A DNA stretch of 64,000 bases. Origin: Hymenobacter caeli. Its GTDB lineage: Bacteria; Bacteroidota; Bacteroidia; Cytophagales; Hymenobacteraceae. This document shows positions 1-64,000 of the stretch, in pieces. The notes below the pieces were generated by a model. It saw only the letters and a program-made list of their open reading frames with translations, ran no database searches and was not told the DNA's origin. Numbering within the stretch: position 1 is the first letter of the stretch; every line of letters starts with the position of its first letter. The position numbers and the translations under genes are program-made. The DNA lies in the NCBI RefSeq assembly GCF_013294115.1, contig NZ_JABSNP010000008.1, positions 124,001 through 188,000 of the forward strand. Direction: 5' to 3'.

Positions 1-39
1 AGGAAAGGCGGACGGGCCGGGGCCCGGGTCAGGAAAAAA

Positions 40-264
40 TCAGTGGGCAAACAGCTGCCGGGCTCCGGCATCGGGGGCCCCGCCGGGGGCGGGGCGGGCG
101 GCCCGGGCCTGGCGGCGGGCCAACTCAAAGGCTTCGGCGGGCCCGTCGAGGTACTGCCGGAGCGTGGCCACCGGCGGACTGGTGCGCGTGGCCGTCGAAT
201 GGGAAAAGCCGGCGTTCGTATCGGCCGAAGCAACCGTTTGCGAAGACTTGGGGGACTTTGACAT
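40..264 (-). CDS. Small hypothetical protein (74 aa)
   Basis: An open frame of 74 codons lies 58 bases downstream of the Fe-S protein gene on the same strand. The product is Ser/Thr-rich at its N-terminus and Ala/Pro/Arg-rich at its C-terminus. It has no signal peptide, membrane segment or motif that I recognise. The frame has a clean ATG and a TGA stop at 40-42, but high GC makes chance frames of this size common here. The only support is its co-orientation with the upstream gene, so it may not be coding. Confidence 0.35.
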   Translation of the reverse strand: MSKSPKSSQTVASADTNAGFSHSTATRTSPPVATLRQYLDGPAEAFELARRQARAARPAPGGAPDAGARQLFAH

Positions 265-322
265 GGCGCAGGACAGAAAAAGGGTGGGATTTTTTTGCTG
301 CCGGACGGGCCGCGGGCGGCGG

Positions 323-1714
323 CTACACCGCGGCGGTTTCCGGCAGGGGTCCTTTTACGTACAAATCGTCGGCCCAGTTGAACCGGTCGGAGGGCGAGAA
401 AGCCCACGGGGCCCCGTTGTTCTCGATGTTGGAAAACATGACGTTGAGCGAGTTGGGAGCGGCCGACTCCTCGAGCACCAAAAAACGGCGCATCTCGATG
501 ATGCTCTCCAGCGGGTTGATGTTCACGGGGCAGCTTTCTACGCAGGCGTTGCAGGTGGTGCAGGCCCACAGCTCCTCGGGCGTCACCTTGCCGCGCAGCA
601 GCGTGGCGGTGGCCAGGTCCGTCACGGGTTCGTGCCTAGCCTCGGCCCCGTACACGTTGGGCCGGAAAATCAGCGGCGAGTTATACTTCTCCTCCACCCG
701 GTCGCGGGTGTCCATGATGATTTTGCGGGGCGAGAGCAGCTTGCCCGTCAGGTTGGCTGGGCACACCGAAGTGCAGCGGCCGCACTCGGTGCAGGAGTAG
801 GCGCTCATCAGGCTGGTCCAGGGCAGGTCGTCCACGTCCCGGGCCCCGAAGGGCGTGGGGGCCAGGGCCGCGCCGTCGGGGCCCACCGGCGCGGCGGGCA
901 CCGCGTAGCCCGGGTCCATCATGGCCTTCACCTCGTGGGTGATGCTCTCCACGTTCGAGAACTGTCCCTGCGGCACCAGGCGCGAGTACCACACGTTCGG
1001 GAACGCCATGATGATGTGGAAGTGCTTCGAGCTGGGTAGGTAGTTGAGAAACAAGAAAATGCCGGTGATGTGAATCCACCAGCCGGCCCGCTCCAGCACG
1101 GCCAGCGTGCCCGCGCTGGCGGGCAGCAGGCCGCTCAGGAACTGGCTGACGGGAAAGGCCCCGGGCAGGGTTTTGCCTTCCACCTGGTGCAGGCGAATGT
1201 CGGCCGAGTTCATGAAGAACAGCGCCGCCATCAGCACCACCTCGACGTAGAGGATGATGTTGGCGTCGAGCTTGGGCCACAGCCGCAGCTCGGGCCCGGT
1301 GAAGCGCTTGAGCGGCGGGTGGCTATTGCGCCGCCACCAGAACGCCGCCACCGCCACGATGACCAGCGCGGCCAGTACCTCATTGGTGGCCATCAGGGCG
1401 CTGTACACGGGGCCCAGGAAGCTCAGGAAGCGGTGGGTACCGAACAGGCCGTCCACCACAATCTCCAGCACCTCGACGTTGATGACCAGGAAGCCCACGT
1501 ACACCACTAGGTGCAGCAGGGCCGGCGTGAGGCGCTTGAACATTTTCTGCTGCCCGAAGGCCACGAGCAGGGTTTTGCGCAGGCGCTCGGCCGGGTGGCC
1601 GCCCATGTCCCGGGCCCGTCCGACGAGCACGTTGGCGCGAATTTTCCGGACCTGCCAGGCAAAAAGGCCGAACGCGGCGATTAGCAGCAGCGCGAAAAGG
1701 ATGGATTGCAGCAT
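323..1714 (-). CDS. Membrane-anchored (Fe-S)-binding oxidoreductase subunit
   Basis: This 463-residue protein joins a membrane part to a dicluster ferredoxin part. Hydrophobic segments lie near residues 1-20, 67-88, 105-127, 151-168 and 210-226, resembling the NarI/HdrE-type cytochrome subunit. The C-terminal third carries two 4Fe-4S motifs: C308, C311, C314, C318 (CTECGRCTSVCP) and C385, C388, C391, C395 (CTTCNACVESCP). The family passes electrons between membrane quinones and a soluble partner with CCG domains. That partner, if present, would lie beyond position 1. The -7-like word TATCTTTA ends four bases before the ATG. The physiological donor and acceptor cannot be told from sequence. 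Confidence 0.9.
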   Translation of the reverse strand: MLQSILFALLLIAAFGLFAWQVRKIRANVLVGRARDMGGHPAERLRKTLLVAFGQQKMFKRLTPALLHLVVYVGFLVINVEVLEIVVDGLFGTHRFLSFLGPVYSALMATNEVLAALVIVAVAAFWWRRNSHPPLKRFTGPELRLWPKLDANIILYVEVVLMAALFFMNSADIRLHQVEGKTLPGAFPVSQFLSGLLPASAGTLAVLERAGWWIHITGIFLFLNYLPSSKHFHIIMAFPNVWYSRLVPQGQFSNVESITHEVKAMMDPGYAVPAAPVGPDGAALAPTPFGARDVDDLPWTSLMSAYSCTECGRCTSVCPANLTGKLLSPRKIIMDTRDRVEEKYNSPLIFRPNVYGAEARHEPVTDLATATLLRGKVTPEELWACTTCNACVESCPVNINPLESIIEMRRFLVLEESAAPNSLNVMFSNIENNGAPWAFSPSDRFNWADDLYVKGPLPETAAV

Positions 1715-1818
1715 AGCGTAAAGATAAACCCGGGAGCCGGTTGGGGCCGCAATTTAGTCGGCATGCCGACTAAAAAGCAACGTATCCGTAGCCAGTAGAC
1801 AATTTTTTTATTGAAAAT

Positions 1819-1849
1819 CTTGCGCCCTGGTTTTGCTTTCTTACCTTTG
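1819..1849 (+). promoter_or_regulatory. Promoter of tRNA-Phe
   Basis: A TTG word ends at 1822 and a perfect Bacteroidota -7 box, TACCTTTG, lies at 1842-1849, with a 19-base spacer. The tRNA begins 32 bases further on. The spacing fits the TTTG / TAnnTTTG promoter of this phylum. Confidence 0.7.
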
Positions 1850-1880
1850 CGGTCCCCAAAGCAGGCTGTGGCGGGGAAAC

Positions 1881-1953
<73 letters not shown>

Positions 1954-1955
1954 CG

Positions 1956-1990
1956 AAAAACCCCGTTTCCAGCTTGGAAACGGGGTTTTT
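1956..1990 (+). terminator. Terminator after tRNA-Phe
   Basis: Perfect 15-bp arms around the loop AGCTT, with A-run on the left and T-run on the right. It should work in both directions and isolates the tRNA from the copper genes. Confidence 0.85.
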
Positions 1991-2137
1991 GCTTTTACGT
2001 TGGACAGGATATCGGACTGGTCCACATGGCTGCTGCGAATAACGGAAAGAAGCCCGTAGCCCCGCAGTAAAAACCACTGCTTTTCACGGCTATTGCCGTC
2101 TTCCTCGCGGCGCTCCGGGTCGTCTCCGTACCACCGG

Positions 2138-2344
2138 CTACGCCGCCTGGGCTTGGAAACCCGCGCCCTCTACCAGGGCCTGTACCTGCGCAGGACTGAG
2201 GTCGGTGTTTACAGTTAGAATCTTGTCGGGGTTGGCCGTATCGACCTGCCAGGTTTGGATGGCAGCTGCGCCGTTGAGGGCGGGCGTAACGGCCTTGAGG
2301 CAGCCGCCGCAGTTGATGTTGGTTTTGAATTTCAGGGTTTGCAT
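2138..2344 (-). CDS. Heavy-metal-associated domain protein, probable copper chaperone
   Basis: A 68-residue single HMA domain with the CxxC metal site at C12 and C15 (NCGGC), and the length usual for CopZ/Atx1-like chaperones. Such proteins carry Cu(I) in the cytoplasm and hand it to CopA-type ATPases. It is divergent from copA across a 344-base gap, which supports a shared copper role. The usual Met before the first Cys (MxCxxC) is replaced by Asn (NINCGGC). Copper rather than mercury or zinc is inferred from the neighbour. Confidence 0.85.
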   Translation of the reverse strand: MQTLKFKTNINCGGCLKAVTPALNGAAAIQTWQVDTANPDKILTVNTDLSPAQVQALVEGAGFQAQAA

Positions 2345-2688
2345 GGCGAGATGAAAATGGAGAAGCCGCGCACGTCGGGCGGCAAGGGTACAACAGACAA
2401 AGCTAGCGGCAGGTGCCCGCGCGGGGGTACAGAATTAGGCCGGGGGCTTGCATGATTTTAGCTTTCCATACGGCATGGCAGAGCCAGCGTGCCCACTCCG
2501 GGCCGGCTCTTCAGCCCCAGCAATAACCCGGGTAATAAGCGCGGCGTGGGCCGTTGGGACACCGGCGAAATTATGCATGTCTGCGGCGGGATTACGTACC
2601 AACCCGGGGCCCGGGCGGCCGTTTCTTTGTTAGCTGCTTTGCCCTAAAGCACAAAGTGCCTTTACAGGCTTTCCAGGCCCTTTTTCCT
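2345..2688. other. Intergenic region between copper chaperone and copA
   Basis: These 344 bases separate two divergent copper genes and should hold both promoters. I found no credible coding frame, no convincing TTTG / TAnnTTTG pair and no clear palindromic operator. The frame of copA runs back open to 2554, but its first 45 codons encode unconserved-looking Arg/Pro-rich sequence ahead of the ATG at 2689. Confidence 0.5.
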
Positions 2689-4974
<2,286 letters not shown>

Positions 4975-4996
4975 CGGCGATGAACCAGGAATGCGG

Positions 4997-5034
4997 GGGC
5001 CAGCGCCGACGCTATGCCGTCACTGGCCCGTTTT
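4997..5034 (+). terminator. Possible terminator or attenuator after copA
   Basis: A GGGCCAG/CTGGCCC stem with a 19-base interior (itself able to pair partly) is followed by GTTTTAATT. It lies between copA and the cupredoxin gene, so it may partly uncouple them. Confidence 0.4.
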
Positions 5035-5058
5035 AATTCATCATTTCCAAGTCAAAAA

Positions 5059-5436
5059 ATGGACACTGCCGCCGTCATCGTCACCGTTGCCGGGCTGGGC
5101 CTGGCGGCGTTTGTGCTGTGGTACTTCTTCTTTTCGGCCCGCCAAACGGCCAGCGCCGTTTCCTCGTCGGGCGGGGTGCAGGAAGTCAGCATCAACGTGA
5201 AGGGCGGCTATTCGCCCAGCGTAATTGAGGTGGAGCGCGGCAAACCGGTGACGCTCAACTTCTACCGCGACGAGGAAAACAGCTGCTCCGAAGAGCTGCT
5301 GATGCCCGATTTCAGCATCCGCCGCGACCTGCCCGCGTTCCAGACCACGCCGGTGGAACTACTGCCCCAGGTAGCCGGCCGGTTCGAGTTCACCTGCGGC
5401 ATGGGAATGCTGCGCGGGGCGCTGGTAGTCAAATAA
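5059..5436 (+). CDS. Membrane-anchored cupredoxin-domain protein
   Basis: A 125-residue protein with one N-terminal membrane segment (about residues 5-26) and a periplasmic cupredoxin-like domain. Likely copper ligands are C76 (in NSCSEELL), C113, M115 and M117 (in FTCGMGML). The fold matches the EfeO/cupredoxin_1 type often found beside CopA. It follows copA by 84 bases and probably accepts or buffers copper on the outer face of the inner membrane. The ATG at 5059 is chosen because it places the membrane segment at the N-terminus. An upstream ATG at 5014 would add 15 hydrophilic residues. Confidence 0.8.
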   Translation: MDTAAVIVTVAGLGLAAFVLWYFFFSARQTASAVSSSGGVQEVSINVKGGYSPSVIEVERGKPVTLNFYRDEENSCSEELLMPDFSIRRDLPAFQTTPVELLPQVAGRFEFTCGMGMLRGALVVK

Positions 5437-5477
5437 CGGCACCGATGCGTTTGCACCCGCGGGCCCTGTTGTTCAGC

Positions 5478-5813
5478 TTATTTGACCAATAAATTCTTTA
5501 CGGCCCCCGTTTGCTTGTCCACTTCGAAGGCGGCGCGGTTGGGCATCCGCCGGGCCCAGTCGGTGCGGGGCACCAGCACTTGCCAATAGGCCCCGAGGTC
5601 GGCGGTGCGGGCCGAGTCGAGGACGTACAAGGCCGCGTTGGGCTGGCCTTGCAGGTAGCGGCCGATGGCCGCCCGGGCCCCGGCTTCGGTCGCGGCCGCA
5701 CCGGCAGCCGGGGCCACGGGCGGCCCCGGTGGCGTCGAAACGGTGGCCGCAGGCCGGTGCTGGCAGCCCGCCAGCGCGGCGGCTCCTAGGAAAGCAACGA
5801 GCACATTTTTCAT
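5478..5813 (-). CDS. Small lipoprotein of unknown function
   Basis: A 111-residue precursor with a lipoprotein signal ending LAGC at residues 14-17, then an Ala/Pro-rich linker to about residue 45 and a small globular part. The globular part, with words such as VPRTDWARRMPNRAAFEVD, resembles no family I can name. Its gene is convergent with the cupredoxin gene and lies downstream of the tatC terminator. Acylation at Cys17 and an envelope location are inferred from the signal. Confidence 0.7.
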   Translation of the reverse strand: MKNVLVAFLGAAALAGCQHRPAATVSTPPGPPVAPAAGAAATEAGARAAIGRYLQGQPNAALYVLDSARTADLGAYWQVLVPRTDWARRMPNRAAFEVDKQTGAVKNLLVK

Positions 5814-5832
5814 GGCACTGCCGAAAAGCGAA

Positions 5833-5863
5833 CGGGCCCCGGCTCCCAGGGAGCCGGGGCCCG
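5833..5863 (-). terminator. Terminator downstream of tatC
   Basis: A perfect palindrome with 15-base arms around a single A, very GC-rich, followed on the minus strand by TTCGCTTTT. It sits 22 bases after the tatC stop. Confidence 0.65.
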
Positions 5864-5885
5864 CACCGGATTGATTAGTAGCTAC

Positions 5886-6737
5886 TTAGTTGACAGGCGG
5901 ACCGATGGCCGTTTGGGCGGCTTCCGCGGCCCGTTCGCGGGCCAGCTTCTCGTTGAGGCGGGCAGCGTCGCCGCGGCGCACCACGCGGGCGATGTGGATG
6001 CTCAGCTCGTAAAGCAGCAAGATGGGGATGGAAACGATGATTTGGGCCGTGAGGTCGGGCGGGGTGATGATGGCCGCGATGATGAGGATGACCACGATGG
6101 CGTGCTTGCGGTACACCTGCATGATTTCGGGCGTCACGACCCCGGCCTTGGCCAGGAAGAACACAATCATCGGCAACTCAAACACCAGCCCGCACGAAAG
6201 CGTCATGGTGGTGAGCGTGCTCAGGTAGCTCTGCAAGTCGATTTGGTTTTCGATGCTGGCGTCCACCACGTAGCCGGCCAGGAAGTTGATGCTCATGGGC
6301 GCGGCGAAGTAGTAGCCGAACAGCACGCCCAGCACGAACAGCACCGACACGAAAAACACCGCCCCGCGCGAGTTGCTGCGCTCGTGCGGGTACAGGCCGG
6401 GCTTGATGAAGCGCCACAGCTCCCAGAACAGGTACGGGAAGGCCAGGATGCAACCCACGATCACCGACGTGCTGATGTGCATCGAGAGCTGCCCGCTCAT
6501 CTCCCGGTTCTGGATGATGAAGTTCACGTGGTCGGCGCAGGGCTCGGTGCTGCCGAAGAGCTTGCCCACCCGGCAAAACATCTGGTACGTCCAGAAGTCG
6601 GCCCGCGAGGGACCCAGAATCAGGGTGTGGAACAGGAAGCGCTTGCAGAAAAACGCAATGGTGGCGAAGACCACCACCGAAATCGCCGCCCGGATGACGT
6701 GCCAGCGCAGCGCCTCCAGGTGGTCGAGGAAGGACAT
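5886..6737 (-). CDS. tatC: Sec-independent protein translocase TatC
   Basis: A 283-residue inner-membrane protein that binds twin-arginine signal peptides and forms the core of the Tat translocase. It starts MSFLDHLEALRWH, the conserved cytoplasmic N-terminus of TatC, whose Glu contacts the signal peptide, and has about six membrane segments. The ATG at 6737 is chosen from this motif. The frame stays open to 6878, but that stretch contains a repeat made of TGAATGAG-like words and reads unlike TatC. No tatA or tatB is adjacent. The DUF1501 protein at 59966, with its KRRDFLQ signal, is a plausible substrate. Confidence 0.93.
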   Translation of the reverse strand: MSFLDHLEALRWHVIRAAISVVVFATIAFFCKRFLFHTLILGPSRADFWTYQMFCRVGKLFGSTEPCADHVNFIIQNREMSGQLSMHISTSVIVGCILAFPYLFWELWRFIKPGLYPHERSNSRGAVFFVSVLFVLGVLFGYYFAAPMSINFLAGYVVDASIENQIDLQSYLSTLTTMTLSCGLVFELPMIVFFLAKAGVVTPEIMQVYRKHAIVVILIIAAIITPPDLTAQIIVSIPILLLYELSIHIARVVRRGDAARLNEKLARERAAEAAQTAIGPPVN

Positions 6738-6780
6738 TTCGTGCTGGTCGCCCAGCGTGGGTCGTGGATTCAAGGAAGAA

Positions 6781-6800
6781 GTGAGTGAATGAGCGAATGG
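6781..6800. repeat. Single copy of the GTGAATGA octamer repeat
   Basis: GTGAGTGAATGAGCGAATGG just upstream of tatC uses the same octamer words that build the inverted repeat at 24707-24808. Only one arm is present here. Confidence 0.5.
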
Positions 6801-6909
6801 GGGAACAACGGGCGGTAGATACGGTGAAACGGCGCGGTTGGGACGGGCCGGTTTTTTTAACCCACCCCCTTTCGCCACGCACGCAACGCCTTATTCGCCC
6901 GGGCCCCGG

Positions 6910-8202
6910 CTAAGCAAAAAGCGGGTAGTCCTGGAGCCAGGCATTCACCTGCCGGCGCACCTGGCCCAGGCGGGTGTCGTCGGCGTGGTGGGTCAGGGCC
7001 TCGTCAATCAGCTCCACCACGCGGCCCATGTCGGCCGTGCCCAGGCCCCGGGTGGTGATGGCGGCCGAGCCGACGCGCATGCCGCTGGTCACGAACGGCG
7101 ACTTGTCGTCGAACGGCACCATGTTTTTGTTGATGGTAATGTCGGCCTTGACGAGGGTGTTCTCGGCCAGCTTGCCGGTGAGGCCCTTCGAGCGCAGGTC
7201 AATCAGCATCAAGTGGTTGTCGGTGCCGCCCGAAATAATGTCGTAGCCCAGCCCCGTGAAGCCGGCCGCCAGCGCCTGGGCATTGGCCGCCACCTGCTTC
7301 GCATAATCGGTAAAATCGTCGCTCAGGGCTTCGCCGAAGGCCACGGCCTTGGCGGCAATCACGTGCTCGAGGGGCCCGCCCTGCGTGCCGGGAAACACGC
7401 CCGAGTCGAGCAGGGCCGACATGGGCCGGATGTCGCCCTTGGGCGTTTTCAGGCCGAAGGGGTTGTCGAAGTCCTGGCCCAGCAGGATGAGGCCGCCGCG
7501 GGGGCCCCGCAGCGTTTTGTGGGTCGTGGTCGTCACGATGTGGCAGTGCTGGAACGGGCTGTTCAGCAAGCCTTTGGCGATGAGGCCGGCGGGGTGCGAG
7601 ATGTCGGCCAGCAGCAGGGCCCCCACCTCGTCGGCGGCTTCGCGCAGGGCTTGGTAGTCCCAGTCGCGCGAGTAGGCCGAGGCCCCGCAGATAATCATTT
7701 TGGGCCGCTCGCGGCGGGCAATTTCCTTCACCTTCGGCCAGTCGATGCGCCCGGTTTCCTGTTCCACGCCGTAGAAACTGGGCTGGTAGAGCTTGCCCGA
7801 AAAGTTGACGGGCGAGCCGTGGGTGAGGTGGCCGCCGTGGGCCAGGTCGAAGCCCAGGATTTTGTCGCCCGGTTGCAGGCAGGCCAGCATCACGGCGGCG
7901 TTGGCCTGGGCCCCGGAGTGGGGCTGCACGTTGGCCCAGGCCACGCCGAACAGCTCCTTCACGCGGTCGATGGCCAGCTGTTCCACTTGGTCAACGATTT
8001 CGCAGCCCCCGTAGTAGCGCTTGCCGGGCAGGCCCTCGGCGTACTTGTTGGTGAGCACCGAGCCCTGGGCGGCCATCACCTGGTCCGACGCGTAATTTTC
8101 GGAGGCAATCAGCTCCAGGCCGTGGGTCTGGCGGGCTTTTTCCTGGTCGATGAGGCCGAACACGGCGGCGTCGTAGAGGCGAGCGGGGGCGGTGGTTTGC
8201 AT
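6910..8202 (-). CDS. glyA: Serine hydroxymethyltransferase
   Basis: A 430-residue PLP enzyme that converts serine and tetrahydrofolate to glycine and methylene-tetrahydrofolate in the cytoplasm. The PLP lysine is K229 in the conserved [14 protein letters not shown], and the N-terminal [10 protein letters not shown] motif is intact. Length and motifs are typical. The ATG at 8202 is chosen because the frame upstream reads Pro/Gly-rich filler and because the -7 box TACCTTTG ends only four bases before it. That spacing predicts a leaderless or nearly leaderless mRNA. Confidence 0.97.
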
Positions 8203-8206
8203 GGCG

Positions 8207-8214
8207 CAAAGGTA
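8207..8214 (-). promoter_or_regulatory. glyA -7 box abutting the start codon
   Basis: TACCTTTG on the minus strand, separated from the glyA ATG by four bases. No TTTG -33 word is visible at the expected distance. Confidence 0.55.
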
Positions 8215-8364
8215 CGATGGGCACCCCGCCCCGCCCACGGGCCCCGGCGGGGCGAGGCCCGGCCCGGCCATTGGCCAATTACCTCTATCTTGGACGAATA
8301 GTACTAGTTTATCTCGCTAAATATAAAATTAATCGTTATTTATCTCATTTGAGTGCTATTTCCG

Positions 8365-9642
8365 ATGCCGACGCCCCTTGCCGAAACGCTGACGCACCTG
8401 CGCGTTGGCAACCAGAAATTTCTCGTTGATTTTTATAAGCAGCGCCGCGACGTGTTTGGGCGCTGGGCCCTGGGCCAGCACCAGCTGGCGGCCCCGGCGG
8501 CGCACGCGCTGCTGCAAAACGCCCTCCTCGATTTCTACGACCAAGTAGCCGACGGCCGCCTCACCCGCCTGCCCCCCGACGTGCCGGCCTACGTGAACCG
8601 CCTGGCCGAGCAGCGCCTGGCGGCCCCGGCCGCCACCGCCCCGCTGCCCGCCGCTGAGGCCAGCCGCCGCCAGCTGCGGCTGGCCGACTTCCACCAACTG
8701 GGGGCCGACTGCCAGCGGCTGCTGGCGTACTTCTACTTCCACGGCTACAACTTCGGGCGGATGAGCGGCAAGCTGGGCTTTGCCAACCCCGCCGTGGCCC
8801 GCCGCCAAAAAGGGGGCTGCCTGCGCAAGCTGGTGGAGCTGACCGAGCCGCCCCACGACTTCCGCGCCCACCTCGACGAGCTGGAACGCTTCGCCGACGG
8901 CGAGCTGGACGAGCCCGCCCAGGCGGCTTTTGAGCAGCGCCTGACCACCGACGAGCCCCTGGCCGCCGCCCACGCCGCCTACGAGCAGTTTGCCGCCGAC
9001 CTGCGCTGGGCCGCCGGCCACGACGCCCTGCGCCTGCGCCTGCGCGTGCTCGACCGCCGCCTCGACCAGCGCACGTCGGCCCTGGTGCTGGCCAAGCGCC
9101 GCAGCTTCCGCGAGCGGCGGCGGCTGCGGCGCTGGTCGGGCGGGGTGGTGCTGGCCCTGGCCCTGGCCCTGGGCCTCGGGTGGTGGGCCGGCCGGCCGGC
9201 GGCCCCCTCCCCCACCAGCTGGAAAGCCTACTACCAGCCCGTCCCGAGGCTGCTGCCCGTGCCGGCCCTCCGGGCCCGCCCGCTGCTGGCCGAGGCCATT
9301 GCCCAGTACCGCGACGGCCACTACCCGGCGGCGCTGCACACGCTGGGCCGCCTCTCGCCCGCCGAGGTGGGCCTCGACACGCTGAACTTCTACCGGGGCG
9401 TGATTTTGCTGCGCTCGGGCAACGGCCAGGCCGCCCAGGAGCCCCTGCGCCGCCTGGCCCAGCTGCCCGCCAACCCGCTGGCCCGGCGGGCCCTGTACCA
9501 CCTCGGCATGGCCTACTGGCAGGCCCAGCAGCCCGGCCCGGCCTTCGAGGCGTTGCGCCAGGTGGCCACCGACTCGCTCAACCCCTACCAAATCAGTGCC
9601 CGGCGGGCCCTGGCCTCGGGCGCGTTGCTGCCGCCGCCGTAG
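8365..9642 (+). CDS. Sigma-70 family factor fused to anti-sigma, membrane and TPR parts
   Basis: A 425-residue protein in which several normally separate modules are joined. Residues 10-88 resemble sigma region 2. Residues 106-160 resemble region 4, with a helix-turn-helix around YNFGRMSGKLGFANPAVARR. Residues 165-215 (ERFADGELDEPAQAAFEQRL) look like the cytoplasmic part of an anti-sigma factor. A membrane segment lies at about 258-275, and TPR-like helices fill 305-415 outside. No zinc-binding HxxxCxxC is visible. In this phylum the sigma and the TPR anti-sigma are usually two adjacent genes. The ATG at 8365 is preferred to the GTG at 8353. The signal and target genes are unknown. Confidence 0.75.
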   Translation: MPTPLAETLTHLRVGNQKFLVDFYKQRRDVFGRWALGQHQLAAPAAHALLQNALLDFYDQVADGRLTRLPPDVPAYVNRLAEQRLAAPAATAPLPAAEASRRQLRLADFHQLGADCQRLLAYFYFHGYNFGRMSGKLGFANPAVARRQKGGCLRKLVELTEPPHDFRAHLDELERFADGELDEPAQAAFEQRLTTDEPLAAAHAAYEQFAADLRWAAGHDALRLRLRVLDRRLDQRTSALVLAKRRSFRERRRLRRWSGGVVLALALALGLGWWAGRPAAPSPTSWKAYYQPVPRLLPVPALRARPLLAEAIAQYRDGHYPAALHTLGRLSPAEVGLDTLNFYRGVILLRSGNGQAAQEPLRRLAQLPANPLARRALYHLGMAYWQAQQPGPAFEALRQVATDSLNPYQISARRALASGALLPPP

Positions 9643-9713
9643 CACTGGGCCAACGCCGGCGCCCGGGGCCCGTACACAAGGCCATCTTCCACCCCGTCAT
9701 TTTTCAACCCCCC

Positions 9714-9836
9714 ATGGCCACCACCACCAGCACCCCGAAGCACACCGACCCCGCCACCAAAAACAAGGAAAAGGCGAACGAAGAAGTCATCGAAGACAAG
9801 CCTTCGGGCAAAAAAGTGAAAACCCAGAAGAAGTAG
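9714..9836 (+). CDS. Small lysine-rich protein (40 aa)
   Basis: A 40-residue, strongly charged peptide rich in Thr, Lys and Glu, with no cysteines and no membrane segment. The ATG at 9714 follows the sigma-fusion gene by 71 bases on the same strand, and a strong terminator begins 11 bases after the stop. The terminator and non-random composition (KNKEKANEEVIED) favour a real gene. The function is unknown. Confidence 0.55.
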   Translation: MATTTSTPKHTDPATKNKEKANEEVIEDKPSGKKVKTQKK

Positions 9837-9847
9837 GGTTCCTTATA

Positions 9848-9894
9848 AAAGCCAAAGAGCCCGGAGCGTCTGACGTTCCGGGCTCTTTGGCTTT
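9848..9894. terminator. Bidirectional terminator
   Basis: Perfect 18-bp arms (from AAAGCCAAAGAGCCCGGA) around an 11-base loop. It separates the small plus-strand gene from the convergent DinB-family gene. Confidence 0.8.
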
Positions 9895-9924
9895 CAGCAA
9901 GCCGGGCGTGATTAGCGCTACCGT

Positions 9925-10431
9925 TTATTTCCAGGCGTGCAGCAGGCGGCGCACCAAAATGATTTCGCCGGTATGGTAAGCCGCGTGGTCGGCAACGAGG
10001 AACGCCTCGCGCAAAATGGTTTGGCCGGTGCCGTGCGGCAAGGGGGCCAGCAAATTGGTGCCGGGGGCGTGCAGCAAGTGAAGAAACCGCTGCCGGTCCT
10101 GCCGAATACGGTCCAGCGTTTCCTGCCACTGGTCTTCGTCGGCGGTGGCCTCTTGGGCAGGCCAGTAGCCGTCCGGCCATTGGGGCGATTCATGTTTGGG
10201 TTCGAGGCAGAACTCCACGATGTCCCACTGCGCGACGCGCACGTGCTCGACCAGCTGCCAGATGGTGTAGGGCACCTCCGGCACGCGTTGGTTCCACTGT
10301 GCCGGCTTCAGGCCAGCGCACGCTTCCTCGAAGGTTACGTGGGCGTTGCCTTTCGTAAGCAGACTGGTTAATTCGGCCAACAAGCCTTTTTGGTTAGGCC
10401 GGTCCATTGGGGGTATACTGCTTGGTATCAT
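9925..10431 (-). CDS. DinB/YfiT-family putative metal-dependent protein
   Basis: A 168-residue four-helix-bundle protein of the DinB superfamily. The likely metal-binding histidines are H63 (LVEHVRVAQWD), H149 and H153 (ADHAAYHTGE), in the usual order. Many relatives are bacillithiol or mycothiol transferases, but most in Bacteroidota have no known substrate. The ATG at 10431 is chosen, with a second ATG eight codons in at 10407. The frame is open far upstream, but there it overlaps the DoxX gene out of frame and is not coding. Confidence 0.85.
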   Translation of the reverse strand: MIPSSIPPMDRPNQKGLLAELTSLLTKGNAHVTFEEACAGLKPAQWNQRVPEVPYTIWQLVEHVRVAQWDIVEFCLEPKHESPQWPDGYWPAQEATADEDQWQETLDRIRQDRQRFLHLLHAPGTNLLAPLPHGTGQTILREAFLVADHAAYHTGEIILVRRLLHAWK

Positions 10432-10490
10432 GCGTTTGCCGACTCCGATCAGGCGGTTGTTTACGTTGGGCGTGTTGAATGAATCGTGCC

Positions 10491-10913
10491 CTATTTTTTC
10501 TTTAGCAGCACCTTCAGGGCCCCGGTGGACCACAAGGCCACGCCCATCAGCACGGGCTGGAAAAACAGCCGCCCCAGCCGCTTGGCATCGGTGTCGAGGC
10601 CGAAGGCGGAAAGGTGCTGGGTGTACTGGTGCACGTTGCCGGGAAACACCGCCGCGTAGAACGCGGCCAGCCCCAGGCCCATGCGCACCCGGTTTTTTCC
10701 CTTCAGCAGCAGCAGCGCCAGCCCCAGCCCAATTTCCACCACCCCCGATTGCAGCACCACGGTATCCTTGTCCAGCGGCACAAAATCGGGCACCTGCGCC
10801 TGGAAGTCCTGCCGGACGAAGGTGAGATGCCCCGTGCCAGCCACCACCATAAAGGTGCCCATGAGCCCGCGGGCTACGTTTTGGAGGGTGGTCGTGTGGG
10901 GTTGCTGGGGCAT
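10491..10913 (-). CDS. DoxX-family membrane protein
   Basis: A 140-residue protein with four likely membrane segments (about 15-35, 57-72, 80-95 and 115-135). The pattern and the GLGLALLLL segment fit the DoxX/SURF4-like family. Family members are linked to thiol or redox balance and quinone interaction, but the role here is not known. It lies 59 bases upstream of the DinB-family gene on the same strand, so the two may be cotranscribed. Confidence 0.75.
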   Translation of the reverse strand: MPQQPHTTTLQNVARGLMGTFMVVAGTGHLTFVRQDFQAQVPDFVPLDKDTVVLQSGVVEIGLGLALLLLKGKNRVRMGLGLAAFYAAVFPGNVHQYTQHLSAFGLDTDAKRLGRLFFQPVLMGVALWSTGALKVLLKKK

Positions 10914-11004
10914 GGCTTTTGAGCGGATTCGTTGAAAGCCCGGCTATACGGCGCACGGCAATCTTTGGCTTAGTAGGCAAATCATACCATTGCTAACCAA
11001 TGGT

Positions 11005-12072
11005 TTAGTCAGCCAGCCACTGCGTGGCCCAGTACTGGCCGGGGCCAAAGAATAGCTGCATTACCTCTTCTACCAATTGGGCCCCATTGGCGCTGTTGGT
11101 AAAAATCAATACGCTTTCCTTCTTGTCCGGCAGCGTCATAAAGAAGCCTTTGAAGTTGCCGTTGTCGCCCCATTGCCACTGGGCGGGGCCCTGGCTGGTA
11201 GTGGCCAGCCCCACCCCGCAAGCCCAGGCAATGTAAGGGTCGGCCGCCACGGCGGGCTGGCCGCAGCGGTTGGCGGCCGTGGCCGGTGTGCGCAGCAGCC
11301 GGGCCGTGGCCGGCCGCAAGCCCTTGCCCGTACGGAACGCCTGCAAAAAGCGGTTGTAGTCGGCCGCCGTGGCGTACAGGCTAAACCCGGCGTTGGCATC
11401 CGGGAAGTGGTCAATGGGGGCGGGTTTGCCCGTGCCGTCGTGGCCGGCGCTGGCCGTGGCGGCAAAGGATTCGTGCCACACAAAGCTGCTGCTTTTCAGA
11501 CCCAAAGGCTTAAATATCTCCTCTGTGGCCAGCGTTTCAAACGACTTACCAGTAAGATATTCCAGCGTTTTTTGCAGAAATGCGTAGCCCTCCCCCGAGT
11601 AGTTCCAGCAGCTGTCGGGGGCATATTCCAGTACCAGAGCCGATGTTTTCCAGCCGGGCCCCGTCGGATTCTCGGCCCAGTTGGGCAGGCCGGCCGTGTG
11701 CGACAGCACCATGCGAGCGGTGATGCGGGCCGCGCGGGGCTGGCCGTGGAGCCGGGGGTAGTCGTGGTATTGCAACAGCGGCTTGTCAAGGTCGAGCAGG
11801 TTGCGGTCGTGCAGGCGCAGGGCCACATAAGCCAGCATCTCCTTGCCCAACGACGCCGCTTCGAATGTGGTAGCGGCCGTAACGGGCTGGTTGGCACCCG
11901 CCTCGCGCACCCCCAGGTTGTAAGCCTCCACAGTTTTGCCCTTGGTGTACACCAGCTGCATCCCGGGCACGCCGTGGCGCTGAAGCAGGGCCGTTAGCTC
12001 GGCTGCGTGTTGCGCCAGGGCCCCTTGGCCCAGCAAGGTGTAAAACAGCAGCAATATTATGTTCTTCATCAT
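11005..12072 (-). CDS. Secreted class C beta-lactamase-related serine hydrolase
   Basis: A 355-residue precursor with a signal peptide ending near ALAQ20. The mature part belongs to the beta-lactamase/DD-peptidase fold family. The nucleophile motif SLGK gives S74 and K77, and Y158 in NYSGEGY matches the YxN-type catalytic tyrosine. The motif SHTAGLPNW is typical of Pfam Beta-lactamase members that act as esterases or D-amino-acid peptidases. Substrate and lactamase activity cannot be read from the sequence. The gene stands alone on the minus strand. Confidence 0.87.
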   Translation of the reverse strand: MMKNIILLLFYTLLGQGALAQHAAELTALLQRHGVPGMQLVYTKGKTVEAYNLGVREAGANQPVTAATTFEAASLGKEMLAYVALRLHDRNLLDLDKPLLQYHDYPRLHGQPRAARITARMVLSHTAGLPNWAENPTGPGWKTSALVLEYAPDSCWNYSGEGYAFLQKTLEYLTGKSFETLATEEIFKPLGLKSSSFVWHESFAATASAGHDGTGKPAPIDHFPDANAGFSLYATAADYNRFLQAFRTGKGLRPATARLLRTPATAANRCGQPAVAADPYIAWACGVGLATTSQGPAQWQWGDNGNFKGFFMTLPDKKESVLIFTNSANGAQLVEEVMQLFFGPGQYWATQWLAD

Positions 12073-12206
12073 GCAAAGGCCGCTCCCTGGTTAATCAAGA
12101 AGCGGTTCAGATCTCGGTGGAAATCGCAGACCAGCCTAGTGCGCTTGCAGCCAGTTGAAGCCGGGGTGCATATAGAGCAAGTAAGCAGCGTGGAGGGCGG
12201 GTTTAA

Positions 12207-12635
12207 TTAACTAGTTTGGGCTTCCCAGTCAATAGTATTTTCTTCAGCTATCTGCCAGCTAACCAATTTTCTACCTAACTCATTAAGTGAAGCGGCTTCG
12301 GCCAAAATCGAGAATTCGACTCTCCTCTTACGGGGCAACGGCTCCTTGTTGTCAACAACTACGCGTAAAGCAGAATCCCCTAAAGGGCTTATGCAATAGG
12401 CTTCCAGCAGGAAAAATGGATAAGAAGTCCCGTCGTCTTTGCCTGATTGAAAAATTACCTTCTGTTCCGAGTTGATGGGAAAGTCCACCAATGCCCGCCC
12501 GAAGTCTTGGAACGCATCCGTATAGTCCCAAAAATCAGCTGAAGCGCTTGTGTCGTGCGTGACAATCGTTACTGTAAACGAGCAGCTACCATCATATTCG
12601 CTTGTACCCTCAAATTTTACACAACCGTTTTTCAT
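12207..12635 (-). CDS. Hypothetical protein (142 aa), AT-richer than neighbours
   Basis: A 142-residue soluble-looking protein without signal peptide. It is rich in aromatic and acidic residues and reads like a compact beta-rich domain (YDGSCSFTVTIVTHD). I do not recognise the family. Its coding sequence is visibly AT-richer than both neighbours, which suggests recent arrival. The Bacteroidota -7 box TACTTTTG lies about 20 bases before the ATG, so it has its own promoter. Small immunity-type proteins often look like this, but no toxin gene is nearby. Confidence 0.65.
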   Translation of the reverse strand: MKNGCVKFEGTSEYDGSCSFTVTIVTHDTSASADFWDYTDAFQDFGRALVDFPINSEQKVIFQSGKDDGTSYPFFLLEAYCISPLGDSALRVVVDNKEPLPRKRRVEFSILAEAASLNELGRKLVSWQIAEENTIDWEAQTS

Positions 12636-12667
12636 AGAGAGCTAGCACTACGCAAAAGTAAATTTCC

Positions 12668-15556
12668 CTAATGCGCCTGCAGCCAGTTCCGCCCCGAGCC
12701 CACCTCCACTTCCAAGGGTACGCCGCGGGGCAGCAGCAGGGCCTGGGTCATCAGCTCTTTGATTTTGGGGGTGATGTAGGCCACTTCTTCCTGCACGGCG
12801 TCGAACACGAGTTCGTCGTGCACCTGTAGGATCATGCGCGTTTTTAGTTTCTCTTCGCGCAGCCAGTGGTAGATGTTGATCATGGCCAGCTTGATGATGT
12901 CGGCCGCCGTGCCCTGGATGGGGGCGTTGATGGCGTTGCGCTCGGTGTAGCCGCGCAGCGTGGCGTTACGCGAGTTGATGTCGCGCAGGTAGCGGCGGCG
13001 TTTGAGCAGGGTTTCGGCGTATTCCAGCTCGCGGGCCCGGTTGATGCTCTCGTCCATGAACTGCTTCACCGACGGGAACTCCTGGAAGTAGGTGTCGATG
13101 ATGTCGGTGGCTTCCTTGCGGCTGATGCCGATGCGCTGGGCGAGGCCAAAAGCGGAAATGCCGTAAATAATGCCGAAGTTGACGGTTTTGGCCTTGCGGC
13201 GCATCTCGCCGTCTACTTCGCTCAGCGGGACGCGGAACACCTTGCTGGCCGTGCTGCTGTGCACGTCGATGCCCTGGCGGAAGGCCTCGATCATCGTGGC
13301 GTCGCCCGAGAAGTCGGCCATGATGCGCAGCTCCACCTGCGAGTAGTCGGCCGCCAGCAGCACGTGCTGGTCGTCGCGCGGCACGAAGGCTTTGCGGATT
13401 TCGCGGCCCTTTTCGGTGCGAATGGGGATGTTTTGCAGGTTGGGGTTGGTGCTGCTCAGGCGGCCGGTGGCCGTCACGGCCTGGTTGAAGTTGGTGTGCA
13501 CGCGGCCGTCCACCACGCTCACCAGCTGGGGCAGGGCCTCCACGTAGGTGCTGCGCAGCTTGCTGAGCTGGCGGTACTCCAGGATGAGGGCGGCGATGGG
13601 GTTGTCGGCCGCGAGCTGGCTCAGGATTTCCTCGCCGGTGGCGTACTGGCCGGTCTTGGTTTTCTTGATTTTGCCCCGGCCGATGTCCATTTTATCAAAC
13701 AGCACCTCGCCGAGCTGCTTGGGCGAGCCGATGTTGAATTCCTGGCCGGCTTCCGTGAAAATCTGCGCTTCCAGCTCCTGCACGTAGCCTTGCAGCTCGG
13801 CCGAGTACTCGCCCATCGCCACCGAGTCGATGCGCACGCCCTCGTACTCGATGCTGCTCAGCACCGGCACCAGCGGGTTCTCCACGGTGTTCAGCAACTC
13901 CAACAGGCCCAGCTCTTTGAGCATCGGCTCGAACACGTGCTTGAGCTGCAGGGTCACGTCGGCGTCTTCGCAGGCGTAGTCTTTCACCTGGGCCGGGGCG
14001 ATGTCGGCCATCGTGATTTGCTTCTTGCCCTTGGGCCCGATGAGGTCGGTGATGGGCACCGGGGCGTAGTGCAGGTAGGTTTCGGCCAGCACGTCCATGT
14101 TGTGGCGCATGTCGGGCTCGATGAGGTAGTGCGCCAGCATGGTATCGAACAGGGGCCCCGCTACTTCCACGCGGTAGTGCCGCAGAATGCTGAGGTCGTA
14201 CTTGATGTTCTGGCCGATTTTGAGGATGTCGGGGCTGCTGAAAAACGGGCCGAACTCGTCCACGATGGCCTGGGCGGCGGGCAGGTCGTCGGCCGGCACG
14301 GGCACGTAGTAGGCCTCGCCCGGCCGGTAGCAGAAGCTCAGGCCCACCAGCCGCGCCGTCATCGTGTCGAGGCCCGTGGTTTCGGTATCGAAACTGACTT
14401 CCGTTTGGCGCAGCAGGAAGTGCAGCAGCGACTGGCGGCGCGCGGGCGTGTCCATCAGGTGGTACTGGTAGGGCACGTCTTCGAGGCGGCGGCGGGCCCC
14501 GGCCGGGGCCCCATCGTGGCCCGTTTCGCCCTCCTCGGCCCCGATGGCCACGGCCTCGTCGCCGGGGTTGCCGAAGAGCGAGGCCTGGCCGCCGGCCGCC
14601 GGCTTGGGCCGCCGGGCCCCGGTGGTGCCGGGCTTGGCCACGCTGGCCGGGGTGCGCGGGGGCCCCTCGCCCAGCACGCGGGCGGCCAGCTGCCGGAATT
14701 CCAGCTCGTCGAACAGCTCGCGCAGGCGGGCCTCGTCGGGGGCATCGAGCACCAGCTTGTCGGGCTCAAACTCCAGCGGCACGTTCACGTGAATGGTGGC
14801 CAGCTCCTTGCTCAGCAGGCCCTGCTCAGCGAAGTTGCGCACGTTTTCCTGCTGCTTGCCCTTCAGCTCGTCCACGTGGGCCAGCAGGTTTTCGACCGAG
14901 CCGTACTTCTGAATGAGCGTTTTGGCCGTCTTCTCGCCGATGCCGGGGATGCCGGGGATGTTGTCGGAGGCGTCGCCCTGCAAGCCCAGGATGTCGATGA
15001 CCTGCTCCACGCGCTCAATCTCGAAGCGGGCCAGCACGTGGGCCACGTCCAGGATTTCGGCCGCGTTGCCCATGAAGGCCGGCTTGTAGATTTTGATGCG
15101 CTCCGTCACGAGCTGGCAGTAGTCCTTGTCGGGCGTCATCATGAACACCTCAAAGCCCTGGGCCTCGGCGCGTTGGGCCAGGGTGCCAATCACGTCGTCG
15201 GCCTCGTAGCCCTCCATCAGCAGGATGGGGATGTGGAAGGCCTCGATGATTTGCTTGATGTACGGGATGGCGATGCCGATGTCTTCGGGCATGGCCTGGC
15301 GCTGCGCCTTGTAGGCCGGAAAGGCCTCGTGGCGGAAGGTTTTCTTGGGCCCGTCGAAGCACACGCCGATGTGGGTGGGCCGCTCTTTTTGCAGCACTTC
15401 CACCAGCGTGTTGGTGAAGCCCAGCACGGCCCCCGTGTTCATGCCCTTGGAGTTAATGCGCGGGTTTTTGCTGAACGCGAAGTGCGAGCGGTAAATCAGA
15501 GCAAAGGCGTCGAGCAGGAAAAGCTTCCCAGGGGCGGCAGTGGTGGTATCGGTCAT
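12668..15556 (-). CDS. polA: DNA polymerase I
   Basis: A 962-residue repair and Okazaki-processing polymerase. The N-terminal 5' nuclease spans about 10-280. A linker rich in Pro and Ala covers about 290-370. The 3'-5' exonuclease begins near 385 and keeps its acidic residues (SFDTETTGLD at about 389). The polymerase occupies about 590-962, with motif A DYSQVELR and motif C VHDELVFD. Both catalytic sites are intact, so it should proofread. The ATG at 15556 is chosen from the family start. The upstream extension to 15682 crosses a GC-rich hairpin and reads as filler. Confidence 0.97.
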   Translation of the reverse strand: MTDTTTAAPGKLFLLDAFALIYRSHFAFSKNPRINSKGMNTGAVLGFTNTLVEVLQKERPTHIGVCFDGPKKTFRHEAFPAYKAQRQAMPEDIGIAIPYIKQIIEAFHIPILLMEGYEADDVIGTLAQRAEAQGFEVFMMTPDKDYCQLVTERIKIYKPAFMGNAAEILDVAHVLARFEIERVEQVIDILGLQGDASDNIPGIPGIGEKTAKTLIQKYGSVENLLAHVDELKGKQQENVRNFAEQGLLSKELATIHVNVPLEFEPDKLVLDAPDEARLRELFDELEFRQLAARVLGEGPPRTPASVAKPGTTGARRPKPAAGGQASLFGNPGDEAVAIGAEEGETGHDGAPAGARRRLEDVPYQYHLMDTPARRQSLLHFLLRQTEVSFDTETTGLDTMTARLVGLSFCYRPGEAYYVPVPADDLPAAQAIVDEFGPFFSSPDILKIGQNIKYDLSILRHYRVEVAGPLFDTMLAHYLIEPDMRHNMDVLAETYLHYAPVPITDLIGPKGKKQITMADIAPAQVKDYACEDADVTLQLKHVFEPMLKELGLLELLNTVENPLVPVLSSIEYEGVRIDSVAMGEYSAELQGYVQELEAQIFTEAGQEFNIGSPKQLGEVLFDKMDIGRGKIKKTKTGQYATGEEILSQLAADNPIAALILEYRQLSKLRSTYVEALPQLVSVVDGRVHTNFNQAVTATGRLSSTNPNLQNIPIRTEKGREIRKAFVPRDDQHVLLAADYSQVELRIMADFSGDATMIEAFRQGIDVHSSTASKVFRVPLSEVDGEMRRKAKTVNFGIIYGISAFGLAQRIGISRKEATDIIDTYFQEFPSVKQFMDESINRARELEYAETLLKRRRYLRDINSRNATLRGYTERNAINAPIQGTAADIIKLAMINIYHWLREEKLKTRMILQVHDELVFDAVQEEVAYITPKIKELMTQALLLPRGVPLEVEVGSGRNWLQAH

Positions 15557-15698
15557 GGCAGGCGAAAGTACGGCCGGGCCGGGCCGTCCGTTGAGCGGCC
15601 CCGGCCCGGCGGAGAACAGGGGTACCGGCTGAAAAGCAATGGCCCCGGAAGCGGCAAAACCTGCTGCTTTCGGGGCCTCCAACCGTAACGCTTGTTAA

Positions 15699-16415
15699 CT
15701 ACATCTTCGACAGCCCCTTGAAAAAGCTTTCCTGGTACGACTTGCCGATGGGCACGTAGTAGCCGCCCTTCAGGTTGGCGGTGTTGTCCTCGATGGATTC
15801 GATGTGCTGGGTGTTGAGTAAATAGCTGCGGTGCACGCGCACGAAGTTGGGAAACACGGCCAGCCTGGCTTCCAGGGCTTTCAGGGTGGTGTACACGATG
15901 TATTTCTGCTGGGCCGTGACGATGTTGACGTAATCGGACAGGGCTTCGACGTAAAGCACCTCGTCGAAGTTGATGCGCACCATGCGGCTGTTCACCTTCA
16001 CGAACACGTCGGCGTTGGCGGGGGCGGCGGGCACGTCGGGGGCCCCGGCAGCGTGGGGCCGGGGGCGCTGGCGCACCCGCTCCACGGCCTGGCTGAAACG
16101 GCCGTACTCGAAGGGCTTCACCAGGTAGTCGGTCACCCGCAACTCGAAGGCATCGACGGCAAAGTCTTGGCGGGCGGTGGTAATGATGACGTCCGGCGGG
16201 TTTTGCAGCAGCCGCAGCAGCTCCAAGCCGTTGAGGTGGGGCATCTCAATGTCGAGAAACAGCAAATCGACGGCGTGCCCCTCGCGCAAGTAGGCCAGGC
16301 CGGCGATGCCGTCGGCCAGCGAAGCTTTCAGTTCCAAGTCGGGCGTGAGGCCCACGTAATGTTCCAGCGTGAGCCGGTTAATTTCGTCGTCGTCGATGAT
16401 GGCGCAAGTCAGCAT
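15699..16415 (-). CDS. LytR/AlgR-type response regulator
   Basis: A 238-residue two-domain regulator. The receiver (1-120) has the acidic pocket DDD at 8-10, the phospho-acceptor D55 (LLFLDIEMP) and the conserved K in YLVKPFEY. The C-terminal LytTR DNA-binding domain (about 135-235) shows the VHRSYLLN core. It lies 142 bases upstream of polA on the same strand. Such regulators usually pair with a LytS or YehU-type kinase, but none is adjacent, so its sensor must be elsewhere. Confidence 0.92.
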   Translation of the reverse strand: MLTCAIIDDDEINRLTLEHYVGLTPDLELKASLADGIAGLAYLREGHAVDLLFLDIEMPHLNGLELLRLLQNPPDVIITTARQDFAVDAFELRVTDYLVKPFEYGRFSQAVERVRQRPRPHAAGAPDVPAAPANADVFVKVNSRMVRINFDEVLYVEALSDYVNIVTAQQKYIVYTTLKALEARLAVFPNFVRVHRSYLLNTQHIESIEDNTANLKGGYYVPIGKSYQESFFKGLSKM

Positions 16416-16541
16416 AAATGGAGGCGTGGCACTGCGGGAAAACTACGGCACCCGAGGCGCCGTTGGCAGGGCTAAGGTAGCCGTTCACAGCGCAAAACCC
16501 ACCATTGGCCCCGATGTTCTTGCGCAGCTTTTTTTTCTGTG

Positions 16542-17948
16542 CTACACACCGGTGGCGGCCAGTTCTTGGAGCAGCTGCGCCTGCACGGCGGGGCCGTCGA
16601 AATCGGCTTCGGCTTGGATGTAGGGCATGAGGCGGGCCATCACGGCGTCCTGGCGCTGGCCGGCGGCCCAGGCCTCGGCGTAGGGCAGGTGCGAAAACGT
16701 GACCCGCGTGTAGAGCGGCACCCATCGGTCGGGGTAGAGCGCCGCAATCTTGTTCTCGATGCGCTTTTGCAGCAAAAAGCGCGGGTCGCCCACCCGGTCG
16801 CGCATCTCAACGAAGTTGTACAGCGCTAAGTCGGCCATGGCGTCGGCGTTGGGCTTGCGCTGCTGCTCAAATTCGGCCATCACGGCGGGCCAGGCGGCGT
16901 CGCCGTGCGCGTTCAGCAGGCCGTCGAGCACGGTGCAGTCCTCGAAGCCCACGTTCATGCCCTGCCCGTAAAAGGGCACGATGGCGTGGGCCGCGTCGCC
17001 GAGCAGCAGCACGTCGGCCGCGTGCCACGGGTAGCAACGCACCGTGACGAGCGAGCTGGTGGGGTTGGTGAAAAACTCCTCGGCCAGGCGCGGCATTAGC
17101 GGGACGGCGTCGGCGAATACGTCGGCGAAAAAGGCCGTTACGGCCGCCGCGTCGGGCAGGGCGGCGAAACTCGCGGGGCCCTCGTAGGGAAAAAACAGGG
17201 TGGCGTTGAACGAGCCGTCGAGGTTGGGCAGCGCAATCATCAGGTACTGGCCGCGGGGCCAGATGTGAAGGGCGTTTTTCTCCAGGGCCCAGGTGCCGCC
17301 GGGGCCCGCTTCCAAGGTCAGCTCCTTGTAGCCGTACTCCAGGTAGGTTTGCGAGTAGTTGTAGCGGTCGGTGCGTTGCAGGGCCCCGCGCACGGCCGAA
17401 AATGCCCCGTCGGCCCCAAACAGCTGGCTGTACGGCTCGGTGTACTCGCGGCCGGTGGCCACGTCGCGCAGGTGCAGGGCGCGGCCGGCCAAGTCGAGGC
17501 GCTGGAGCTGCTGGCCGAAGCGCAGCTGCACGCCGGGCCGGGCCTCCAGCAAGTCGAGCAGGGTGCGGTTGAGCTGGTCGCGGTTGACGGAGTAGATGGC
17601 CTGCCCGGCGGCCCCGTAGGGCTGGCCCGTGAGCTGGCCCTGGCGGTCGTGCATCACCCGCCGGTAGAGCGGGATGCTGACCCGCCGCACGTCGTCGGCG
17701 ATGCCCACGCCCTCCAGGGCCCGCCAGCCGCGGTCCGACAGGGCCAGGTTGATGGAGCGGCCTTCGCTGCGGCCGCTGCGGCGCAGGTCGGGGCGGCGGT
17801 CGAGCAGTTGCACCGGGTGGCCGCGCCGGGCCAGGTACAGCGCCAGCAGCGAGCCCACCAGCCCCGCCCCCGCCACGGTGAGCGGTGGCACGGCCCCGGT
17901 GGGGCCCGCCGGGGCCGTGCCGGCGGCAGAAGAAGTGGGCAGCGACAT
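16542..17948 (-). CDS. kmo: Kynurenine 3-monooxygenase
   Basis: A 468-residue FAD monooxygenase that hydroxylates kynurenine with NADPH and oxygen, in the tryptophan-to-quinolinate route of NAD synthesis. The Rossmann motif GAGLVGSLLALYLARRG is near the N-terminus. The second FAD motif LLLGDAAHAIVPFYGQGMN and the KMO-like GRSINLALSDRG are present. The frame upstream of the ATG at 17948 is a low-complexity extension and is left out. No other kynurenine-pathway gene is in the window, so the pathway assignment rests on family similarity alone. Confidence 0.88.
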   Translation of the reverse strand: MSLPTSSAAGTAPAGPTGAVPPLTVAGAGLVGSLLALYLARRGHPVQLLDRRPDLRRSGRSEGRSINLALSDRGWRALEGVGIADDVRRVSIPLYRRVMHDRQGQLTGQPYGAAGQAIYSVNRDQLNRTLLDLLEARPGVQLRFGQQLQRLDLAGRALHLRDVATGREYTEPYSQLFGADGAFSAVRGALQRTDRYNYSQTYLEYGYKELTLEAGPGGTWALEKNALHIWPRGQYLMIALPNLDGSFNATLFFPYEGPASFAALPDAAAVTAFFADVFADAVPLMPRLAEEFFTNPTSSLVTVRCYPWHAADVLLLGDAAHAIVPFYGQGMNVGFEDCTVLDGLLNAHGDAAWPAVMAEFEQQRKPNADAMADLALYNFVEMRDRVGDPRFLLQKRIENKIAALYPDRWVPLYTRVTFSHLPYAEAWAAGQRQDAVMARLMPYIQAEADFDGPAVQAQLLQELAATGV

Positions 17949-18158
17949 AAGCAAAGGAGGAAGTAAAGGGGCCGCGAAGCTACGCCCACCCAGCAACAGC
18001 CTCCGGCCAGCCCGGTTTGCCGGCCCTGCCCTTTGGGGCCGTTTGGCACGCGAAACGCGCCGTTCACCGAAACCAGGGCGGGCTGAAAATCCGCGGCGGG
18101 CCCGCGCTCGAATATTTAGGCAGAATATTATCAGCAAAGCCGTCCTCCCTTCCGCGCC

Positions 18159-18341
18159 ATGAGAGAATTCCCCGAAGCCCTAGCTTACTTCAACGCCCCC
18201 GCCCCGCACCTCCCTTCGGCCGCCGGCGCCCCCGGCTGGGCCCCACCCCGGCCGGCCCCGCGCACGCTCGTGTTCTGCGGCTTCCAGATTGGCGAAGAGC
18301 CCGACCCGCGGCTCGGCGGCCACCCCGACCTGGTGTACTAG
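18159..18341 (+). CDS. Small hypothetical protein (60 aa)
   Basis: A 60-residue proline-rich peptide with a plausible ATG, divergent from kmo by 210 bases and 33 bases before the next gene. It has a single Cys and no membrane segment. The AT-rich stretch at 18111-18140 could hold a promoter. High GC makes a chance frame possible, and nothing identifies a family. Confidence 0.35.
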   Translation: MREFPEALAYFNAPAPHLPSAAGAPGWAPPRPAPRTLVFCGFQIGEEPDPRLGGHPDLVY

Positions 18342-18360
18342 CCCTCCCCGGGCCCGCCGT

Positions 18361-18368
18361 TACCTTTG
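18361..18368 (+). promoter_or_regulatory. -7 box TACCTTTG six bases before a start codon
   Basis: A perfect TAnnTTTG match ending six bases before the ATG at 18375, which predicts a very short or absent 5' leader. No clear -33 word is visible. Confidence 0.5.
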
Positions 18369-18374
18369 CGCCTT

Positions 18375-18905
18375 ATGACGACCCGCTACATTTTTCTGGC
18401 CGCCGTGCTGCTGAGTGCCCTGGCCGTGGGGGCCTACGCCTGGCTGGGCGGGTTCCGGCCGGCCACCGCCGCCCTCGAAACCACCGGCGCGCCGGTGTTT
18501 CTGGCCGGGCAGGCCTACGCCGGCTCCGCGCAGGGCGACGGCTTCGGGCCCCTGTTCCGCCGGGCCAAGCAGGTGCTCGACGAAGGCCGCCTGCCCGGGA
18601 CTGCCCTGGCCAACCTCTACTACAACAACCCCGAAACCGACCACGACACGGTGCGGGCCTTCATCGGCCTGGCGGTGGCCGACACGCTGCGGCCGCTGCC
18701 CGCCGGCCTGCGCTACCGCCTGGTGCCCGCCGGCCAGCGCGTGGTGGCCGCCCGCACCGCCGGCGTCAGCTTCCTGCTCTCGCCCAACAAGCTCTACCCC
18801 GCCGCCCAGGCCGTGGTGAAAGACCAAAAGCTGGCCCCGCGCGACTTCTACCTCGAACGCTTCGGCCCCGGCGAAACCGCCGAAGTGTGGGTGGGCGTGA
18901 AGTAG
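18375..18905 (+). CDS. Membrane-anchored protein, possibly GyrI-like ligand-binding domain
   Basis: A 176-residue protein with one N-terminal membrane segment (about 5-22) and a globular remainder. The stretch LYYNNPETDHDTVRAFIGLA recalls the GyrI-like/SOUL small-molecule-binding fold (YYNNP then a conserved acidic loop), but the match is loose. It stands alone, convergent with the beta-barrel gene, with a -7 box right in front of the ATG. A TTG nine bases upstream would add only three residues. Confidence 0.6.
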   Translation: MTTRYIFLAAVLLSALAVGAYAWLGGFRPATAALETTGAPVFLAGQAYAGSAQGDGFGPLFRRAKQVLDEGRLPGTALANLYYNNPETDHDTVRAFIGLAVADTLRPLPAGLRYRLVPAGQRVVAARTAGVSFLLSPNKLYPAAQAVVKDQKLAPRDFYLERFGPGETAEVWVGVK

Positions 18906-18935
18906 TACCGGTTTCCGGCCCGGGGCCCCAGCGCA

Positions 18936-19499
18936 CTACTTGCCGAAGTAATAGGCCGCGCCCAGCTGGAAATTGCTCAGGCTGAAGCCCAGGTCGAAGG
19001 TGGAAACGTTGTTAAAATCGGTGGCGTACGAGAGGCCCCGCAGGGAGGCTTCCACCCCGAAGCGCGGGACGGGAAAGAAGGCCAGCCCCGGCGTCACGCT
19101 CAGGTAGCCTTGGTTAACGCCGTCGAAGACCCCCGGATTTGTGCGGGCGTAGCCCACGCTGCCCTGGCCGAATAAGGCGAATTTGTCGCCGCCCACAAAG
19201 CGGTAGTAGCGGGCAAATGGCCCCACGGCGAACGAATTGCCGCCGAAATAATCCGAGTTGCCGCCGTCGAGGCGGAGGCTGGCGCTAACGCCTACCACCA
19301 GGTTGTCGGCCACGAACTTGCCCACCGTGGGCGAGAGCTCAAACAAGTTACCTGACCCCTGGCTGCCGTGGCTTTCGTGGTGGTAGCCGATGGTGCCCGT
19401 CAGCAGGCCCCGGCCTTTGGTGAGCGGGGTTTGGGCGTGGGCCGCGCCGGCCGCCAGGGCCAGCAGCGCCAGCAGCGCCAGCAAAAGTACTTTTTTCAT
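18936..19499 (-). CDS. Outer-membrane beta-barrel protein
   Basis: A 187-residue precursor with a clear signal peptide (cleavage near AHAQ23) and alternating-hydrophobicity strands ending in an aromatic-rich C-terminus (GAAYYFGK). This fits the eight-strand OmpA/OmpX-like or PorT-type barrels of Bacteroidota. It should sit in the outer membrane. The function is not evident. It lies downstream of the tRNA-Pro terminator and is convergent with the preceding membrane protein. Confidence 0.8.
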   Translation of the reverse strand: MKKVLLLALLALLALAAGAAHAQTPLTKGRGLLTGTIGYHHESHGSQGSGNLFELSPTVGKFVADNLVVGVSASLRLDGGNSDYFGGNSFAVGPFARYYRFVGGDKFALFGQGSVGYARTNPGVFDGVNQGYLSVTPGLAFFPVPRFGVEASLRGLSYATDFNNVSTFDLGFSLSNFQLGAAYYFGK

Positions 19500-19572
19500 A
19501 AACGTGAAAAGGAAATATGGAATATTCTGGCGAACGCATCCTCTCCCCGTAAATTGTCATTGACAAACACAA

Positions 19573-19608
19573 AAAAAGGCCCTTCCAAACAATTGGAAGG
19601 GCCTTTTT
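19573..19608. terminator. Terminator after tRNA-Pro(CGG)
   Basis: Perfect 16-bp arms (AAAAAGGCCCTTCCAA) around ACAA. The A- and T-runs on both sides make it bidirectional. It lies six bases past the tRNA 3' end. Confidence 0.85.
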
Positions 19609-19613
19609 GCGGG

Positions 19614-19687
19614 TCGGGGTGGCAGGATTCGAACCTACGGCCTCGTCGTCCCGAACGACGCGCGCTACCGGGCTGCGCTACACCCCG
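19614..19687 (-). tRNA. tRNA-Pro (anticodon CGG)
   Basis: A full cloverleaf of 74 bases with acceptor CGGGGTG/CACCCCG and discriminator A. The anticodon stem CGTCG closes a loop TTCGGGA with CGG at the anticodon position, and the T arm is GTAGG-TTCGAAT-CCTGC. It reads CCG codons. Confidence 0.96.
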
Positions 19688-19741
19688 AAACCGGGGCCCG
19701 ATGGGGCGGGCACCCGTTGCTATTTCCAATTCCCGCGGCCG

Positions 19742-19775
19742 AAAAAAGCCTCCGAACGCGAAGTTCGGAGGCTTT
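19742..19775 (-). terminator. Terminator after tRNA-Pro(GGG)
   Basis: 13-bp arms (AAAGCCTCCGAAC) around GCGAA, followed on the minus strand by a T-run. It separates the two tRNA-Pro genes, so each is a separate transcript. Confidence 0.8.
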
Positions 19776-19796
19776 CAAGAGCGGCTGCCCTTGCAG

Positions 19797-19870
19797 TCGG
19801 AGTGGCAGGATTCGAACCTACGACCTCCAGCACCCCATGCTGGCGCGATACCAGGCTACGCTACACCCCG
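19797..19870 (-). tRNA. tRNA-Pro (anticodon GGG)
   Basis: A 74-base cloverleaf. The acceptor CGGGGTG pairs with CACTCCG with one G-T wobble. The stem CCAGC/GCTGG closes loop ATGGGGT with GGG as anticodon. The T arm is the same as in the neighbouring tRNA-Pro. It reads CCC and CCT codons. Confidence 0.96.
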
Positions 19871-19887
19871 ATGGGTAATTGGAGCGA

Positions 19888-19920
19888 CAAAGGTAACGCT
19901 TTTGCTGCGCCCGGTGCAAA
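19888..19920 (-). promoter_or_regulatory. Promoter of tRNA-Pro(GGG)
   Basis: TTTG at 19917-19920 and TACCTTTG at 19888-19895 on the minus strand with a 21-base spacer, which is both Bacteroidota consensus words. The tRNA starts 17 bases downstream. Confidence 0.75.
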
Positions 19921-20052
19921 CAGCGGCCAATTATTTTTTGCCGGGACCCGCCGCCACAGGGGCCGCCGCGCCCCGCATTCGCGTGATTGGCGGGGGGTTA
20001 TGTACTTTTATCTCTGCCGTCGTTAGCGGTACTTTTTATTCTTTTGAACGTT

Positions 20053-20541
20053 ATGAAAATTCTATTTTTTATCCTCTGCGGTGGCCTGCTGGCGCTCGCG
20101 CCGGCCACTACTCGGGCCCAAAGCAAGGCCCCGGCGGCCAAGCCCGCGGCCAAAGCCCCCCTAAAAACCGCCGCCCCCAAACCCGCCGCCCCGGGCGCGG
20201 CCGTGCCCAAAGCCGCGGCGGCCCCCGCCAACGCTGCGGCCGACGACGAGGCCCCCGCCCACGTGGCGCTGGCCCCCGCCACGCCGGCCGCCGACCCCAC
20301 GGCCCTCAAAATCAAGGCGGAAATCAACCCCACCACCAAGCAGCTCGCGGTGCGCACCGACGTGCCGGGCCCCACCACCATCGAAGTGAACGACGCCACG
20401 GGCCGCCCGGTGCTCACGCGCAACGTCATGGCCAGCAACAAGGCCATTGACCTGAACGTGAGCCAGCTGCCCGCCGGCTACTACGTGGTGCACTGCACGG
20501 CCGGCCTGCGCTCGGGCATGCGCCGCGTCCACCTCGACTAG
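20053..20541 (+). CDS. Secreted Ala/Pro-rich protein with T9SS-like C-terminal domain
   Basis: A 162-residue precursor with a signal peptide to about residue 24, a low-complexity Ala/Pro/Lys linker (about 25-80), and a small beta domain (about 85-162). The end, with IEVNDATGRPVLTRN and LPAGYYVVHC, follows the pattern of type IX secretion type A sorting tails. The chain has nothing else that looks globular, so it may be an exported adhesin fragment or a structural peptide. The ATG at 20053 is chosen for the signal peptide, and the longer frame to 19987 looks non-coding. Confidence 0.72.
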   Translation: MKILFFILCGGLLALAPATTRAQSKAPAAKPAAKAPLKTAAPKPAAPGAAVPKAAAAPANAAADDEAPAHVALAPATPAADPTALKIKAEINPTTKQLAVRTDVPGPTTIEVNDATGRPVLTRNVMASNKAIDLNVSQLPAGYYVVHCTAGLRSGMRRVHLD

Positions 20542-20562
20542 CGCCGGCGGGCCGGGCGGCCC

Positions 20563-20955
20563 CTAGCCGCGCGGCTCCAGCAGGTCCCAGCGGTTGCCGT
20601 ACAGGTCCTCGAACACGGCCACGTGGCCGTAGGGCTCCGTGCGCGGCGTTTCGAGGAAGCGCAGGCCCCGGGCTTGCAGCGCGGCGTGGTCGCGCCAGAA
20701 ATCGTCGGTGTGCAGGAACAGCCAGACGCGGCCGGCGCCCTGCCGGCCCACGGCCCGCTTTTCGTCGTCAGTATGGGCTTCGGCCAGCAGCAGGCCGCAC
20801 CCCGCCGGGCCCGGCGGGGCCACCACCACCCAGCGCTTGCCTTCGCCCAGGGCCTGGTCGGCCGCGAGCGTGAAGCCCAGCACTTCGGTGTAGAAGGCAA
20901 TGGCTTCGTCGTAGTCGCGGACGAGCACCGTGACGTGCGCCAGGCGCTGGTTCAT
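20563..20955 (-). CDS. VOC (glyoxalase/bleomycin resistance) family protein
   Basis: A 130-residue single-module vicinal-oxygen-chelate protein. It shows two beta-alpha-beta-beta-beta units, with the start HVTVLVRDYDEAIAFYTEVLGF and the end VFEDLYGNRWDLLEP. Likely metal ligands include H7 and the Glu in the last strand. VOC proteins act as lyases, dioxygenases or resistance proteins, and the substrate cannot be predicted. It lies 20 bases downstream of the ABC exporter gene's end, on the same strand. Confidence 0.85.
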   Translation of the reverse strand: MNQRLAHVTVLVRDYDEAIAFYTEVLGFTLAADQALGEGKRWVVVAPPGPAGCGLLLAEAHTDDEKRAVGRQGAGRVWLFLHTDDFWRDHAALQARGLRFLETPRTEPYGHVAVFEDLYGNRWDLLEPRG

Positions 20956-20975
20956 AAACGGGTGGCTATAATTAT

Positions 20976-22760
20976 TTAAGCTTCTTCGGCTTGTAGCTGC
21001 CGCTCGTACAGGGCCCGGTACAGGCCCTCGGGCTCGGCCATGAGGGCCTCGTGGGTGCCGTGCTGCACAATCACGCCGTCGTCGAGCACCAGGATGTCGT
21101 CGGCCAGCTTCACCGAGCTCACGCGGTGCGAGATGATGAGGCTGGTGCGGTCGGCCATGATGCGCTGGAGGGCCCCCAGGATGGTGTTCTCCGTCTTGGT
21201 ATCGACGGCGGAGAGCGAGTCGTCCAGGATCAGGATTTTGGGCTCCTTCACCAGGGCCCGGGCCATGCTCACGCGCTGCTTCTGGCCGCCGCTCAGGGTG
21301 ATGCCCCGCTCGCCCACTTTCGTGTCGAAGCCCTCGGGGAAGCCCATGATGTTGTCGTACACAGCCGCGTCGCGGGCGGCTTGCAGCATCTTTTCCTCCG
21401 ACGGGTGGTCGAGGCCGAAGTTGATGTTGTGGCGGATGCTGTCCGAGAACAGGAACACGTCCTGCGGCACGTAGCCGATTTGCTCGCGCAGGTTGTCCAG
21501 GGCGTAGTCGCGCACGTCGAGGCCGTCAATCTCGATGTGGCCAGCCGTGGCATCGTACAGCCGGCAGAGCAGCGCGGCGATGGTGCTCTTGCCCGAGCCG
21601 GTGTTGCCGATGACGGCCAGCGTCTGGCCCGGGCGGATGCGGAAGCTGACGCCGTGCAGGGCCCGGATGCCGGTGTCGGGGTAGGTAAACGACACATTGT
21701 CGAACACGATGTCGCCCTGCATTTCGTGCTCCAGGTTTTGGCGCGACACAATGTCGGTTTTCTGGTCCAGGAACTCGTTGATGCGGGCCTGCGAAGCCTC
21801 GGCCCGCTGCACCAGCGACGACGTCCAGCCCAGGGCCGTGACCGGCCAGGTGAGCAGGTTCACGTAAATCAGGAACTCGGCGATGGTGCCCGTGGTGATG
21901 GTGCCGCGGATGACCTCCTGCCCCCCCACCCACACGGTGATGAGCGTGCTCAGGCCAATCAGGAACAGAATCAGCGGGAAAAACAGCGAGTTGACGAAGT
22001 TCAAATCCAGCGACTTCTCCTTGTACTCGTTGCTGGCCTTGGTGAACTGGGCGTGCGAATCGGCCTGCCGGGAAAACGATTTCAGCACCCGAATGCCCGA
22101 AAAGGCTTCCTGGGTGAAGGTGGTCATGGCGGCCAGCGAGCGTTGAATCTGGTCGGACTTGCGCTCGATTAAGTTGTTGACGTAAAAGATGCTGACCGAG
22201 AGCAGCGGCAGCGGGGCCAGCGTGTAGAGCGTGAGCTTGACGTTGACGAGCAGCATGAGCGGCACGATGAGCACGAACAGCAGCACGAGCTGCAAAAAGT
22301 ACATGATGCCGGGGCCCAGGTACATGCGCACGCGGCCCACGTCTTCGCTGATGCGCGACATGAGGTCGCCGGTGCTGTGGCGGCGGTAGAAGCTGAGCGG
22401 CAGCGACTGGTAGTGCAGGTAAATCTGGTTCTTCTGGTCGTTTTCGACGAGGCGCGACATCACGATGAGCGTCTGGCGCATGAAGAACAAAAAGATTCCC
22501 CGCAGCAGCGCCAGCACGATGATGAGCACCCCGTAGAACAGCACGTTGCGCCCGAACAGCGAGTACACCGCCTGCTGGGACTGGGTGCCGGCAAAGAGGC
22601 GGTACAAGTCGATGCCCTCGCTGACCAAATCGAAGGCGTAGCGCACGAGCTGGGCCGGCCAGATGGTGAGCAGCGTGCTCAGGGCCACGAACAGCAGCCC
22701 CCCCAGGAAGTGCCATTTGTAACGGTAAATGAAGGGGTTGACGGCGGTGAGGGCACGCAC
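20976..22760 (-). CDS. ABC exporter, fused permease and ATPase (MsbA-like)
   Basis: A 594-residue half-transporter, with six membrane helices in the first 330 residues followed by the nucleotide-binding domain. Walker A GNTGSGKST is near residue 390, the signature LSGGQKQR near 490, and Walker B ILILDDSLSAVD follows. It probably acts as a homodimer that flips lipids or exports drugs. I chose the GTG at 22760 because relatives begin with RALTAVNPFIYRYKWHF. The frame to 23000 overlaps the divergent nusB leader and is Arg/Pro-rich filler. Confidence 0.9.
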   Translation of the reverse strand: MRALTAVNPFIYRYKWHFLGGLLFVALSTLLTIWPAQLVRYAFDLVSEGIDLYRLFAGTQSQQAVYSLFGRNVLFYGVLIIVLALLRGIFLFFMRQTLIVMSRLVENDQKNQIYLHYQSLPLSFYRRHSTGDLMSRISEDVGRVRMYLGPGIMYFLQLVLLFVLIVPLMLLVNVKLTLYTLAPLPLLSVSIFYVNNLIERKSDQIQRSLAAMTTFTQEAFSGIRVLKSFSRQADSHAQFTKASNEYKEKSLDLNFVNSLFFPLILFLIGLSTLITVWVGGQEVIRGTITTGTIAEFLIYVNLLTWPVTALGWTSSLVQRAEASQARINEFLDQKTDIVSRQNLEHEMQGDIVFDNVSFTYPDTGIRALHGVSFRIRPGQTLAVIGNTGSGKSTIAALLCRLYDATAGHIEIDGLDVRDYALDNLREQIGYVPQDVFLFSDSIRHNINFGLDHPSEEKMLQAARDAAVYDNIMGFPEGFDTKVGERGITLSGGQKQRVSMARALVKEPKILILDDSLSAVDTKTENTILGALQRIMADRTSLIISHRVSSVKLADDILVLDDGVIVQHGTHEALMAEPEGLYRALYERQLQAEEA

Positions 22761-22799
22761 GGGCAAGCGAAAAAAAGGGCGGGATCGGAAAAAACGGGG

Positions 22800-22807
22800 T
22801 ACTTTTG
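22800..22807 (+). promoter_or_regulatory. -7 box for nusB transcript
   Basis: TACTTTTG on the plus strand, a good TAnnTTTG match about 190 bases before the nusB ATG. The transcript would carry a long structured leader. Confidence 0.45.
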
Positions 22808-22826
22808 TGGCCGCAACGCGGAACGA

Positions 22827-22966
22827 TGCCCGCCGTTGATGCCCTCTGGAAACGGGCCGGCGGGCACATGGTTCCGCCGGATCCGGGGGCCCCAGCCAGA
22901 ACCCGTGCCCCGCCGCAAAGTTACGCCCGGGCGGCAACGCCGGGCCCCGCCCCGGCGTTGCCGCCC
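22827..22966 (+). promoter_or_regulatory. Structured leader of nusB with two hairpins
   Basis: Two inverted repeats lie between the -7 box and the nusB start. The first has 9-base arms at 22827-22835 and 22858-22866. The second is a very stable stem with perfect 16-base arms at 22929-22944 and 22951-22966 around a six-base loop. No T-run follows either, so they are not ordinary terminators. A leader control role is inferred. Confidence 0.45.
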
Positions 22967-22999
22967 GCCAAACCGCCAATTCCGATTCCTTTTTATCCA

Positions 23000-24313
23000 A
23001 TGCTGAACCGCCGCCTCCTTCGCATCAAAGTCATGCAATCCCTGTACGCCTACCACCAGGCGGCCGGGGCCGATTTGGGGCTGGCCCAGGACCGCATCGC
23101 CGAAGCCTTCGAGCCCGACCTGAACGCCGAAGTGGCCCCCGACCGCCGCCAGCTCGAAGGCCAGCGCAAGCTGGGCGAGGCCCGCTTCCGCGAGTGGCAC
23201 CGCACCCACGAGGCCCCCGAGAAAACCGACGATAAGGCCGTGGACGAGGCCCTGAACGACGCCATCCGCTACTACCAGGACCAGGTGAAGAAAGACGCCA
23301 AGTTCTTCGGCGGGCAGCTGCTGGCCGGGGCCGAAAGCATCCACGACCAGTACCTGCACCTGCTGAACCTGCCCGCCTCGCTGCTGCAAGTGCTGGAAGA
23401 AGACAACGACCGCGAGGCCCGCCGCCGCCTGGGCCCCCGCGAAAACGCCCTGGACACCAGCCGCCTGGCGGGCAGCACCGCCATCGCCAAGCTCATGGCC
23501 AACGAGCAGCTGCAGAGCCTCACCATCCGGCGCAAGCTGCAATGGCTGGGCACCGAAGAGCTGGAGGCCCTGCGCCGGGCCTGGCGCGACGAGATGAGCG
23601 GCCACCCCACGGTGCTGGCCTACCTGAAGGGCCAGCCCCTGGCCGCCGCCACCCTGGCCACCGCCGACGCAGAAACCGATAGCCCCGCCGAAACCGACGC
23701 GGACGGCGGCGATGAGGCTGCCACCGACGAGGCCCCGGCTTCTACCCTCGCCGCCAGCGGCGAAGAAGCCGAGTACGAGGCCGACCTGGAATTTCTGCGC
23801 TTTCTGTACAAGGAGTTTGTGTTCAGGGGTGTGGAGTTGCCCCGCCAGCTGGAGAGCGACGACTTGAATTGGGAAGAAAACCGGCCCATCGTGCGCAACC
23901 TGGTGCTCAAAACCCTGAAGATGCTGCCCTACGCGGCCACCGACCAGCAGGAGCTGATGAACCTGAGCGCCAACTGGGCCGACGACCGCGAATTTGCCGA
24001 AACCCTGTACCAGCAGACGCTGGCTGACGACGCCAAGGCGGAGGCCCTTATCGCCGGGTCGGTGCAGAACTGGGACGTGGAGCGCGTGGCCCTGCTCGAC
24101 AAAATCATCCTCAAGATGGCCCTGTGCGAAATGCAGCTTTTCCGCGGCATTCCGGTGAAGGTGACCATCAACGAGTACATCGAAATCAGCAAGGTGTACA
24201 GCACCCCCAAAAGCAAGCAGTTCGTGAACGGCGTGCTCGACAAGCTGGCCCAGGACCTGGCCGCCAGCGGCGAGATTCGCAAATCGGGCCGCGGCCTGCT
24301 CGACAACCAGTAG
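23000..24313 (+). CDS. nusB: Transcription antitermination protein NusB (long form)
   Basis: A 437-residue protein, much longer than the roughly 140-residue E. coli NusB. The N-terminal MLNRRLLRIKVMQSLYAYHQ is the conserved NusB helix in Bacteroidota. The classical NusB core lies at the C-terminus (about 300-420), with IPVKVTINEYIEISK and STPKSKQFVNGVLDKL. An acidic Ala/Asp/Glu-rich insert lies near residues 220-255. NusB with NusE binds boxA RNA and supports rRNA transcription. The ATG at 23000 starts at the conserved motif. It begins a run of co-directional genes through coaE. Confidence 0.93.
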   Translation: MLNRRLLRIKVMQSLYAYHQAAGADLGLAQDRIAEAFEPDLNAEVAPDRRQLEGQRKLGEARFREWHRTHEAPEKTDDKAVDEALNDAIRYYQDQVKKDAKFFGGQLLAGAESIHDQYLHLLNLPASLLQVLEEDNDREARRRLGPRENALDTSRLAGSTAIAKLMANEQLQSLTIRRKLQWLGTEELEALRRAWRDEMSGHPTVLAYLKGQPLAAATLATADAETDSPAETDADGGDEAATDEAPASTLAASGEEAEYEADLEFLRFLYKEFVFRGVELPRQLESDDLNWEENRPIVRNLVLKTLKMLPYAATDQQELMNLSANWADDREFAETLYQQTLADDAKAEALIAGSVQNWDVERVALLDKIILKMALCEMQLFRGIPVKVTINEYIEISKVYSTPKSKQFVNGVLDKLAQDLAASGEIRKSGRGLLDNQ

Positions 24314-24393
24314 TTGCGCCGTCGGGCCCCGGGCATCTTGAAGGCCGTATATTTCGTAAAACCGCGCATTTTCCACCCTTCCTCTCCCGCATC

Positions 24394-24702
24394 ATGGCTG
24401 GCAAAACCACCACCGGCATTCTGTGTTTCACGGGCGGGGCCCTCACCGGGGCCCTCTTTGGCCTGCTCTACGCGCCCGAAACGGGCCGCGAAACCCGCTC
24501 CTGGCTGAGCTACCAGCTCGAAAAGTCCCGCGCCATGCTCGCCGACCTCGCCGAAGGCCTCGTCACGAGCCGCGAGGCGGGCGCGTCGTCGGCCAAAACC
24601 GAGGGCCAGCGCGTCATCTCCGACGCCCGCGACAAAGCCGAGCAGCTGCTCGGCGACGTGGACCAGCTCATCAACCAAATCAACTCCCGCAAGGGCGCTT
24701 AA
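24394..24702 (+). CDS. YtxH-domain membrane protein
   Basis: A 102-residue protein with an N-terminal glycine-rich membrane segment (about 8-25: FTGGALTGALFGLLYAPETG) followed by a long charged helix. The membrane motif ending LLYAPETGRETR is the YtxH signature. YtxH proteins are linked to general stress in Bacillus and have no known biochemical role. It follows nusB by 80 bases on the same strand. Confidence 0.85.
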   Translation: MAGKTTTGILCFTGGALTGALFGLLYAPETGRETRSWLSYQLEKSRAMLADLAEGLVTSREAGASSAKTEGQRVISDARDKAEQLLGDVDQLINQINSRKGA

Positions 24703-24706
24703 TTTC

Positions 24707-24808
24707 AATGGGTGAATGGGTGAATGAGTGAATGAGTGGACGGAACCCGGTGCAGAGAAATCCCCTGGGCCCCAGCCACTCATTCACTCATTCACCCATT
24801 CACCCATT
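24707..24808. repeat. Inverted repeat A built of GTGAATGG/GTGAATGA octamers
   Basis: Perfect 33-base arms at 24707-24739 and 24776-24808, each a run of eight-base units, enclose 36 bases. The right arm continues with one more unit almost to the icd start codon at 24823. As RNA it would form a long hairpin just ahead of icd. Confidence 0.8.
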
Positions 24809-24822
24809 CACTCATTGAAAAA

Positions 24823-25821
24823 ATGCACCTAGTAACCCTCATTCCCGGCGACGGCATCGGGCCGGAAATCACCAAAGCTGTTACTGATATTTTCGCCGCC
24901 GCGCAGGTGCCCGTGCAATGGGAAGAGCAGAACGCCGGCCAAACCACGTTCGACCAGTCGGGCGAGCTGATTCCGGTGGCGCTGCTCAAGTCGCTGGAGA
25001 AGAATAAGGTAGCCCTCAAGGGGCCCATTACCACGCCGGTGGGCAAGGGCTTCCGCAGCATCAACGTGACGCTGCGCCAGAAGTACGACCTCTACCAGAA
25101 CGTGCGGCCCAGCAAAACCACGCCCGGCATCCACACCCGCTACGAAGGCATCGACCTGGTGCTGTTTCGCGAGAACACCGAGGGCCTGTACTCGGGCCTG
25201 GAGGTGTTCGACGAGCGCCTGGGCATCGCCGATTCCATTGCCCGGGTGACGGTGGAGGGCAGCCGCAAAATTTGCCGCGCCGCCTTTGCCTACGCCAACC
25301 GCCACGGCCGCAAAAAAGTGACGCTGGCCCACAAGGCCAACATCATTAAGATGGCCGGCACCATTATGATCAACGCCTGCAAAGAGGCGTCGCTGGAGTT
25401 TCCGCACATCGTGTTCGAAGACAAAATCATCGACAACATGTGCATGCAGCTGGTGAGCAAGCCCGAGCAGTTCGACGTGATTGTGACCACCAACCTGTTC
25501 GGCGACCTGCTCTCCGACCTGTGCGCCGGCCTGGTGGGCGGCCTGGGCGTGGTGGCCGGGGCCAACATCGGCGACAACATGGCCATTTTTGAGGCCGTGC
25601 ACGGCTCGGCCCCCGACATTGCCGGGCAGGGCAAGGCCAACCCCACGGCCCTGCTGCGCTCGGCCATCATGATGCTGCACCACCTGGGCGAGCACGTCGT
25701 CGCCGACCGCCTCGACAAGGCCCTGGACGACACGCTGCTGCACCAGGAGCAGTGCACCGGCGACCTGGGCGGCCGCGCCACCACCAGCGAATTCACCCAG
25801 CACATCATCGACAAGCTGTAG
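24823..25821 (+). CDS. NAD-type isocitrate dehydrogenase
   Basis: A 332-residue member of the isocitrate/isopropylmalate dehydrogenase family, oxidising isocitrate to 2-oxoglutarate in the cytoplasm. The start LVTLIPGDGIGPEI, the substrate-binding RENTEGLYSGLE and the NANFGDLLSD-like TTNLFGDLLSDL are present. The short length and the ENTEGLYSG form fit the NAD-dependent isocitrate group rather than LeuB. The gene lies inside a cluster whose other members are nusB, DUF1573, yajC, ybbR-like and coaE, and it is bounded by inverted repeats on both sides. Homoisocitrate or isopropylmalate activity is the alternative. Confidence 0.85.
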   Translation: MHLVTLIPGDGIGPEITKAVTDIFAAAQVPVQWEEQNAGQTTFDQSGELIPVALLKSLEKNKVALKGPITTPVGKGFRSINVTLRQKYDLYQNVRPSKTTPGIHTRYEGIDLVLFRENTEGLYSGLEVFDERLGIADSIARVTVEGSRKICRAAFAYANRHGRKKVTLAHKANIIKMAGTIMINACKEASLEFPHIVFEDKIIDNMCMQLVSKPEQFDVIVTTNLFGDLLSDLCAGLVGGLGVVAGANIGDNMAIFEAVHGSAPDIAGQGKANPTALLRSAIMMLHHLGEHVVADRLDKALDDTLLHQEQCTGDLGGRATTSEFTQHIIDKL

Positions 25822-25830
25822 GGTCACACT

Positions 25831-25912
25831 GTTGGTTGTCGGTTGGTGGTTGTCAGTTGTTAGGTTACCAGGCCGGACAACTGACAACCACCGACTGACA
25901 GCTAAAAACCAA
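25831..25912. repeat. Inverted repeat B built of GGTTGTCAGTT-like words
   Basis: The perfect 16-base core arms at 25845-25860 and 25877-25892 (GGTGGTTGTCAGTTGT) extend imperfectly on both sides. It fills the gap between icd and the DUF1573 gene and ends a few bases before the latter's ATG at 25918. Confidence 0.7.
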
Positions 25913-25917
25913 TTAAC

Positions 25918-26427
25918 ATGAAAGTAACCTCCCTTCTGGCCGCGGCCCTGCTGCTGGCCGCCTGCAACCGCGACAAAACCGCCGACGTGGGCACCCAAGG
26001 CATGAACGCCGCCGCCAACCAGGCCGCCGATGCCACCGCCAACCCCGCCGTGGACAACCCCAACGTGGTGAAGGAAAACGAAACGCCGAACCCCGACGCC
26101 CCGGTGATGAGCTTCGCTGAGCAGGAGTTTGATTTTAAGGACATTGCGGCCGACAGCAAGGTGCACCACACCTTCAACTTCACCAACACCGGCAAGTCGC
26201 CGCTGCTCATCGCCGACGCCACCGCTTCGTGCGGCTGCACCACCCCCAACTGGACCAAAGACCCCATTGCCCCCGGGGCCAAGGGCACGCTGGAAGTGCA
26301 GTTCGACAGCCACGGCAAGCAGGGCCTCATCAGCAAGCAGGTGAACGTGCGGGCCAATACCCAGCCCAGCATCACCACCATCACCATCAAAGGCAACGTG
26401 CTAACCGGCACTACTGCCGCCAACTAA
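25918..26427 (+). CDS. DUF1573 lipoprotein
   Basis: A 169-residue lipoprotein (LAAC at residues 13-16) with an Ala/Asn-rich spacer to about residue 60, then a DUF1573 domain, an immunoglobulin-like beta sandwich. The domain's hallmark SCGCTTPNW is present. In Bacteroidota this gene is commonly found beside yajC and nusB, as here. The molecular role is unknown. The protein is probably anchored in the periplasm or outer membrane. Confidence 0.87.
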   Translation: MKVTSLLAAALLLAACNRDKTADVGTQGMNAAANQAADATANPAVDNPNVVKENETPNPDAPVMSFAEQEFDFKDIAADSKVHHTFNFTNTGKSPLLIADATASCGCTTPNWTKDPIAPGAKGTLEVQFDSHGKQGLISKQVNVRANTQPSITTITIKGNVLTGTTAAN

Positions 26428-26449
26428 ACCCGCCATTACGTTTGATTCC

Positions 26450-26767
26450 ATGCTGAACCTCACCTTGTTGCTGCAAGCCCCGGCGGCCGACTACACCCAG
26501 TTTCTGTTTCCGGTCGCCATCGCGGCGGTGGTATACTTTTTCATGATTCGGCCCCAGCAAAAGCGCTCCGCCGACACCAAGAAGTTCCGGCAGGCCCTCG
26601 CCAAGGGCGCGCGCGTGGTCACCATCGGCGGCCTGCACGGGCTGGTGATTGAGCTGACCGAGGAGACGGTAGTAGTGGAGGTGGACCGCGGCGTGAAGCT
26701 GCGCTTCGACCGCTCGGCCATTGCCCGTGAGGTGGGCACCAAGGCCCCGGCCGAAACCATCGCCTAG
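26450..26767 (+). CDS. yajC: Preprotein translocase accessory subunit YajC
   Basis: A 105-residue protein with one membrane segment (about 16-33) followed by the YajC signature FMIRPQQKRSADTKKF and a small cytoplasmic beta domain. It associates with SecDF-YidC. It begins 23 bases after the DUF1573 stop and is followed after three bases by the next gene, which suggests cotranscription. Confidence 0.95.
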   Translation: MLNLTLLLQAPAADYTQFLFPVAIAAVVYFFMIRPQQKRSADTKKFRQALAKGARVVTIGGLHGLVIELTEETVVVEVDRGVKLRFDRSAIAREVGTKAPAETIA

Positions 26768-26770
26768 CCC

Positions 26771-27457
26771 ATGCCAACCCCGTGGGCGCGGGCCGGCCGG
26801 CTGGGCCGCTGGCTCGTGGAGCCGTTCACCGGCCAGGAGCCCGGCTTTTACCAGGCGGCGGCCGTGTGCCTGCTGGCGGCGGTCGTGTTCTGGCAAATGA
26901 ACGCGCTGAACAAAACGTACAGCACCCGCCTCAGCTGCCCGCTCGTCTGGCGCTACGACACGGCGCACTACGTGTCGCTGCGGCCGCTGCCGGCGGCCGT
27001 GCCGGTGGTCGTTACTGGCCAGGGCTGGCGCTTGCTGCGGGCCAACCTGGGCATGGGCCTGCACCCGGCCGAGCTGCGGCCGGTGCCCCGCCCCGGCACC
27101 CGCTACCTGGCCGCCAGCACCTGGCAGCGCAGCCTGCAAACGGCCCTCGAAGGCCTGCAAGTGGACGAGTGGGCCAGCGATACCCTGCGCCTGACCTTTG
27201 ACCGCTACGCCACGCGCCGGCTGCCGCTGGCCCTGGCCGCGCCCGACTCGGGCCGGGCCCCGGCCTTCACGGCGCACTTCGAGCCGGCCGCTCTTTCGTT
27301 CCGGGGGCCCGCCAGCGTGGTGGCCCGCCTGCCCAGCCCCTACCCGGTGGCGCTGCCCGCCGGCACGGGCCCCGGCGCGGCGCGGCTGGCCGTGCGGGCC
27401 CCGGCGCTGGTGCGGCCCGCCGCGGCCCAGGTGCAGGCCGAGCTGCGGGCCCGTTAA
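26771..27457 (+). CDS. YbbR-like (CdaR-related) membrane protein
   Basis: A 228-residue protein starting three bases after yajC. It has one membrane segment near residues 28-45 and a periplasmic portion with YbbR-like repeats, including the typical Pro-rich strands (VPVVVTGQGW). In Firmicutes YbbR/CdaR regulates diadenylate cyclase. Here no cyclase is adjacent, and the gene's placement between yajC and coaE is the usual Bacteroidota order. The family assignment is moderately certain and the function is inferred. Confidence 0.7.
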   Translation: MPTPWARAGRLGRWLVEPFTGQEPGFYQAAAVCLLAAVVFWQMNALNKTYSTRLSCPLVWRYDTAHYVSLRPLPAAVPVVVTGQGWRLLRANLGMGLHPAELRPVPRPGTRYLAASTWQRSLQTALEGLQVDEWASDTLRLTFDRYATRRLPLALAAPDSGRAPAFTAHFEPAALSFRGPASVVARLPSPYPVALPAGTGPGAARLAVRAPALVRPAAAQVQAELRAR

Positions 27458-27462
27458 GCAAT

Positions 27463-27495
27463 GAGCTGTTAGCTGATAGCTATTAGCTGATAGCT
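27463..27495. repeat. Repeat C built of TAGCTGATAGCTAT words
   Basis: A 33-base self-complementary tract made of TAGCTGATAGCT and TAGCTATTAGCT units, just after the YbbR-like stop. Such heptamer-like runs match the style of the other repeats in this region. Confidence 0.55.
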
Positions 27496-27584
27496 TTCGT
27501 CCTGATTTTCGATGGCTTACAGTATGCGTAATATGCGTTTACTTATGCCTGCTTAATTATTTCCACTTCTCCCAGATCATCAGC

Positions 27585-28202
27585 ATGTTACGCATCGGCA
27601 TCACCGGCGGCATCGGGTCGGGCAAAAGCGTGGTGAGCCGCGTGTTTGGCCTGCTGGGCATCCCCGTGTACGACTCCGACCAGCGGGCCCGCTGGGTGAT
27701 GGAGCACGACGCGCTGCTGCGCGGGCAGCTGCTGGCCGCCTTCGGGCCCGAAGCCTACACGCCGGCCGGCCAGCTCAACCGGCCCGGGCTGGCCCGCACC
27801 GTGTTTGGCGACCCGGCGCGGCTGGCGCAGCTCAACGCGCTGGTGCACCCGCGGGTGGGCAAGGATTTTGCCCGCTGGGCAGCCGCCCGGCAAGCCGCCG
27901 GGGCCCCCTATATCCTCAAAGAGGCGGCCCTGCTTTTTGAGTCGGGTGCGTACCAAACCCTCGATTACGTCGTCACCGTGGCCGCGCCGCTGGCCGTGCG
28001 CGAGGCCCGCGTGCTGCGCCGCGACCCCCACCGCACCGCAGCGGATGTGCAGGCCATCATCGGCAAGCAGCTGGGCGAAGAAGAGCGCCAGCAGCGGGCC
28101 AATTACGTGGTGCACAACGATGACGTGCAGCTGGTGCTGCCCCAGGTGCTGGCGCTGGACGCGAAAATCAGGCGGTTGTCGCTAATAGAAAGCGAAGGCT
28201 GA
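27585..28202 (+). CDS. coaE: Dephospho-CoA kinase
   Basis: A 205-residue P-loop kinase that performs the last step of coenzyme A synthesis, phosphorylating the 3'-OH of dephospho-CoA. The Walker A GGIGSGKS lies at residues 8-15, the CoaE motif YDSDQRAR at about 29-36, and the lid Arg-rich segment RVLRRDPHRT at about 145-155. Length is typical. It is the last of the co-directional genes starting at nusB, separated from the YbbR-like gene by 127 bases that contain repeat C, so it may have its own promoter. Confidence 0.95.
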   Translation: MLRIGITGGIGSGKSVVSRVFGLLGIPVYDSDQRARWVMEHDALLRGQLLAAFGPEAYTPAGQLNRPGLARTVFGDPARLAQLNALVHPRVGKDFARWAAARQAAGAPYILKEAALLFESGAYQTLDYVVTVAAPLAVREARVLRRDPHRTAADVQAIIGKQLGEEERQQRANYVVHNDDVQLVLPQVLALDAKIRRLSLIESEG

Positions 28203-28256
28203 ACCAGCGAAAAAACTGCTTTCCCGCCTCCGCTCGCCGCTTCCAATTATTACCCT

Positions 28257-29438
28257 TTACCGAATAATCGGGGAGCGCTCGAAGGGCCGGGTGCGGTCGA
28301 ACAGGAAGCGGTAGGTGGCGTGGGTTTTACGGATTTTGGCCCCAATGGAGCGCGTGGTGACCAGCATCCGCGGGTTGAAGTCGCCAATCCAGTTCATTTC
28401 AATGTCGGTGTAGCCGCCCGAGATGAACCGTTTTTGGGCGTCCAGAATCAGGGCCGAATCGAGGCCCGTGCCCTGGTGGGCCGGTACCACCCCGTAGATG
28501 ATGCCGAGCATTTTCTTGTCGCGGCGGCGGCCGTAGCGCCACTGCTGCCACACGAAGCGCAGCTTGCCCAGCAGGTCGAGGCGGCGGCCCACGTGCTTGA
28601 AAATCTGGTTCAGCTCGGGCAGGCTCAGGAAAAAGGCCACCGGCTCGTCGTCGTGGTAGGCAAAGGCCAGCAGGCGCTCGTCGAGCACGGGCGTCATTTC
28701 GCGCACCAGGTCGCGGGCCTGGTCGAGGCTCATGGGCTTCACGCCCGCGTGGCGGCCCCAGGCCAGGTTGTACACGTGGTGGAAATCCTGGGCCAGCTTT
28801 TCAGGCGCGGCCTTGCGGCCGTGGGCGAAGCGGTAGCGCGGGTCGGCTTCAAACCCGGCCAGGCGCTTGGCAAAGCTGGGATGCAGCTCCGTAAGGACCG
28901 GCCGGGCGCAGGTGAACTGCTTGAAATACACTTCAAACCCGTAGCCCTCGAACAAGGCTTGGTAGTACGGCGGGTGCCAGAACATGCCGTAGTTAGGCTC
29001 CCATTCAAAACCGTCAATCAGCACGCCCCAGAACCGGTCCCGCTCGCCGAAGTTGATGGGGCCGTCCATGGCCTGCATGCCCCGCGCCGCCAGCCAGGCG
29101 CGGCCCGCGTCGAAGAGCAGGCCGGCCGCCACCGGGTCGTTGGGGGCCTCGAAGAAGCCGAGGCCGCCGGTGGGCAGGTCGGGGTTTTTCACGTCCACCG
29201 CCTCGCGGTTGAGGAAGGCGGCCACCCGGCCCACGGCGATGCCCTCGGCGTCGAGCAGCACCCAGCGCACGGCTTCGCCGGTGGCCAGGTTGGGGTTTTT
29301 CAGGGGGTCGAACACGGCCTCGATTTCGTTGTCGAGCGGGCCGATGTACTGCGGGCGGTGGCCATGCAGTCGCTGCGGCACGGCCAGGAACAGCCCGTGC
29401 CAGGCCAGCGAGTCAACTTCGTGCAGGGTGTAGCTCAT
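28257..29438 (-). CDS. GNAT-like N-acyltransferase family protein (YghO-like)
   Basis: A 393-residue cytoplasmic protein. The C-terminal half (IIYGVVPAHQGTGLDSALIL) resembles the acetyl-CoA loop of GNAT enzymes with the Q-x-x-G form. The N-terminal half is the extension found in YghO-type proteins. The substrate is unknown. The ATG at 29438 is five bases after the -7 box TACTTTTG, which argues for a leaderless mRNA and against the upstream extension to 29474. Confidence 0.7.
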   Translation of the reverse strand: MSYTLHEVDSLAWHGLFLAVPQRLHGHRPQYIGPLDNEIEAVFDPLKNPNLATGEAVRWVLLDAEGIAVGRVAAFLNREAVDVKNPDLPTGGLGFFEAPNDPVAAGLLFDAGRAWLAARGMQAMDGPINFGERDRFWGVLIDGFEWEPNYGMFWHPPYYQALFEGYGFEVYFKQFTCARPVLTELHPSFAKRLAGFEADPRYRFAHGRKAAPEKLAQDFHHVYNLAWGRHAGVKPMSLDQARDLVREMTPVLDERLLAFAYHDDEPVAFFLSLPELNQIFKHVGRRLDLLGKLRFVWQQWRYGRRRDKKMLGIIYGVVPAHQGTGLDSALILDAQKRFISGGYTDIEMNWIGDFNPRMLVTTRSIGAKIRKTHATYRFLFDRTRPFERSPIIR

Positions 29439-29443
29439 CGGCG

Positions 29444-29451
29444 CAAAAGTA
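29444..29451 (-). promoter_or_regulatory. -7 box TACTTTTG five bases before a start codon
   Basis: A perfect TAnnTTTG match on the minus strand, five bases upstream of the ATG of the GNAT-like gene. Confidence 0.5.
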
Positions 29452-29497
29452 CAAGGGCACGGGCCCCGCGGCACTTCCCGGCCCCAAAAGCGGGCGG

Positions 29498-30301
29498 CTA
29501 AAAATCGCTGGGGACCTTGCTGGCCTTGGCGGGCATCAACGTCATGGCTTCTTGCAGGTCCGCTACCAAGTGCCGGGCCTCGCGCGTGGCTTCTACTTTA
29601 AGGTCGCGCCAGGGCTTGGTACTCCCGATGCCTACGTAGCCGTACAGACTGGCTTTATCCTGCTCCAGTGGGCCACCCGACCGCATGTTGGGTACCCCAG
29701 CGGCATCGTGGGCCAAGTCAGTGAGGACGTATTTGTAGCGGCCGTCTTTCACGTAGATGGTGAGGGTGTGCCGCACCACGCCGGCGTAGCTACTGCGCAA
29801 CACGCCCGCGTAGGGGGTGCGCACCCGAGCGATGCGGGCGCTTTTCACGGTTATTTGCGCTTGGTCTTGCAGTTGCACTACGTCGTCTTTCAGGGGGTAC
29901 GCCCGCGCGACCCAGGCGCGGGCGCGGGCGTACAGATCGGCTTGGCTCACGCCTGGCACGGGCACCACCCCTTCGTAAGCGATGCGCTGGGTTTGGGGGT
30001 CGAGGGGCAGCGGCGCAGCGTCGTCGGGGTCGTAGTCGCTCAGCGCCCGTACCGGGACCAGGTACAGAAACCCCTCCCGCTTAGCCACTACCCACCGGGG
30101 CGAGAATTTACCCACCACCACCACCTCTTCCTGGCTGGGCACTAGCACGGCGGGCCGGCCCGCCGTGTCGGCGGCGCTGCGGTACAGCGGCGCTTTCACC
30201 AGCCCCACGTGGCAGGCAATGGGCGGCGTGGTGGCCACCAGCTTTTGGGCAGTAGCGGCCACGGGCAACAGCAGCGAAAGAAATAGCGAAAAAGCTTTCA
30301 T
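29498..30301 (-). CDS. Secreted DUF4468 domain protein
   Basis: A 267-residue precursor with a signal peptide (cleavage near ATAQ19). The middle (about 95-190) fits DUF4468, a TBP2-like fold common in Bacteroidota: YEGVVPVPGVSQADLYARAR followed by alternating strands. The first part includes a WVVAKREGFLYLV SH3-like stretch. The function is unknown and the protein probably acts in the envelope. The ATG at 30301 is chosen for the signal peptide. Confidence 0.75.
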   Translation of the reverse strand: MKAFSLFLSLLLPVAATAQKLVATTPPIACHVGLVKAPLYRSAADTAGRPAVLVPSQEEVVVVGKFSPRWVVAKREGFLYLVPVRALSDYDPDDAAPLPLDPQTQRIAYEGVVPVPGVSQADLYARARAWVARAYPLKDDVVQLQDQAQITVKSARIARVRTPYAGVLRSSYAGVVRHTLTIYVKDGRYKYVLTDLAHDAAGVPNMRSGGPLEQDKASLYGYVGIGSTKPWRDLKVEATREARHLVADLQEAMTLMPAKASKVPSDF

Positions 30302-30385
30302 TAATCCCAAGCACCAAGCGCGAATACGCCGCAAAATAGCACGCGCTTAACGGACCTAACCGACCGTAACCAATCAGCGGACGGA

Positions 30386-30423
30386 GAAAAAAAACAGCCA
30401 CTCAGAATAAATTCTAAGTGGCT
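30386..30423 (-). terminator. Terminator after tRNA-Val pair
   Basis: 13-base arms at 30396-30408 and 30411-30423 with one mismatch, followed on the minus strand by eight Ts. It ends the tRNA-Val transcription unit. Confidence 0.8.
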
Positions 30424-30434
30424 ATCAATCAATG

Positions 30435-30509
30435 TGGGAAGTAAAGGATTCGAACCTTCGACCTCTGGCGTGTGAAGCAAGCGCTCTAAACCAACTGAGC
30501 TAACCTCCC
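30435..30509 (-). tRNA. tRNA-Val (anticodon CAC)
   Basis: A 75-base cloverleaf with acceptor GGGAGGT/ACTTCCC and discriminator A. Loop TTCACAC gives the anticodon CAC. The anticodon stem CTTGC/GCCAG contains one T-C mismatch at the middle pair, which is unusual. The T arm GAAGG-TTCGAAT-CCTTT is otherwise normal. It lies 80 bases downstream of the second tRNA-Val. Confidence 0.9.
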
Positions 30510-30589
30510 GGGGTATCGAGTCAAACCAACGTTCAACCCAAAATCAAAACTACTGCTTTATTTATGTGCTAACTGACTAGTTATCAATG

Positions 30590-30664
30590 TGGGAGATACT
30601 GGGTTCGAACCAGTGACCCTCTGCTTGTAAGGCAGATGCTCTGAACCAGCTGAGCTAATCTCCC
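30590..30664 (-). tRNA. tRNA-Val (anticodon TAC)
   Basis: A complete 75-base cloverleaf with acceptor GGGAGAT/ATCTCCC and discriminator A. The stem CTGCC/GGCAG orientation closes loop TTACAA with TAC as anticodon. It reads GTA and other GTN codons and is probably cotranscribed with tRNA-Val(CAC). A weak -7-like box CATCTTTG is present at 30686-30693. Confidence 0.95.
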
Positions 30665-30904
30665 GGGGATTTTCGTTTGGGATTGCAAAGATGGAGGATT
30701 TTTTTCGGTTGGGCCAACTGGAAGGAGCGGCGAAAGACGTTTTTCGGTTGAATCTTTCCCCAATCACGAGGCAAGCCATTTATTTTCAGTCGAATAAATT
30801 TTTGTTTTTTCAGATTAAACGCTCCGCGGAACGGCTGGAACGTAATGGCCTGACTTCCGTTAAACACCCGGCAACTGTGCCCTTTCTCACCCTTCTTCCC
30901 CACC

Positions 30905-31774
30905 ATGGACGCGCAACTCTTAAAGAACTATTCAGAAGCCGAAAAAACGGCTTACCTCAGCGCCGTCGCTAGCTTGGCCACCGCTGACCGACAGGCGTCG
31001 GGCAACGAAACCCAGTTTTTGCAGGGCCTGGCCCAGCAAGCGGGGCTGTCGGACGACAGCACGCAACAGGTGCTGGCCGCCGCCCAAGACTCTAATAACC
31101 AAACCATCCAGCAAAACCTGGACGTGTTGAAGAACAGCGACCTGCGCTTTTCCCTCATCACCGACCTCATCAGCTTCTCCCGCGCCGACGGGGCCTACTC
31201 CAACGACGAAGAGGCGATGGTGGGCAAAATGGCCGCCTACCTGGGCATCAACACCGACCAGAAACAAACCTTGGAAAAGGTGGTGGACCAAGCCGCCAAC
31301 GTGCCCCACGACCCCCAGGACCCGGCCAAAGAAGGCTTCTTCGACCGCATCGGCGACACGCTCTCCGGCGCGGGCATCCCCAAAGGAGCCCTGATGGGCG
31401 GCTTATTAGGCGTGGTGGCCCCCATGGTGCTCTCGCGCATAAGCGGCGGCGGTAACAACCAATCGAATAGTTCGAGCGGCGGCTTGGGCGGGCTGTTGGG
31501 CGGTAGCATGGGCGGCCTGCTCGGCGGTGCCACCCAAGGCGGTATGGGCGGCATGCTCGGGGGCCTGCTGGGCAGCGTGATGGGCGGCGGCCAGGGCAAC
31601 AGCCAAGGCTCGGCCATCGGCAGCGGGGGCCTGGGCTCGATTATGTCCGTGCTGGGGGGACTGGGCGGCCAGCCCAACTCGCAGCCGGCCAGCGCGGGCG
31701 GCAGCGGCCTGGGCGGCCTGCTCAGCGGCGGCATGGGCAGCCTGCTGGGCGGCATCTTCGGTGGCAACCGCTAG
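30905..31774 (+). CDS. TerB-like protein with glycine-rich C-terminus
   Basis: A 289-residue protein. The first 140 residues form an all-helical TerB-like domain with the acidic loop SRADGAYSNDEEAMV typical of the family. The remainder (about 155-289) is extremely Gly-rich with repeated GLGGLLGG and GGMGG words and looks disordered or membrane-inserting. TerB domains occur with tellurite-resistance and stress systems. No other ter gene is present. A strong bidirectional terminator follows. Confidence 0.7.
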   Translation: MDAQLLKNYSEAEKTAYLSAVASLATADRQASGNETQFLQGLAQQAGLSDDSTQQVLAAAQDSNNQTIQQNLDVLKNSDLRFSLITDLISFSRADGAYSNDEEAMVGKMAAYLGINTDQKQTLEKVVDQAANVPHDPQDPAKEGFFDRIGDTLSGAGIPKGALMGGLLGVVAPMVLSRISGGGNNQSNSSSGGLGGLLGGSMGGLLGGATQGGMGGMLGGLLGSVMGGGQGNSQGSAIGSGGLGSIMSVLGGLGGQPNSQPASAGGSGLGGLLSGGMGSLLGGIFGGNR

Positions 31775-31795
31775 CGGCCAGCAACGAAACTACAG

Positions 31796-31839
31796 CACCC
31801 AAAAAAAGCGGCTCCATCTGGAGCCGCTTTTTTTGGGTG
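31796..31839. terminator. Bidirectional terminator
   Basis: Perfect 20-base arms around ATCT, with A-run and T-run inside the stem. It separates the TerB-like gene from the convergent MscS gene. Confidence 0.9.
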
Positions 31840-31863
31840 CTGACCGGGGCAGGCCCGAGGGCC

Positions 31864-32976
31864 TTAGGCGCTGGCCACGGCCGCAGCGGGGGTATTGTTG
31901 GCCAGCAGGCCGCCTTCTTTCTCCACCACTTCCACGATGCTGTAATTCAGGGCCTCCTTGGTGTCAAGGTACTCGTCGTAGCTGCTGGTTTCAACGAAGT
32001 ACTGCACCGTTACTTCTCTGCCGTTGGTGGTGAGGGCGTTGAATTTCATCTGCACGTCCTGCGTCACGAGTGGGTGCGCTTGCATGGCGGCCACCGCCCC
32101 GGCGATGATGGCGTGGAGCTGGGCGCTGGTGGTGCGCTGGTCGAAGGTGAGCGTGAAACCCACGCGCCGGGCCGTGCGCAGGCTTAGGTTATCGAGGGGC
32201 TTATCGATCATGCTTTTGTTGGGCACGGTGAGGTAGCTTTTCTCGGCCGTGCGCAGGCGGGTGCTGCGGAACCCAATTTTTTCCACCGTGCCGCTTACGG
32301 CCCCGGCCGTCACGAGGTCGCCCACACCGAAGGGCTGGTCGAGGAAAATCGTGAACGAGGCCAGCAGGTTTTCGAGGCTTTCCTTAGCGGCGAAGGCGAT
32401 GGCCAGCCCCCCGATGCCCAGGCCCCCGATAAGGGCCGTCACGTCCACCCCGAATACTTTGCCCATCACCACCAGCAGGCCAATGACGACCACGAACACC
32501 TTCAGCAAATCTTTGGCGAAGGGCAGAAACTGGCTGTCGAGGCGGTCGGCCGCGGCCGCGGCGTTGAGGGCCGCGCGGCGCTGCACCACCAGCAGCGCGA
32601 AATCGATGAGGCGCAGAATGACCCACACCACGGCACCAATCACGCCCAAATGAAAAAGGTCTAGCAGCGCCGTCTTGGGCCAGGGCTCGGTGCCCGGCTT
32701 GGGCACCAGCGGCAGCGGGTAACGCAGCAGGTTGAAGGCCACGAACACCGTGATGAGCAGCAGCAGCGCGCCCAGGGGTCGGATGAGCAAGTCGTGCAGC
32801 TCCTTTTCGCTCACGCCGGCCGTGTAGCGCTTGGTAAGCCGAAAAAATCCGCTGCTAACCAAGCGCGAAAGCACGCGGTTAAGGCCCGCGCCGACGGCTA
32901 ACACCAGCAGGGCCCATACGTAGTCGAGCAGTTCGTTGCCCAGCAGTTCGCGGTGCAGAAAGGGAGGTTCATTCAT
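31864..32976 (-). CDS. Small-conductance mechanosensitive channel (MscS family)
   Basis: A 370-residue inner-membrane channel that opens under membrane tension during osmotic downshock. About four membrane segments precede the pore helix and beta domain: GLGIGGLAIAFAAKESLENL, then FTIFLDQPFGVGD, is the MscS core. The C-terminal alpha-beta domain follows. Length is between E. coli MscS and the larger paralogues. The ATG at 32976 is chosen; eight more residues are possible in frame. Confidence 0.92.
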   Translation of the reverse strand: MNEPPFLHRELLGNELLDYVWALLVLAVGAGLNRVLSRLVSSGFFRLTKRYTAGVSEKELHDLLIRPLGALLLLITVFVAFNLLRYPLPLVPKPGTEPWPKTALLDLFHLGVIGAVVWVILRLIDFALLVVQRRAALNAAAAADRLDSQFLPFAKDLLKVFVVVIGLLVVMGKVFGVDVTALIGGLGIGGLAIAFAAKESLENLLASFTIFLDQPFGVGDLVTAGAVSGTVEKIGFRSTRLRTAEKSYLTVPNKSMIDKPLDNLSLRTARRVGFTLTFDQRTTSAQLHAIIAGAVAAMQAHPLVTQDVQMKFNALTTNGREVTVQYFVETSSYDEYLDTKEALNYSIVEVVEKEGGLLANNTPAAAVASA

Positions 32977-33199
32977 ATTATTTGTTGGCGAGCCCACCAA
33001 GCAAGCAGTGTTGATGCCGGCGCGATGGGCCCGTCGTCTTCAATTTTCAGTCCAGTATGGCTCCAATTTTACGTTGGAATATTACCAGGCCCGAATTTTA
33101 TACCCTCCCTTACTCGAACCAATTGGGGAAAGATATTGTATAAGCTGTATTCTAGATTTTGGGAAATCATTCAGGGAAATTCCTCTTTATTAATTCTTC

Positions 33200-33520
33200 A
33201 TGAAACCACTCCTTTCGCGCGTTGAGGCGCAACAGTTGGACCGTGCGGCTGCAATGCTCAAAGTTCTCTCTCATCCGAAACGTCTCGCCATTGTCGACCT
33301 GCTCGGCAAGGGCAAAGGCAAAGACAACCAGTTGTCTGTCACTGACATATATCAAGCCCTTGATTTACCGCAGGCCATTGCCTCGCAACACCTCATCACC
33401 CTCAAGGATCGGGGCGTGTTGAAGTCGACCAAGGTTGGCACTAAGATTTATTATTCGCTGGCTGTGCCGCAGCTGCTCAAAGTCATCGACACCCTGGAGG
33501 ATTACTCCGGCAAAGTTTAG
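33200..33520 (+). CDS. ArsR-family winged-helix regulator
   Basis: A 106-residue DNA-binding protein with the ArsR fold: LKVLSHPKRLAIVDLLGKG then a helix-turn-helix (about 45-70) and a beta wing (GVLKSTKVGTKIYYSL). No cysteine is present, so a classical metal-sensing thiolate site is ruled out. Relatives may sense redox or biofilm cues through other residues. It is divergent from the MscS gene across 223 AT-rich bases and is followed by a terminator, so it is monocistronic. The target is unknown. Confidence 0.88.
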   Translation: MKPLLSRVEAQQLDRAAAMLKVLSHPKRLAIVDLLGKGKGKDNQLSVTDIYQALDLPQAIASQHLITLKDRGVLKSTKVGTKIYYSLAVPQLLKVIDTLEDYSGKV

Positions 33521-33540
33521 AAGGTTCGATCCTTTCCCAC

Positions 33541-33574
33541 GCAAAAAGGCCGCCCGGTTGGGCGGCCTTTTTGC
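33541..33574. terminator. Bidirectional terminator
   Basis: 15-base perfect arms (GCAAAAAGGCCGCCC) around GGTT. It lies between the ArsR gene and the convergent hemA. Confidence 0.88.
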
Positions 33575-33612
33575 GTTTTTATATTTTACAACTACTTTTT
33601 TGTATACCGGTT

Positions 33613-34890
33613 TTACGCCGTCGGCTGGCGCTCCAAATCAAACAGGTCGCTGAGCAAGTCCACGAGCTGGCCGGCCTCGGTTTCGTCGCGTTTGCAAGCG
33701 GCCTTGAGGTGCAGCACCTGCTGCTTGAGCACTCGCTGCATCAGCGAGCGGGTCACCTCGTCAAGCAGCTTGGTTTCGGCGGGGGTAGCTTTTTTCTGGA
33801 AGCGGTCCAGCTCTTCGAGGCGCAGCTGCTCGAGGGTGGCTTTCACTTTCTGAATAATGGGCGACACCATCATTTCCTTGGCCCAGTCGTGCAGGCCGAC
33901 GAGGCTCTCGGCGATGATGGCCCGCACCTTGGGCACGGCCGCTAGGCGCATCTCCAGGGCCGCCGAGGCCTTGCTCTGGATGGCGTCGACGTTGTACACC
34001 AGCACGCCGGGCACCAGCTCCACGTCGGGGGCAATGCTGCGGGGCACGCTCAGGTCGAGGAAAAACTTGTAGCTCAACACGTCGAGGTGGCGCACCAGCT
34101 CGGGGGTGAAGAAGGGCTCGGCGCAGTTGATGGACGAGATGATGACGTCGGCCTCGCGCAGGGCGGGCACGATGGCCTCAAAATCCACGACGTGCAGCCC
34201 GGGGCACTCGCTGGCCAGGGCATCGGCCTTGGAGCGGGTACGGTTGCAGAGCGTAACGCTGGCGAAGGCTTTGCTGTTGGCTAAGTGGCGGCACACATCG
34301 GCCCCAATCTCGCCCAGGCCCACCACCAGCACGCGGGGGCTGGCCACGTCGGCTGTCAGCTCTTCGGCCAGCTCCACGGTGGCGTAACTCATCGAAGCGG
34401 CGCCATCGCGGAAGCTGGTTTCGGTTTGAACGCGCTTGTTGGTGAAGAAGATGGTGTGCAGCAGCCGGTGCAGGAAAGGCCCCGCAGCGTCGGCGTCGGC
34501 GGCCCACTGGTAAGCCATTTTCACTTGGTTGCTGATTTGCAGGTCGCCCACTACCTGGGCGTCGAGGCCCATGGCTACTTCAAACAAGTGCTGCACGGCG
34601 TCGTCGGCCGAAGTCAGCAGATCGAAGTACGGCAGGAAGCTGCCCACGTCGGGGCGGCCCTTGAGGGCCCCCAGGGCGAGGATGATGTCGCGGCTGCGGT
34701 CGTCGTCGGCCGCGTAATACACCTCGGTGCGGTTGCAGGTGCTGAGCACGAGCAGGTCGGCCAAGCCCAACTCGTGGCGCAGCGTGTTCAGAAAGCGGCG
34801 GCACGCGGCCTCGTCCAAGGCCAGCAGCTCGCGGATGGCGAGGGGTGCTTTTTTGAAGGAGAGACTGACGGCCTTGAACGGGTGAGACAT
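33613..34890 (-). CDS. hemA: Glutamyl-tRNA reductase
   Basis: A 425-residue enzyme that reduces glutamyl-tRNA to glutamate-1-semialdehyde, the first committed step of C5 tetrapyrrole synthesis. The catalytic C52 lies in STCNRTEVY. The NADPH-binding motif VLVVGLGEIGADVC is near residue 180, and the C-terminal dimerisation helices (about 310-425) are present. The ATG at 34890 gives the family's usual start. It stands alone, with the EamA gene divergent. Confidence 0.95.
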   Translation of the reverse strand: MSHPFKAVSLSFKKAPLAIRELLALDEAACRRFLNTLRHELGLADLLVLSTCNRTEVYYAADDDRSRDIILALGALKGRPDVGSFLPYFDLLTSADDAVQHLFEVAMGLDAQVVGDLQISNQVKMAYQWAADADAAGPFLHRLLHTIFFTNKRVQTETSFRDGAASMSYATVELAEELTADVASPRVLVVGLGEIGADVCRHLANSKAFASVTLCNRTRSKADALASECPGLHVVDFEAIVPALREADVIISSINCAEPFFTPELVRHLDVLSYKFFLDLSVPRSIAPDVELVPGVLVYNVDAIQSKASAALEMRLAAVPKVRAIIAESLVGLHDWAKEMMVSPIIQKVKATLEQLRLEELDRFQKKATPAETKLLDEVTRSLMQRVLKQQVLHLKAACKRDETEAGQLVDLLSDLFDLERQPTA

Positions 34891-35033
34891 AAAGAAGCCG
34901 GGGTTGAACCGGTTCACAAAATTAGGGCTGGATTGTCAAAGATTGAAACAGCCAAACCGCGTAAGGGGTTCGGACCCGGCAATGAGAATATTTACGGGAC
35001 GAACCGCGCTAAATTCTGGTTGAACGGAAGTTG

Positions 35034-35041
35034 TACTTTTG
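35034..35041 (+). promoter_or_regulatory. -7 box TACTTTTG four bases before a start codon
   Basis: A perfect TAnnTTTG match ending four bases before the ATG at 35046. No TTTG word is found at -33. Confidence 0.5.
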
Positions 35042-35045
35042 CGGC

Positions 35046-36032
35046 ATGCCCTCGCCCACCCTGCCCCTGCCGGCCAACCCGGACCTGCTTGCCTCCGCTG
35101 CGGGGTCCGCTGCCCCCGCAGCGGCCCCCGCCCCGCCCGCCCCAGCCCCCCCGCTAGCCGCCGCCTGGGCCCTGCTGCTGGTGCTGGCCGGTATCTGGGG
35201 CACGTCGTTCATCCTGATGAAGAAGGGGCTAGTGGTGTTTTCGGCGCTGGAGCTGGGGGCCTGCCGCGTGAGCGTGGCGGCGCTGCTGCTGCTACCGTTT
35301 GCCCTGCGCCACGTGGGCGGGGTCGAGCGCAGCCGCTTCAAGTGGCTGGCGCTGAGCGGAGTAGTGGGCACCCTGATTCCGGCCTTCTTGTTTGCCTACG
35401 CCGAAACCCGGCTGGCCTCGGGGCTGGCCGGGGTGCTCAACGCCCTCACGGTGATGTTCACGCTGCTGTTGGGGGCCCTACTGTTCGGGCAGCGCCTCAC
35501 GGGCCCGCGGGTGCTGGGCATCGGGCTGGGCCTGGCGGGCACGGTGGTGATGCTGCGGCTCGGCGGCAGCGGCGACGCCGCGCTCGTCGCTGCCGGCAAC
35601 GCTTGGTACGGCGGCTACATCGTGGCCGCCACGCTGGGCTACGGCTTGAGCGTAAACGTGATAAAATATAAACTAGGCGGCATGAAGCCGATGGCCGTGA
35701 CGGCGGTGCTGCTGCTGCTGATTGGGGGCCCGGCGCTGGCCTACCTGCTGCTGGGCACGGCCTTCCTGCACAAGCTGGCGGCGGTGCCGGGGGCGTGGGC
35801 AGCGTTTGGCTACGTCGCGCTGCTGGCCACCCTGAGCACGGCCGTGGCCATGGTACTGTTCAACAAGCTTATCCAGCAGTCTACGGCGCTGTTTGCCTCG
35901 TCCAGCACCTACCTCATTCCCATCGTGGCCCTGGCCTGGGGGGCCCTCGACGGCGAAGCCTTTAACCTGTGGCACCTGCTGGGCATGGTCGTTATCCTGG
36001 CCGGCGTGCTCATCATTCACCGGGCGCGGTGA
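35046..36032 (+). CDS. EamA/DMT-family transporter
   Basis: A 328-residue inner-membrane protein with ten predicted helices in two EamA repeats. The first repeat begins WALLLVLAGIWGTSFILMKKG and the second WYGGYIVAATLGYGLSVN. A Pro/Ala-rich cytoplasmic N-terminus of about 40 residues precedes them. The family exports amino acids, nucleosides or drugs, and the substrate here is not predictable. It has a -7 box almost touching the start codon. Confidence 0.9.
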   Translation: MPSPTLPLPANPDLLASAAGSAAPAAAPAPPAPAPPLAAAWALLLVLAGIWGTSFILMKKGLVVFSALELGACRVSVAALLLLPFALRHVGGVERSRFKWLALSGVVGTLIPAFLFAYAETRLASGLAGVLNALTVMFTLLLGALLFGQRLTGPRVLGIGLGLAGTVVMLRLGGSGDAALVAAGNAWYGGYIVAATLGYGLSVNVIKYKLGGMKPMAVTAVLLLLIGGPALAYLLLGTAFLHKLAAVPGAWAAFGYVALLATLSTAVAMVLFNKLIQQSTALFASSSTYLIPIVALAWGALDGEAFNLWHLLGMVVILAGVLIIHRAR

Positions 36033-36050
36033 CAGCGCGGTGAAAAGGAC

Positions 36051-36569
36051 CTAGTGGACGTCGCGGTATTTTAACCGGGACGTGATGTAGTTCGGGAGCA
36101 CCTTTTGCTGGTCGTACATTAGCAAGGCCTGGTACAGCTTTCCATTGGTGAAACGGGCCAGCTTACCGACCCCAACCCCGCCGAACAGCCCCAACAAAAT
36201 GCCGTACCCCAGGAGGGAAACGTTCACCGTGGTCGTGCCCGAGCCGTTGGTGGTGGTGCCCGTTTGGCTGGCGACAAACGCAATGGCCGCGGCACCCGTG
36301 GCCAGCCACAAAGCCCCGCCGGTCTGCTTGCGGGCAAACAAGTGAATGGTGGCGGTGGCTTCCTTGCTGGCAGCGTAGCGCTGGTACAGGTACGTTTTGT
36401 AGTTGCCCGGTACTTGCGCCGGAGGCAACAACGCGGCAGGATCGGGGGCAACGGGACCGGCGGCTACCGGTGAAGGCGAAGAACCAGTAGGCACTGTTTG
36501 CCCTCGTCCCGCCAACGAATACGTCCCTAAAATTATAATAATGAGCCAAATGCGTAGTTGTGTTAACAT
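36051..36569 (-). CDS. Hypothetical exported or membrane protein
   Basis: A 172-residue protein with an N-terminal hydrophobic segment and signal-like end (IIILGTYSLAGRGQ), a Pro/Ala spacer, a tyrosine-rich stretch (YKTYLYQRYAASKEA), and two further hydrophobic segments around 90-108 and 118-138. I do not recognise the family. A start at 36620 would add 17 residues. The gene is convergent with the EamA gene. Its N-terminal part is AT-richer than the neighbours. Confidence 0.6.
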   Translation of the reverse strand: MLTQLRIWLIIIILGTYSLAGRGQTVPTGSSPSPVAAGPVAPDPAALLPPAQVPGNYKTYLYQRYAASKEATATIHLFARKQTGGALWLATGAAAIAFVASQTGTTTNGSGTTTVNVSLLGYGILLGLFGGVGVGKLARFTNGKLYQALLMYDQQKVLPNYITSRLKYRDVH

Positions 36570-36754
36570 TTGAAAGGAAATAAAACGTAAAAAATTGACC
36601 GTTGATACGATAGTATTCATGGGTTTAAAAGCAAAGATATACGCCGTGACATGCTGGCTGCGCAGAAAACCGGCATTGCTTGATCCGTCGCTTCCGCTGG
36701 CTCCGTGCACGCTTTGGAGGCCCGCACGGGGCCAGCGGCCGGGGCCCGCAAACA

Positions 36755-37732
36755 TTAAAAAGACTGGGTGAGCCCCAGCTGGCCCCAGCGGTGGGTGCGG
36801 CCGCCCGCAAACTCCGGCGATACCCAGGTGGCGGCGGCGGCGAAGCTGAAGCCGTCGTGCGCCAGCGCCAGGCCCCAGGTGCCGCGCAACACCGCCCGGC
36901 GCACGTCGGCGGCCGCCAGCGTGTAGGGGCTGCGGTTGAAAAGACCGCCTTGCAGCGTGGCGTCGTAGCCCACGAGTCGGCCGTTCAGCGCGGCCTGGCC
37001 GTAGCATTGCCAGCGGTGCAAGCCCGCGTGCGGGCCGGGCGCGGCTCCGCCCAGGTTGGCAAAATACGGGTTGAGCTGGCCGACGCGGAGCCGGACGCCA
37101 GTGCCGGCGTAGGTGTAGAGCGTGCCCACCGAGGCTTCGGCCGTGCCCAGCAGCTCGGCGCGGCCGGGGACGGCCAGCAGCTGCTTTTCGTACGCTGCGC
37201 AGTAGCCCAGCACGGGCGCGTTGCGGATTTGGTGGTCCCAGCCGCGCGGCTCCTCGCCGCCGGTGAGGCGGTGAAGGGCGGTTTGCACCTGCTTGCCCCC
37301 GGCGGCCGGGCCGATGAAGCCGACGTCCAGGGCCGTGGTGAGCCGCTGGTAGCGGGCGGACCGGTTGCCGACGCGAAAGAAGGAAGCGTAGAGGTACGCC
37401 GCGTACGGCCGGTCCCCGACGCGCACGGCCGGGTCCGCGATGCTCAGGGGCGTGAAGCCGTCGTAGCGCAGCCCGAGGCCGTGGTACTGGGTGCTGCCCC
37501 GGGGGCCCCCGGGCAGCAGGTGCCGGGTGGGCAGGCGGGCCAGCGCCGGGTGCACCAGCGCCAAGGTCATGCCCTGCGTGAAGTAGTAGTCGGTGCGGAA
37601 AAACAGGTCGTTGGCGTAGGTGTAGCTCAGCAGCCGGTCGGGGCTAACGGGGCGCAGGGTATCGGCCGGCACCGGCGCGGCGCGGCTACCGAAACTCAGC
37701 AACACCGGGAGCAGGAGGTAGGGTGGGCGCAT
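36755..37732 (-). CDS. LpxR-like outer-membrane lipid A 3-O-deacylase (DUF2219)
   Basis: A 325-residue precursor with a signal peptide to about residue 24, followed by a barrel. Motifs of the LpxR family are present: N41 and D42 (YANDLFF), the Thr in FTQGMTLAL and the loop GDRPYAAYLY. LpxR removes the 3'-acyloxyacyl chain from lipid A in the outer leaflet. The strand pattern and terminal aromatic residue fit a beta-barrel. The activity is inferred from these residues. Confidence 0.82.
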   Translation of the reverse strand: MRPPYLLLPVLLSFGSRAAPVPADTLRPVSPDRLLSYTYANDLFFRTDYYFTQGMTLALVHPALARLPTRHLLPGGPRGSTQYHGLGLRYDGFTPLSIADPAVRVGDRPYAAYLYASFFRVGNRSARYQRLTTALDVGFIGPAAGGKQVQTALHRLTGGEEPRGWDHQIRNAPVLGYCAAYEKQLLAVPGRAELLGTAEASVGTLYTYAGTGVRLRVGQLNPYFANLGGAAPGPHAGLHRWQCYGQAALNGRLVGYDATLQGGLFNRSPYTLAAADVRRAVLRGTWGLALAHDGFSFAAAATWVSPEFAGGRTHRWGQLGLTQSF

Positions 37733-37852
37733 GGGTAGCAGAGCCTTACGAAGCCGGCCGGCCCCCGGATGGCCGCCCAGGCCCGGCGCTATTCGGGCGC
37801 GTGGGGCCACACTTGAAACCGGGCCGGTAAGCGGCGCGAGCGTTGCCGGTCA

Positions 37853-38095
37853 GGCAGGCCAGCGGCCGGGGCAACCCGGCCGCTGGCCTGCCCGGCGTGC
37901 CCGGGTTCGGCTTCGGGCGGCAAACAGGGGGCCGCGCGCAGGTGCCGCACCGGGGCCCTGTGGCCGGGCCAACCGGCAAAGCCACGCACCCTGGAGCCGG
38001 TTTCTTCCGGCTCCAGGATTGGGGCCGGTCCGCGTGGCCCCGTCCCGGCCCCCGCGGCCGAAAAACGTGGGCCGCGGGGGCCGGAACGGGGCCAC
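37853..38095. repeat. Cluster of three GC-rich hairpins
   Basis: Three inverted repeats follow one another. The first has perfect 18-base arms with GCAA loop (37853-37892). The second has 10-base arms (37991-38016). The third has 26-base arms with one mismatch (38034-38095). None is followed by a T-run. The whole 37733-38095 region lacks any convincing gene. Confidence 0.75.
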
Positions 38096-38426
38096 GCCAA
38101 CGAAAGGCGTTAAAAAGGATTTGTCGGCTGGTAAAATCATAAGAATAAATTGTATTTATCTATGCCAAGTATGGTAATTGTTCGGCCTGGAGCCCTCGTT
38201 ATAGCCTCGTCGCTTGGCCATTCCGAATACCACGAATTATCATTTTCTGTACGTAGCAATACTAATTGACATACAGCTATTTGCACAAGAAATAAAATGC
38301 TTGATGCCTGATAAATAATTTATTTTTGCGAAATACGGACCACCTTATTTTTGGTTGTTTACGTAATGACTGGTAATATTCCGTTACCATGAAACGCGGG
38401 GCTCCACCGCGCCGGTACTCTGCCCC
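38096..38426. other. AT-rich promoter region upstream of PAS histidine kinase
   Basis: These 331 bases change abruptly from very GC-rich to AT-rich. I see no gene. Two candidate -7 words occur, at 38321-38328 and 38346-38353 (both TATTTTTG). The first one's TTTG could also serve as -33 for the second. Confidence 0.5.
38321..38353 (+). promoter_or_regulatory. Probable promoter of PAS kinase and response regulator
   Basis: TTTG at 38325-38328 and TATTTTTG at 38346-38353, with a 17-base spacer, match the Bacteroidota promoter pattern. The kinase ATG is 73 bases downstream. Confidence 0.5.
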
Positions 38427-39851
38427 ATGAACAACGTGCTACCCGTAGTAGAAAGCGAGCAACGGTTTCGTTCGCTGTTCGACCATAACCCCGACCTGGT
38501 GCTGTTCCAGGACGCGGCCGGGCTCATTCTGGACGCCAACCCGGCGTTTCTCGCTTTCATGGGCGAGGACCGGGCCGACGTGCTGGGCCGCCCCCTCACC
38601 GACTTCCTGCCCCCGGCGCTGCACGCCCTATTCAACGAGAAGCTGCGCGAGGCGTGCCGGGGCCACATGGTGCAGTTCGACGTGGCCGTGCCGTTTGCCG
38701 GCGAGGCCCCCACGATGCTGAGCGTTACCAAGATACCGCTGATGGTGCAGGGCACCGTGGCCGGCGTGCACGTGGTGGCCAGCGACGTGACGGAACAGTT
38801 TGCCTCGCACCAAACCATTCGCGACCAAGCCCACAAGCTCAACACCATTTTCGAGAGCATCACGGACGCCTTTTTCCTCATGGACCGGGAGTGGCGCTTC
38901 ACCTACGTCAACAGCGAAATGGAGCGCCTGCTGAACGTGCAGCGGGAGCACGTCATCGGGCGGGACATGTGGGAGGTTTTTCCCGAAGAAAAGCACGGGG
39001 CGTTCCACAGGCAGTACCAACACGCGTTTGAAACGGACCAGGCCGTGCATTTCGAGGCCTTTTTTGCCAAAGGGCAGCGGTGGCTGGACGTGAAGGCGTT
39101 TCCCTCGCAGGAAGGGCTGTCGGTGTATTTCGCCGACGTCACGGAGAAGGTGCAGTCGCAGCAGGAGTTGTACCGGCAGCACAGCGACTTGCAGCAGTTC
39201 ACCTACATCGTGTCGCACAACCTGCGGGCCCCGCTCGCCAACGCCCTGGGCCTGGCCGACCTGCTCGGCTCGCTCGACAAGCATTCGGCAGATTATGAAT
39301 TGACCCTGAAACACTTGCAGGCCAGCACCCAGCAGCTCGACGCCGTGCTGCGCGACATGAACACGATCCTTTCCATCCGCGACAAGCAGGGCGTGGCCGC
39401 GGCCGAGCCCGTGCTGCTGGCCGCCGCGGTGGAGCAGGCCTGCCTGAGCCTGGCCGAGCCCCTGGCGCAGTGCGGCGGCGACGTGGTGCTCGACGTGCCG
39501 GCCGGCCTGCACGTGCTGGGCCACCGGGCCTACCTGCACAGCATCTTCTTCAACCTGCTCTCGAACGCCGTGAAGTACCGCGCCCCCGCACGGGCCCTGC
39601 GCGTGGGCATCGCGGCCACCGCCCGGCCCGACGGGGGGGTGCGGGTGGCCTTCGCCGACAACGGCTCGGGCTTCGACCTGGAAAAGGCCGGGGCCGACGT
39701 GTTCCGGCTCTACAAGCGGTTCCACAGCGGCCCGGCCGGCCGCGGCATGGGCCTGTACCTGGTGAAGGCCCACGTGGAGGCCATGGGCGGCCGCGTCGAG
39801 GTGCAAAGCGCCCTCAACGAGGGCACCCAATTCGTTCTGTACTTCCCCTAA
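38427..39851 (+). CDS. PAS-domain sensor histidine kinase
   Basis: A 474-residue soluble kinase without membrane segments. It has two PAS domains (about 10-125 and 135-245), then a dimerisation helix with the phosphorylated H264 (YIVSHNLRAPL), and an HATPase domain with NLLSNAVKY (N box) and DNGSGFD (G1). It should sense a cytoplasmic ligand. The response-regulator gene follows after seven bases, and both are probably translated from one mRNA. Confidence 0.92.
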   Translation: MNNVLPVVESEQRFRSLFDHNPDLVLFQDAAGLILDANPAFLAFMGEDRADVLGRPLTDFLPPALHALFNEKLREACRGHMVQFDVAVPFAGEAPTMLSVTKIPLMVQGTVAGVHVVASDVTEQFASHQTIRDQAHKLNTIFESITDAFFLMDREWRFTYVNSEMERLLNVQREHVIGRDMWEVFPEEKHGAFHRQYQHAFETDQAVHFEAFFAKGQRWLDVKAFPSQEGLSVYFADVTEKVQSQQELYRQHSDLQQFTYIVSHNLRAPLANALGLADLLGSLDKHSADYELTLKHLQASTQQLDAVLRDMNTILSIRDKQGVAAAEPVLLAAAVEQACLSLAEPLAQCGGDVVLDVPAGLHVLGHRAYLHSIFFNLLSNAVKYRAPARALRVGIAATARPDGGVRVAFADNGSGFDLEKAGADVFRLYKRFHSGPAGRGMGLYLVKAHVEAMGGRVEVQSALNEGTQFVLYFP

Positions 39852-39858
39852 CCTCGCA

Positions 39859-40263
39859 ATGGCTATGGATACCTTGCTCATCGACGACGACTCCATCGGC
39901 GTGTTTCTCACCGAGCGCCTGCTGAAACGCGAAGGCTTTGCTGAAAACATTATTTCTTACCACTCGGCCACCGAGGCCCTCGCCTTCCTGCAACGGGCGC
40001 GGCCCGAGGAGCTGCCCCGGGTCATCTTCCTCGACCTGAACATGCCCGTGATGAGCGGCTGGGACTTTTTGGAAGCCCTGCAACCACAGCAGGACCAGTT
40101 GGCCGGGCGCTGCCACATCTACATCCTCACCTCTTCGCTGGCCCACACCGATTCGGACCGCACCCAAGAGTTTCCCCTGGTCGAGGGCCTCATCCACAAG
40201 CCGTTGGACAGCGGGCAAATCCAGGCCATACGGGCCCAGGTGATGGCCACCAGCGGCTCATGA
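39859..40263 (+). CDS. Single-domain response regulator
   Basis: A 134-residue receiver without output domain. It has the acidic pocket DDD at 9-11, the phospho-acceptor D59 (IFLDLNMP) and K114 (LIHKPLD). It sits seven bases after the PAS kinase and is its likely partner. With no DNA-binding domain it presumably signals by protein contact, as in CheY-like or phosphorelay intermediates. Confidence 0.93.
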   Translation: MAMDTLLIDDDSIGVFLTERLLKREGFAENIISYHSATEALAFLQRARPEELPRVIFLDLNMPVMSGWDFLEALQPQQDQLAGRCHIYILTSSLAHTDSDRTQEFPLVEGLIHKPLDSGQIQAIRAQVMATSGS

Positions 40264-40285
40264 CGGGCCGCGGGGCCCCGGCGGG

Positions 40286-42706
40286 CTACAGGCCGGGGCC
40301 CAGCTGCCGGGCCTGGCCGGGCCGGAGCCGCACGGCAATGGTTTTGCCGCCGTAGCGCACCTTGGCGGCGGTGCCGGTGGTGCTGCGGATGGTGGCGGCC
40401 AGCAGCTTGCCGTTCTGCCAGGCCAGGTCCACCTCGAAGCCCCCGCGGGCCCGCAGGCCGGCCACGCGGCCGGTGGGCCAGGCGGCGGGCAGGGCGGGCA
40501 GCAGGTCGAGGGCCCCGTCCTGGCTTTGGAGCAGCAGCTCGCCGATGCCGGCGGTGCCGCCGAAGTTGCCGTCGATCTGGAACGGCGGGTGGGCGCAGAA
40601 CAGGTTGGGGTAGGTGCCGCCGCCGGTGTTGTACTGCGTGGCTTGCAGGCCGGTGAGGTGCAGCAGGTTGCGCAGCAGCTGGTGGGCGTGGTCGCCGTCG
40701 CGCAGGCGGGCCCAGAAGCTGATTTTCCAGGCCAGGCTCCAGCCGGTGCCGTCGTCGCCGCGCAGCTCGAGGGTGCGGCGGGCGGCGGCGGCCAGCGCGG
40801 GCGTGCCGAGCGGCGAAATCTGCCGGCCCGGGTAGAGCCCGAACAGGTGCGATACGTGCCGGTGGTGGGGCTCGGCGTCGTCCCAGTCCTTGTACCACTC
40901 CTGGAGGTTGCCTTTTTTGCCGATGTGGAACGGGAACAGCTGGGCCTGCTTGGCCACCAGCAGCTGCCGGAAATCGGCGTCCACGCCCAGCACCTCAGAC
41001 GCCTCGATGGTGTTCGTGAACAAGTCGCGGATGATGGACATGTCCATCGTGGAGGCCACCGAGATGCTGCCTTTTTCGCCCTTTTCGGTGATGAACACGT
41101 TTTCGGGCGACGACGAGGGCATGGTCACCAGCAGGCCGTCTTTGTCGGGCACCAGGTAATCGAGGCAGAACACGGCGGCGTCCTTCATCAGCGGGTAGGC
41201 CGTGGTGCGCAGGTAGTTGGCGTCGTTCGTGAAGCGGTAGTGCTCCCACAAGTGCTGGCTCAGCCAGGGGGCCCCCATGTTCCAGTTGGCCCAGGTGGGG
41301 GCTCCTTTGCCGAGGTCGCCCACCGGGTTGCTCGTGGCCCAGAGGTCGGAGTTGTGGTGCACGGCCCAGCCCCGGGCCCCGTAGAAGTTGTGGGCCGTGG
41401 CGCGGCCGGTCACGGCCAGCGCCTGGATGAGGGCCAGCAGCGGCTCGTGCAGTTCGGAGAGGTTGGCGGTTTCGGCCGGCCAGTAGTTCATCTCCGCGTT
41501 GATGTTGGTGGTGTAGTTGCTGCTCCACGGGGGCCGCACGCTGTTGTTCCAGATGCCCTGGAGGTTGGCCGCCTGCCCGCCCGGCCGCGAGCAGGAAATC
41601 AATAAATAGCGCCCGTACTGGTAGTACATGGCCTCCAGGGCCGGGTCGGGGGCCCCGTCGGCGTAGTGCTTCAGGCGCTCTAGGGTGGGCAGCGGGGCCC
41701 CCGCCGGGTCGGGGCCCAGGTCCAGGCCCACGCGGTTGAAGTAGTGCTGGTAGTCCTGCACATGGCGCTGGCGCAGGGCTCTGAACGACCGGGCAAACGC
41801 CGGGGTCAGGTAACTGGCCGCCAGCCGGTCCTCGTCTTTACCGTCGCGGTCGGGGCACTTGTCGTACCCGTTGAAGCTGGTGGCGGCCGAGAGGTAGAGC
41901 AGCACTTCGGTGGCGCGGCGCACGTGCAGGCCGGCGGCGTCGGCGGCCACGGTGCCGCCCCGGTTTTTGGCCTTCAGGCGCAGCTCGAAGCGCATGCCCC
42001 GGCACCCGCCGGGGGCCGCGTACACCACCGGCTGGGCGTTGTAGCTCACGTAGCTGGGGTCGGTGTGCGCGGGGGCCTGGCCGCGCAGCACCAGCTCGCC
42101 GGCCCCGCCGGGGGCCACGGCGAAGTGCAGCTGGCTGGTGGCCGAAACGTCGAAGGTGAGCCCGCCCTTGCGGCTGCTTTTAAACTGCACCACAATCACC
42201 TGGTCGGGGGCCGAGGCCAGGATTTCGCGGCTGTACTGCACCCCGCCGGCCGTGAACCGGGTGGTGGCCGTGGCATCGGTTAGGTCCAGGTCGCGGTAGT
42301 AGTCGGTGGGGGCCCCGGCGAAGGCCTGCTTGATTGCCACGTCGCCGAGCGGCATGTAGGCCTCCGTGTACAGGCCCTGCATCTGGTGGCACAGCGCCTC
42401 GGCCTTTAGGTAGTCCTCTTTGGCAAGCGCCGCCCGCACCTGCGGCAGGTAGCTGGCCGCCGCGGGGTTGGGGTCGAGGTTGGCCGGCCCGCCCGACCAC
42501 AAGCTACTCTCGTTCAGCGAGAGCAGCTCCTCGCCCGGCCGCCCGAACACCATCGCCCCGAGCCGGCCGTTGCCCACCGGCAGGGCCTCCGTCCAGGTGG
42601 CGGCGGGGGCGGCGTACCACAGCTTCGGGGGCTGCTGGGCGCGGGCCGCCGGCCGGGGCCCCAGTAAAAGGCTGGTGGCCAAGAGCAATTGTTGCGCTTG
42701 GCGCAT
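40286..42706 (-). CDS. GH95 alpha-L-fucosidase-like glycosidase
   Basis: An 806-residue secreted enzyme with a signal peptide to about residue 23. It shows the GH95 layout: an N-terminal beta-sandwich ([13 protein letters not shown]), an (alpha/alpha)6 barrel and a C-terminal domain. Catalytic motifs of AfcA are recognisable: [13 protein letters not shown] with the paired Asn residues, PSSSPEN with the catalytic Glu, and FQIDGNFGG with an essential Asp. Typical members remove alpha-1,2-fucose (or L-galactose) from glycans. No polysaccharide-utilisation genes surround it. Linkage specificity is inferred. Confidence 0.93.
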
Positions 42707-42776
42707 AAGAACAGCGGTGCGTGAGGTCGGCCCAAAACCCATTGGAGGCCCTAAGTAACGACGCGTGGCACGGGCT

Positions 42777-43859
42777 TTACAGCGGCAGCTGGATGTAGAA
42801 GGTGGTGCCGACGTTTTCCTGGCTCTCGAACCGGATGGTGCCCTGGTGGAGCTGCACCAGGGCGCGGATAATCGACATGCCCAGGCCGGTGGTTTTCTCG
42901 CCGCGCAGGCCCGGCCGGCGGGCTTCGGTGAAGCGGTCGAACAGCGCGGGCTGGAGCTTTTCGGGAATGCCCACGCCGTCGTCGGCCACGGTCACCAGCA
43001 CGTGCCGGGGGTGCTGCTCCAGGGCCACGGCAATGTGGCCGTCCTCGCGGGTGAACTTGATGGCGTTCGACACCAGGTTGTTGACGACCTGCAAAAACTT
43101 GTTGTTGTCCAGCTCCACGTACACGTCGGGCGGGCTGCTGAAGCTGAAGTGCTTGGCCACCAGGTGCTCGGCCTGCTGGTAGGTGTCCATCACCTGGCGC
43201 AGGCTGGTGGTCAGGTTCACGCGGCGGCGCTTGAGTTGCACGCTGGCCGATTCGGCAAACTCGACGTCCACAAAGTCGCGGATAAGGTTCACGCTGTCGC
43301 GGCAGGTGTCGCGCATCACCCGCACCAGCTTTTCGAGCTGCGGGTCGCGCAGGGCCTCCGTCTTCTCCTGGAAGTACCCGGCCATTTGCTCCATCATGTT
43401 GAAGGGCCCGGCCAGGTCGTGGGAAAGAATTTCCAGCGTGGTGTTCTTCTTGGCCATGAATTTATCGGCGTTGCGCGTGTACTCCTGCTCCACCGTCACG
43501 TCTTGCACCGTGCCGCAGAGCAGCACCTGGCCGTCGCTGGCCACCGTGCGGCGGGCCAGCACGCGCAACCATTGCGAGGAGGCGTCCGGGCTGGGCTGCA
43601 TCCGCAGCAACAAGTCGTCGTGCATGGCGCCCGTCGCCAGCTGCTTCAGGCAGGCCAGGGCGTACGCGCGGTCGTCCCCCGGGATGCGGTGCAGCAGGCC
43701 GGGCAAATCGGCGTCGATGGTAGCGCGGCGGGCCGGGGCAAACAGCTGCTCATACGTCTCGTTAACGTACAGCACCTTAGCTTCGCTGACGCTGTAGGCA
43801 AAAAACAGGAGCGGGTTGCCTTCGGCCAGGTGGTGCAGTATTTCGGTCTGGTCTATCAT
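42777..43859 (-). CDS. PAS-like sensor histidine kinase
   Basis: A 360-residue soluble kinase. An N-terminal PAS-like domain (about 1-125) leads into a helix with H147 in [12 protein letters not shown]. The HATPase domain has [17 protein letters not shown] and the G2 motif GLGMSII. It lies upstream of the GH95 gene on the same strand but points to no regulator nearby, so its response regulator is elsewhere. No membrane segment is seen. Confidence 0.9.
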
Positions 43860-44089
43860 GGTGCGTGCGGGGGCCGGAAGCACGGTGAAAGTCCATTGCG
43901 GCGGTTCCCAATCGGTAAAGATTGCCAGTCGAAGTTAGCCAAGCGCACCCACTTCCCCAAAAACACAGGGGCCCCGGCCACGGCAAGGCGGACGGCAACG
44001 CCTGCCAAGCGGCCCAAATTAAAGGCCAAAATGTCGGCGAATAGCGCCCGCGCGCCACTTCCCGCTCCGCTAGCTGCGCCCAAGGCGGG

Positions 44090-45823
44090 CTACGCCGCCC
44101 GCCCCAGCCGCGAGTGCTTGTAGCCGTAGCCGAAGTACACCACCAGCCCAATCAGCAGCCACACGAAGAACAGCGCCCAGTTGCTGATGCCGAGCTGCGT
44201 CATCAGGTACAGGTTGATGAGCAGGCCCAGGGTGGGCAGCAGCGAGAGGCTTTTCTGGAACGACACCACCGCCAGGCCCCCGCAAAACAGCAGGAACACG
44301 AGCATGGGAATCTGGTGGCGGAAGCCCTCGTAGCCGTCGCCGAAGCTGGCCAGGTGGGCGAAGGCGCGCACCTCGGCCTGGTTGTAGCGCCAGAGCAGGG
44401 CCCCGCCGATGACCAAGACGGTTATCACCAGCCACTTGCCGTTGATGTACGGCACCGTGAAGCGGGCCTCGGAGCGGCCGTAGGGGTCGATGATGAGGAT
44501 GCCGCCGCAGACCAGCGCGAAGGCAAACAGGGTGCCGATGCTGGTGAGGTCCACCACCAAATCCATGTTGAGCACCAGGGCCGGCACGCCCACGAAAATG
44601 CCCGTGACGATGGTGGCGAACGAGGGCGTGTGGAAGCGCGGGTGGATGCGGGTGAACACCTGGGGCAGCAGGCCGTCGCGGGCCATCGTGAGCCAGATGC
44701 GCGGCTGCCCCAGCTGGAACACCAGCAGCACCGAGGCCATGGCGAACACGGCGCTCACCGCCACCAGGCCCGAAAGGCGCGGCAGCCCCACCCGGGCAAA
44801 CACGAACGAGAGCGGGTCGCCCACGCCCAGCTCCTTGTACGACACCATGCCGGTGAGCACCAGCGTGATGACCACGTACAGCACCGTGCAGATGATGAGG
44901 GCGTACATCATGGCCTTGGGCAGGTCGCGCTGCGGGTTGTTGCACTCCTCGGCCGTCGTCGAAATGGCGTCGAAGCCGATGTAGGCGAAGAACACCGCCG
45001 ACACGCCCTTGAGCACGCCGCCCACCCCGTGGGGCGCAAACGGGTGCCAGTTGACCGGCTGGATATAGAAGGCCCCCACGGCAATGACCACGGCCACCAC
45101 CACCAGCTTCAGCGCCACCAGGATGTTAGAAGCATTTTTGCTCTCCTTGATGCCCACGTACACGAGGCAGGTGATGAGCACCGTGATGCCGAAGGCCGGC
45201 AGGTCGGCCACGAAGTGCCAGTCGCCGAAGAGCACGGGGGCCGCGTTCCAGATTTTGTAGCCCTCGAGCTGGGCCGCCGTGGCCTGGGCCAGCGGCTGGT
45301 GGGCTTCCCTGATTTTGACGACGGCCTCGTAGCCCTGGTAGGCCCCCTGGGCCCCCGTGCTGAGGTAGGCCGGGATGTGCAGCCCGATGCCGTCCAGAAG
45401 CCCGGTGAAATAGTCGGACCAGGAGATGGCCACCACGATGTTGCCCACCGCGTACTCCATAATCAGGGCCCAGCCGATAATCCAGGCCGCCAGCTCGCCA
45501 AACGAGGCGTAGGCGTAGGTGTAGGCCGAGCCGCTGACCGGGATGGTGGCCGCGAACTGGGCGTAGCACAGCGCCGAAAACGCGCAGGCCACCGCCGTGA
45601 ACACGAACAGCAGCGACACCGCGGGGCCCCCGTCGAGGCTGGCCTTGCCAATGGTGCTGAAAATGCCCGCCCCGATGATGGCCGCGATGCCCAGGGCCGT
45701 GAGGTCGCGCACGGTGAGGTGGCGCTCCAGGCCCCCGCCGGGGCCGTCGTGGTCGGCCGGCGGGTTTTGGAGGATGGATTCGACGGTTTTGCGGCGGAAG
45801 AGAGAAGTGGTGGCGGGAGGCAT
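44090..45823 (-). CDS. APC-family (cationic) amino-acid permease
   Basis: A 577-residue inner-membrane protein of the APC superfamily with 12-14 helices. It begins LGIAAIIGAGIFSTIG, the unwound first helix of the family. EECNNPQRDLP and the C-terminal extension fit the CAT-like subgroup. It imports an amino acid, probably cationic. The ATG at 45823 is chosen because the nine upstream codons look unconserved. It is divergent from the next gene by 113 bases. Confidence 0.9.
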   Translation of the reverse strand: MPPATTSLFRRKTVESILQNPPADHDGPGGGLERHLTVRDLTALGIAAIIGAGIFSTIGKASLDGGPAVSLLFVFTAVACAFSALCYAQFAATIPVSGSAYTYAYASFGELAAWIIGWALIMEYAVGNIVVAISWSDYFTGLLDGIGLHIPAYLSTGAQGAYQGYEAVVKIREAHQPLAQATAAQLEGYKIWNAAPVLFGDWHFVADLPAFGITVLITCLVYVGIKESKNASNILVALKLVVVAVVIAVGAFYIQPVNWHPFAPHGVGGVLKGVSAVFFAYIGFDAISTTAEECNNPQRDLPKAMMYALIICTVLYVVITLVLTGMVSYKELGVGDPLSFVFARVGLPRLSGLVAVSAVFAMASVLLVFQLGQPRIWLTMARDGLLPQVFTRIHPRFHTPSFATIVTGIFVGVPALVLNMDLVVDLTSIGTLFAFALVCGGILIIDPYGRSEARFTVPYINGKWLVITVLVIGGALLWRYNQAEVRAFAHLASFGDGYEGFRHQIPMLVFLLFCGGLAVVSFQKSLSLLPTLGLLINLYLMTQLGISNWALFFVWLLIGLVVYFGYGYKHSRLGRAA

Positions 45824-45936
45824 TCGGCCGGGAAAAAGTTGGACTAGCAAAGTAGTAAGCGGGCAAGTTACGGCCCGGCCGTGTGCAATTTGGCCCGGCG
45901 CGGCATCAAGGCCAAAACCACCCTAACTTTCCTCCC

Positions 45937-46686
45937 ATGGCCCCGCGCTCCACCTCTGTTCACATCCCCCGGCCCTGCGCCCAAAGCTGGGCCGCCATGA
46001 CGCCCCAGGGCCCCGGCCGCCACTGCGCCGCCTGCCAAAAAACGGTGGTGGACTTCACCCAAAAAACCGACGCCGAGATTTTAGCGGCGCTGACGCGGGC
46101 CGCCGGCGGCACCTGCGGGCGCTTCCGCGCCGAGCAGCTAGCGCGGCCGCTGCTGCCGCTAGTTGCCCAGGGCCCCAGCCGCTGGCGGGTCTGGCTGGCG
46201 GCCGCCGTGGCGGTGTGGGGCCTGCGGGAAGGTGCGGGGGCCCCGGCCAAGGCGCAAGTAACCACGGAGCTACGGCCACTTGGGGCCCCAGCGACGCAGT
46301 TCGACAGTAACCAGCTGCAAAAGAAGGTATTGGTTGAAGGCAAAATAACTGATGGCTCTACCCACGAGGGACTGCCAGGCGCGACCGTTTCGTTGAAAGG
46401 CACAAACATTTGGTGTTCAACCAAAGCAGACGGTACCTTTCAATTGACTGTGCCAGAAGAATATGCGGAATCTGCTTCCTTGGCCGTGATTGTTTCTTTT
46501 GTTGGCTATGAAACGCAGCAAGTAGCGGTTACTGCGAAAACTGGCGTACCAGTTGTTGAGGTGGCGCTTGCCCTTAACGTTACGTTTCTGGGGGGACCTG
46601 AGCTCATCCTACCTCTTTCCAATCCCTGGCCCTGGCATCCGCGCCGCTTCTATAACTGGCTCGCCCGTCCCTTTCGCCGGGGCTAA
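45937..46686 (+). CDS. Cysteine-motif membrane protein with carboxypeptidase-like domain
   Basis: A 249-residue protein. Residues 10-60 carry C14, C30, C33 and C60 in IPRPCAQSW and GRHCAACQKTVVDF, which looks like a small zinc-binding module of a kind I associate with Hymenobacter. A membrane segment follows at about 83-98, ending WGLREGAGAP. A carboxypeptidase-regulatory-like domain (about 128-205; GKITDGSTHEGLPGATVSLKG) lies outside. The next gene is a shorter paralogue. Two 17-base direct repeats at 46004-46020 and 46166-46182 flank the cysteine-rich segment. Confidence 0.75.
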   Translation: MAPRSTSVHIPRPCAQSWAAMTPQGPGRHCAACQKTVVDFTQKTDAEILAALTRAAGGTCGRFRAEQLARPLLPLVAQGPSRWRVWLAAAVAVWGLREGAGAPAKAQVTTELRPLGAPATQFDSNQLQKKVLVEGKITDGSTHEGLPGATVSLKGTNIWCSTKADGTFQLTVPEEYAESASLAVIVSFVGYETQQVAVTAKTGVPVVEVALALNVTFLGGPELILPLSNPWPWHPRRFYNWLARPFRRG

Positions 46687-46712
46687 ACCAGTAATTGTTA
46701 GTCCTATTCATC

Positions 46713-47207
46713 ATGCTCTCCACTTGCATCAACTTTCCGCGGCTCCACCCCACCAACTGGGCCGCTGTGCTGCCCAAGGGACCCGGCCGCTGGCGGACCT
46801 GGTTGGTAGCTGCCGTGATAGTGTGGGGTTTACGGGAGGGCGTGGGGGCTCCAGCGATAGCACAGGCACCTACTTTTGGGACGGATAGCTTACTCATCAG
46901 CGGAATCGTCCGTAACCGAACAGGCCGCCGTCAACCCCATGCGCGGGTTCGGGTATTGCATCATTCAATCACGGCCTACGGCCCATCGCGGCGCGTTGCC
47001 TCTGCCTTAACTGACCAGCAGGGTTTCTTTTCGTTCAGGATTTGTTCTGCCGAGATGGCTGATACTTTGCTTCTACAAGTGTCTTGCAGCGCAACTCCTA
47101 AAAATATCAACTACTTCTTTAGCGCAGAGAAACTCATCGATGCTACTCGTAAAAAACCATATGCCATTTGGTTAGAAAAAAGGCGCATCTACCCTAAAAC
47201 ACGGTAA
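46713..47207 (+). CDS. Shortened paralogue of the preceding gene
   Basis: A 164-residue protein whose start (NFPRLHPTNWAAVLPKGPGR then WRTWLVAAVIVWGLREGVGAP) matches the upstream protein but lacks 54 codons that contain the CAAC motif. The gap is exactly what recombination between two direct repeats would give. The C-terminal part (ISGIVRNRTGRRQPHARVRVL) is again a carboxypeptidase-regulatory-like beta domain but has diverged. The ATG at 46713 is preferred to a TTG at 46695. It may be functional without the zinc-like module or on its way to decay. Confidence 0.6.
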   Translation: MLSTCINFPRLHPTNWAAVLPKGPGRWRTWLVAAVIVWGLREGVGAPAIAQAPTFGTDSLLISGIVRNRTGRRQPHARVRVLHHSITAYGPSRRVASALTDQQGFFSFRICSAEMADTLLLQVSCSATPKNINYFFSAEKLIDATRKKPYAIWLEKRRIYPKTR

Positions 47208-47306
47208 TGGTATTTCAAATCTGAGCATTGCTCATACATAAGGCATTAATACCCTTGTTGGTTGCAGAGGCAAACTTTTCCGCCCCAAAAAGCCTTTTCC
47301 TGGGGT

Positions 47307-48419
47307 ATGAAATTTCTGCCTTTTGCCCTGGGCCTGCTGCTGGCTACGTCCTGCGCCACGTTCAAGCCCACGCCCACCACGCGCTTCAACCCCACTGCCA
47401 CCCGCGCCGAGCTGCCCCACGAGGAGGCTCCGCACCCCAAAAACTCCCTGGAGTGGTGGTACCTCACCGGCCACCTCACCGACCAGGCCAGCGGCGAGCA
47501 GTTCGGAGTGGAGTACGTGTTTTTCCACTTCAACCTGAAGGACGGCAAGGACGACTACCAGCTGGTGAACATGGCCCTGACCGACCCGCAGGGCCAGCAG
47601 TTCCGCTACGACTACAAGCTGGGCAAGCTGCCGCGCCTGCTCACCGACTCGCTGCCCGTGCACCTGCGCGAACACAAAGGCCGCGAGGTCTGGAAATTCG
47701 ACGGCCAGGAAGGCAGCTACCGCCTGCAAGCGGCCTTCACCGGCAAGCAAAACGCCGGCTACGCCTTGGATTTGGCCACTACGCCCGCCAAGGGCGTGGT
47801 GCTGCACAGCGGCACGGGCTACGAAAACTACGGCCAGGGCATCACGGCCGGCTACTACTCCTACCCGCGCCTGGCCACCACCGGCACCGTCACGGTGGCC
47901 GGCAAAACCCACCGGGTAACCGGCGAGCTGTGGTACGACCGGCAGTGGAACTGCACCAGCATCGTGAGCAAGGGCGTGGGCTGGGACTGGCTCGCCATCC
48001 AGCTCGACCAGCCCCGCGAGGAGTTGATGCTGAACACGCTGCGCAACTCCGAAACCGGCCAAACCCTCAACAACGGCACCTTCAGCCCGGCCGACGGCCA
48101 GAACCTGCACCTCACGGGCCCCGACTTTACGCTGACGCCCCTCACGTACTGGACCAGCCCGAAGTCGAAGAGGAAGTACCCCGCCAAGTGGCGCGTGCAG
48201 GTGCCCGGCCAGGGCTACGACCTCACCGTGGAGCCCCTCGTGCCCAACCAGGAGCTGGGCCTGCGCTTCTTCCACGCCTTCACCATGTACTACTGGGAGG
48301 GCATGTGCCGCGTCACCGGCACCCACCGCGGCCAGCCCGTCACGGGCAAGGCCTACGTGGAAATCACGAACCGGAGCGGGGCGGAGGCCCGCCCCGGGGC
48401 CAGCGCGGCCGCCCGGTAG
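47307..48419 (+). CDS. AttH/CrtC-like lipocalin-type lipoprotein
   Basis: A 370-residue lipoprotein (LLLATSC at about residue 16). The mature part begins EWWYLTGHLTD and FHFNLKDGKD, the mark of the AttH/carotenoid 1,2-hydratase family with two lipocalin-like barrels. LWYDRQWN and YYWEGMCRVTG near the end fit too. Members act as hydratases or lipocalin-like binders. No carotenoid genes are in the window, so a hydratase role is not supported. It probably sits in the outer membrane. Confidence 0.82.
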   Translation: MKFLPFALGLLLATSCATFKPTPTTRFNPTATRAELPHEEAPHPKNSLEWWYLTGHLTDQASGEQFGVEYVFFHFNLKDGKDDYQLVNMALTDPQGQQFRYDYKLGKLPRLLTDSLPVHLREHKGREVWKFDGQEGSYRLQAAFTGKQNAGYALDLATTPAKGVVLHSGTGYENYGQGITAGYYSYPRLATTGTVTVAGKTHRVTGELWYDRQWNCTSIVSKGVGWDWLAIQLDQPREELMLNTLRNSETGQTLNNGTFSPADGQNLHLTGPDFTLTPLTYWTSPKSKRKYPAKWRVQVPGQGYDLTVEPLVPNQELGLRFFHAFTMYYWEGMCRVTGTHRGQPVTGKAYVEITNRSGAEARPGASAAAR

Positions 48420-48431
48420 CGGCTCCGGGCC

Positions 48432-49640
48432 CTACTGGTTGAGCACGATGCGGAAGGTGGTGCCGCGGCCCAGCTCGCTCCACTTCACGAAAAGCTGGCC
48501 TTCGTGGTAGTTTTCGATGATGCGCTTGGCCAGAGCCAGGCCCAGGCCCCAGCCGCGGCGCTTGGTGGTGAAACCGGGCAGGAACACGCTCTGGAGCTTG
48601 TTTTTGGCGATGCCCTTGCCCGTATCGGTGATGTCGATGGCCACCTGGCGCGACGCCGCCGCGCGGCGGTACCAGCTGCGGCGCACCCGCACCCGGCGCA
48701 GGTGCAGCGTGATGGAGCCGCGGCCTTCCATGGCGTCCACGGCGTTTTTGCAGATGTTTTCCACCACCCAGTCGAAGAGCGGCACGTTCACGCGGGCGGG
48801 GGTGTCGAGCGGCAGGTCGCTTTCGATGGCAAATTTCACCTTGCGCGACACCCGGCTTTCGAGGTAGGCAATGGCGTTGCGGGTCACTTGCAGCAGGTTT
48901 TCGTCGTTGAGCACCGGCACCGAGCCGATGTTGGAAAACCGCTCGGTGATGATTTCCAGCCGCCGGATGTCCTTGCCCAGCTCCTCGATGATGGGCTCGT
49001 TGGCGAATCGCTCCGACTCGCGCAAGTAGCTCTGCCAGCCCACCAGGCTGCTCAGGGGCGTGCCCAGCTGGTGGGCCGTTTCCTTGGCCAGGCCCACCCA
49101 CACGCGGTTTTGCTCGGCCCGGCGCGAGTAGCTGAACGAGAAGTAGGCCATCACCGCCAGCGAGCCAATCACGCCCAGCTGCACCAGCGGGTAGGTGCGC
49201 AGCTGGGCCAGCAGGTGCGAGTCGTTGTAGTAGATGTATGTGCGGGCCCCGGCCGCGTACTCCACCACGATGGGCGGGTGGCGCTCCTTCATCAGCGCCA
49301 GCTCGTGGCGCAGGCGGGCCACCGAGTCGGCCAGGGGCAGGTGGGGCGGCATGTCCACGTTTTTCGACCCCTCCACCGTGCCCGCCTCGTTGGTGAAGAT
49401 GACGGGAATGGTCTTGTTGACGTTGATAATCTGGGCCTGCACGAAGAGAAGGCCGCTCTCTTCCTCCGTGTTCACAATGAAGCGCTGGGCCTTGGCGTAC
49501 AGCTCAATCTGCTCCTGCTCGCGCCGGGCCACCTGCCGCACCAGGATGTTGGTGTACACCACGGTGCTGGCCCCGATGAGCAGGGCCAGCACCGCCACCA
49601 GAATTTTGCCGCGGGACTTTTGGTCGTAAATCGGAATCAT
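48432..49640 (-). CDS. Membrane-bound sensor histidine kinase
   Basis: A 402-residue kinase with two membrane helices (about 12-32 and 152-170) enclosing a periplasmic sensor loop of about 120 residues. The phosphorylated H190 lies in KETAHQLGTPLSSL. The HATPase part has NICKNAVDAM and the G2 motif GWGLGLALAKRI. This group is common in Bacteroidota as an orphan kinase. It lies downstream of dusB on the same strand with repeat H in between. Confidence 0.92.
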   Translation of the reverse strand: MIPIYDQKSRGKILVAVLALLIGASTVVYTNILVRQVARREQEQIELYAKAQRFIVNTEEESGLLFVQAQIINVNKTIPVIFTNEAGTVEGSKNVDMPPHLPLADSVARLRHELALMKERHPPIVVEYAAGARTYIYYNDSHLLAQLRTYPLVQLGVIGSLAVMAYFSFSYSRRAEQNRVWVGLAKETAHQLGTPLSSLVGWQSYLRESERFANEPIIEELGKDIRRLEIITERFSNIGSVPVLNDENLLQVTRNAIAYLESRVSRKVKFAIESDLPLDTPARVNVPLFDWVVENICKNAVDAMEGRGSITLHLRRVRVRRSWYRRAAASRQVAIDITDTGKGIAKNKLQSVFLPGFTTKRRGWGLGLALAKRIIENYHEGQLFVKWSELGRGTTFRIVLNQ

Positions 49641-49672
49641 GCGGGGCAAAATACGGTGCGGGAAGAACGGCG

Positions 49673-49805
49673 CGGGCTGCCGGCTTTTTCGCCGGCTGCC
49701 CGCTAATCGCTGAATCGGCGGAAAATCATCGGGCTGCTATCGAAGCCCCAACTGCCCTTGGGGCCCTGGCGATTACCGGGCAGCCGCCGAAAAGCCGGCA
49801 GCCCG
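49673..49805. repeat. Nested palindrome H between kinase and dusB
   Basis: The arms at 49673-49710 and 49769-49805 are inverted copies of each other with two substitutions and one indel. Each arm is itself a hairpin (GGGCTGCCGGC ... GCCGGCTGCCC). The structure could form a cruciform, and it would end dusB transcription only weakly. Confidence 0.7.
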
Positions 49806-49810
49806 GCCCC

Positions 49811-50803
49811 CTACCCCACCAGCACGGCCTCGCTGGCGGCAATTTCGGCCATAATTTCCTGCACCGCTTCGGGCGTTTCGGCGTCCACGAGGCGGGTGCG
49901 CCAAGCCTTGGCCCCGTCCAGGCCCCGGAAGTAGTGGGCGTAGTGGCGGCGCATCTCGAACACGCCGGCCCGGGGCCCCTTCCACTCCACACTTTTATCG
50001 AAGTGCATCCGGCACATGGCCACCCGCTCTTCCAGGGTGGGCGGGGCCAGCCGCTGGCCGGTGGCCACGTAGTGCTTGATTTCGCGGAAAATCCAGGGGT
50101 AGCCGATGCTGGCGCGGCCCACCATCACGCCGTCCACGCCGTAGCGGGTTTTGTACTCCAGGGCCTTTTCGGGCGAGGTGATGTCGCCGTTGCCGAAGAT
50201 GGGGATGTGGATGCGCGGGTTGTCCTTGATGCGGGCAATGAGCCGCCAGTCGGCCTCGCCCTTGTACAGCTGCACCCGCGTGCGGCCGTGCACGGTGAGG
50301 GCCGCAATGCCGATGTCCTGCAACCGCTCGGCCACGTCCTCCACGTTTTTGGTGCCCTCGTCCCAGCCCAGGCGGGTTTTCACGGTCACGGGCAGGTGGG
50401 TGTTGTGGATGACGGCGGCCGTCATGGCCACCATCTTGGGCACGTCGCGCAGCAGGGCCGCGCCCGCGCCCCGGCAGGCCACCTGCTTCACCGGGCAGCC
50501 GTAATTAATATCAATCAGGTCGGGCCCGGCTTCGGTGCTGATGGCCGCGCACTCGCCCATCGTTTCCACGTCGGAGCCGAAGAGCTGAATGCCGATGGGC
50601 CGCTCGTAGTCGAACACGTCCAGCTTCTGCCGGCTCTTCGCCGCCGCCCGAATCAGGCCCTCCGACGAGATGAACTCGGTGTACATCAGGTCGGCCCCGT
50701 TGGCCTTGCACACGGCGCGGAAGGGCGGGTCGCTCACGTCCTCCATCGGGGCAAGCAAGAGCGGAAAGTCGGGGAGCTGGATGTTGGGACCTATGTTGAC
50801 CAC
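49811..50803 (-). CDS. dusB: tRNA-dihydrouridine synthase DusB
   Basis: A 330-residue FMN enzyme that reduces uridine in the D loop of tRNA. The TIM-barrel begins PLLLAPMEDVSDPPF. The catalytic Cys is C103 in NYGCPVKQVACRGAGA, and FGNGDI binds FMN. The C-terminal helical domain recognises tRNA. The start is a GTG at 50803 and lies inside the left arm of repeat D, so the element supplies both the start codon and the upstream region. No ATG occurs before residue 20. Confidence 0.93.
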   Translation of the reverse strand: MVNIGPNIQLPDFPLLLAPMEDVSDPPFRAVCKANGADLMYTEFISSEGLIRAAAKSRQKLDVFDYERPIGIQLFGSDVETMGECAAISTEAGPDLIDINYGCPVKQVACRGAGAALLRDVPKMVAMTAAVIHNTHLPVTVKTRLGWDEGTKNVEDVAERLQDIGIAALTVHGRTRVQLYKGEADWRLIARIKDNPRIHIPIFGNGDITSPEKALEYKTRYGVDGVMVGRASIGYPWIFREIKHYVATGQRLAPPTLEERVAMCRMHFDKSVEWKGPRAGVFEMRRHYAHYFRGLDGAKAWRTRLVDAETPEAVQEIMAEIAASEAVLVG

Positions 50804-51028
50804 AGATTTAACGGATTTTTAGCGGATTTAACGGATTTTTTGGGGTTCCGCCCCGGCGTGCGGGCCCGGCAGGTGTGCGGGCCCGGCAATAACTGGGAAT
50901 AAACGCGGATTATTACGGACTTAACGTCATTTACCGAACAGAAGCAGAACGGCCGGCGTGCGCCGCAAAGGAGCAGAGCCCCAAAAAATCCGTTAAATCC
51001 GTTAGAAATCCGTTAAATCTGTGGTCAA
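50796..51028. repeat. Inverted repeat D (50-bp arms)
   Basis: The arms at 50796-50845 and 50979-51028 match over 50 bases with two mismatches. They contain the words ACCACAGATTTAACGGATT and GGATTTAACGGATTTTTTGG. The left arm overlaps the dusB start, and the right arm ends 30 bases before the CPBP gene. The 133-base interior has no gene. Confidence 0.88.
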
Positions 51029-51058
51029 ATTTACGACTTCCCCAACTTGCCCCCGCCC

Positions 51059-52048
51059 ATGAAAGGTTTCCTCTCGCGCACCATGCACCCGCTGTTGCAG
51101 ATACTGGTGGTGCTGGCGCTGGCCTTCGCCGGGCTGTGCCTGGGCAGTTTTGTGGCCCTGTTGGTGGCCAAGCTGTTGTACGGCACGTCGGTGGCCGCCT
51201 TCGGGCAGCTCGGCGCGGCCCCCGGCGGCCGCCCCCACGGCTGGGCCGTGCTGATGCTGTTGCAGGGCCTGTCGCTGGCCGGCGCGGGGGCCGGCGCGGC
51301 CCTGCTGCCGCGCGTGGTGGGCGTGCCGTGGGCCAGCTACTTCGCCCCGCGGCCCCTGGGCAGCGCCGCCTGGCCGCTGGGCGCGGGGGCCCTGGTGCTG
51401 CTGGTCATCCCCTGCATGTCGGTGCTGGTGGCCTGGAACGCGGGCGTGCATTTCCCGGCCTTCCTGCACGGCTTCGAAACGTGGGCCCGGGCCAGCGAAG
51501 ACCAGGCCGCCGGCCTCACCAAGTTCCTCACGCAGCTCACCACCGGGGGCCGGCTGCTGGTGGCCGTGCTCGTTATCGGGGTGGTGCCGGCGGTGGCCGA
51601 GGAGCTGGTGTTTCGGGGCGTGGTGCAGCAGAACCTGGTGCGCTGGTTCGGCTCGCGGCACGCGGGCGTGTGGGCGGCGGCGGCCATTTTCAGCGCCATC
51701 CACTTCCAGTTCTTCGGCTTCGTGCCGCGCTTTGTGCTGGGCCTGGGCCTGGGCTACCTCTACGAGTGGAGCGGCAACATCGTGGTGCCGATGGCCGCCC
51801 ACTTTACTAACAATGCCTTCCAGGTGGTGCTGCTCTACTTTGCGCAGCACGGGGCCTTTGGCTGGAGCACGGCCTTCGACCCCGACAGCACCGCCGCGCT
51901 GCCCTGGCCGCTGGCGCTGCTCTCGGCGGCCCTCACGGCCGGGCTGCTGTGGGTGCTGCACCAGCGCCTGCCCCTGGCCGCGCCCCGCCAGGCGCTCACC
52001 CTCACCAGCCGCGGCGTGGCGGCGGCCCCCAGCCAGCCCGTACCGTAA
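51059..52048 (+). CDS. CPBP-family intramembrane metalloprotease
   Basis: A 329-residue membrane protein with eight or so helices. The active-site motifs of the CPBP (Rce1/Abi) family are present: E181-E182-x3-R186 (EELVFRGV), the His in IHFQFFGF and the final HFTNNAFQ. The family cuts membrane peptides, and some members protect against bacteriocins. The substrate is unknown. The ATG at 51059 is followed by a short basic stretch and the first helix. Repeat D lies just upstream. Confidence 0.9.
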   Translation: MKGFLSRTMHPLLQILVVLALAFAGLCLGSFVALLVAKLLYGTSVAAFGQLGAAPGGRPHGWAVLMLLQGLSLAGAGAGAALLPRVVGVPWASYFAPRPLGSAAWPLGAGALVLLVIPCMSVLVAWNAGVHFPAFLHGFETWARASEDQAAGLTKFLTQLTTGGRLLVAVLVIGVVPAVAEELVFRGVVQQNLVRWFGSRHAGVWAAAAIFSAIHFQFFGFVPRFVLGLGLGYLYEWSGNIVVPMAAHFTNNAFQVVLLYFAQHGAFGWSTAFDPDSTAALPWPLALLSAALTAGLLWVLHQRLPLAAPRQALTLTSRGVAAAPSQPVP

Positions 52049-52084
52049 TTTGGCGGCCCCTTCGCTCCTTTTCCGCCCCTGCTT

Positions 52085-53059
52085 TTGAACCCCGACCTTC
52101 CTCCGGCCAACGCCCCCGCCAAGCGCGTCCGCAGCAATTTGCGCCAGCGCGTCGTCTGGGGCACCATCGCGGCCACGCTGCTCATCGGCTGCACCTACGG
52201 GGGCCCCATCTCGTTCGGGCTGTTCTTCGCGGCGGTGCAGGCCGTGATGCTCAAGGAGTTTTACCGGATTATGCGGGCAAACGGGTACCGGCCGGCCTCG
52301 TGGGTTGGGGTTATAATTGGGGTACTAATTTTCAGCTATCTACATCTCTTTACCGGGTTTTTTCATTACGCCCAACTTTTTGGCTGGCAAACCGGCTGGA
52401 CTACTTATCCGTCGTTATCGGCCTTGCCGCAGATCCTACCTGGAAGGGTTCCGTTTTGGATGGTGCTGGTGCGGGAGACGAGTTATTTCCTGATAGTGGC
52501 CGGGGCCCTGCTGATGGTCGTTGTGCTGGTCCGCGAAATCATCCGGTGGCCGCACCACGGGCAGCCGTTCCTTAACCTGGCCGCTACGCTGGGGGGTCTT
52601 TTTTACATTAGCTTGCCCATGGGCCTGCTTAATGTACTGGCTTTCAATCGTAAGGGCTACGACGCTCGCCACGTGTTCTGCCTCATCGTGCTGGTGTGGG
52701 CGGCTGACACGGGGGCCTATTTCGCCGGCAAAAACTTTGGCAGGCACAAGCTGGCCCCCAGCATTTCGCCGGGCAAAACGTGGGAAGGCTGGGCCGGGGG
52801 GGCCCTGCTGGCCCTGGTGACGGGCTGGGCGTTTGGGCAGTTCGTGCCCGACATTCCGCTCACGCACCGGCTGGTGGCGGCGGGCGTGGTGGCCGTGTTC
52901 GGGCCCCTCGGCGATTTGGCCGAGTCGATGCTCAAGCGCAGCGCGGGGGTGAAGGATTCGGGTACGTTCCTGCCCGGCCACGGCGGGCTGCTCGACCGCT
53001 TCGACGCCTTTTTGCTGGTGCTGCCGGTGCTGGCGCTGCTCCAGCTGCTGGCGGGGTAA
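52085..53059 (+). CDS. cdsA: Phosphatidate cytidylyltransferase
   Basis: A 324-residue inner-membrane enzyme making CDP-diacylglycerol from phosphatidate and CTP, the precursor of all phospholipids. The signature GDLAESMLKRSAGVKDSG and GGLLDRFD near the C-terminus is diagnostic. Eight or nine helices precede it. The start is a TTG at 52085, because no ATG occurs before the first helix. The middle (residues 75-125) is AT-richer and aromatic-rich. psd lies 1.7 kb away, so two phospholipid genes share this region. Confidence 0.93.
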   Translation: MNPDLPPANAPAKRVRSNLRQRVVWGTIAATLLIGCTYGGPISFGLFFAAVQAVMLKEFYRIMRANGYRPASWVGVIIGVLIFSYLHLFTGFFHYAQLFGWQTGWTTYPSLSALPQILPGRVPFWMVLVRETSYFLIVAGALLMVVVLVREIIRWPHHGQPFLNLAATLGGLFYISLPMGLLNVLAFNRKGYDARHVFCLIVLVWAADTGAYFAGKNFGRHKLAPSISPGKTWEGWAGGALLALVTGWAFGQFVPDIPLTHRLVAAGVVAVFGPLGDLAESMLKRSAGVKDSGTFLPGHGGLLDRFDAFLLVLPVLALLQLLAG

Positions 53060-53098
53060 CGGGGCGGTAACGGCGGGGCAATACGAAACTAACACCCG

Positions 53099-53128
53099 TT
53101 CGTATGTGGGGCAAACTCAGTACCTTTG
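53099..53128 (+). promoter_or_regulatory. Promoter of gdhA
   Basis: TACCTTTG at 53121-53128 with TTCG (one mismatch to TTTG) at 53099-53102 and an 18-base spacer. The leader to the ATG at 53188 is about 50 bases. Confidence 0.55.
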
Positions 53129-53187
53129 CCGCTTCAAAACGCACTCCCGTCCCACCCAACCCCTACCTCTAATTTTTAACCCCAACT

Positions 53188-54474
53188 ATGGCCACCCACA
53201 CCGTTTATAAAGAACCCGCTCCGCTTATCGACCGCGAAAACCCGCTGGAATCGATGATGTCCCGCTTCAACGTCGCCGCCGAAATCCTCGGCCTCGACGA
53301 AGAAACCTACAACGTCCTCAAAACCCCGGACAAGCAGGTCATCGTGCACATCCCCGTCACGATGGACAACGGCAAGGTGCGCGTGTTCGAGGGCTACCGT
53401 GTGATTCACAACACCATCCTGGGGCCCAGCAAGGGCGGCATCCGCTACGACAAGAACGTGTACCTCGACGAGGTGAAGGCCCTGGCGGCCTGGATGACCT
53501 GGAAGTGCGCCGTGGTGGACATCCCCTACGGCGGCGCGAAAGGCGGCATCATCTGCGACCCGACCACGATGAGCGCCGGCGAAATCGAGCGCATGACCCG
53601 CGCTTACACCCTGGCCCTGAAGGACGTGTTCGGCCCCGACCGCGACATTCCGGCCCCCGACATGGGCACGGGGCCCCGCGAAATGGCGTGGCTGATGGAC
53701 GAGTTCTCAAAGACCGTGGGCATGACGTCCTCGGCCGTTGTGACGGGCAAGCCCCTGGTGATGGGCGGCTCACTGGGCCGCACCGAGGCCACCGGCCGCG
53801 GCGTGATGGTGTCGTGCCTGGCCGCCATGGTCAAGCTGGACATGAAAATCGAAGAGACGTCGGTGGCTATCCAGGGCTTCGGCAACGTGGGCTCCTGGAC
53901 GGCCAAGCTGATGTTTGACAAAGGCCTGAAGATAAAGGCAGTATCGGACATCTCGGGTGCTTACTGGAACGCTGATGGCATTAATATTGACGAGGCCATT
54001 GCTTACAAAAACGCCCACGGGGGCCGCCTCGAAGGCTTCACCGGCGCCGTGCCCATGGACCCCGACGAGCTGCTCACTTCAGAAGTCGACGTGCTGGTGC
54101 CCGCGGCCGTGGAAGACGTTATCACCGAGCACAATGCCCCATACATCAAGGCCAAGCTGATTGTGGAAGGCGCCAACGGCCCCACGGCCGCCTCGGCCGA
54201 CCCTATTATTTACGCAAAAGGCATTTCGGTGGTGCCCGACATCCTGGCCAACTCGGGCGGCGTGACGGTGAGCTACTTCGAGTGGGTGCAGAACAAGCAG
54301 GGCTTCAAGTGGACGGCGGAAATGGTGACCGAGCGCGCCGACCGCATCATGAGCGATGCCTTCGAGAAAGTGTACCAAACCAGCCTGAAATACAACATTT
54401 CCCTGCGCATCGCGGCCTACGTGGTGGCCATCGATAAGGTGGCGCAGACTTACAAGTTCCGCGGCGGCTTCTAG
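53188..54474 (+). CDS. gdhA: Glutamate dehydrogenase (Glu/Leu/Phe/Val family)
   Basis: A 428-residue oxidoreductase interconverting glutamate and 2-oxoglutarate with ammonia. GPSKGGIRY binds the substrate, and DIPYGGAKGG holds the catalytic lysine (K118). The nucleotide-binding motif is GFGNVGSWTAK. Length and motifs match catabolic-type hexameric GDH. Coenzyme choice is not settled by what I can see. Inverted repeat E begins two bases after the stop codon. Confidence 0.95.
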   Translation: MATHTVYKEPAPLIDRENPLESMMSRFNVAAEILGLDEETYNVLKTPDKQVIVHIPVTMDNGKVRVFEGYRVIHNTILGPSKGGIRYDKNVYLDEVKALAAWMTWKCAVVDIPYGGAKGGIICDPTTMSAGEIERMTRAYTLALKDVFGPDRDIPAPDMGTGPREMAWLMDEFSKTVGMTSSAVVTGKPLVMGGSLGRTEATGRGVMVSCLAAMVKLDMKIEETSVAIQGFGNVGSWTAKLMFDKGLKIKAVSDISGAYWNADGINIDEAIAYKNAHGGRLEGFTGAVPMDPDELLTSEVDVLVPAAVEDVITEHNAPYIKAKLIVEGANGPTAASADPIIYAKGISVVPDILANSGGVTVSYFEWVQNKQGFKWTAEMVTERADRIMSDAFEKVYQTSLKYNISLRIAAYVVAIDKVAQTYKFRGGF

Positions 54475-54476
54475 AC

Positions 54477-54716
54477 CACTGATTTTAACTGATTAACCGT
54501 GGTTTCACTGAGTTATCGGCCCGTTTTATTGGTTGATATTTCGCGCGCTTTAATCGGTTGTTCTTCGTTGTAGGGAGAGGCACGGGCCGTTTGGTCCGTG
54601 CCCTTTCTGTTTCTAACCGTAATTTGTCCCAGCTGCTGCTCCCAGCCGCCGTATTTTTTGTACTGGTTAACTTCGTTGAAAGCAGCGAAATTACGGTTAA
54701 TCAGTCAAAATCAGTG
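54477..54716. repeat. Inverted repeat E (30-bp arms) between gdhA and psd
   Basis: The arms at 54477-54506 and 54687-54716 match with three mismatches (words CACTGATTTTAACTG and GATTAACCG). The left arm starts two bases after the gdhA stop, and the right arm ends four bases before the psd ATG. The 180-base interior has the gdhA terminator and no gene. Confidence 0.8.
54579..54610 (+). terminator. Terminator of gdhA, inside repeat E
   Basis: A GGCACGG/CCGTGCC stem with a ten-base loop, followed by CTTTCTGTTT. It is 105 bases after the stop codon. Confidence 0.55.
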
Positions 54717-54720
54717 ATTT

Positions 54721-55383
54721 ATGAAAGTACACAAAGAAGGCCGCCGCATCTTGTTCGTCACCGTTCTGGTGCTGTTGGCCCTAAACCTGGCCCTGTACCA
54801 GTTCAACCGCGGGGCGGTGCTTTTCAACCGCATTTTCGCCGGGGCTTCGGCGGTGGCGTTTCTGGCGCTGCTCCAGTTTTTTCGCAGCCCGTTCCGGCAC
54901 CTGTTCACCCACGAAGACCTGCTGCTGGCCCCCGCCGACGGCAAAGTGGTGGTGATTGAGGACGTGTACGAGCCCGAGTATTTCGACGACATGCGCAAGC
55001 AAATCAGCGTGTTCATGTCGCCCATCAACGTGCACGTGACGCGCAACCCGATTTCGGGCATGGTGAAGTACTTCAAGTACCACCCCGGCAACTACCTGGT
55101 GGCCTGGCACCCCAAAAGCAGCACCCAAAACGAGCGCACTACCGTGGTGGTCGAAAGCGACGCCGGGCCCCTGGTGCTGTTCCGGCAAATTGCCGGGGCC
55201 ATGGCCCGCCGCATCGTGTGGTACGTGAACGAGGGCGACGAAGTAAACCAGGGCGAGGAATTCGGCTTCATCAAGTTCGGCTCGCGGGTCGACTTGTTCG
55301 TGCCCATCGACGCCGACGTGAAAGTGGAACTGGGCCAGAAAGTAAAGGGCGGTGAAACGGTCATTTGCCAGCTGAAGGTGTGA
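54721..55383 (+). CDS. psd: Phosphatidylserine decarboxylase
   Basis: A 220-residue proenzyme of the short Psd group. Two membrane segments at about 10-50 precede the catalytic domain, with PINVHVTRNPISG. The self-cleavage site is the GS pair in IKFGSRVD, where the Ser becomes the pyruvoyl group. It makes phosphatidylethanolamine from phosphatidylserine. Repeat E ends four bases before its ATG, and the left arm of repeat F starts at the last base of its stop codon. Confidence 0.94.
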   Translation: MKVHKEGRRILFVTVLVLLALNLALYQFNRGAVLFNRIFAGASAVAFLALLQFFRSPFRHLFTHEDLLLAPADGKVVVIEDVYEPEYFDDMRKQISVFMSPINVHVTRNPISGMVKYFKYHPGNYLVAWHPKSSTQNERTTVVVESDAGPLVLFRQIAGAMARRIVWYVNEGDEVNQGEEFGFIKFGSRVDLFVPIDADVKVELGQKVKGGETVICQLKV

Positions 55384-56021
55384 CCGCAGATTACGTGGAT
55401 TTAACGGATAAGAACGGATTCCTCGGGGGGTCGTTTTTATCCGTTTTTTGCTTTTCTGGGGCTTCGCCTTAAGCTTCGTTTACCTCAATGTTCGTTTATT
55501 TGGGTATTAGTAAATGGGGTGCGTTTTAACAAAGCGCTTGTATTGCAGCGAAGGGGCACCGAAGTTGATGAGCAGGCCGATGGGCAGGCGGTAGGCTTCC
55601 AGGTAGTTGATGATTTGGGCGTGGTGGGTGGGCGTGAGTTCGTGCAATGCTTTCAGCTCCAGTAAGACCGTTTCCTCAATTAAAAAATCAACGCGGCGCG
55701 AACCGATTTCTTGTAGCCGGTAGTAAATGGGCATTTCCAGCTCCCGCTGGGCATTAATGCCGCACTGCGCCAACTCCACGGCCAGCGCCCGCTGGTATAT
55801 AACCTCCTGAAAACCCGTGCCCAACACGCGGTGTACCCGCATAGCGCAGCCAATCACCTTGCCTGTCAGCTCCTTAAAGGACTCCAAATCAACAGTAACC
55901 TTTTCCATCGAACACGAGAACAAACCAATAAAACCCCCAAGGTAAAGGCTGACCCAAGTGAGTCTAATATAAGCACCCCAAGGAATCCGTTCTTATCCGT
56001 TAAATCCACGTAATCTGCGGT
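55383..56021. mobile_element. Element F: perfect 41-bp inverted repeats enclosing a GxxExxY gene
   Basis: The arms at 55383-55423 and 55981-56021 are exact inverted copies (outer word ACCGCAGATTACGTGG, inner AACGGATTCCT). Similarity continues imperfectly a further nine or so bases inward. The 639-base unit holds one gene and ends exactly at the stop codons of psd on the left and the glutathionylspermidine-synthase-like gene on the right. Mobility is inferred, and no target-site duplication can be shown from one copy. Confidence 0.6.
55507..55908 (-). CDS. GxxExxY-family protein, PD-(D/E)XK nuclease-like
   Basis: A 133-residue protein. The family motif G32-F-Q-E35-V-I-Y38 is present, and D74 (RRVDFLI) with E84-L-K86 (LLELKAL) forms the D...ExK-type nuclease core of this superfamily. 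The family is often multicopy in Bacteroidota, and its function is not established. The gene is alone inside perfect inverted repeats. Its sequence is AT-richer than the neighbours. The ATG at 55908 is preferred, and five extra codons are open upstream. Confidence 0.87.
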   Translation of the reverse strand: MEKVTVDLESFKELTGKVIGCAMRVHRVLGTGFQEVIYQRALAVELAQCGINAQRELEMPIYYRLQEIGSRRVDFLIEETVLLELKALHELTPTHHAQIINYLEAYRLPIGLLINFGAPSLQYKRFVKTHPIY

Positions 56022-57197
56022 TCAGACAAGGACGTGGGGCACGAATTCCGATAAATTGGTAATCAACCCGGCCTCGCGGCGGAAGCCGATGGCGCAGGCC
56101 TCGCCGGCCCAGAACACGCCGGCCTGGTAGCGGCGGCCCTGGGCGTCGGCGGGCAGCTCCGCCCAGCGCTGGTACAGCACGGGCTGGTCTTCAAAGTCGC
56201 CGGGGACTTCGGCGGCGGGCAGGCCGTCGGGCCCTATTTCGGCCACGTTCTGGCCCTCGCGGCCAAAAACGGGCTTGCGGACGTGGTGGCCGGGTAGGGG
56301 GCTCAGGCTGGCTTCGAGCAGCAGCGGGTGGTGCGGAAACACGTCCCAGAGGTGGGCCAGCAGGGCTTTGCTCTGGAAAAGCAGGGCGTAGGCCGGGTTG
56401 GCGACGAGCACGTCGCGGGTGCGCAGGAGTTGGGTGAGGTCGGCGGTGAGGGCGGGCTCTTCGGCGGACAGGATTTCCCAGGGCACGAGCTTGAACAGAA
56501 AGTCGAACCGCTGCCACTGCGCGGGCACGGTCTCGGCCCACACGCCGCGGTCGGGGCCATCCACCGTCACCCGCATGTCGTCAACCGGGCACACGTAGGC
56601 GTCGGCGAAGCCGGCGGCGCGGGCCGCGGCGGCCAGCACCGCGCAGTTGGCTTCGTCCTCGGCGCTGTCGGGCAGGTGCACGAGCAGCAGGGTGGCCCGG
56701 CGGTCGCGGTTCAGGGCCCGCCAGTGGCGGAACTGGTCGTCGAGGCCCTCGAAGAGGCCGTTGGCCTGGCGGCCCTCGGCGGCGTGGCCGGCGGCCACCA
56801 GGCTGGCCCACTGCACCACGGCGGCTTCGGGCAGGCCGGTGGCGGTGTCGGCGTTGAACTCCAGGAGCTTGGGGCCCTCGGGCGTCAGGGCCAGGTCGAA
56901 GCGGCCGTAGAGGTGCCACTGGCGCTCGTCGTGCCAGGAGTGGCGCACGGCGTCCCACAAGTTGGCCGGCACGGCAAGCCGCTGCAAAAACGCGTCGGGC
57001 AAAGGGTCGGGAATGGCCTGCACCAGCAGCTCGTAGAGCGTGTCGGCGGTCTGGAGCAGCGTTTCCGCGTCGGCCTCGGCGAGCAGCACGGCTTCGCGGG
57101 CCACGTAGTGCTGGCAGGCATCTTCCAGGGCCCAGTCCCAGCCCAGGGCGTGCACGGCCGGCGAAACGTCGCCGCCAAGGGGAAGCAGCTTCACCAT
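56022..57197 (-). CDS. Glutathionylspermidine-synthase-like ATP-grasp protein (YgiC-like)
   Basis: A 391-residue protein with the C-terminal ATP-grasp fold of the GSP synthase family: EFNADTATGLPE, the lysine loop FKLVPWEIL and a KPVFGREGQN loop. It lacks the N-terminal amidase of true Gsp and so fits YgiC/YjfC. The ligated substrates are unknown. The gene follows a small YgiB-like gene, as in the E. coli ygiBC operon. Its stop abuts the right arm of element F. Confidence 0.9.
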   Translation of the reverse strand: MVKLLPLGGDVSPAVHALGWDWALEDACQHYVAREAVLLAEADAETLLQTADTLYELLVQAIPDPLPDAFLQRLAVPANLWDAVRHSWHDERQWHLYGRFDLALTPEGPKLLEFNADTATGLPEAAVVQWASLVAAGHAAEGRQANGLFEGLDDQFRHWRALNRDRRATLLLVHLPDSAEDEANCAVLAAAARAAGFADAYVCPVDDMRVTVDGPDRGVWAETVPAQWQRFDFLFKLVPWEILSAEEPALTADLTQLLRTRDVLVANPAYALLFQSKALLAHLWDVFPHHPLLLEASLSPLPGHHVRKPVFGREGQNVAEIGPDGLPAAEVPGDFEDQPVLYQRWAELPADAQGRRYQAGVFWAGEACAIGFRREAGLITNLSEFVPHVLV

Positions 57198-57250
57198 GGG
57201 TATTTAATACAAATCATTGATGAACAACAGCCTACTACTCCAATGCCCGC

Positions 57251-57955
57251 CTACCCGCCGAAGCCGTGCGCGCTGCCGCGGCCGCCGAAGCTGCTGTGGC
57301 GGCCCGTTGGGGCGCTGTGGCGGCCGACGGGGGCGCTGCTGCGGAAGCTGTGGCGCGACGAGGTGCGCCGGACCGCGCGGCACGCCCGGATGCCGGCCGT
57401 GGCGGAGGTGCGGCCGCCGCTGAAGCCGTGGCCAAAAAAGCCGCGGTTCTCATCGCGGCGCTCGCGGGCAATGGTGGTGCGCCAGGCCTGGTTTTGCTCG
57501 AACAAGCCGGGGCTGGCGTAGCACGCGGGGTAGGGGGCCTGGTAGCGGCCGGCCATGAAGCCGATGCCGCTCCACATCAGCACGTCCATCAGGCCGAAGC
57601 CCTGCACGTTGCGGTCGGGGTTCACCTGGCTGTAGTCCTGCATTTGGCGTTGCAAATCCTGGCCCTGGAGGGTGTCCACTTGGCCGCCGAAGTGGTGGAG
57701 CACGGCGGCCACTTCTTCCGGGCCGGCGGGGCGCTCGCCGGTAATTTTCCACTCGCCGGGCTGCATTTCGGTCATGTCCGTGACGACGCCCTGGCTGTAG
57801 GTTTGGCCGCTCCAGCCGGCGTCGGCTTCGCTTTGCCCGGGGCCGCCGCGCTCGGTGGCGCACATCGACAGGCCTCCGAGGCCGAGGCTGCCGGCGGCGG
57901 CCACCAGCAGTACATTGCGGCGCCAGTCGCCGAGGGGATGGAAATGCTTTTTCAT
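57251..57955 (-). CDS. Predicted exported protein, YgiB-like in layout
   Basis: A 234-residue protein with an N-terminal hydrophobic segment ending LGGLSMCATE, possibly a lipobox. The middle has LMWSGIGFMAGRYQ, and the C-terminal 50 residues are a low-complexity tail of Arg, Ser and Gly (GRHSAPTGRHSSFGGRG). E. coli YgiB has the same order of signal, glycine/methionine segment and Gly/Ser/Arg tail, and it also precedes the YgiC gene. The sequence identity itself is not convincing. It starts 53 bases upstream of the YgiC-like gene. Confidence 0.6.
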   Translation of the reverse strand: MKKHFHPLGDWRRNVLLVAAAGSLGLGGLSMCATERGGPGQSEADAGWSGQTYSQGVVTDMTEMQPGEWKITGERPAGPEEVAAVLHHFGGQVDTLQGQDLQRQMQDYSQVNPDRNVQGFGLMDVLMWSGIGFMAGRYQAPYPACYASPGLFEQNQAWRTTIARERRDENRGFFGHGFSGGRTSATAGIRACRAVRRTSSRHSFRSSAPVGRHSAPTGRHSSFGGRGSAHGFGG

Positions 57956-58124
57956 GGCGGGTGGAAAGGCGAAAGGCGCGGGGCCGGGGGTAGCGGCCGG
58001 GCCCCCGGCCGGCGGTTGGGGGCCCTAATTAAAGGGCTTTTTTTGACTTAAATTACTCATCATTAAACTTTCACCTGCGGGCCCAATCTTTATAAAAAAC
58101 CGCGCTCATTTTTCCTTTGCGCTT

Positions 58125-59828
58125 ATGAACCGCCGATCTTTCCTCCAACGCCCCGTCGCGCCCACGGCCGTTGCTACCGGCCCCGCCCCGGTGGCCGACC
58201 CGCCCGAAACCGTCAGCCGCTACGCCAACCAGCAGCTGCCGCTGCAACGGGCCGGGGCCACCGCCGGCACCCTGGCCCCCTACGCCGGGGCCTGGGGCGC
58301 GGCCCCGGCGGCCCACCTGCTGCGGCGCACCCTGTTCGGGCCCACGCGGGGCGAAATTGGCGCGGCGGCGGCCTCCAGCCTGTCGGCCACCCTCGACCAG
58401 CTGCTGGCCGTGCCCGCCGCCCCGGCCCCGCCCCTGAACGTGTCGGCCGCCGACACCACCGTGCCCATCGGCCAGACCTGGGTGACGCAGGCCTTCGACC
58501 AGACCTTGCAGGGGGCCCGCTCGCAGTCGCTGCGCGAGTGGTGGCTGGGCCAGCAGCTCACCCAGGGCACCTCGCTGCGCGAACAGATGACGCTGTTTTG
58601 GCACAACCACTTCGTGGTGGAGTTTGGCAACATCAACGACGCCCGCATGGGCTACACCTACGTGCAGCTGCTGCGCCAGCACGCGCTGGGCAACATCCGG
58701 CAGCTGGCCAAGGACGTGACCATCAACCCGGCCATGCTGCGCTACCTCAACGGCAACCAGAGCGTGGCGGGGGCCCCCAACGAGAATTACGGCCGCGAGC
58801 TGCTGGAGCTGTTCACCGTCGGCAAGGGGCCCCTGATTGGCACGGGCAACTACACCAACTACACCGAAGCCGACGTGCAGGCCGCCGCCCGGGTGCTCAC
58901 CGGCTGGCGCGACAGCAGCGCCAACCTCAACGGCTACTTCACCGCCAGCCGGCACGACGCCAAGCCCAAGCAGTTTTCGGGCGCCTTCGGCAACGCCGTC
59001 ATCGCCCCGAACGGGGCCGCCGAGTACCAGGACTTGCTCAACCTCATCTTCGCGCAGGCCGAGACGGCGCGGTTCCTGGTGCGGGCCCTGTACCGCTGGT
59101 TTGTGTACTACCTGATTGACGCGCAGACGGAGAGCGACATCATCCAGCCGCTGGCTACGCTGCTCATTCAAAGCAACTTCGAGGTGGCCCCGGTGCTGCG
59201 CAAGCTCTTCGGCTCGGAGCATTTTTTCGACGCCGCCACCGTGGGCTGCCGCATCAAAAGCCCGCTCGACTTTACGGTGGGCCTGGTGCGCCAGATGGAG
59301 GTGGCCTTCCCGCCGGCCAGCAGCGTGGTGGCCCAGTACGCCCACTGGGAGTACCTCTACGGCCTGGCCCTGGTGCAGCAGCAAACCCTGGGCGACCCGC
59401 CCAACGTGGCCGGCTGGGCGGCCTACTACCAGGTGCCGCAGTTCCACGAGCTGTGGATTAACGCCGTGACGCTGCCCCGCCGCAACCAGGTCACCGACCT
59501 CTACATCGGCAAGGGCATCGCCCGCGGCGGGGCCACGGCCGCCATCGACCCCGTGGCCCTGGTGCTGGCCCTGCCCCCCACCACGGCGGCCGACCCCAAC
59601 CTGGTCATCGCCGAATTTGTGCGCCTGATGGTGCCCCTCGACCTGACCACTGCCCAGCTGACCTTCCTCAAAAACGCCCTCATCCCCGGCCTGCCCGACT
59701 TTGAGTGGACCAACGAGTGGACGACCTACGCCGCCACGCCCACCGCCGCCAAAAAAGCCGCCGTGGCCACCAAGCTGCAAGCCATGCTGCGCGCGCTGAT
59801 GGGCCTGGCCGAATACCATTTGAGTTGA
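58125..59828 (+). CDS. DUF1800 family protein
   Basis: A 567-residue protein. It starts MNRRSFLQ, a twin-arginine-like signal although the usual hydrophobic core is weak. The DUF1800 core is seen in AAHLLRRTLFGPTRGEI, MTLFWHNHFVVE and NYGRELLELFTVG. In Bacteroidota and Planctomycetota, DUF1800 genes pair with DUF1501 genes, as here. Function is unknown. The box TTCCTTTG ends five bases before the ATG. The stop codon lies in repeat G. Confidence 0.9.
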   Translation: MNRRSFLQRPVAPTAVATGPAPVADPPETVSRYANQQLPLQRAGATAGTLAPYAGAWGAAPAAHLLRRTLFGPTRGEIGAAAASSLSATLDQLLAVPAAPAPPLNVSAADTTVPIGQTWVTQAFDQTLQGARSQSLREWWLGQQLTQGTSLREQMTLFWHNHFVVEFGNINDARMGYTYVQLLRQHALGNIRQLAKDVTINPAMLRYLNGNQSVAGAPNENYGRELLELFTVGKGPLIGTGNYTNYTEADVQAAARVLTGWRDSSANLNGYFTASRHDAKPKQFSGAFGNAVIAPNGAAEYQDLLNLIFAQAETARFLVRALYRWFVYYLIDAQTESDIIQPLATLLIQSNFEVAPVLRKLFGSEHFFDAATVGCRIKSPLDFTVGLVRQMEVAFPPASSVVAQYAHWEYLYGLALVQQQTLGDPPNVAGWAAYYQVPQFHELWINAVTLPRRNQVTDLYIGKGIARGGATAAIDPVALVLALPPTTAADPNLVIAEFVRLMVPLDLTTAQLTFLKNALIPGLPDFEWTNEWTTYAATPTAAKKAAVATKLQAMLRALMGLAEYHLS

Positions 59829-59965
59829 ATTGTTAAATTGTTGTTGGTTAAATTGTTAGCCAGGGAAGCACCGCTGGTTTATCAATTACTATTGGGCCTG
59901 TTTGACCCAGAACAACCAACCTATAACAGTCAACAATTCAACCGCCAACCATTTAGCAATTCAAC
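59824..59965. repeat. Inverted repeat G between DUF1800 and DUF1501 genes
   Basis: The arms at 59824-59860 and 59929-59965 match over 37 bases with several mismatches and are built of GAATTGTTAAATTGTT-like words. The left arm covers the DUF1800 stop codon, and the right arm touches the DUF1501 ATG. Confidence 0.65.
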
Positions 59966-61546
59966 ATGAAGCGTCGCGACTTTCTACAAACCACGGCGGC
60001 GGCCTCGGCGGGCGTGGCCTTGCTGAGCGGGCTGCCGGTGGGGGCCTACGGCTACTCGCCCGAGCTGGCGGCCCTCACCAACGCCGCCACGGCCACGGAC
60101 AAGGTGCTGGTCATCATTCAGCTGCAAGGCGGCAACGACGGGCTGAACATGATTATCCCGCGCGACCAGTACCCGGCCCTGATGGCGGCCCGCGCCAACA
60201 TTGCGCTGGCCGAGGCGGCGGTGCTGCCCCTCACGGCGGCCACCGGCATCCACCCGGCGATGGCCGCGCTCCAGAACCTGTACAAAAACGGGCAGCTGGG
60301 CGTGGTGCAGAGCGTGGGCTACCCCAACCCCAACTTTTCGCACTTCCGGGCCACCGACATCTGGACGTCGGGCTCGTCGTCGGACGTAGTGCTGAACACG
60401 GGCTGGGCCGGGCGCTACCTCGACGGGGAGTTTCCCGGCTACCCCACCGGCTACCCCAGCGCCCAGAACCCCGACCCGCTGGCCGTGAGCATCGGCTCGG
60501 TGGTAAGCAACTGCGTGCAGGGCCCCGCCGTGAACATGGGCATGGCCATCGCAAGCACGTCGTCGTTCTACCAGCTGCTGAGCGGCGGCGTGGACGCGGC
60601 CCCCGCCACCCCGGCCGGCCACGAGCTGACGTTCATCCGCCAGGTGGTGGCCCAAACGCAGGTGTACACCACCACCATCCAGGCGGCGGCGGGCCGGGCC
60701 AAAAACCTCTCGCCCCTCTACCCCGCCGCTGGCCAGAACGGCCTGGCCGACCAGCTCAAAATCGTGGCCCAGCTGGTGGCCGGGGGCCTCAGCACCCGCA
60801 TCTACGTGTGCAACATGGGCGGCTTCGACACCCACACGCTGCAAGTGCCGGCCACGGGCGGCAACAACGCCGTGGGCACCCACGCCACGCTGCTGGGCCG
60901 CATCGCGGAGGCCGTTGGCGCCTTCCAGGACGACCTCGTGCGCCTGGGCCTGCAAGACCGGGTGGTGGGCATGACGTTCTCGGAGTTCGGGCGGCGCATC
61001 CGGTCCAACTCGGGCCTGGGCACCGACCACGGCGCGGCGGCCCCGCTGTTCGTGTTCGGCAGCCGCGTGAACCCCATCGTGCACGGGGCCAACCCCCAGC
61101 TGCCCGCCGCGGCCGGCGTGAACGACAACATCGCCCTGCAGTTCGACTTCCGCAGCATCTACACCAGCATCTTGCAGGACTGGTTCCAGGTGACGCCCAG
61201 CACGTTGCAGGCGCTCTTCGGGCAAACCTTCCCGTATGTGCCGGTGCTGCGGCCCGCCACGGCCCTGGCCGCCGGCAGCGCCGCCCAGGTGGCCGAATTC
61301 AGCGTGTACCCCAACCCGGTGCCGCGCGGCGGCCAGGCCACCGTGGCCTACCAGAGCCAGGGCGGCCACGTGCAGGTGCTGGTGCTGGACGGGCTGGGCC
61401 GCGAAGTGCAGCGGCCCTTCGACCGCCCCCTGGCCGCCGGGGCCCAGCGGCTGCCCCTCGACCTGGCCGGCCTCGCCGCCGGGGCCTACTACTGCCAAGT
61501 GCGCGAAGACGGCCGGTCCGGCTCGCGCATCCTGGTCATCGAGTAG
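59966..61546 (+). CDS. DUF1501 protein with T9SS-like sorting domain
   Basis: A 526-residue protein. MKRRDFLQTTAAASAG is a good twin-arginine signal. The body belongs to DUF1501 (sulfatase-like fold): LQGGNDGLNMIIP, FSHFRATDIW, GGFDTHT and FSEFGRRIRSN. The last 75 residues (FSVYPNPVPRGG ... LAAGAYYCQVRE) form a type A type IX secretion tail. It should pass the inner membrane by Tat and possibly the outer membrane by T9SS. It probably works with the upstream DUF1800 protein. Confidence 0.92.
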   Translation: MKRRDFLQTTAAASAGVALLSGLPVGAYGYSPELAALTNAATATDKVLVIIQLQGGNDGLNMIIPRDQYPALMAARANIALAEAAVLPLTAATGIHPAMAALQNLYKNGQLGVVQSVGYPNPNFSHFRATDIWTSGSSSDVVLNTGWAGRYLDGEFPGYPTGYPSAQNPDPLAVSIGSVVSNCVQGPAVNMGMAIASTSSFYQLLSGGVDAAPATPAGHELTFIRQVVAQTQVYTTTIQAAAGRAKNLSPLYPAAGQNGLADQLKIVAQLVAGGLSTRIYVCNMGGFDTHTLQVPATGGNNAVGTHATLLGRIAEAVGAFQDDLVRLGLQDRVVGMTFSEFGRRIRSNSGLGTDHGAAAPLFVFGSRVNPIVHGANPQLPAAAGVNDNIALQFDFRSIYTSILQDWFQVTPSTLQALFGQTFPYVPVLRPATALAAGSAAQVAEFSVYPNPVPRGGQATVAYQSQGGHVQVLVLDGLGREVQRPFDRPLAAGAQRLPLDLAGLAAGAYYCQVREDGRSGSRILVIE

Positions 61547-61639
61547 CGGCGGCCCACAACCCCGTTTCGGCGGGCCCGTAGAAGAAACCCGGGCTTGCGG
61601 GCCCGCCCACACATCTTCTACTGCTTTTTCTTTAAGCTC

Positions 61640-61879
61640 ATGGCTGCCAACGACCTCGAAGTTCAACTCGAAAAAATCATGCCCGAAGACCTCGTTCGCA
61701 CCTTCGAGAGTGCCTACAAGGTGTTCCAGGGCGAAACCGAGCACATGGACGACCTGCTGAAAAACGGGGGCGTCCTGCTGCGCAAAGCCGCGCAAAAGCT
61801 CACCACGGCCCAGCTGGTGCTGAGCATTGCCGCCATTGCCGCCGTGGCCGTGGTGCTCATTAAGCGCAGCGAAGACTAG
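61640..61879 (+). CDS. Small membrane protein of unknown function (79 aa)
   Basis: A 79-residue protein with a charged N-terminal helix (LEKIMPEDLVRTFESAYKVFQG) and a single C-terminal membrane segment (about 56-74), a tail-anchored layout. I do not recognise the family. The ATG at 61640 is chosen over an in-frame start at 61595. A very strong bidirectional terminator follows 12 bases after the stop, so it ends a transcript. Confidence 0.7.
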   Translation: MAANDLEVQLEKIMPEDLVRTFESAYKVFQGETEHMDDLLKNGGVLLRKAAQKLTTAQLVLSIAAIAAVAVVLIKRSED

Positions 61880-61891
61880 CGCGGCGCGTTT

Positions 61892-61944
61892 GCGGCACAA
61901 AAAAGGTGGGGGCCCCGGCGGGGCCCCCACCTTTTTTGTGCCGC
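61892..61944. terminator. Bidirectional terminator with 24-bp arms
   Basis: Perfect 24-base arms around CGGCG, with runs of six A and six T inside the stem. It follows the small membrane protein gene. Confidence 0.9.
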
Positions 61945-62038
61945 TGGCGGCGTATTTATTTCGGGAAAAACTAATATTATTTTTGCCTGATGGGATACTA
62001 TCAATCGGCACGCGGGGCAATTGCTTATCTTGCCGGCT

Positions 62039-63874
62039 ATGAAACACCTGCTGCTGGCCGCCGGCTTGCTCACCTTGGCTGCGCCTGCTTTGCCCGTTAA
62101 ACCCGTGCCCGTCTCCGCCCCCCGCCCGGCCCTCGCCGACCCCAACACCACCGACGAAGTGCCCCAGGACCAGAAGCTGGTCATTTACCAGCTGATGACG
62201 CGGCTGTTTGGCAACAAAGTGGCCCTCAACAAGCCCTACGGCACCATCGCCGAAAACGGCTGCGGCAAGTTCAACGACATCACCGACAAGGCCCTGGACG
62301 AAATCAAAGCCTTGGGCGTGAGCCACGTGTGGTACACCGGCGTGATTGAGCACGCCACCATGACGGATTACACCACCCAGGGCATTCCGGCCGACGACGC
62401 CGACGTGGTGAAGGGCCGCGCCGGCTCGCCCTACGCCATCAAGGACTACTACGACGTGGCCCCCGACCTGGCCGTGGTGGTGAAGAACCGCATGGCCGAG
62501 TACGAAGCCCTCATCGGCCGCACCCACGCCCATGGCCTCAAGGTGCTCATGGACTTCATTCCCAACCACGTGGCCCGCGCCTACAAGTCGGACGCCAAGC
62601 CCGTGGGCGTGGTGGACCTGGGGGCCGCCGACGACAAAACCAAGGCCTTCACGCCCAACAACAACTATTACTACCTGCCGGGCAAGAGCTTTGTGGTGCC
62701 CGCCGGCTACAACCCGCTGGGCCCCCTGAAGGGCCCCCGCGAAGACGGCAAGTACGCCGAGCTGCCCGCCAAAGCCACCGGCAACGACGTATTTTCGGAG
62801 GCCCCGACCGTCAACGACTGGTTTGAGACGGTGAAGCTGAACTACGGCGTGGACTACGCGCACGGCCGCGCCCTGCACTTTAGCCCGGTGCCCGACACCT
62901 GGAAAAAGATGCGCGACATCCTCGTATTCTGGGCCGGCAAAAACGTGGACGGCTTCCGCTGCGACATGGCCGAGATGGTGCCCGTTGAGTTTTGGGCCTA
63001 CGTCATCCCGGAGGTGAAAAAGGTGCGGCCCGACATCGTGTTTATCGGCGAAGCCTACAGCGCCAAGGAATACAAAACCTACCTTGACAAAGGCCACTTC
63101 GACTTCCTTTACGACAAGGTGGGCCTGTACGACGGGCTGCGCCGGCTGATGCGCGACGAGGGCACCACCGAGGACATCACCAAGGTGTGGCAGCAGGAGA
63201 GCCGGGGCTTTTCGTCGCACATGCTGCGCTTCCTCGAAAACCACGACGAGCAGCGCATCGCCAGCAAGGATTTTGCCACCGACCCCTTCCGGGCCGTGCC
63301 GGCCATGACCGTGACGGCCACCCTGGCCTCGGGGCCCGTGATGCTCTACTTCGGGCAGGAAGTGGGCGAGCCGGCCCACGGCAGCGAAGGTTTCAGCGGG
63401 GAGGACGGCCGCACCACCATTTTCGACTACTGGGGCGTGCCCGAGCACCAGAAGTGGCTGAACCAGGGCAAGTTCGACGGGACCAAGCTCAGCCCCGACC
63501 AGCAAAAGCTGCGCGACTTCTACCGCCGCCTGCTCACGCTGGCCGGCAGCAGCGAGGCCATCCGCCGGGGCCGCTTCTATGAATTGCAGGACGCCAACAA
63601 CCTCGGCAAGCAGTACAACCAGCGCCACCTCTACGCCTACCTGCGCTACACCGACCACCAGCAGGTGCTGGTCGTCGTCAATTTCAGCCCCGACAAAGCC
63701 TACCGGCCCGACCTCATCATTTCGCCCGAAGCCTACGCGGCCATGGGCATTCCTACCAATGCCACCGCCGTGTACACGTACCAGGACTTGCTCAACGGCG
63801 GCGAGCCGCTGCTGGGCCTCAACCAGGTGCTGGAACCGCTATCGGCCCACGTGTACGAGCTGCGCCGGAAGTAG
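62039..63874 (+). CDS. Secreted GH13 alpha-amylase-family enzyme
   Basis: A 611-residue exported enzyme with a signal peptide to about residue 20. The (beta/alpha)8 barrel carries the GH13 regions: MDFIPNHV (171-178), GFRCDMAE with nucleophile D309, FIGEAYS with acid/base E338, and ENHDEQR with D403. A C-terminal beta domain follows. The substrate could be starch, maltodextrin or trehalose-like sugars, and the exact subfamily is unclear. The ATG at 62039 starts the signal peptide. Confidence 0.93.
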   Translation: MKHLLLAAGLLTLAAPALPVKPVPVSAPRPALADPNTTDEVPQDQKLVIYQLMTRLFGNKVALNKPYGTIAENGCGKFNDITDKALDEIKALGVSHVWYTGVIEHATMTDYTTQGIPADDADVVKGRAGSPYAIKDYYDVAPDLAVVVKNRMAEYEALIGRTHAHGLKVLMDFIPNHVARAYKSDAKPVGVVDLGAADDKTKAFTPNNNYYYLPGKSFVVPAGYNPLGPLKGPREDGKYAELPAKATGNDVFSEAPTVNDWFETVKLNYGVDYAHGRALHFSPVPDTWKKMRDILVFWAGKNVDGFRCDMAEMVPVEFWAYVIPEVKKVRPDIVFIGEAYSAKEYKTYLDKGHFDFLYDKVGLYDGLRRLMRDEGTTEDITKVWQQESRGFSSHMLRFLENHDEQRIASKDFATDPFRAVPAMTVTATLASGPVMLYFGQEVGEPAHGSEGFSGEDGRTTIFDYWGVPEHQKWLNQGKFDGTKLSPDQQKLRDFYRRLLTLAGSSEAIRRGRFYELQDANNLGKQYNQRHLYAYLRYTDHQQVLVVVNFSPDKAYRPDLIISPEAYAAMGIPTNATAVYTYQDLLNGGEPLLGLNQVLEPLSAHVYELRRK

Positions 63875-63943
63875 GCTTCGTCCTGGCAGCCAGTGGCCAG
63901 AACCAGAATTTGTGGCTGACGGCCGGCCACCACTTGCCAGCTC

Positions 63944-64000
63944 CTACGCGCCAATGATGGCCTCCGCTACTTCGCGGCCGGTGGCCAGCGCCGCGTTCAG
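63944..64000 (-). CDS. C-terminal end of a probable FAD-dependent oxidoreductase (partial)
   Basis: The last 18 codons and TAG stop of a gene entering from the right: LNAALATGREVAEAIIGA. The pattern of small residues then GREVAEAII is typical of the last helix of flavin amine-oxidase or phytoene-desaturase-like proteins, which packs on the FAD. With so little sequence the family is a guess. Confidence 0.5.
   Translation of the reverse strand: MNAALATGREVAEAIIGA

Follow-up and report, generated by a model that had tools for sequence, protein, structure and literature searches.

A single gene of Hymenobacter caeli was found to encode, in one chain, sigma-like, anti-sigma-like, membrane and TPR parts, the composition that an initial annotation of the locus had proposed. 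Sequence comparisons indicate that the source of this gene is two neighbouring genes, one for an ECF-derived sigma-like protein and one for a membrane-bound TPR anti-sigma factor, and that the sigma part had lost features normally needed by a working sigma factor, in fused and split species alike. We tentatively favour the reading that the product is a membrane-held one-component regulator that would work in place, by way of its sigma4 helix-turn-helix or by touching RNA polymerase, with no release of the sigma part; this reading is ranked above its main rival, the proteolytic release of a working sigma factor. The gene lies in a stretch of 64,000 nucleotides, hereafter the window, and its features are collected in Table 1. 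No paper was found on this gene in Hymenobacter, nor, among papers that combine all six terms asked for, on TPR anti-sigma fusions in Bacteroidetes.

Table 1. Features of the fused gene and its surroundings (window coordinates unless a locus is named; G and L numbers are our handles for genomes and loci).
Feature	Residues	Position	Strand	Basis
Fused gene	425 aa + stop	8365..9642	+	Open frame; clade-wide fusion; dN/dS
Sigma2-like domain	4-88	8374..8628	+	VIA-align to CnrH and SigW
Sigma2-sigma4 linker, very short	87-95	8623..8649	+	Lies between model helices 73-86 and 96-110
Sigma4-like helix-turn-helix domain	93-164	8641..8856	+	VIA-align to SigL sigma4; Lys149 conserved
Anti-sigma-like helical domain	165-232	8857..9060	+	Corresponds to N-terminus of downstream gene in split relatives
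Transmembrane helix, N-terminus predicted inside	258-276	9136..9192	+	Hydropathy and basic N-side flank
TPR-like domain, predicted periplasmic	299-417	9259..9615	+	VIA-align; Pfam TPR_16 in relatives
Lysine-rich frame downstream of fused gene	40 residues	9714-9836	+	
glyA, divergent; conserved neighbour marking the locus		6910..8202	-	Beside the gene in all loci examined
TTCTGCGTAGCTTAG copies		L018 2371-2385	-	
		L029 1417-1431	+	
		L037 5523-5537	+	
		L019 2320-2334	-	
		Others		

The claim of a single uninterrupted frame was borne out: the gene opens with ATG at 8365, closes with a TAG stop at 9640-9642, and comprises 425 codons with no internal stop. The same fusion is common to six species forming one clade, whose proteins share 71-77% identity with the window protein, and in a sister genus the eight genomes are fused without exception. 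Since the fusion recurs in these independent genomes, an assembly or sequencing error joining two genes, the artefact against which the initial annotation had cautioned, is excluded. Downstream of the gene, the lysine-rich frame is matched, at 65-90% identity over 25-40 residues, in every fused member of the window clade, with nothing beyond chance in the other loci.

The domain boundaries first proposed proved correct to within a few residues, and structure prediction recovered the sigma2, sigma4 and TPR folds. The whole-chain AlphaFold2 model reached a pLDDT of 89 (59 aligned rows). Foldseek searches with the whole chain were filled by TPR matches, and residues 1-233 were therefore predicted separately (pLDDT 91, pTM 0.87, 84 rows); the best Foldseek match of this part was AlgU-MucA, at an E-value of 0.076. 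In VIA-align comparisons, the sigma2 part of the model (residues 3-88) matched that of CnrH (4cxf; Z 6.7, 2.9 A over 82 residues) and SigW (5wuq; Z 6.4, 2.9 A over 82), and the sigma4 part (93-164) matched SigL (3hug; Z 7.6, 2.1 A over 70). All Z scores of the sigma part are modest, below 8, and nearly all of its top matches are sigma factors. The TPR part (299-425) matched YbgF (2xev; Z 14.8, 2.3 A over 119 residues) and BamD (2yhc; Z 14.4), and the Pfam TPR_16 profile has matches in 34 of 34 relatives, with a best E-value of 1.3e-11. The anti-sigma-like part consists in the model of three helices (166-177, 183-195 and 197-232). Hydropathy of the membrane helix peaks at 1.58 (Kyte-Doolittle, 19-residue window), and lysine and arginine account for nine of the 17 residues before it and two of the 17 after it, a basic N-terminal flank from which the sigma part is predicted to lie inside and the TPR part outside. 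When sigma2 and sigma4 were superposed jointly, the model lay 8-11 A from anti-sigma-bound ECF factors (6dxo, 1or7 and 6in7; over 135-147 residues) and 23-25 A from factors bound to RNA polymerase (6dv9, 6koo and 6jbq). The modelled arrangement is thus compact and more like the anti-sigma-bound than the polymerase-bound factors, a likeness that may reflect no more than the bound state.

Homology of the N-terminal part to ECF (group IV) sigma factors, with their sigma2 plus sigma4 architecture, is indicated by the profiles of its relatives and by its fold. The window protein itself gave no match to sigma profiles, and the window gene is absent from the 26 places listed by a TIGR02937 scan of its own genome at 0.001. 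Nevertheless, TIGR02937 is matched by 28 of 34 family members at E-values up to 1 (best 1.8e-6), and the family profile also picks up sigma genes throughout Cytophagales, with E-values of 1e-8 to 1e-22; when the sigma alignment was used as a profile against the PDB, the matches were only weak, the best of them SigL at 0.082. The assignment to sigma regions 2 and 4 made in the initial annotation therefore stands on the agreement between the relatives' profile matches and the structure, but not on a match of the window protein.

Named relatives in the public collection belong exclusively to Hymenobacter, and at a threshold of 1e-30 the family was detected in 91 of 120 Hymenobacter genomes. Full-length single matches were found in seven genomes (that of the window, G037, G053, G339, G012, G305 and G352, the last being H. 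negativus, identical to L036). One further locus, L101 (G368), also forms one frame, with a 21-residue linker, in a draft carrying 6% contamination. Nearly all the other genomes with the family have two adjacent matches, in most cases at the same spot beside glyA. In all loci examined from Hymenobacter and the sister genus, a divergent glyA adjoins the gene, with tatC beyond it in nearly all of those that have enough flank. The expectation that sigma factor and TPR anti-sigma are usually separate neighbours was supported, as 84 of the 91 family-bearing Hymenobacter genomes lack a full-length single match and an anti-sigma homologue adjoins the sigma gene in most of 23 more distant Cytophagales relatives.

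Three junction states were observed between the two parts, namely a gap of about 50 to 340 bases, an ATGA overlap, and an in-frame fusion with neither a stop nor a second start. In many of the gapped split species, a conserved element, TTCTGCGTAGCTTAG, occupies the gap that follows the sigma stop and precedes the anti-sigma start; exact copies are present in 20 of 184 loci, a count that includes repeats of one genome, and a shorter form occurs in 19 of 55 split rows. This element, which resembles a Bacteroidota -7 box, may be a promoter of the anti-sigma gene that was lost in overlapping and fused species. Palindromic repeats (GTCATGCTGAGCGCAG...CTGCGCTCAGCATGAC) were also seen between the two genes in some split species (L042, L046, L011, L008 and L050).

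Four changes are needed to explain the fused state on a tree built from both parts. A single clade of all fused rows was rejected by the AU test (p 5.5e-7), as was one of the eight fused Hymenobacter rows (p 0.0083); the grouping of the window clade with H. negativus was not rejected (p 0.146). Comparison of the sequences thus gives good support to at least three fusions, with four being the most parsimonious number. Change counts on a tree cannot by themselves separate gain from loss, and the direction is read as fusion, not splitting, because the outgroups are split and because of the series of junction states.

Residues on which sigma factors normally depend were compared by aligning the family with the 23 more distant relatives, the outgroup rows being trimmed by profile matches; E. 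coli RpoE was included as the numbering guide for D48, Gln51 and N80. The region 2.2 aspartate (D48), present in 91% of the more distant relatives, is Ala48 in the window protein, and in the clade formed by Hymenobacter and the sister genus Glu, Gly and Ala predominate at the site, Asp persisting in 5% of the split species and 12% of the sister genus. Gln51, also in region 2.2 and present in 100% of the more distant relatives, is retained in the window clade, but Arg stands in its place in 60% of the split species and in 87% of the sister genus. The region 2.3 asparagine (N80) occurs in 91% of the relatives and in none of the Hymenobacter and sister-genus clade, where Gln, Glu or Leu is found instead (Gln83 in the window protein). 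Lys149 of sigma4 is conserved in all groups. From the N80 position to the start of sigma4, split Hymenobacter have 14-20 residues, the window clade has 14-17 and the sister genus 22-23; none of these ranges overlaps with the 28-36 residues of the distant relatives, and E. coli RpoE has 45. Within the same genome, 21 other sigma-family proteins were recovered from 24 loci, and all of them (21/21) have Asp or Glu at the D48 site, with 30-101 residues in the corresponding stretch, the value of 101 belonging to a longer sigma type. A distant paralogous ECF sigma factor was also noted in this genome (contig C6, near 24059-24918; L181, L031); Asp48 and Gln51 are retained in it, its stretch before sigma4 is 41 residues long, and a weak match to the anti-sigma part lies just downstream (E 0.02). 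Because unfused species carry the changes in region 2.2, region 2.3 and the linker too, the alignment places these changes before the fusions.

In Mycobacterium tuberculosis SigH, the region 2.3 asparagine (N88) melts the promoter and the N88A variant is defective, and 40 residues separate sigma2 from sigma4 (PMC6411747). The ECF linker, of fewer than 50 residues, runs through the active-site channel (PMC8103513). In the model of the Hymenobacter protein, about 9 residues are left between the helices flanking the linker, which looks too short to seat sigma2 and sigma4 normally on a -10/-35 pair.

In the mechanism that we tentatively prefer, the sigma-like part would stay in the cytoplasm, packed against the anti-sigma part as compactly as in anti-sigma-bound ECF factors. 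The periplasmic TPR domain would sense a ligand or an envelope protein, and the signal would travel along the long helix 197-271 and alter the presentation of the sigma4 helix-turn-helix or of an RNA polymerase contact. Action in place, and not as a cut-loose sigma factor, is favoured because region 2 is altered, the sigma2-sigma4 link looks too short for a -10/-35 pair and the model resembles anti-sigma-bound factors. It also fits this preference that Lys149 of sigma4 is kept and that the sigma part is the most constrained of the chain. Against it stand the retention of Gln51 in the window clade, the natural occurrence of His and Arg at the region 2.3 asparagine position (PMC6411747) and the widely variable linker length of ECF factors (PMC8103513).

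The strongest competing explanation, somewhat less probable in our judgement, is that the protein is a working ECF sigma factor, held at the membrane through its fused anti-sigma part until regulated proteolysis of the Prc/RseP type sets it free. It draws on the presence of a sigma fold, the retention of basic residues in sigma4, the strong constraint and known precedents. IutY of Pseudomonas putida (ECF243) is a sigma/anti-sigma hybrid of 374 residues whose freed sigma domain is active after cleavage by Prc and RseP, and in which sigma domain, membrane helix and periplasmic regulatory domain follow in the same order (PMC5411451). Sigma/anti-sigma fusions also form a known class, which includes the actinobacterial ECF48, ECF52 (SCO4117) and ECF53, where sigma shares one chain with an anti-sigma-like part and with membrane helices and proteolytic freeing has been proposed (PMC8999054). 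If the Hymenobacter sigma part worked as in IutY or ECF48/52/53, the proteolysis model would be the natural one. However, region 2.2, region 2.3 and the linker are altered throughout the clade, including the split species, whereas the 21 other sigma-family proteins recovered from the genome have an acidic residue (Asp or Glu) at the D48 site and a stretch of at least 30 residues. Of the initial proposal of a membrane-tethered sigma factor requiring proteolysis or a conformational change, the one-chain architecture thus stands, with precedents in IutY and ECF52, but a working sigma factor awaiting release is not what these alterations favour.

Similarities to the known systems are partial. The Hymenobacter chain shares with IutY and ECF52 the union of a sigma part, an anti-sigma-like part and a membrane helix. 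IutY, however, works together with a TonB-dependent receptor in iron cell-surface signalling and yields an active freed sigma domain, whereas the Hymenobacter chain has a periplasmic TPR domain, glyA and tatC as neighbours, and altered region 2.2, region 2.3 and linker. ECF48, ECF52 and ECF53 differ in their zinc-finger anti-sigma domain, other sensor domains and phylum. ECF42 likewise carries TPR after sigma in one chain, and its C-terminal TPR extension is needed for activity; by the review's description this extension is all that is added (PMC8999054), with no membrane helix or anti-sigma-like part, unlike the Hymenobacter protein with its helix at 258-276 and basic N-side flank. The direct relatives are the ECF/TPR anti-sigma pairs of Cytophagales, whose two homologous parts occur in the same order. 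These pairs differ in being separate genes that keep the region 2.2 aspartate, the region 2.3 asparagine and the 28-36-residue stretch, and in having, in the nearest other genera, a neighbouring TPR-CHAT gene (G289, G333 and G384, with CHAT recognized by profile). This neighbour is seen in the nearest genera but not universally, and no CHAT match was found in the window's genome. A TPR-CHAT-like gene convergent with the pair was also noticed in several Cytophagales genera (L150, L153, L154, L084, L085 and L086), where, outside G289, G333 and G384, it is known from reading the sequence; CHAT genes beside ECF54 are mentioned in a review of non-canonical ECF factors (PMC8999054).

Median dN/dS values (NG86) for the sigma part and for the rest of the chain, respectively, were 0.14 and 0.34 in the window clade, 0.27 and 0.33 in the sister genus, 0.17 and 0.22 in one split group, and 0.14 and 0.20 in another. 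In every group the sigma part is therefore under the stronger constraint. A loss of constraint on it is rejected; by this measure, the fused state has not relaxed its constraint. These values bear on the idea of a decaying system, in which sigma function was lost in an ancestor, the genes are tolerated while being lost, and fusion is neutral drift. We regard this as improbable: the absence of the family from 29 of the 120 Hymenobacter genomes at 1e-30, and that of the CHAT-domain neighbour from the window's genome, would suit it, but constraint in the fused clade is no weaker than in split species, frames are intact in every fused species, and 41 columns of the sigma part are invariant across 34 sequences. 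Equally unlikely is a sigma-like part that no longer binds DNA and, held at the membrane, serves to titrate or to anchor by making contact with RNA polymerase or with another sigma factor. Retention of the sigma2 fold together with changed -10 residues would suit this idea, but the residues expected to bind core are changed as well (the region 2.2 aspartate, and Gln51 in most split species and the sister genus) and the DNA-facing residues of sigma4 are kept.

Fusions of sigma and anti-sigma factors are already known, from a few lineages. Here, the separate, overlapping and fused stages can be seen side by side in one genus and its sister genus. For the annotation of such chains, the warning follows that they should not be called sigma factors from fold alone. 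It is conceivable, though we hold it with reserve, that an ECF sigma factor lost what initiation requires, stayed with its membrane anti-sigma factor and became a one-component regulator acting in place, and that fusion could then occur repeatedly since release was no longer needed. The family thereby raises a testable question, whether a sigma factor can turn into a conventional regulator that stays at the membrane permanently.
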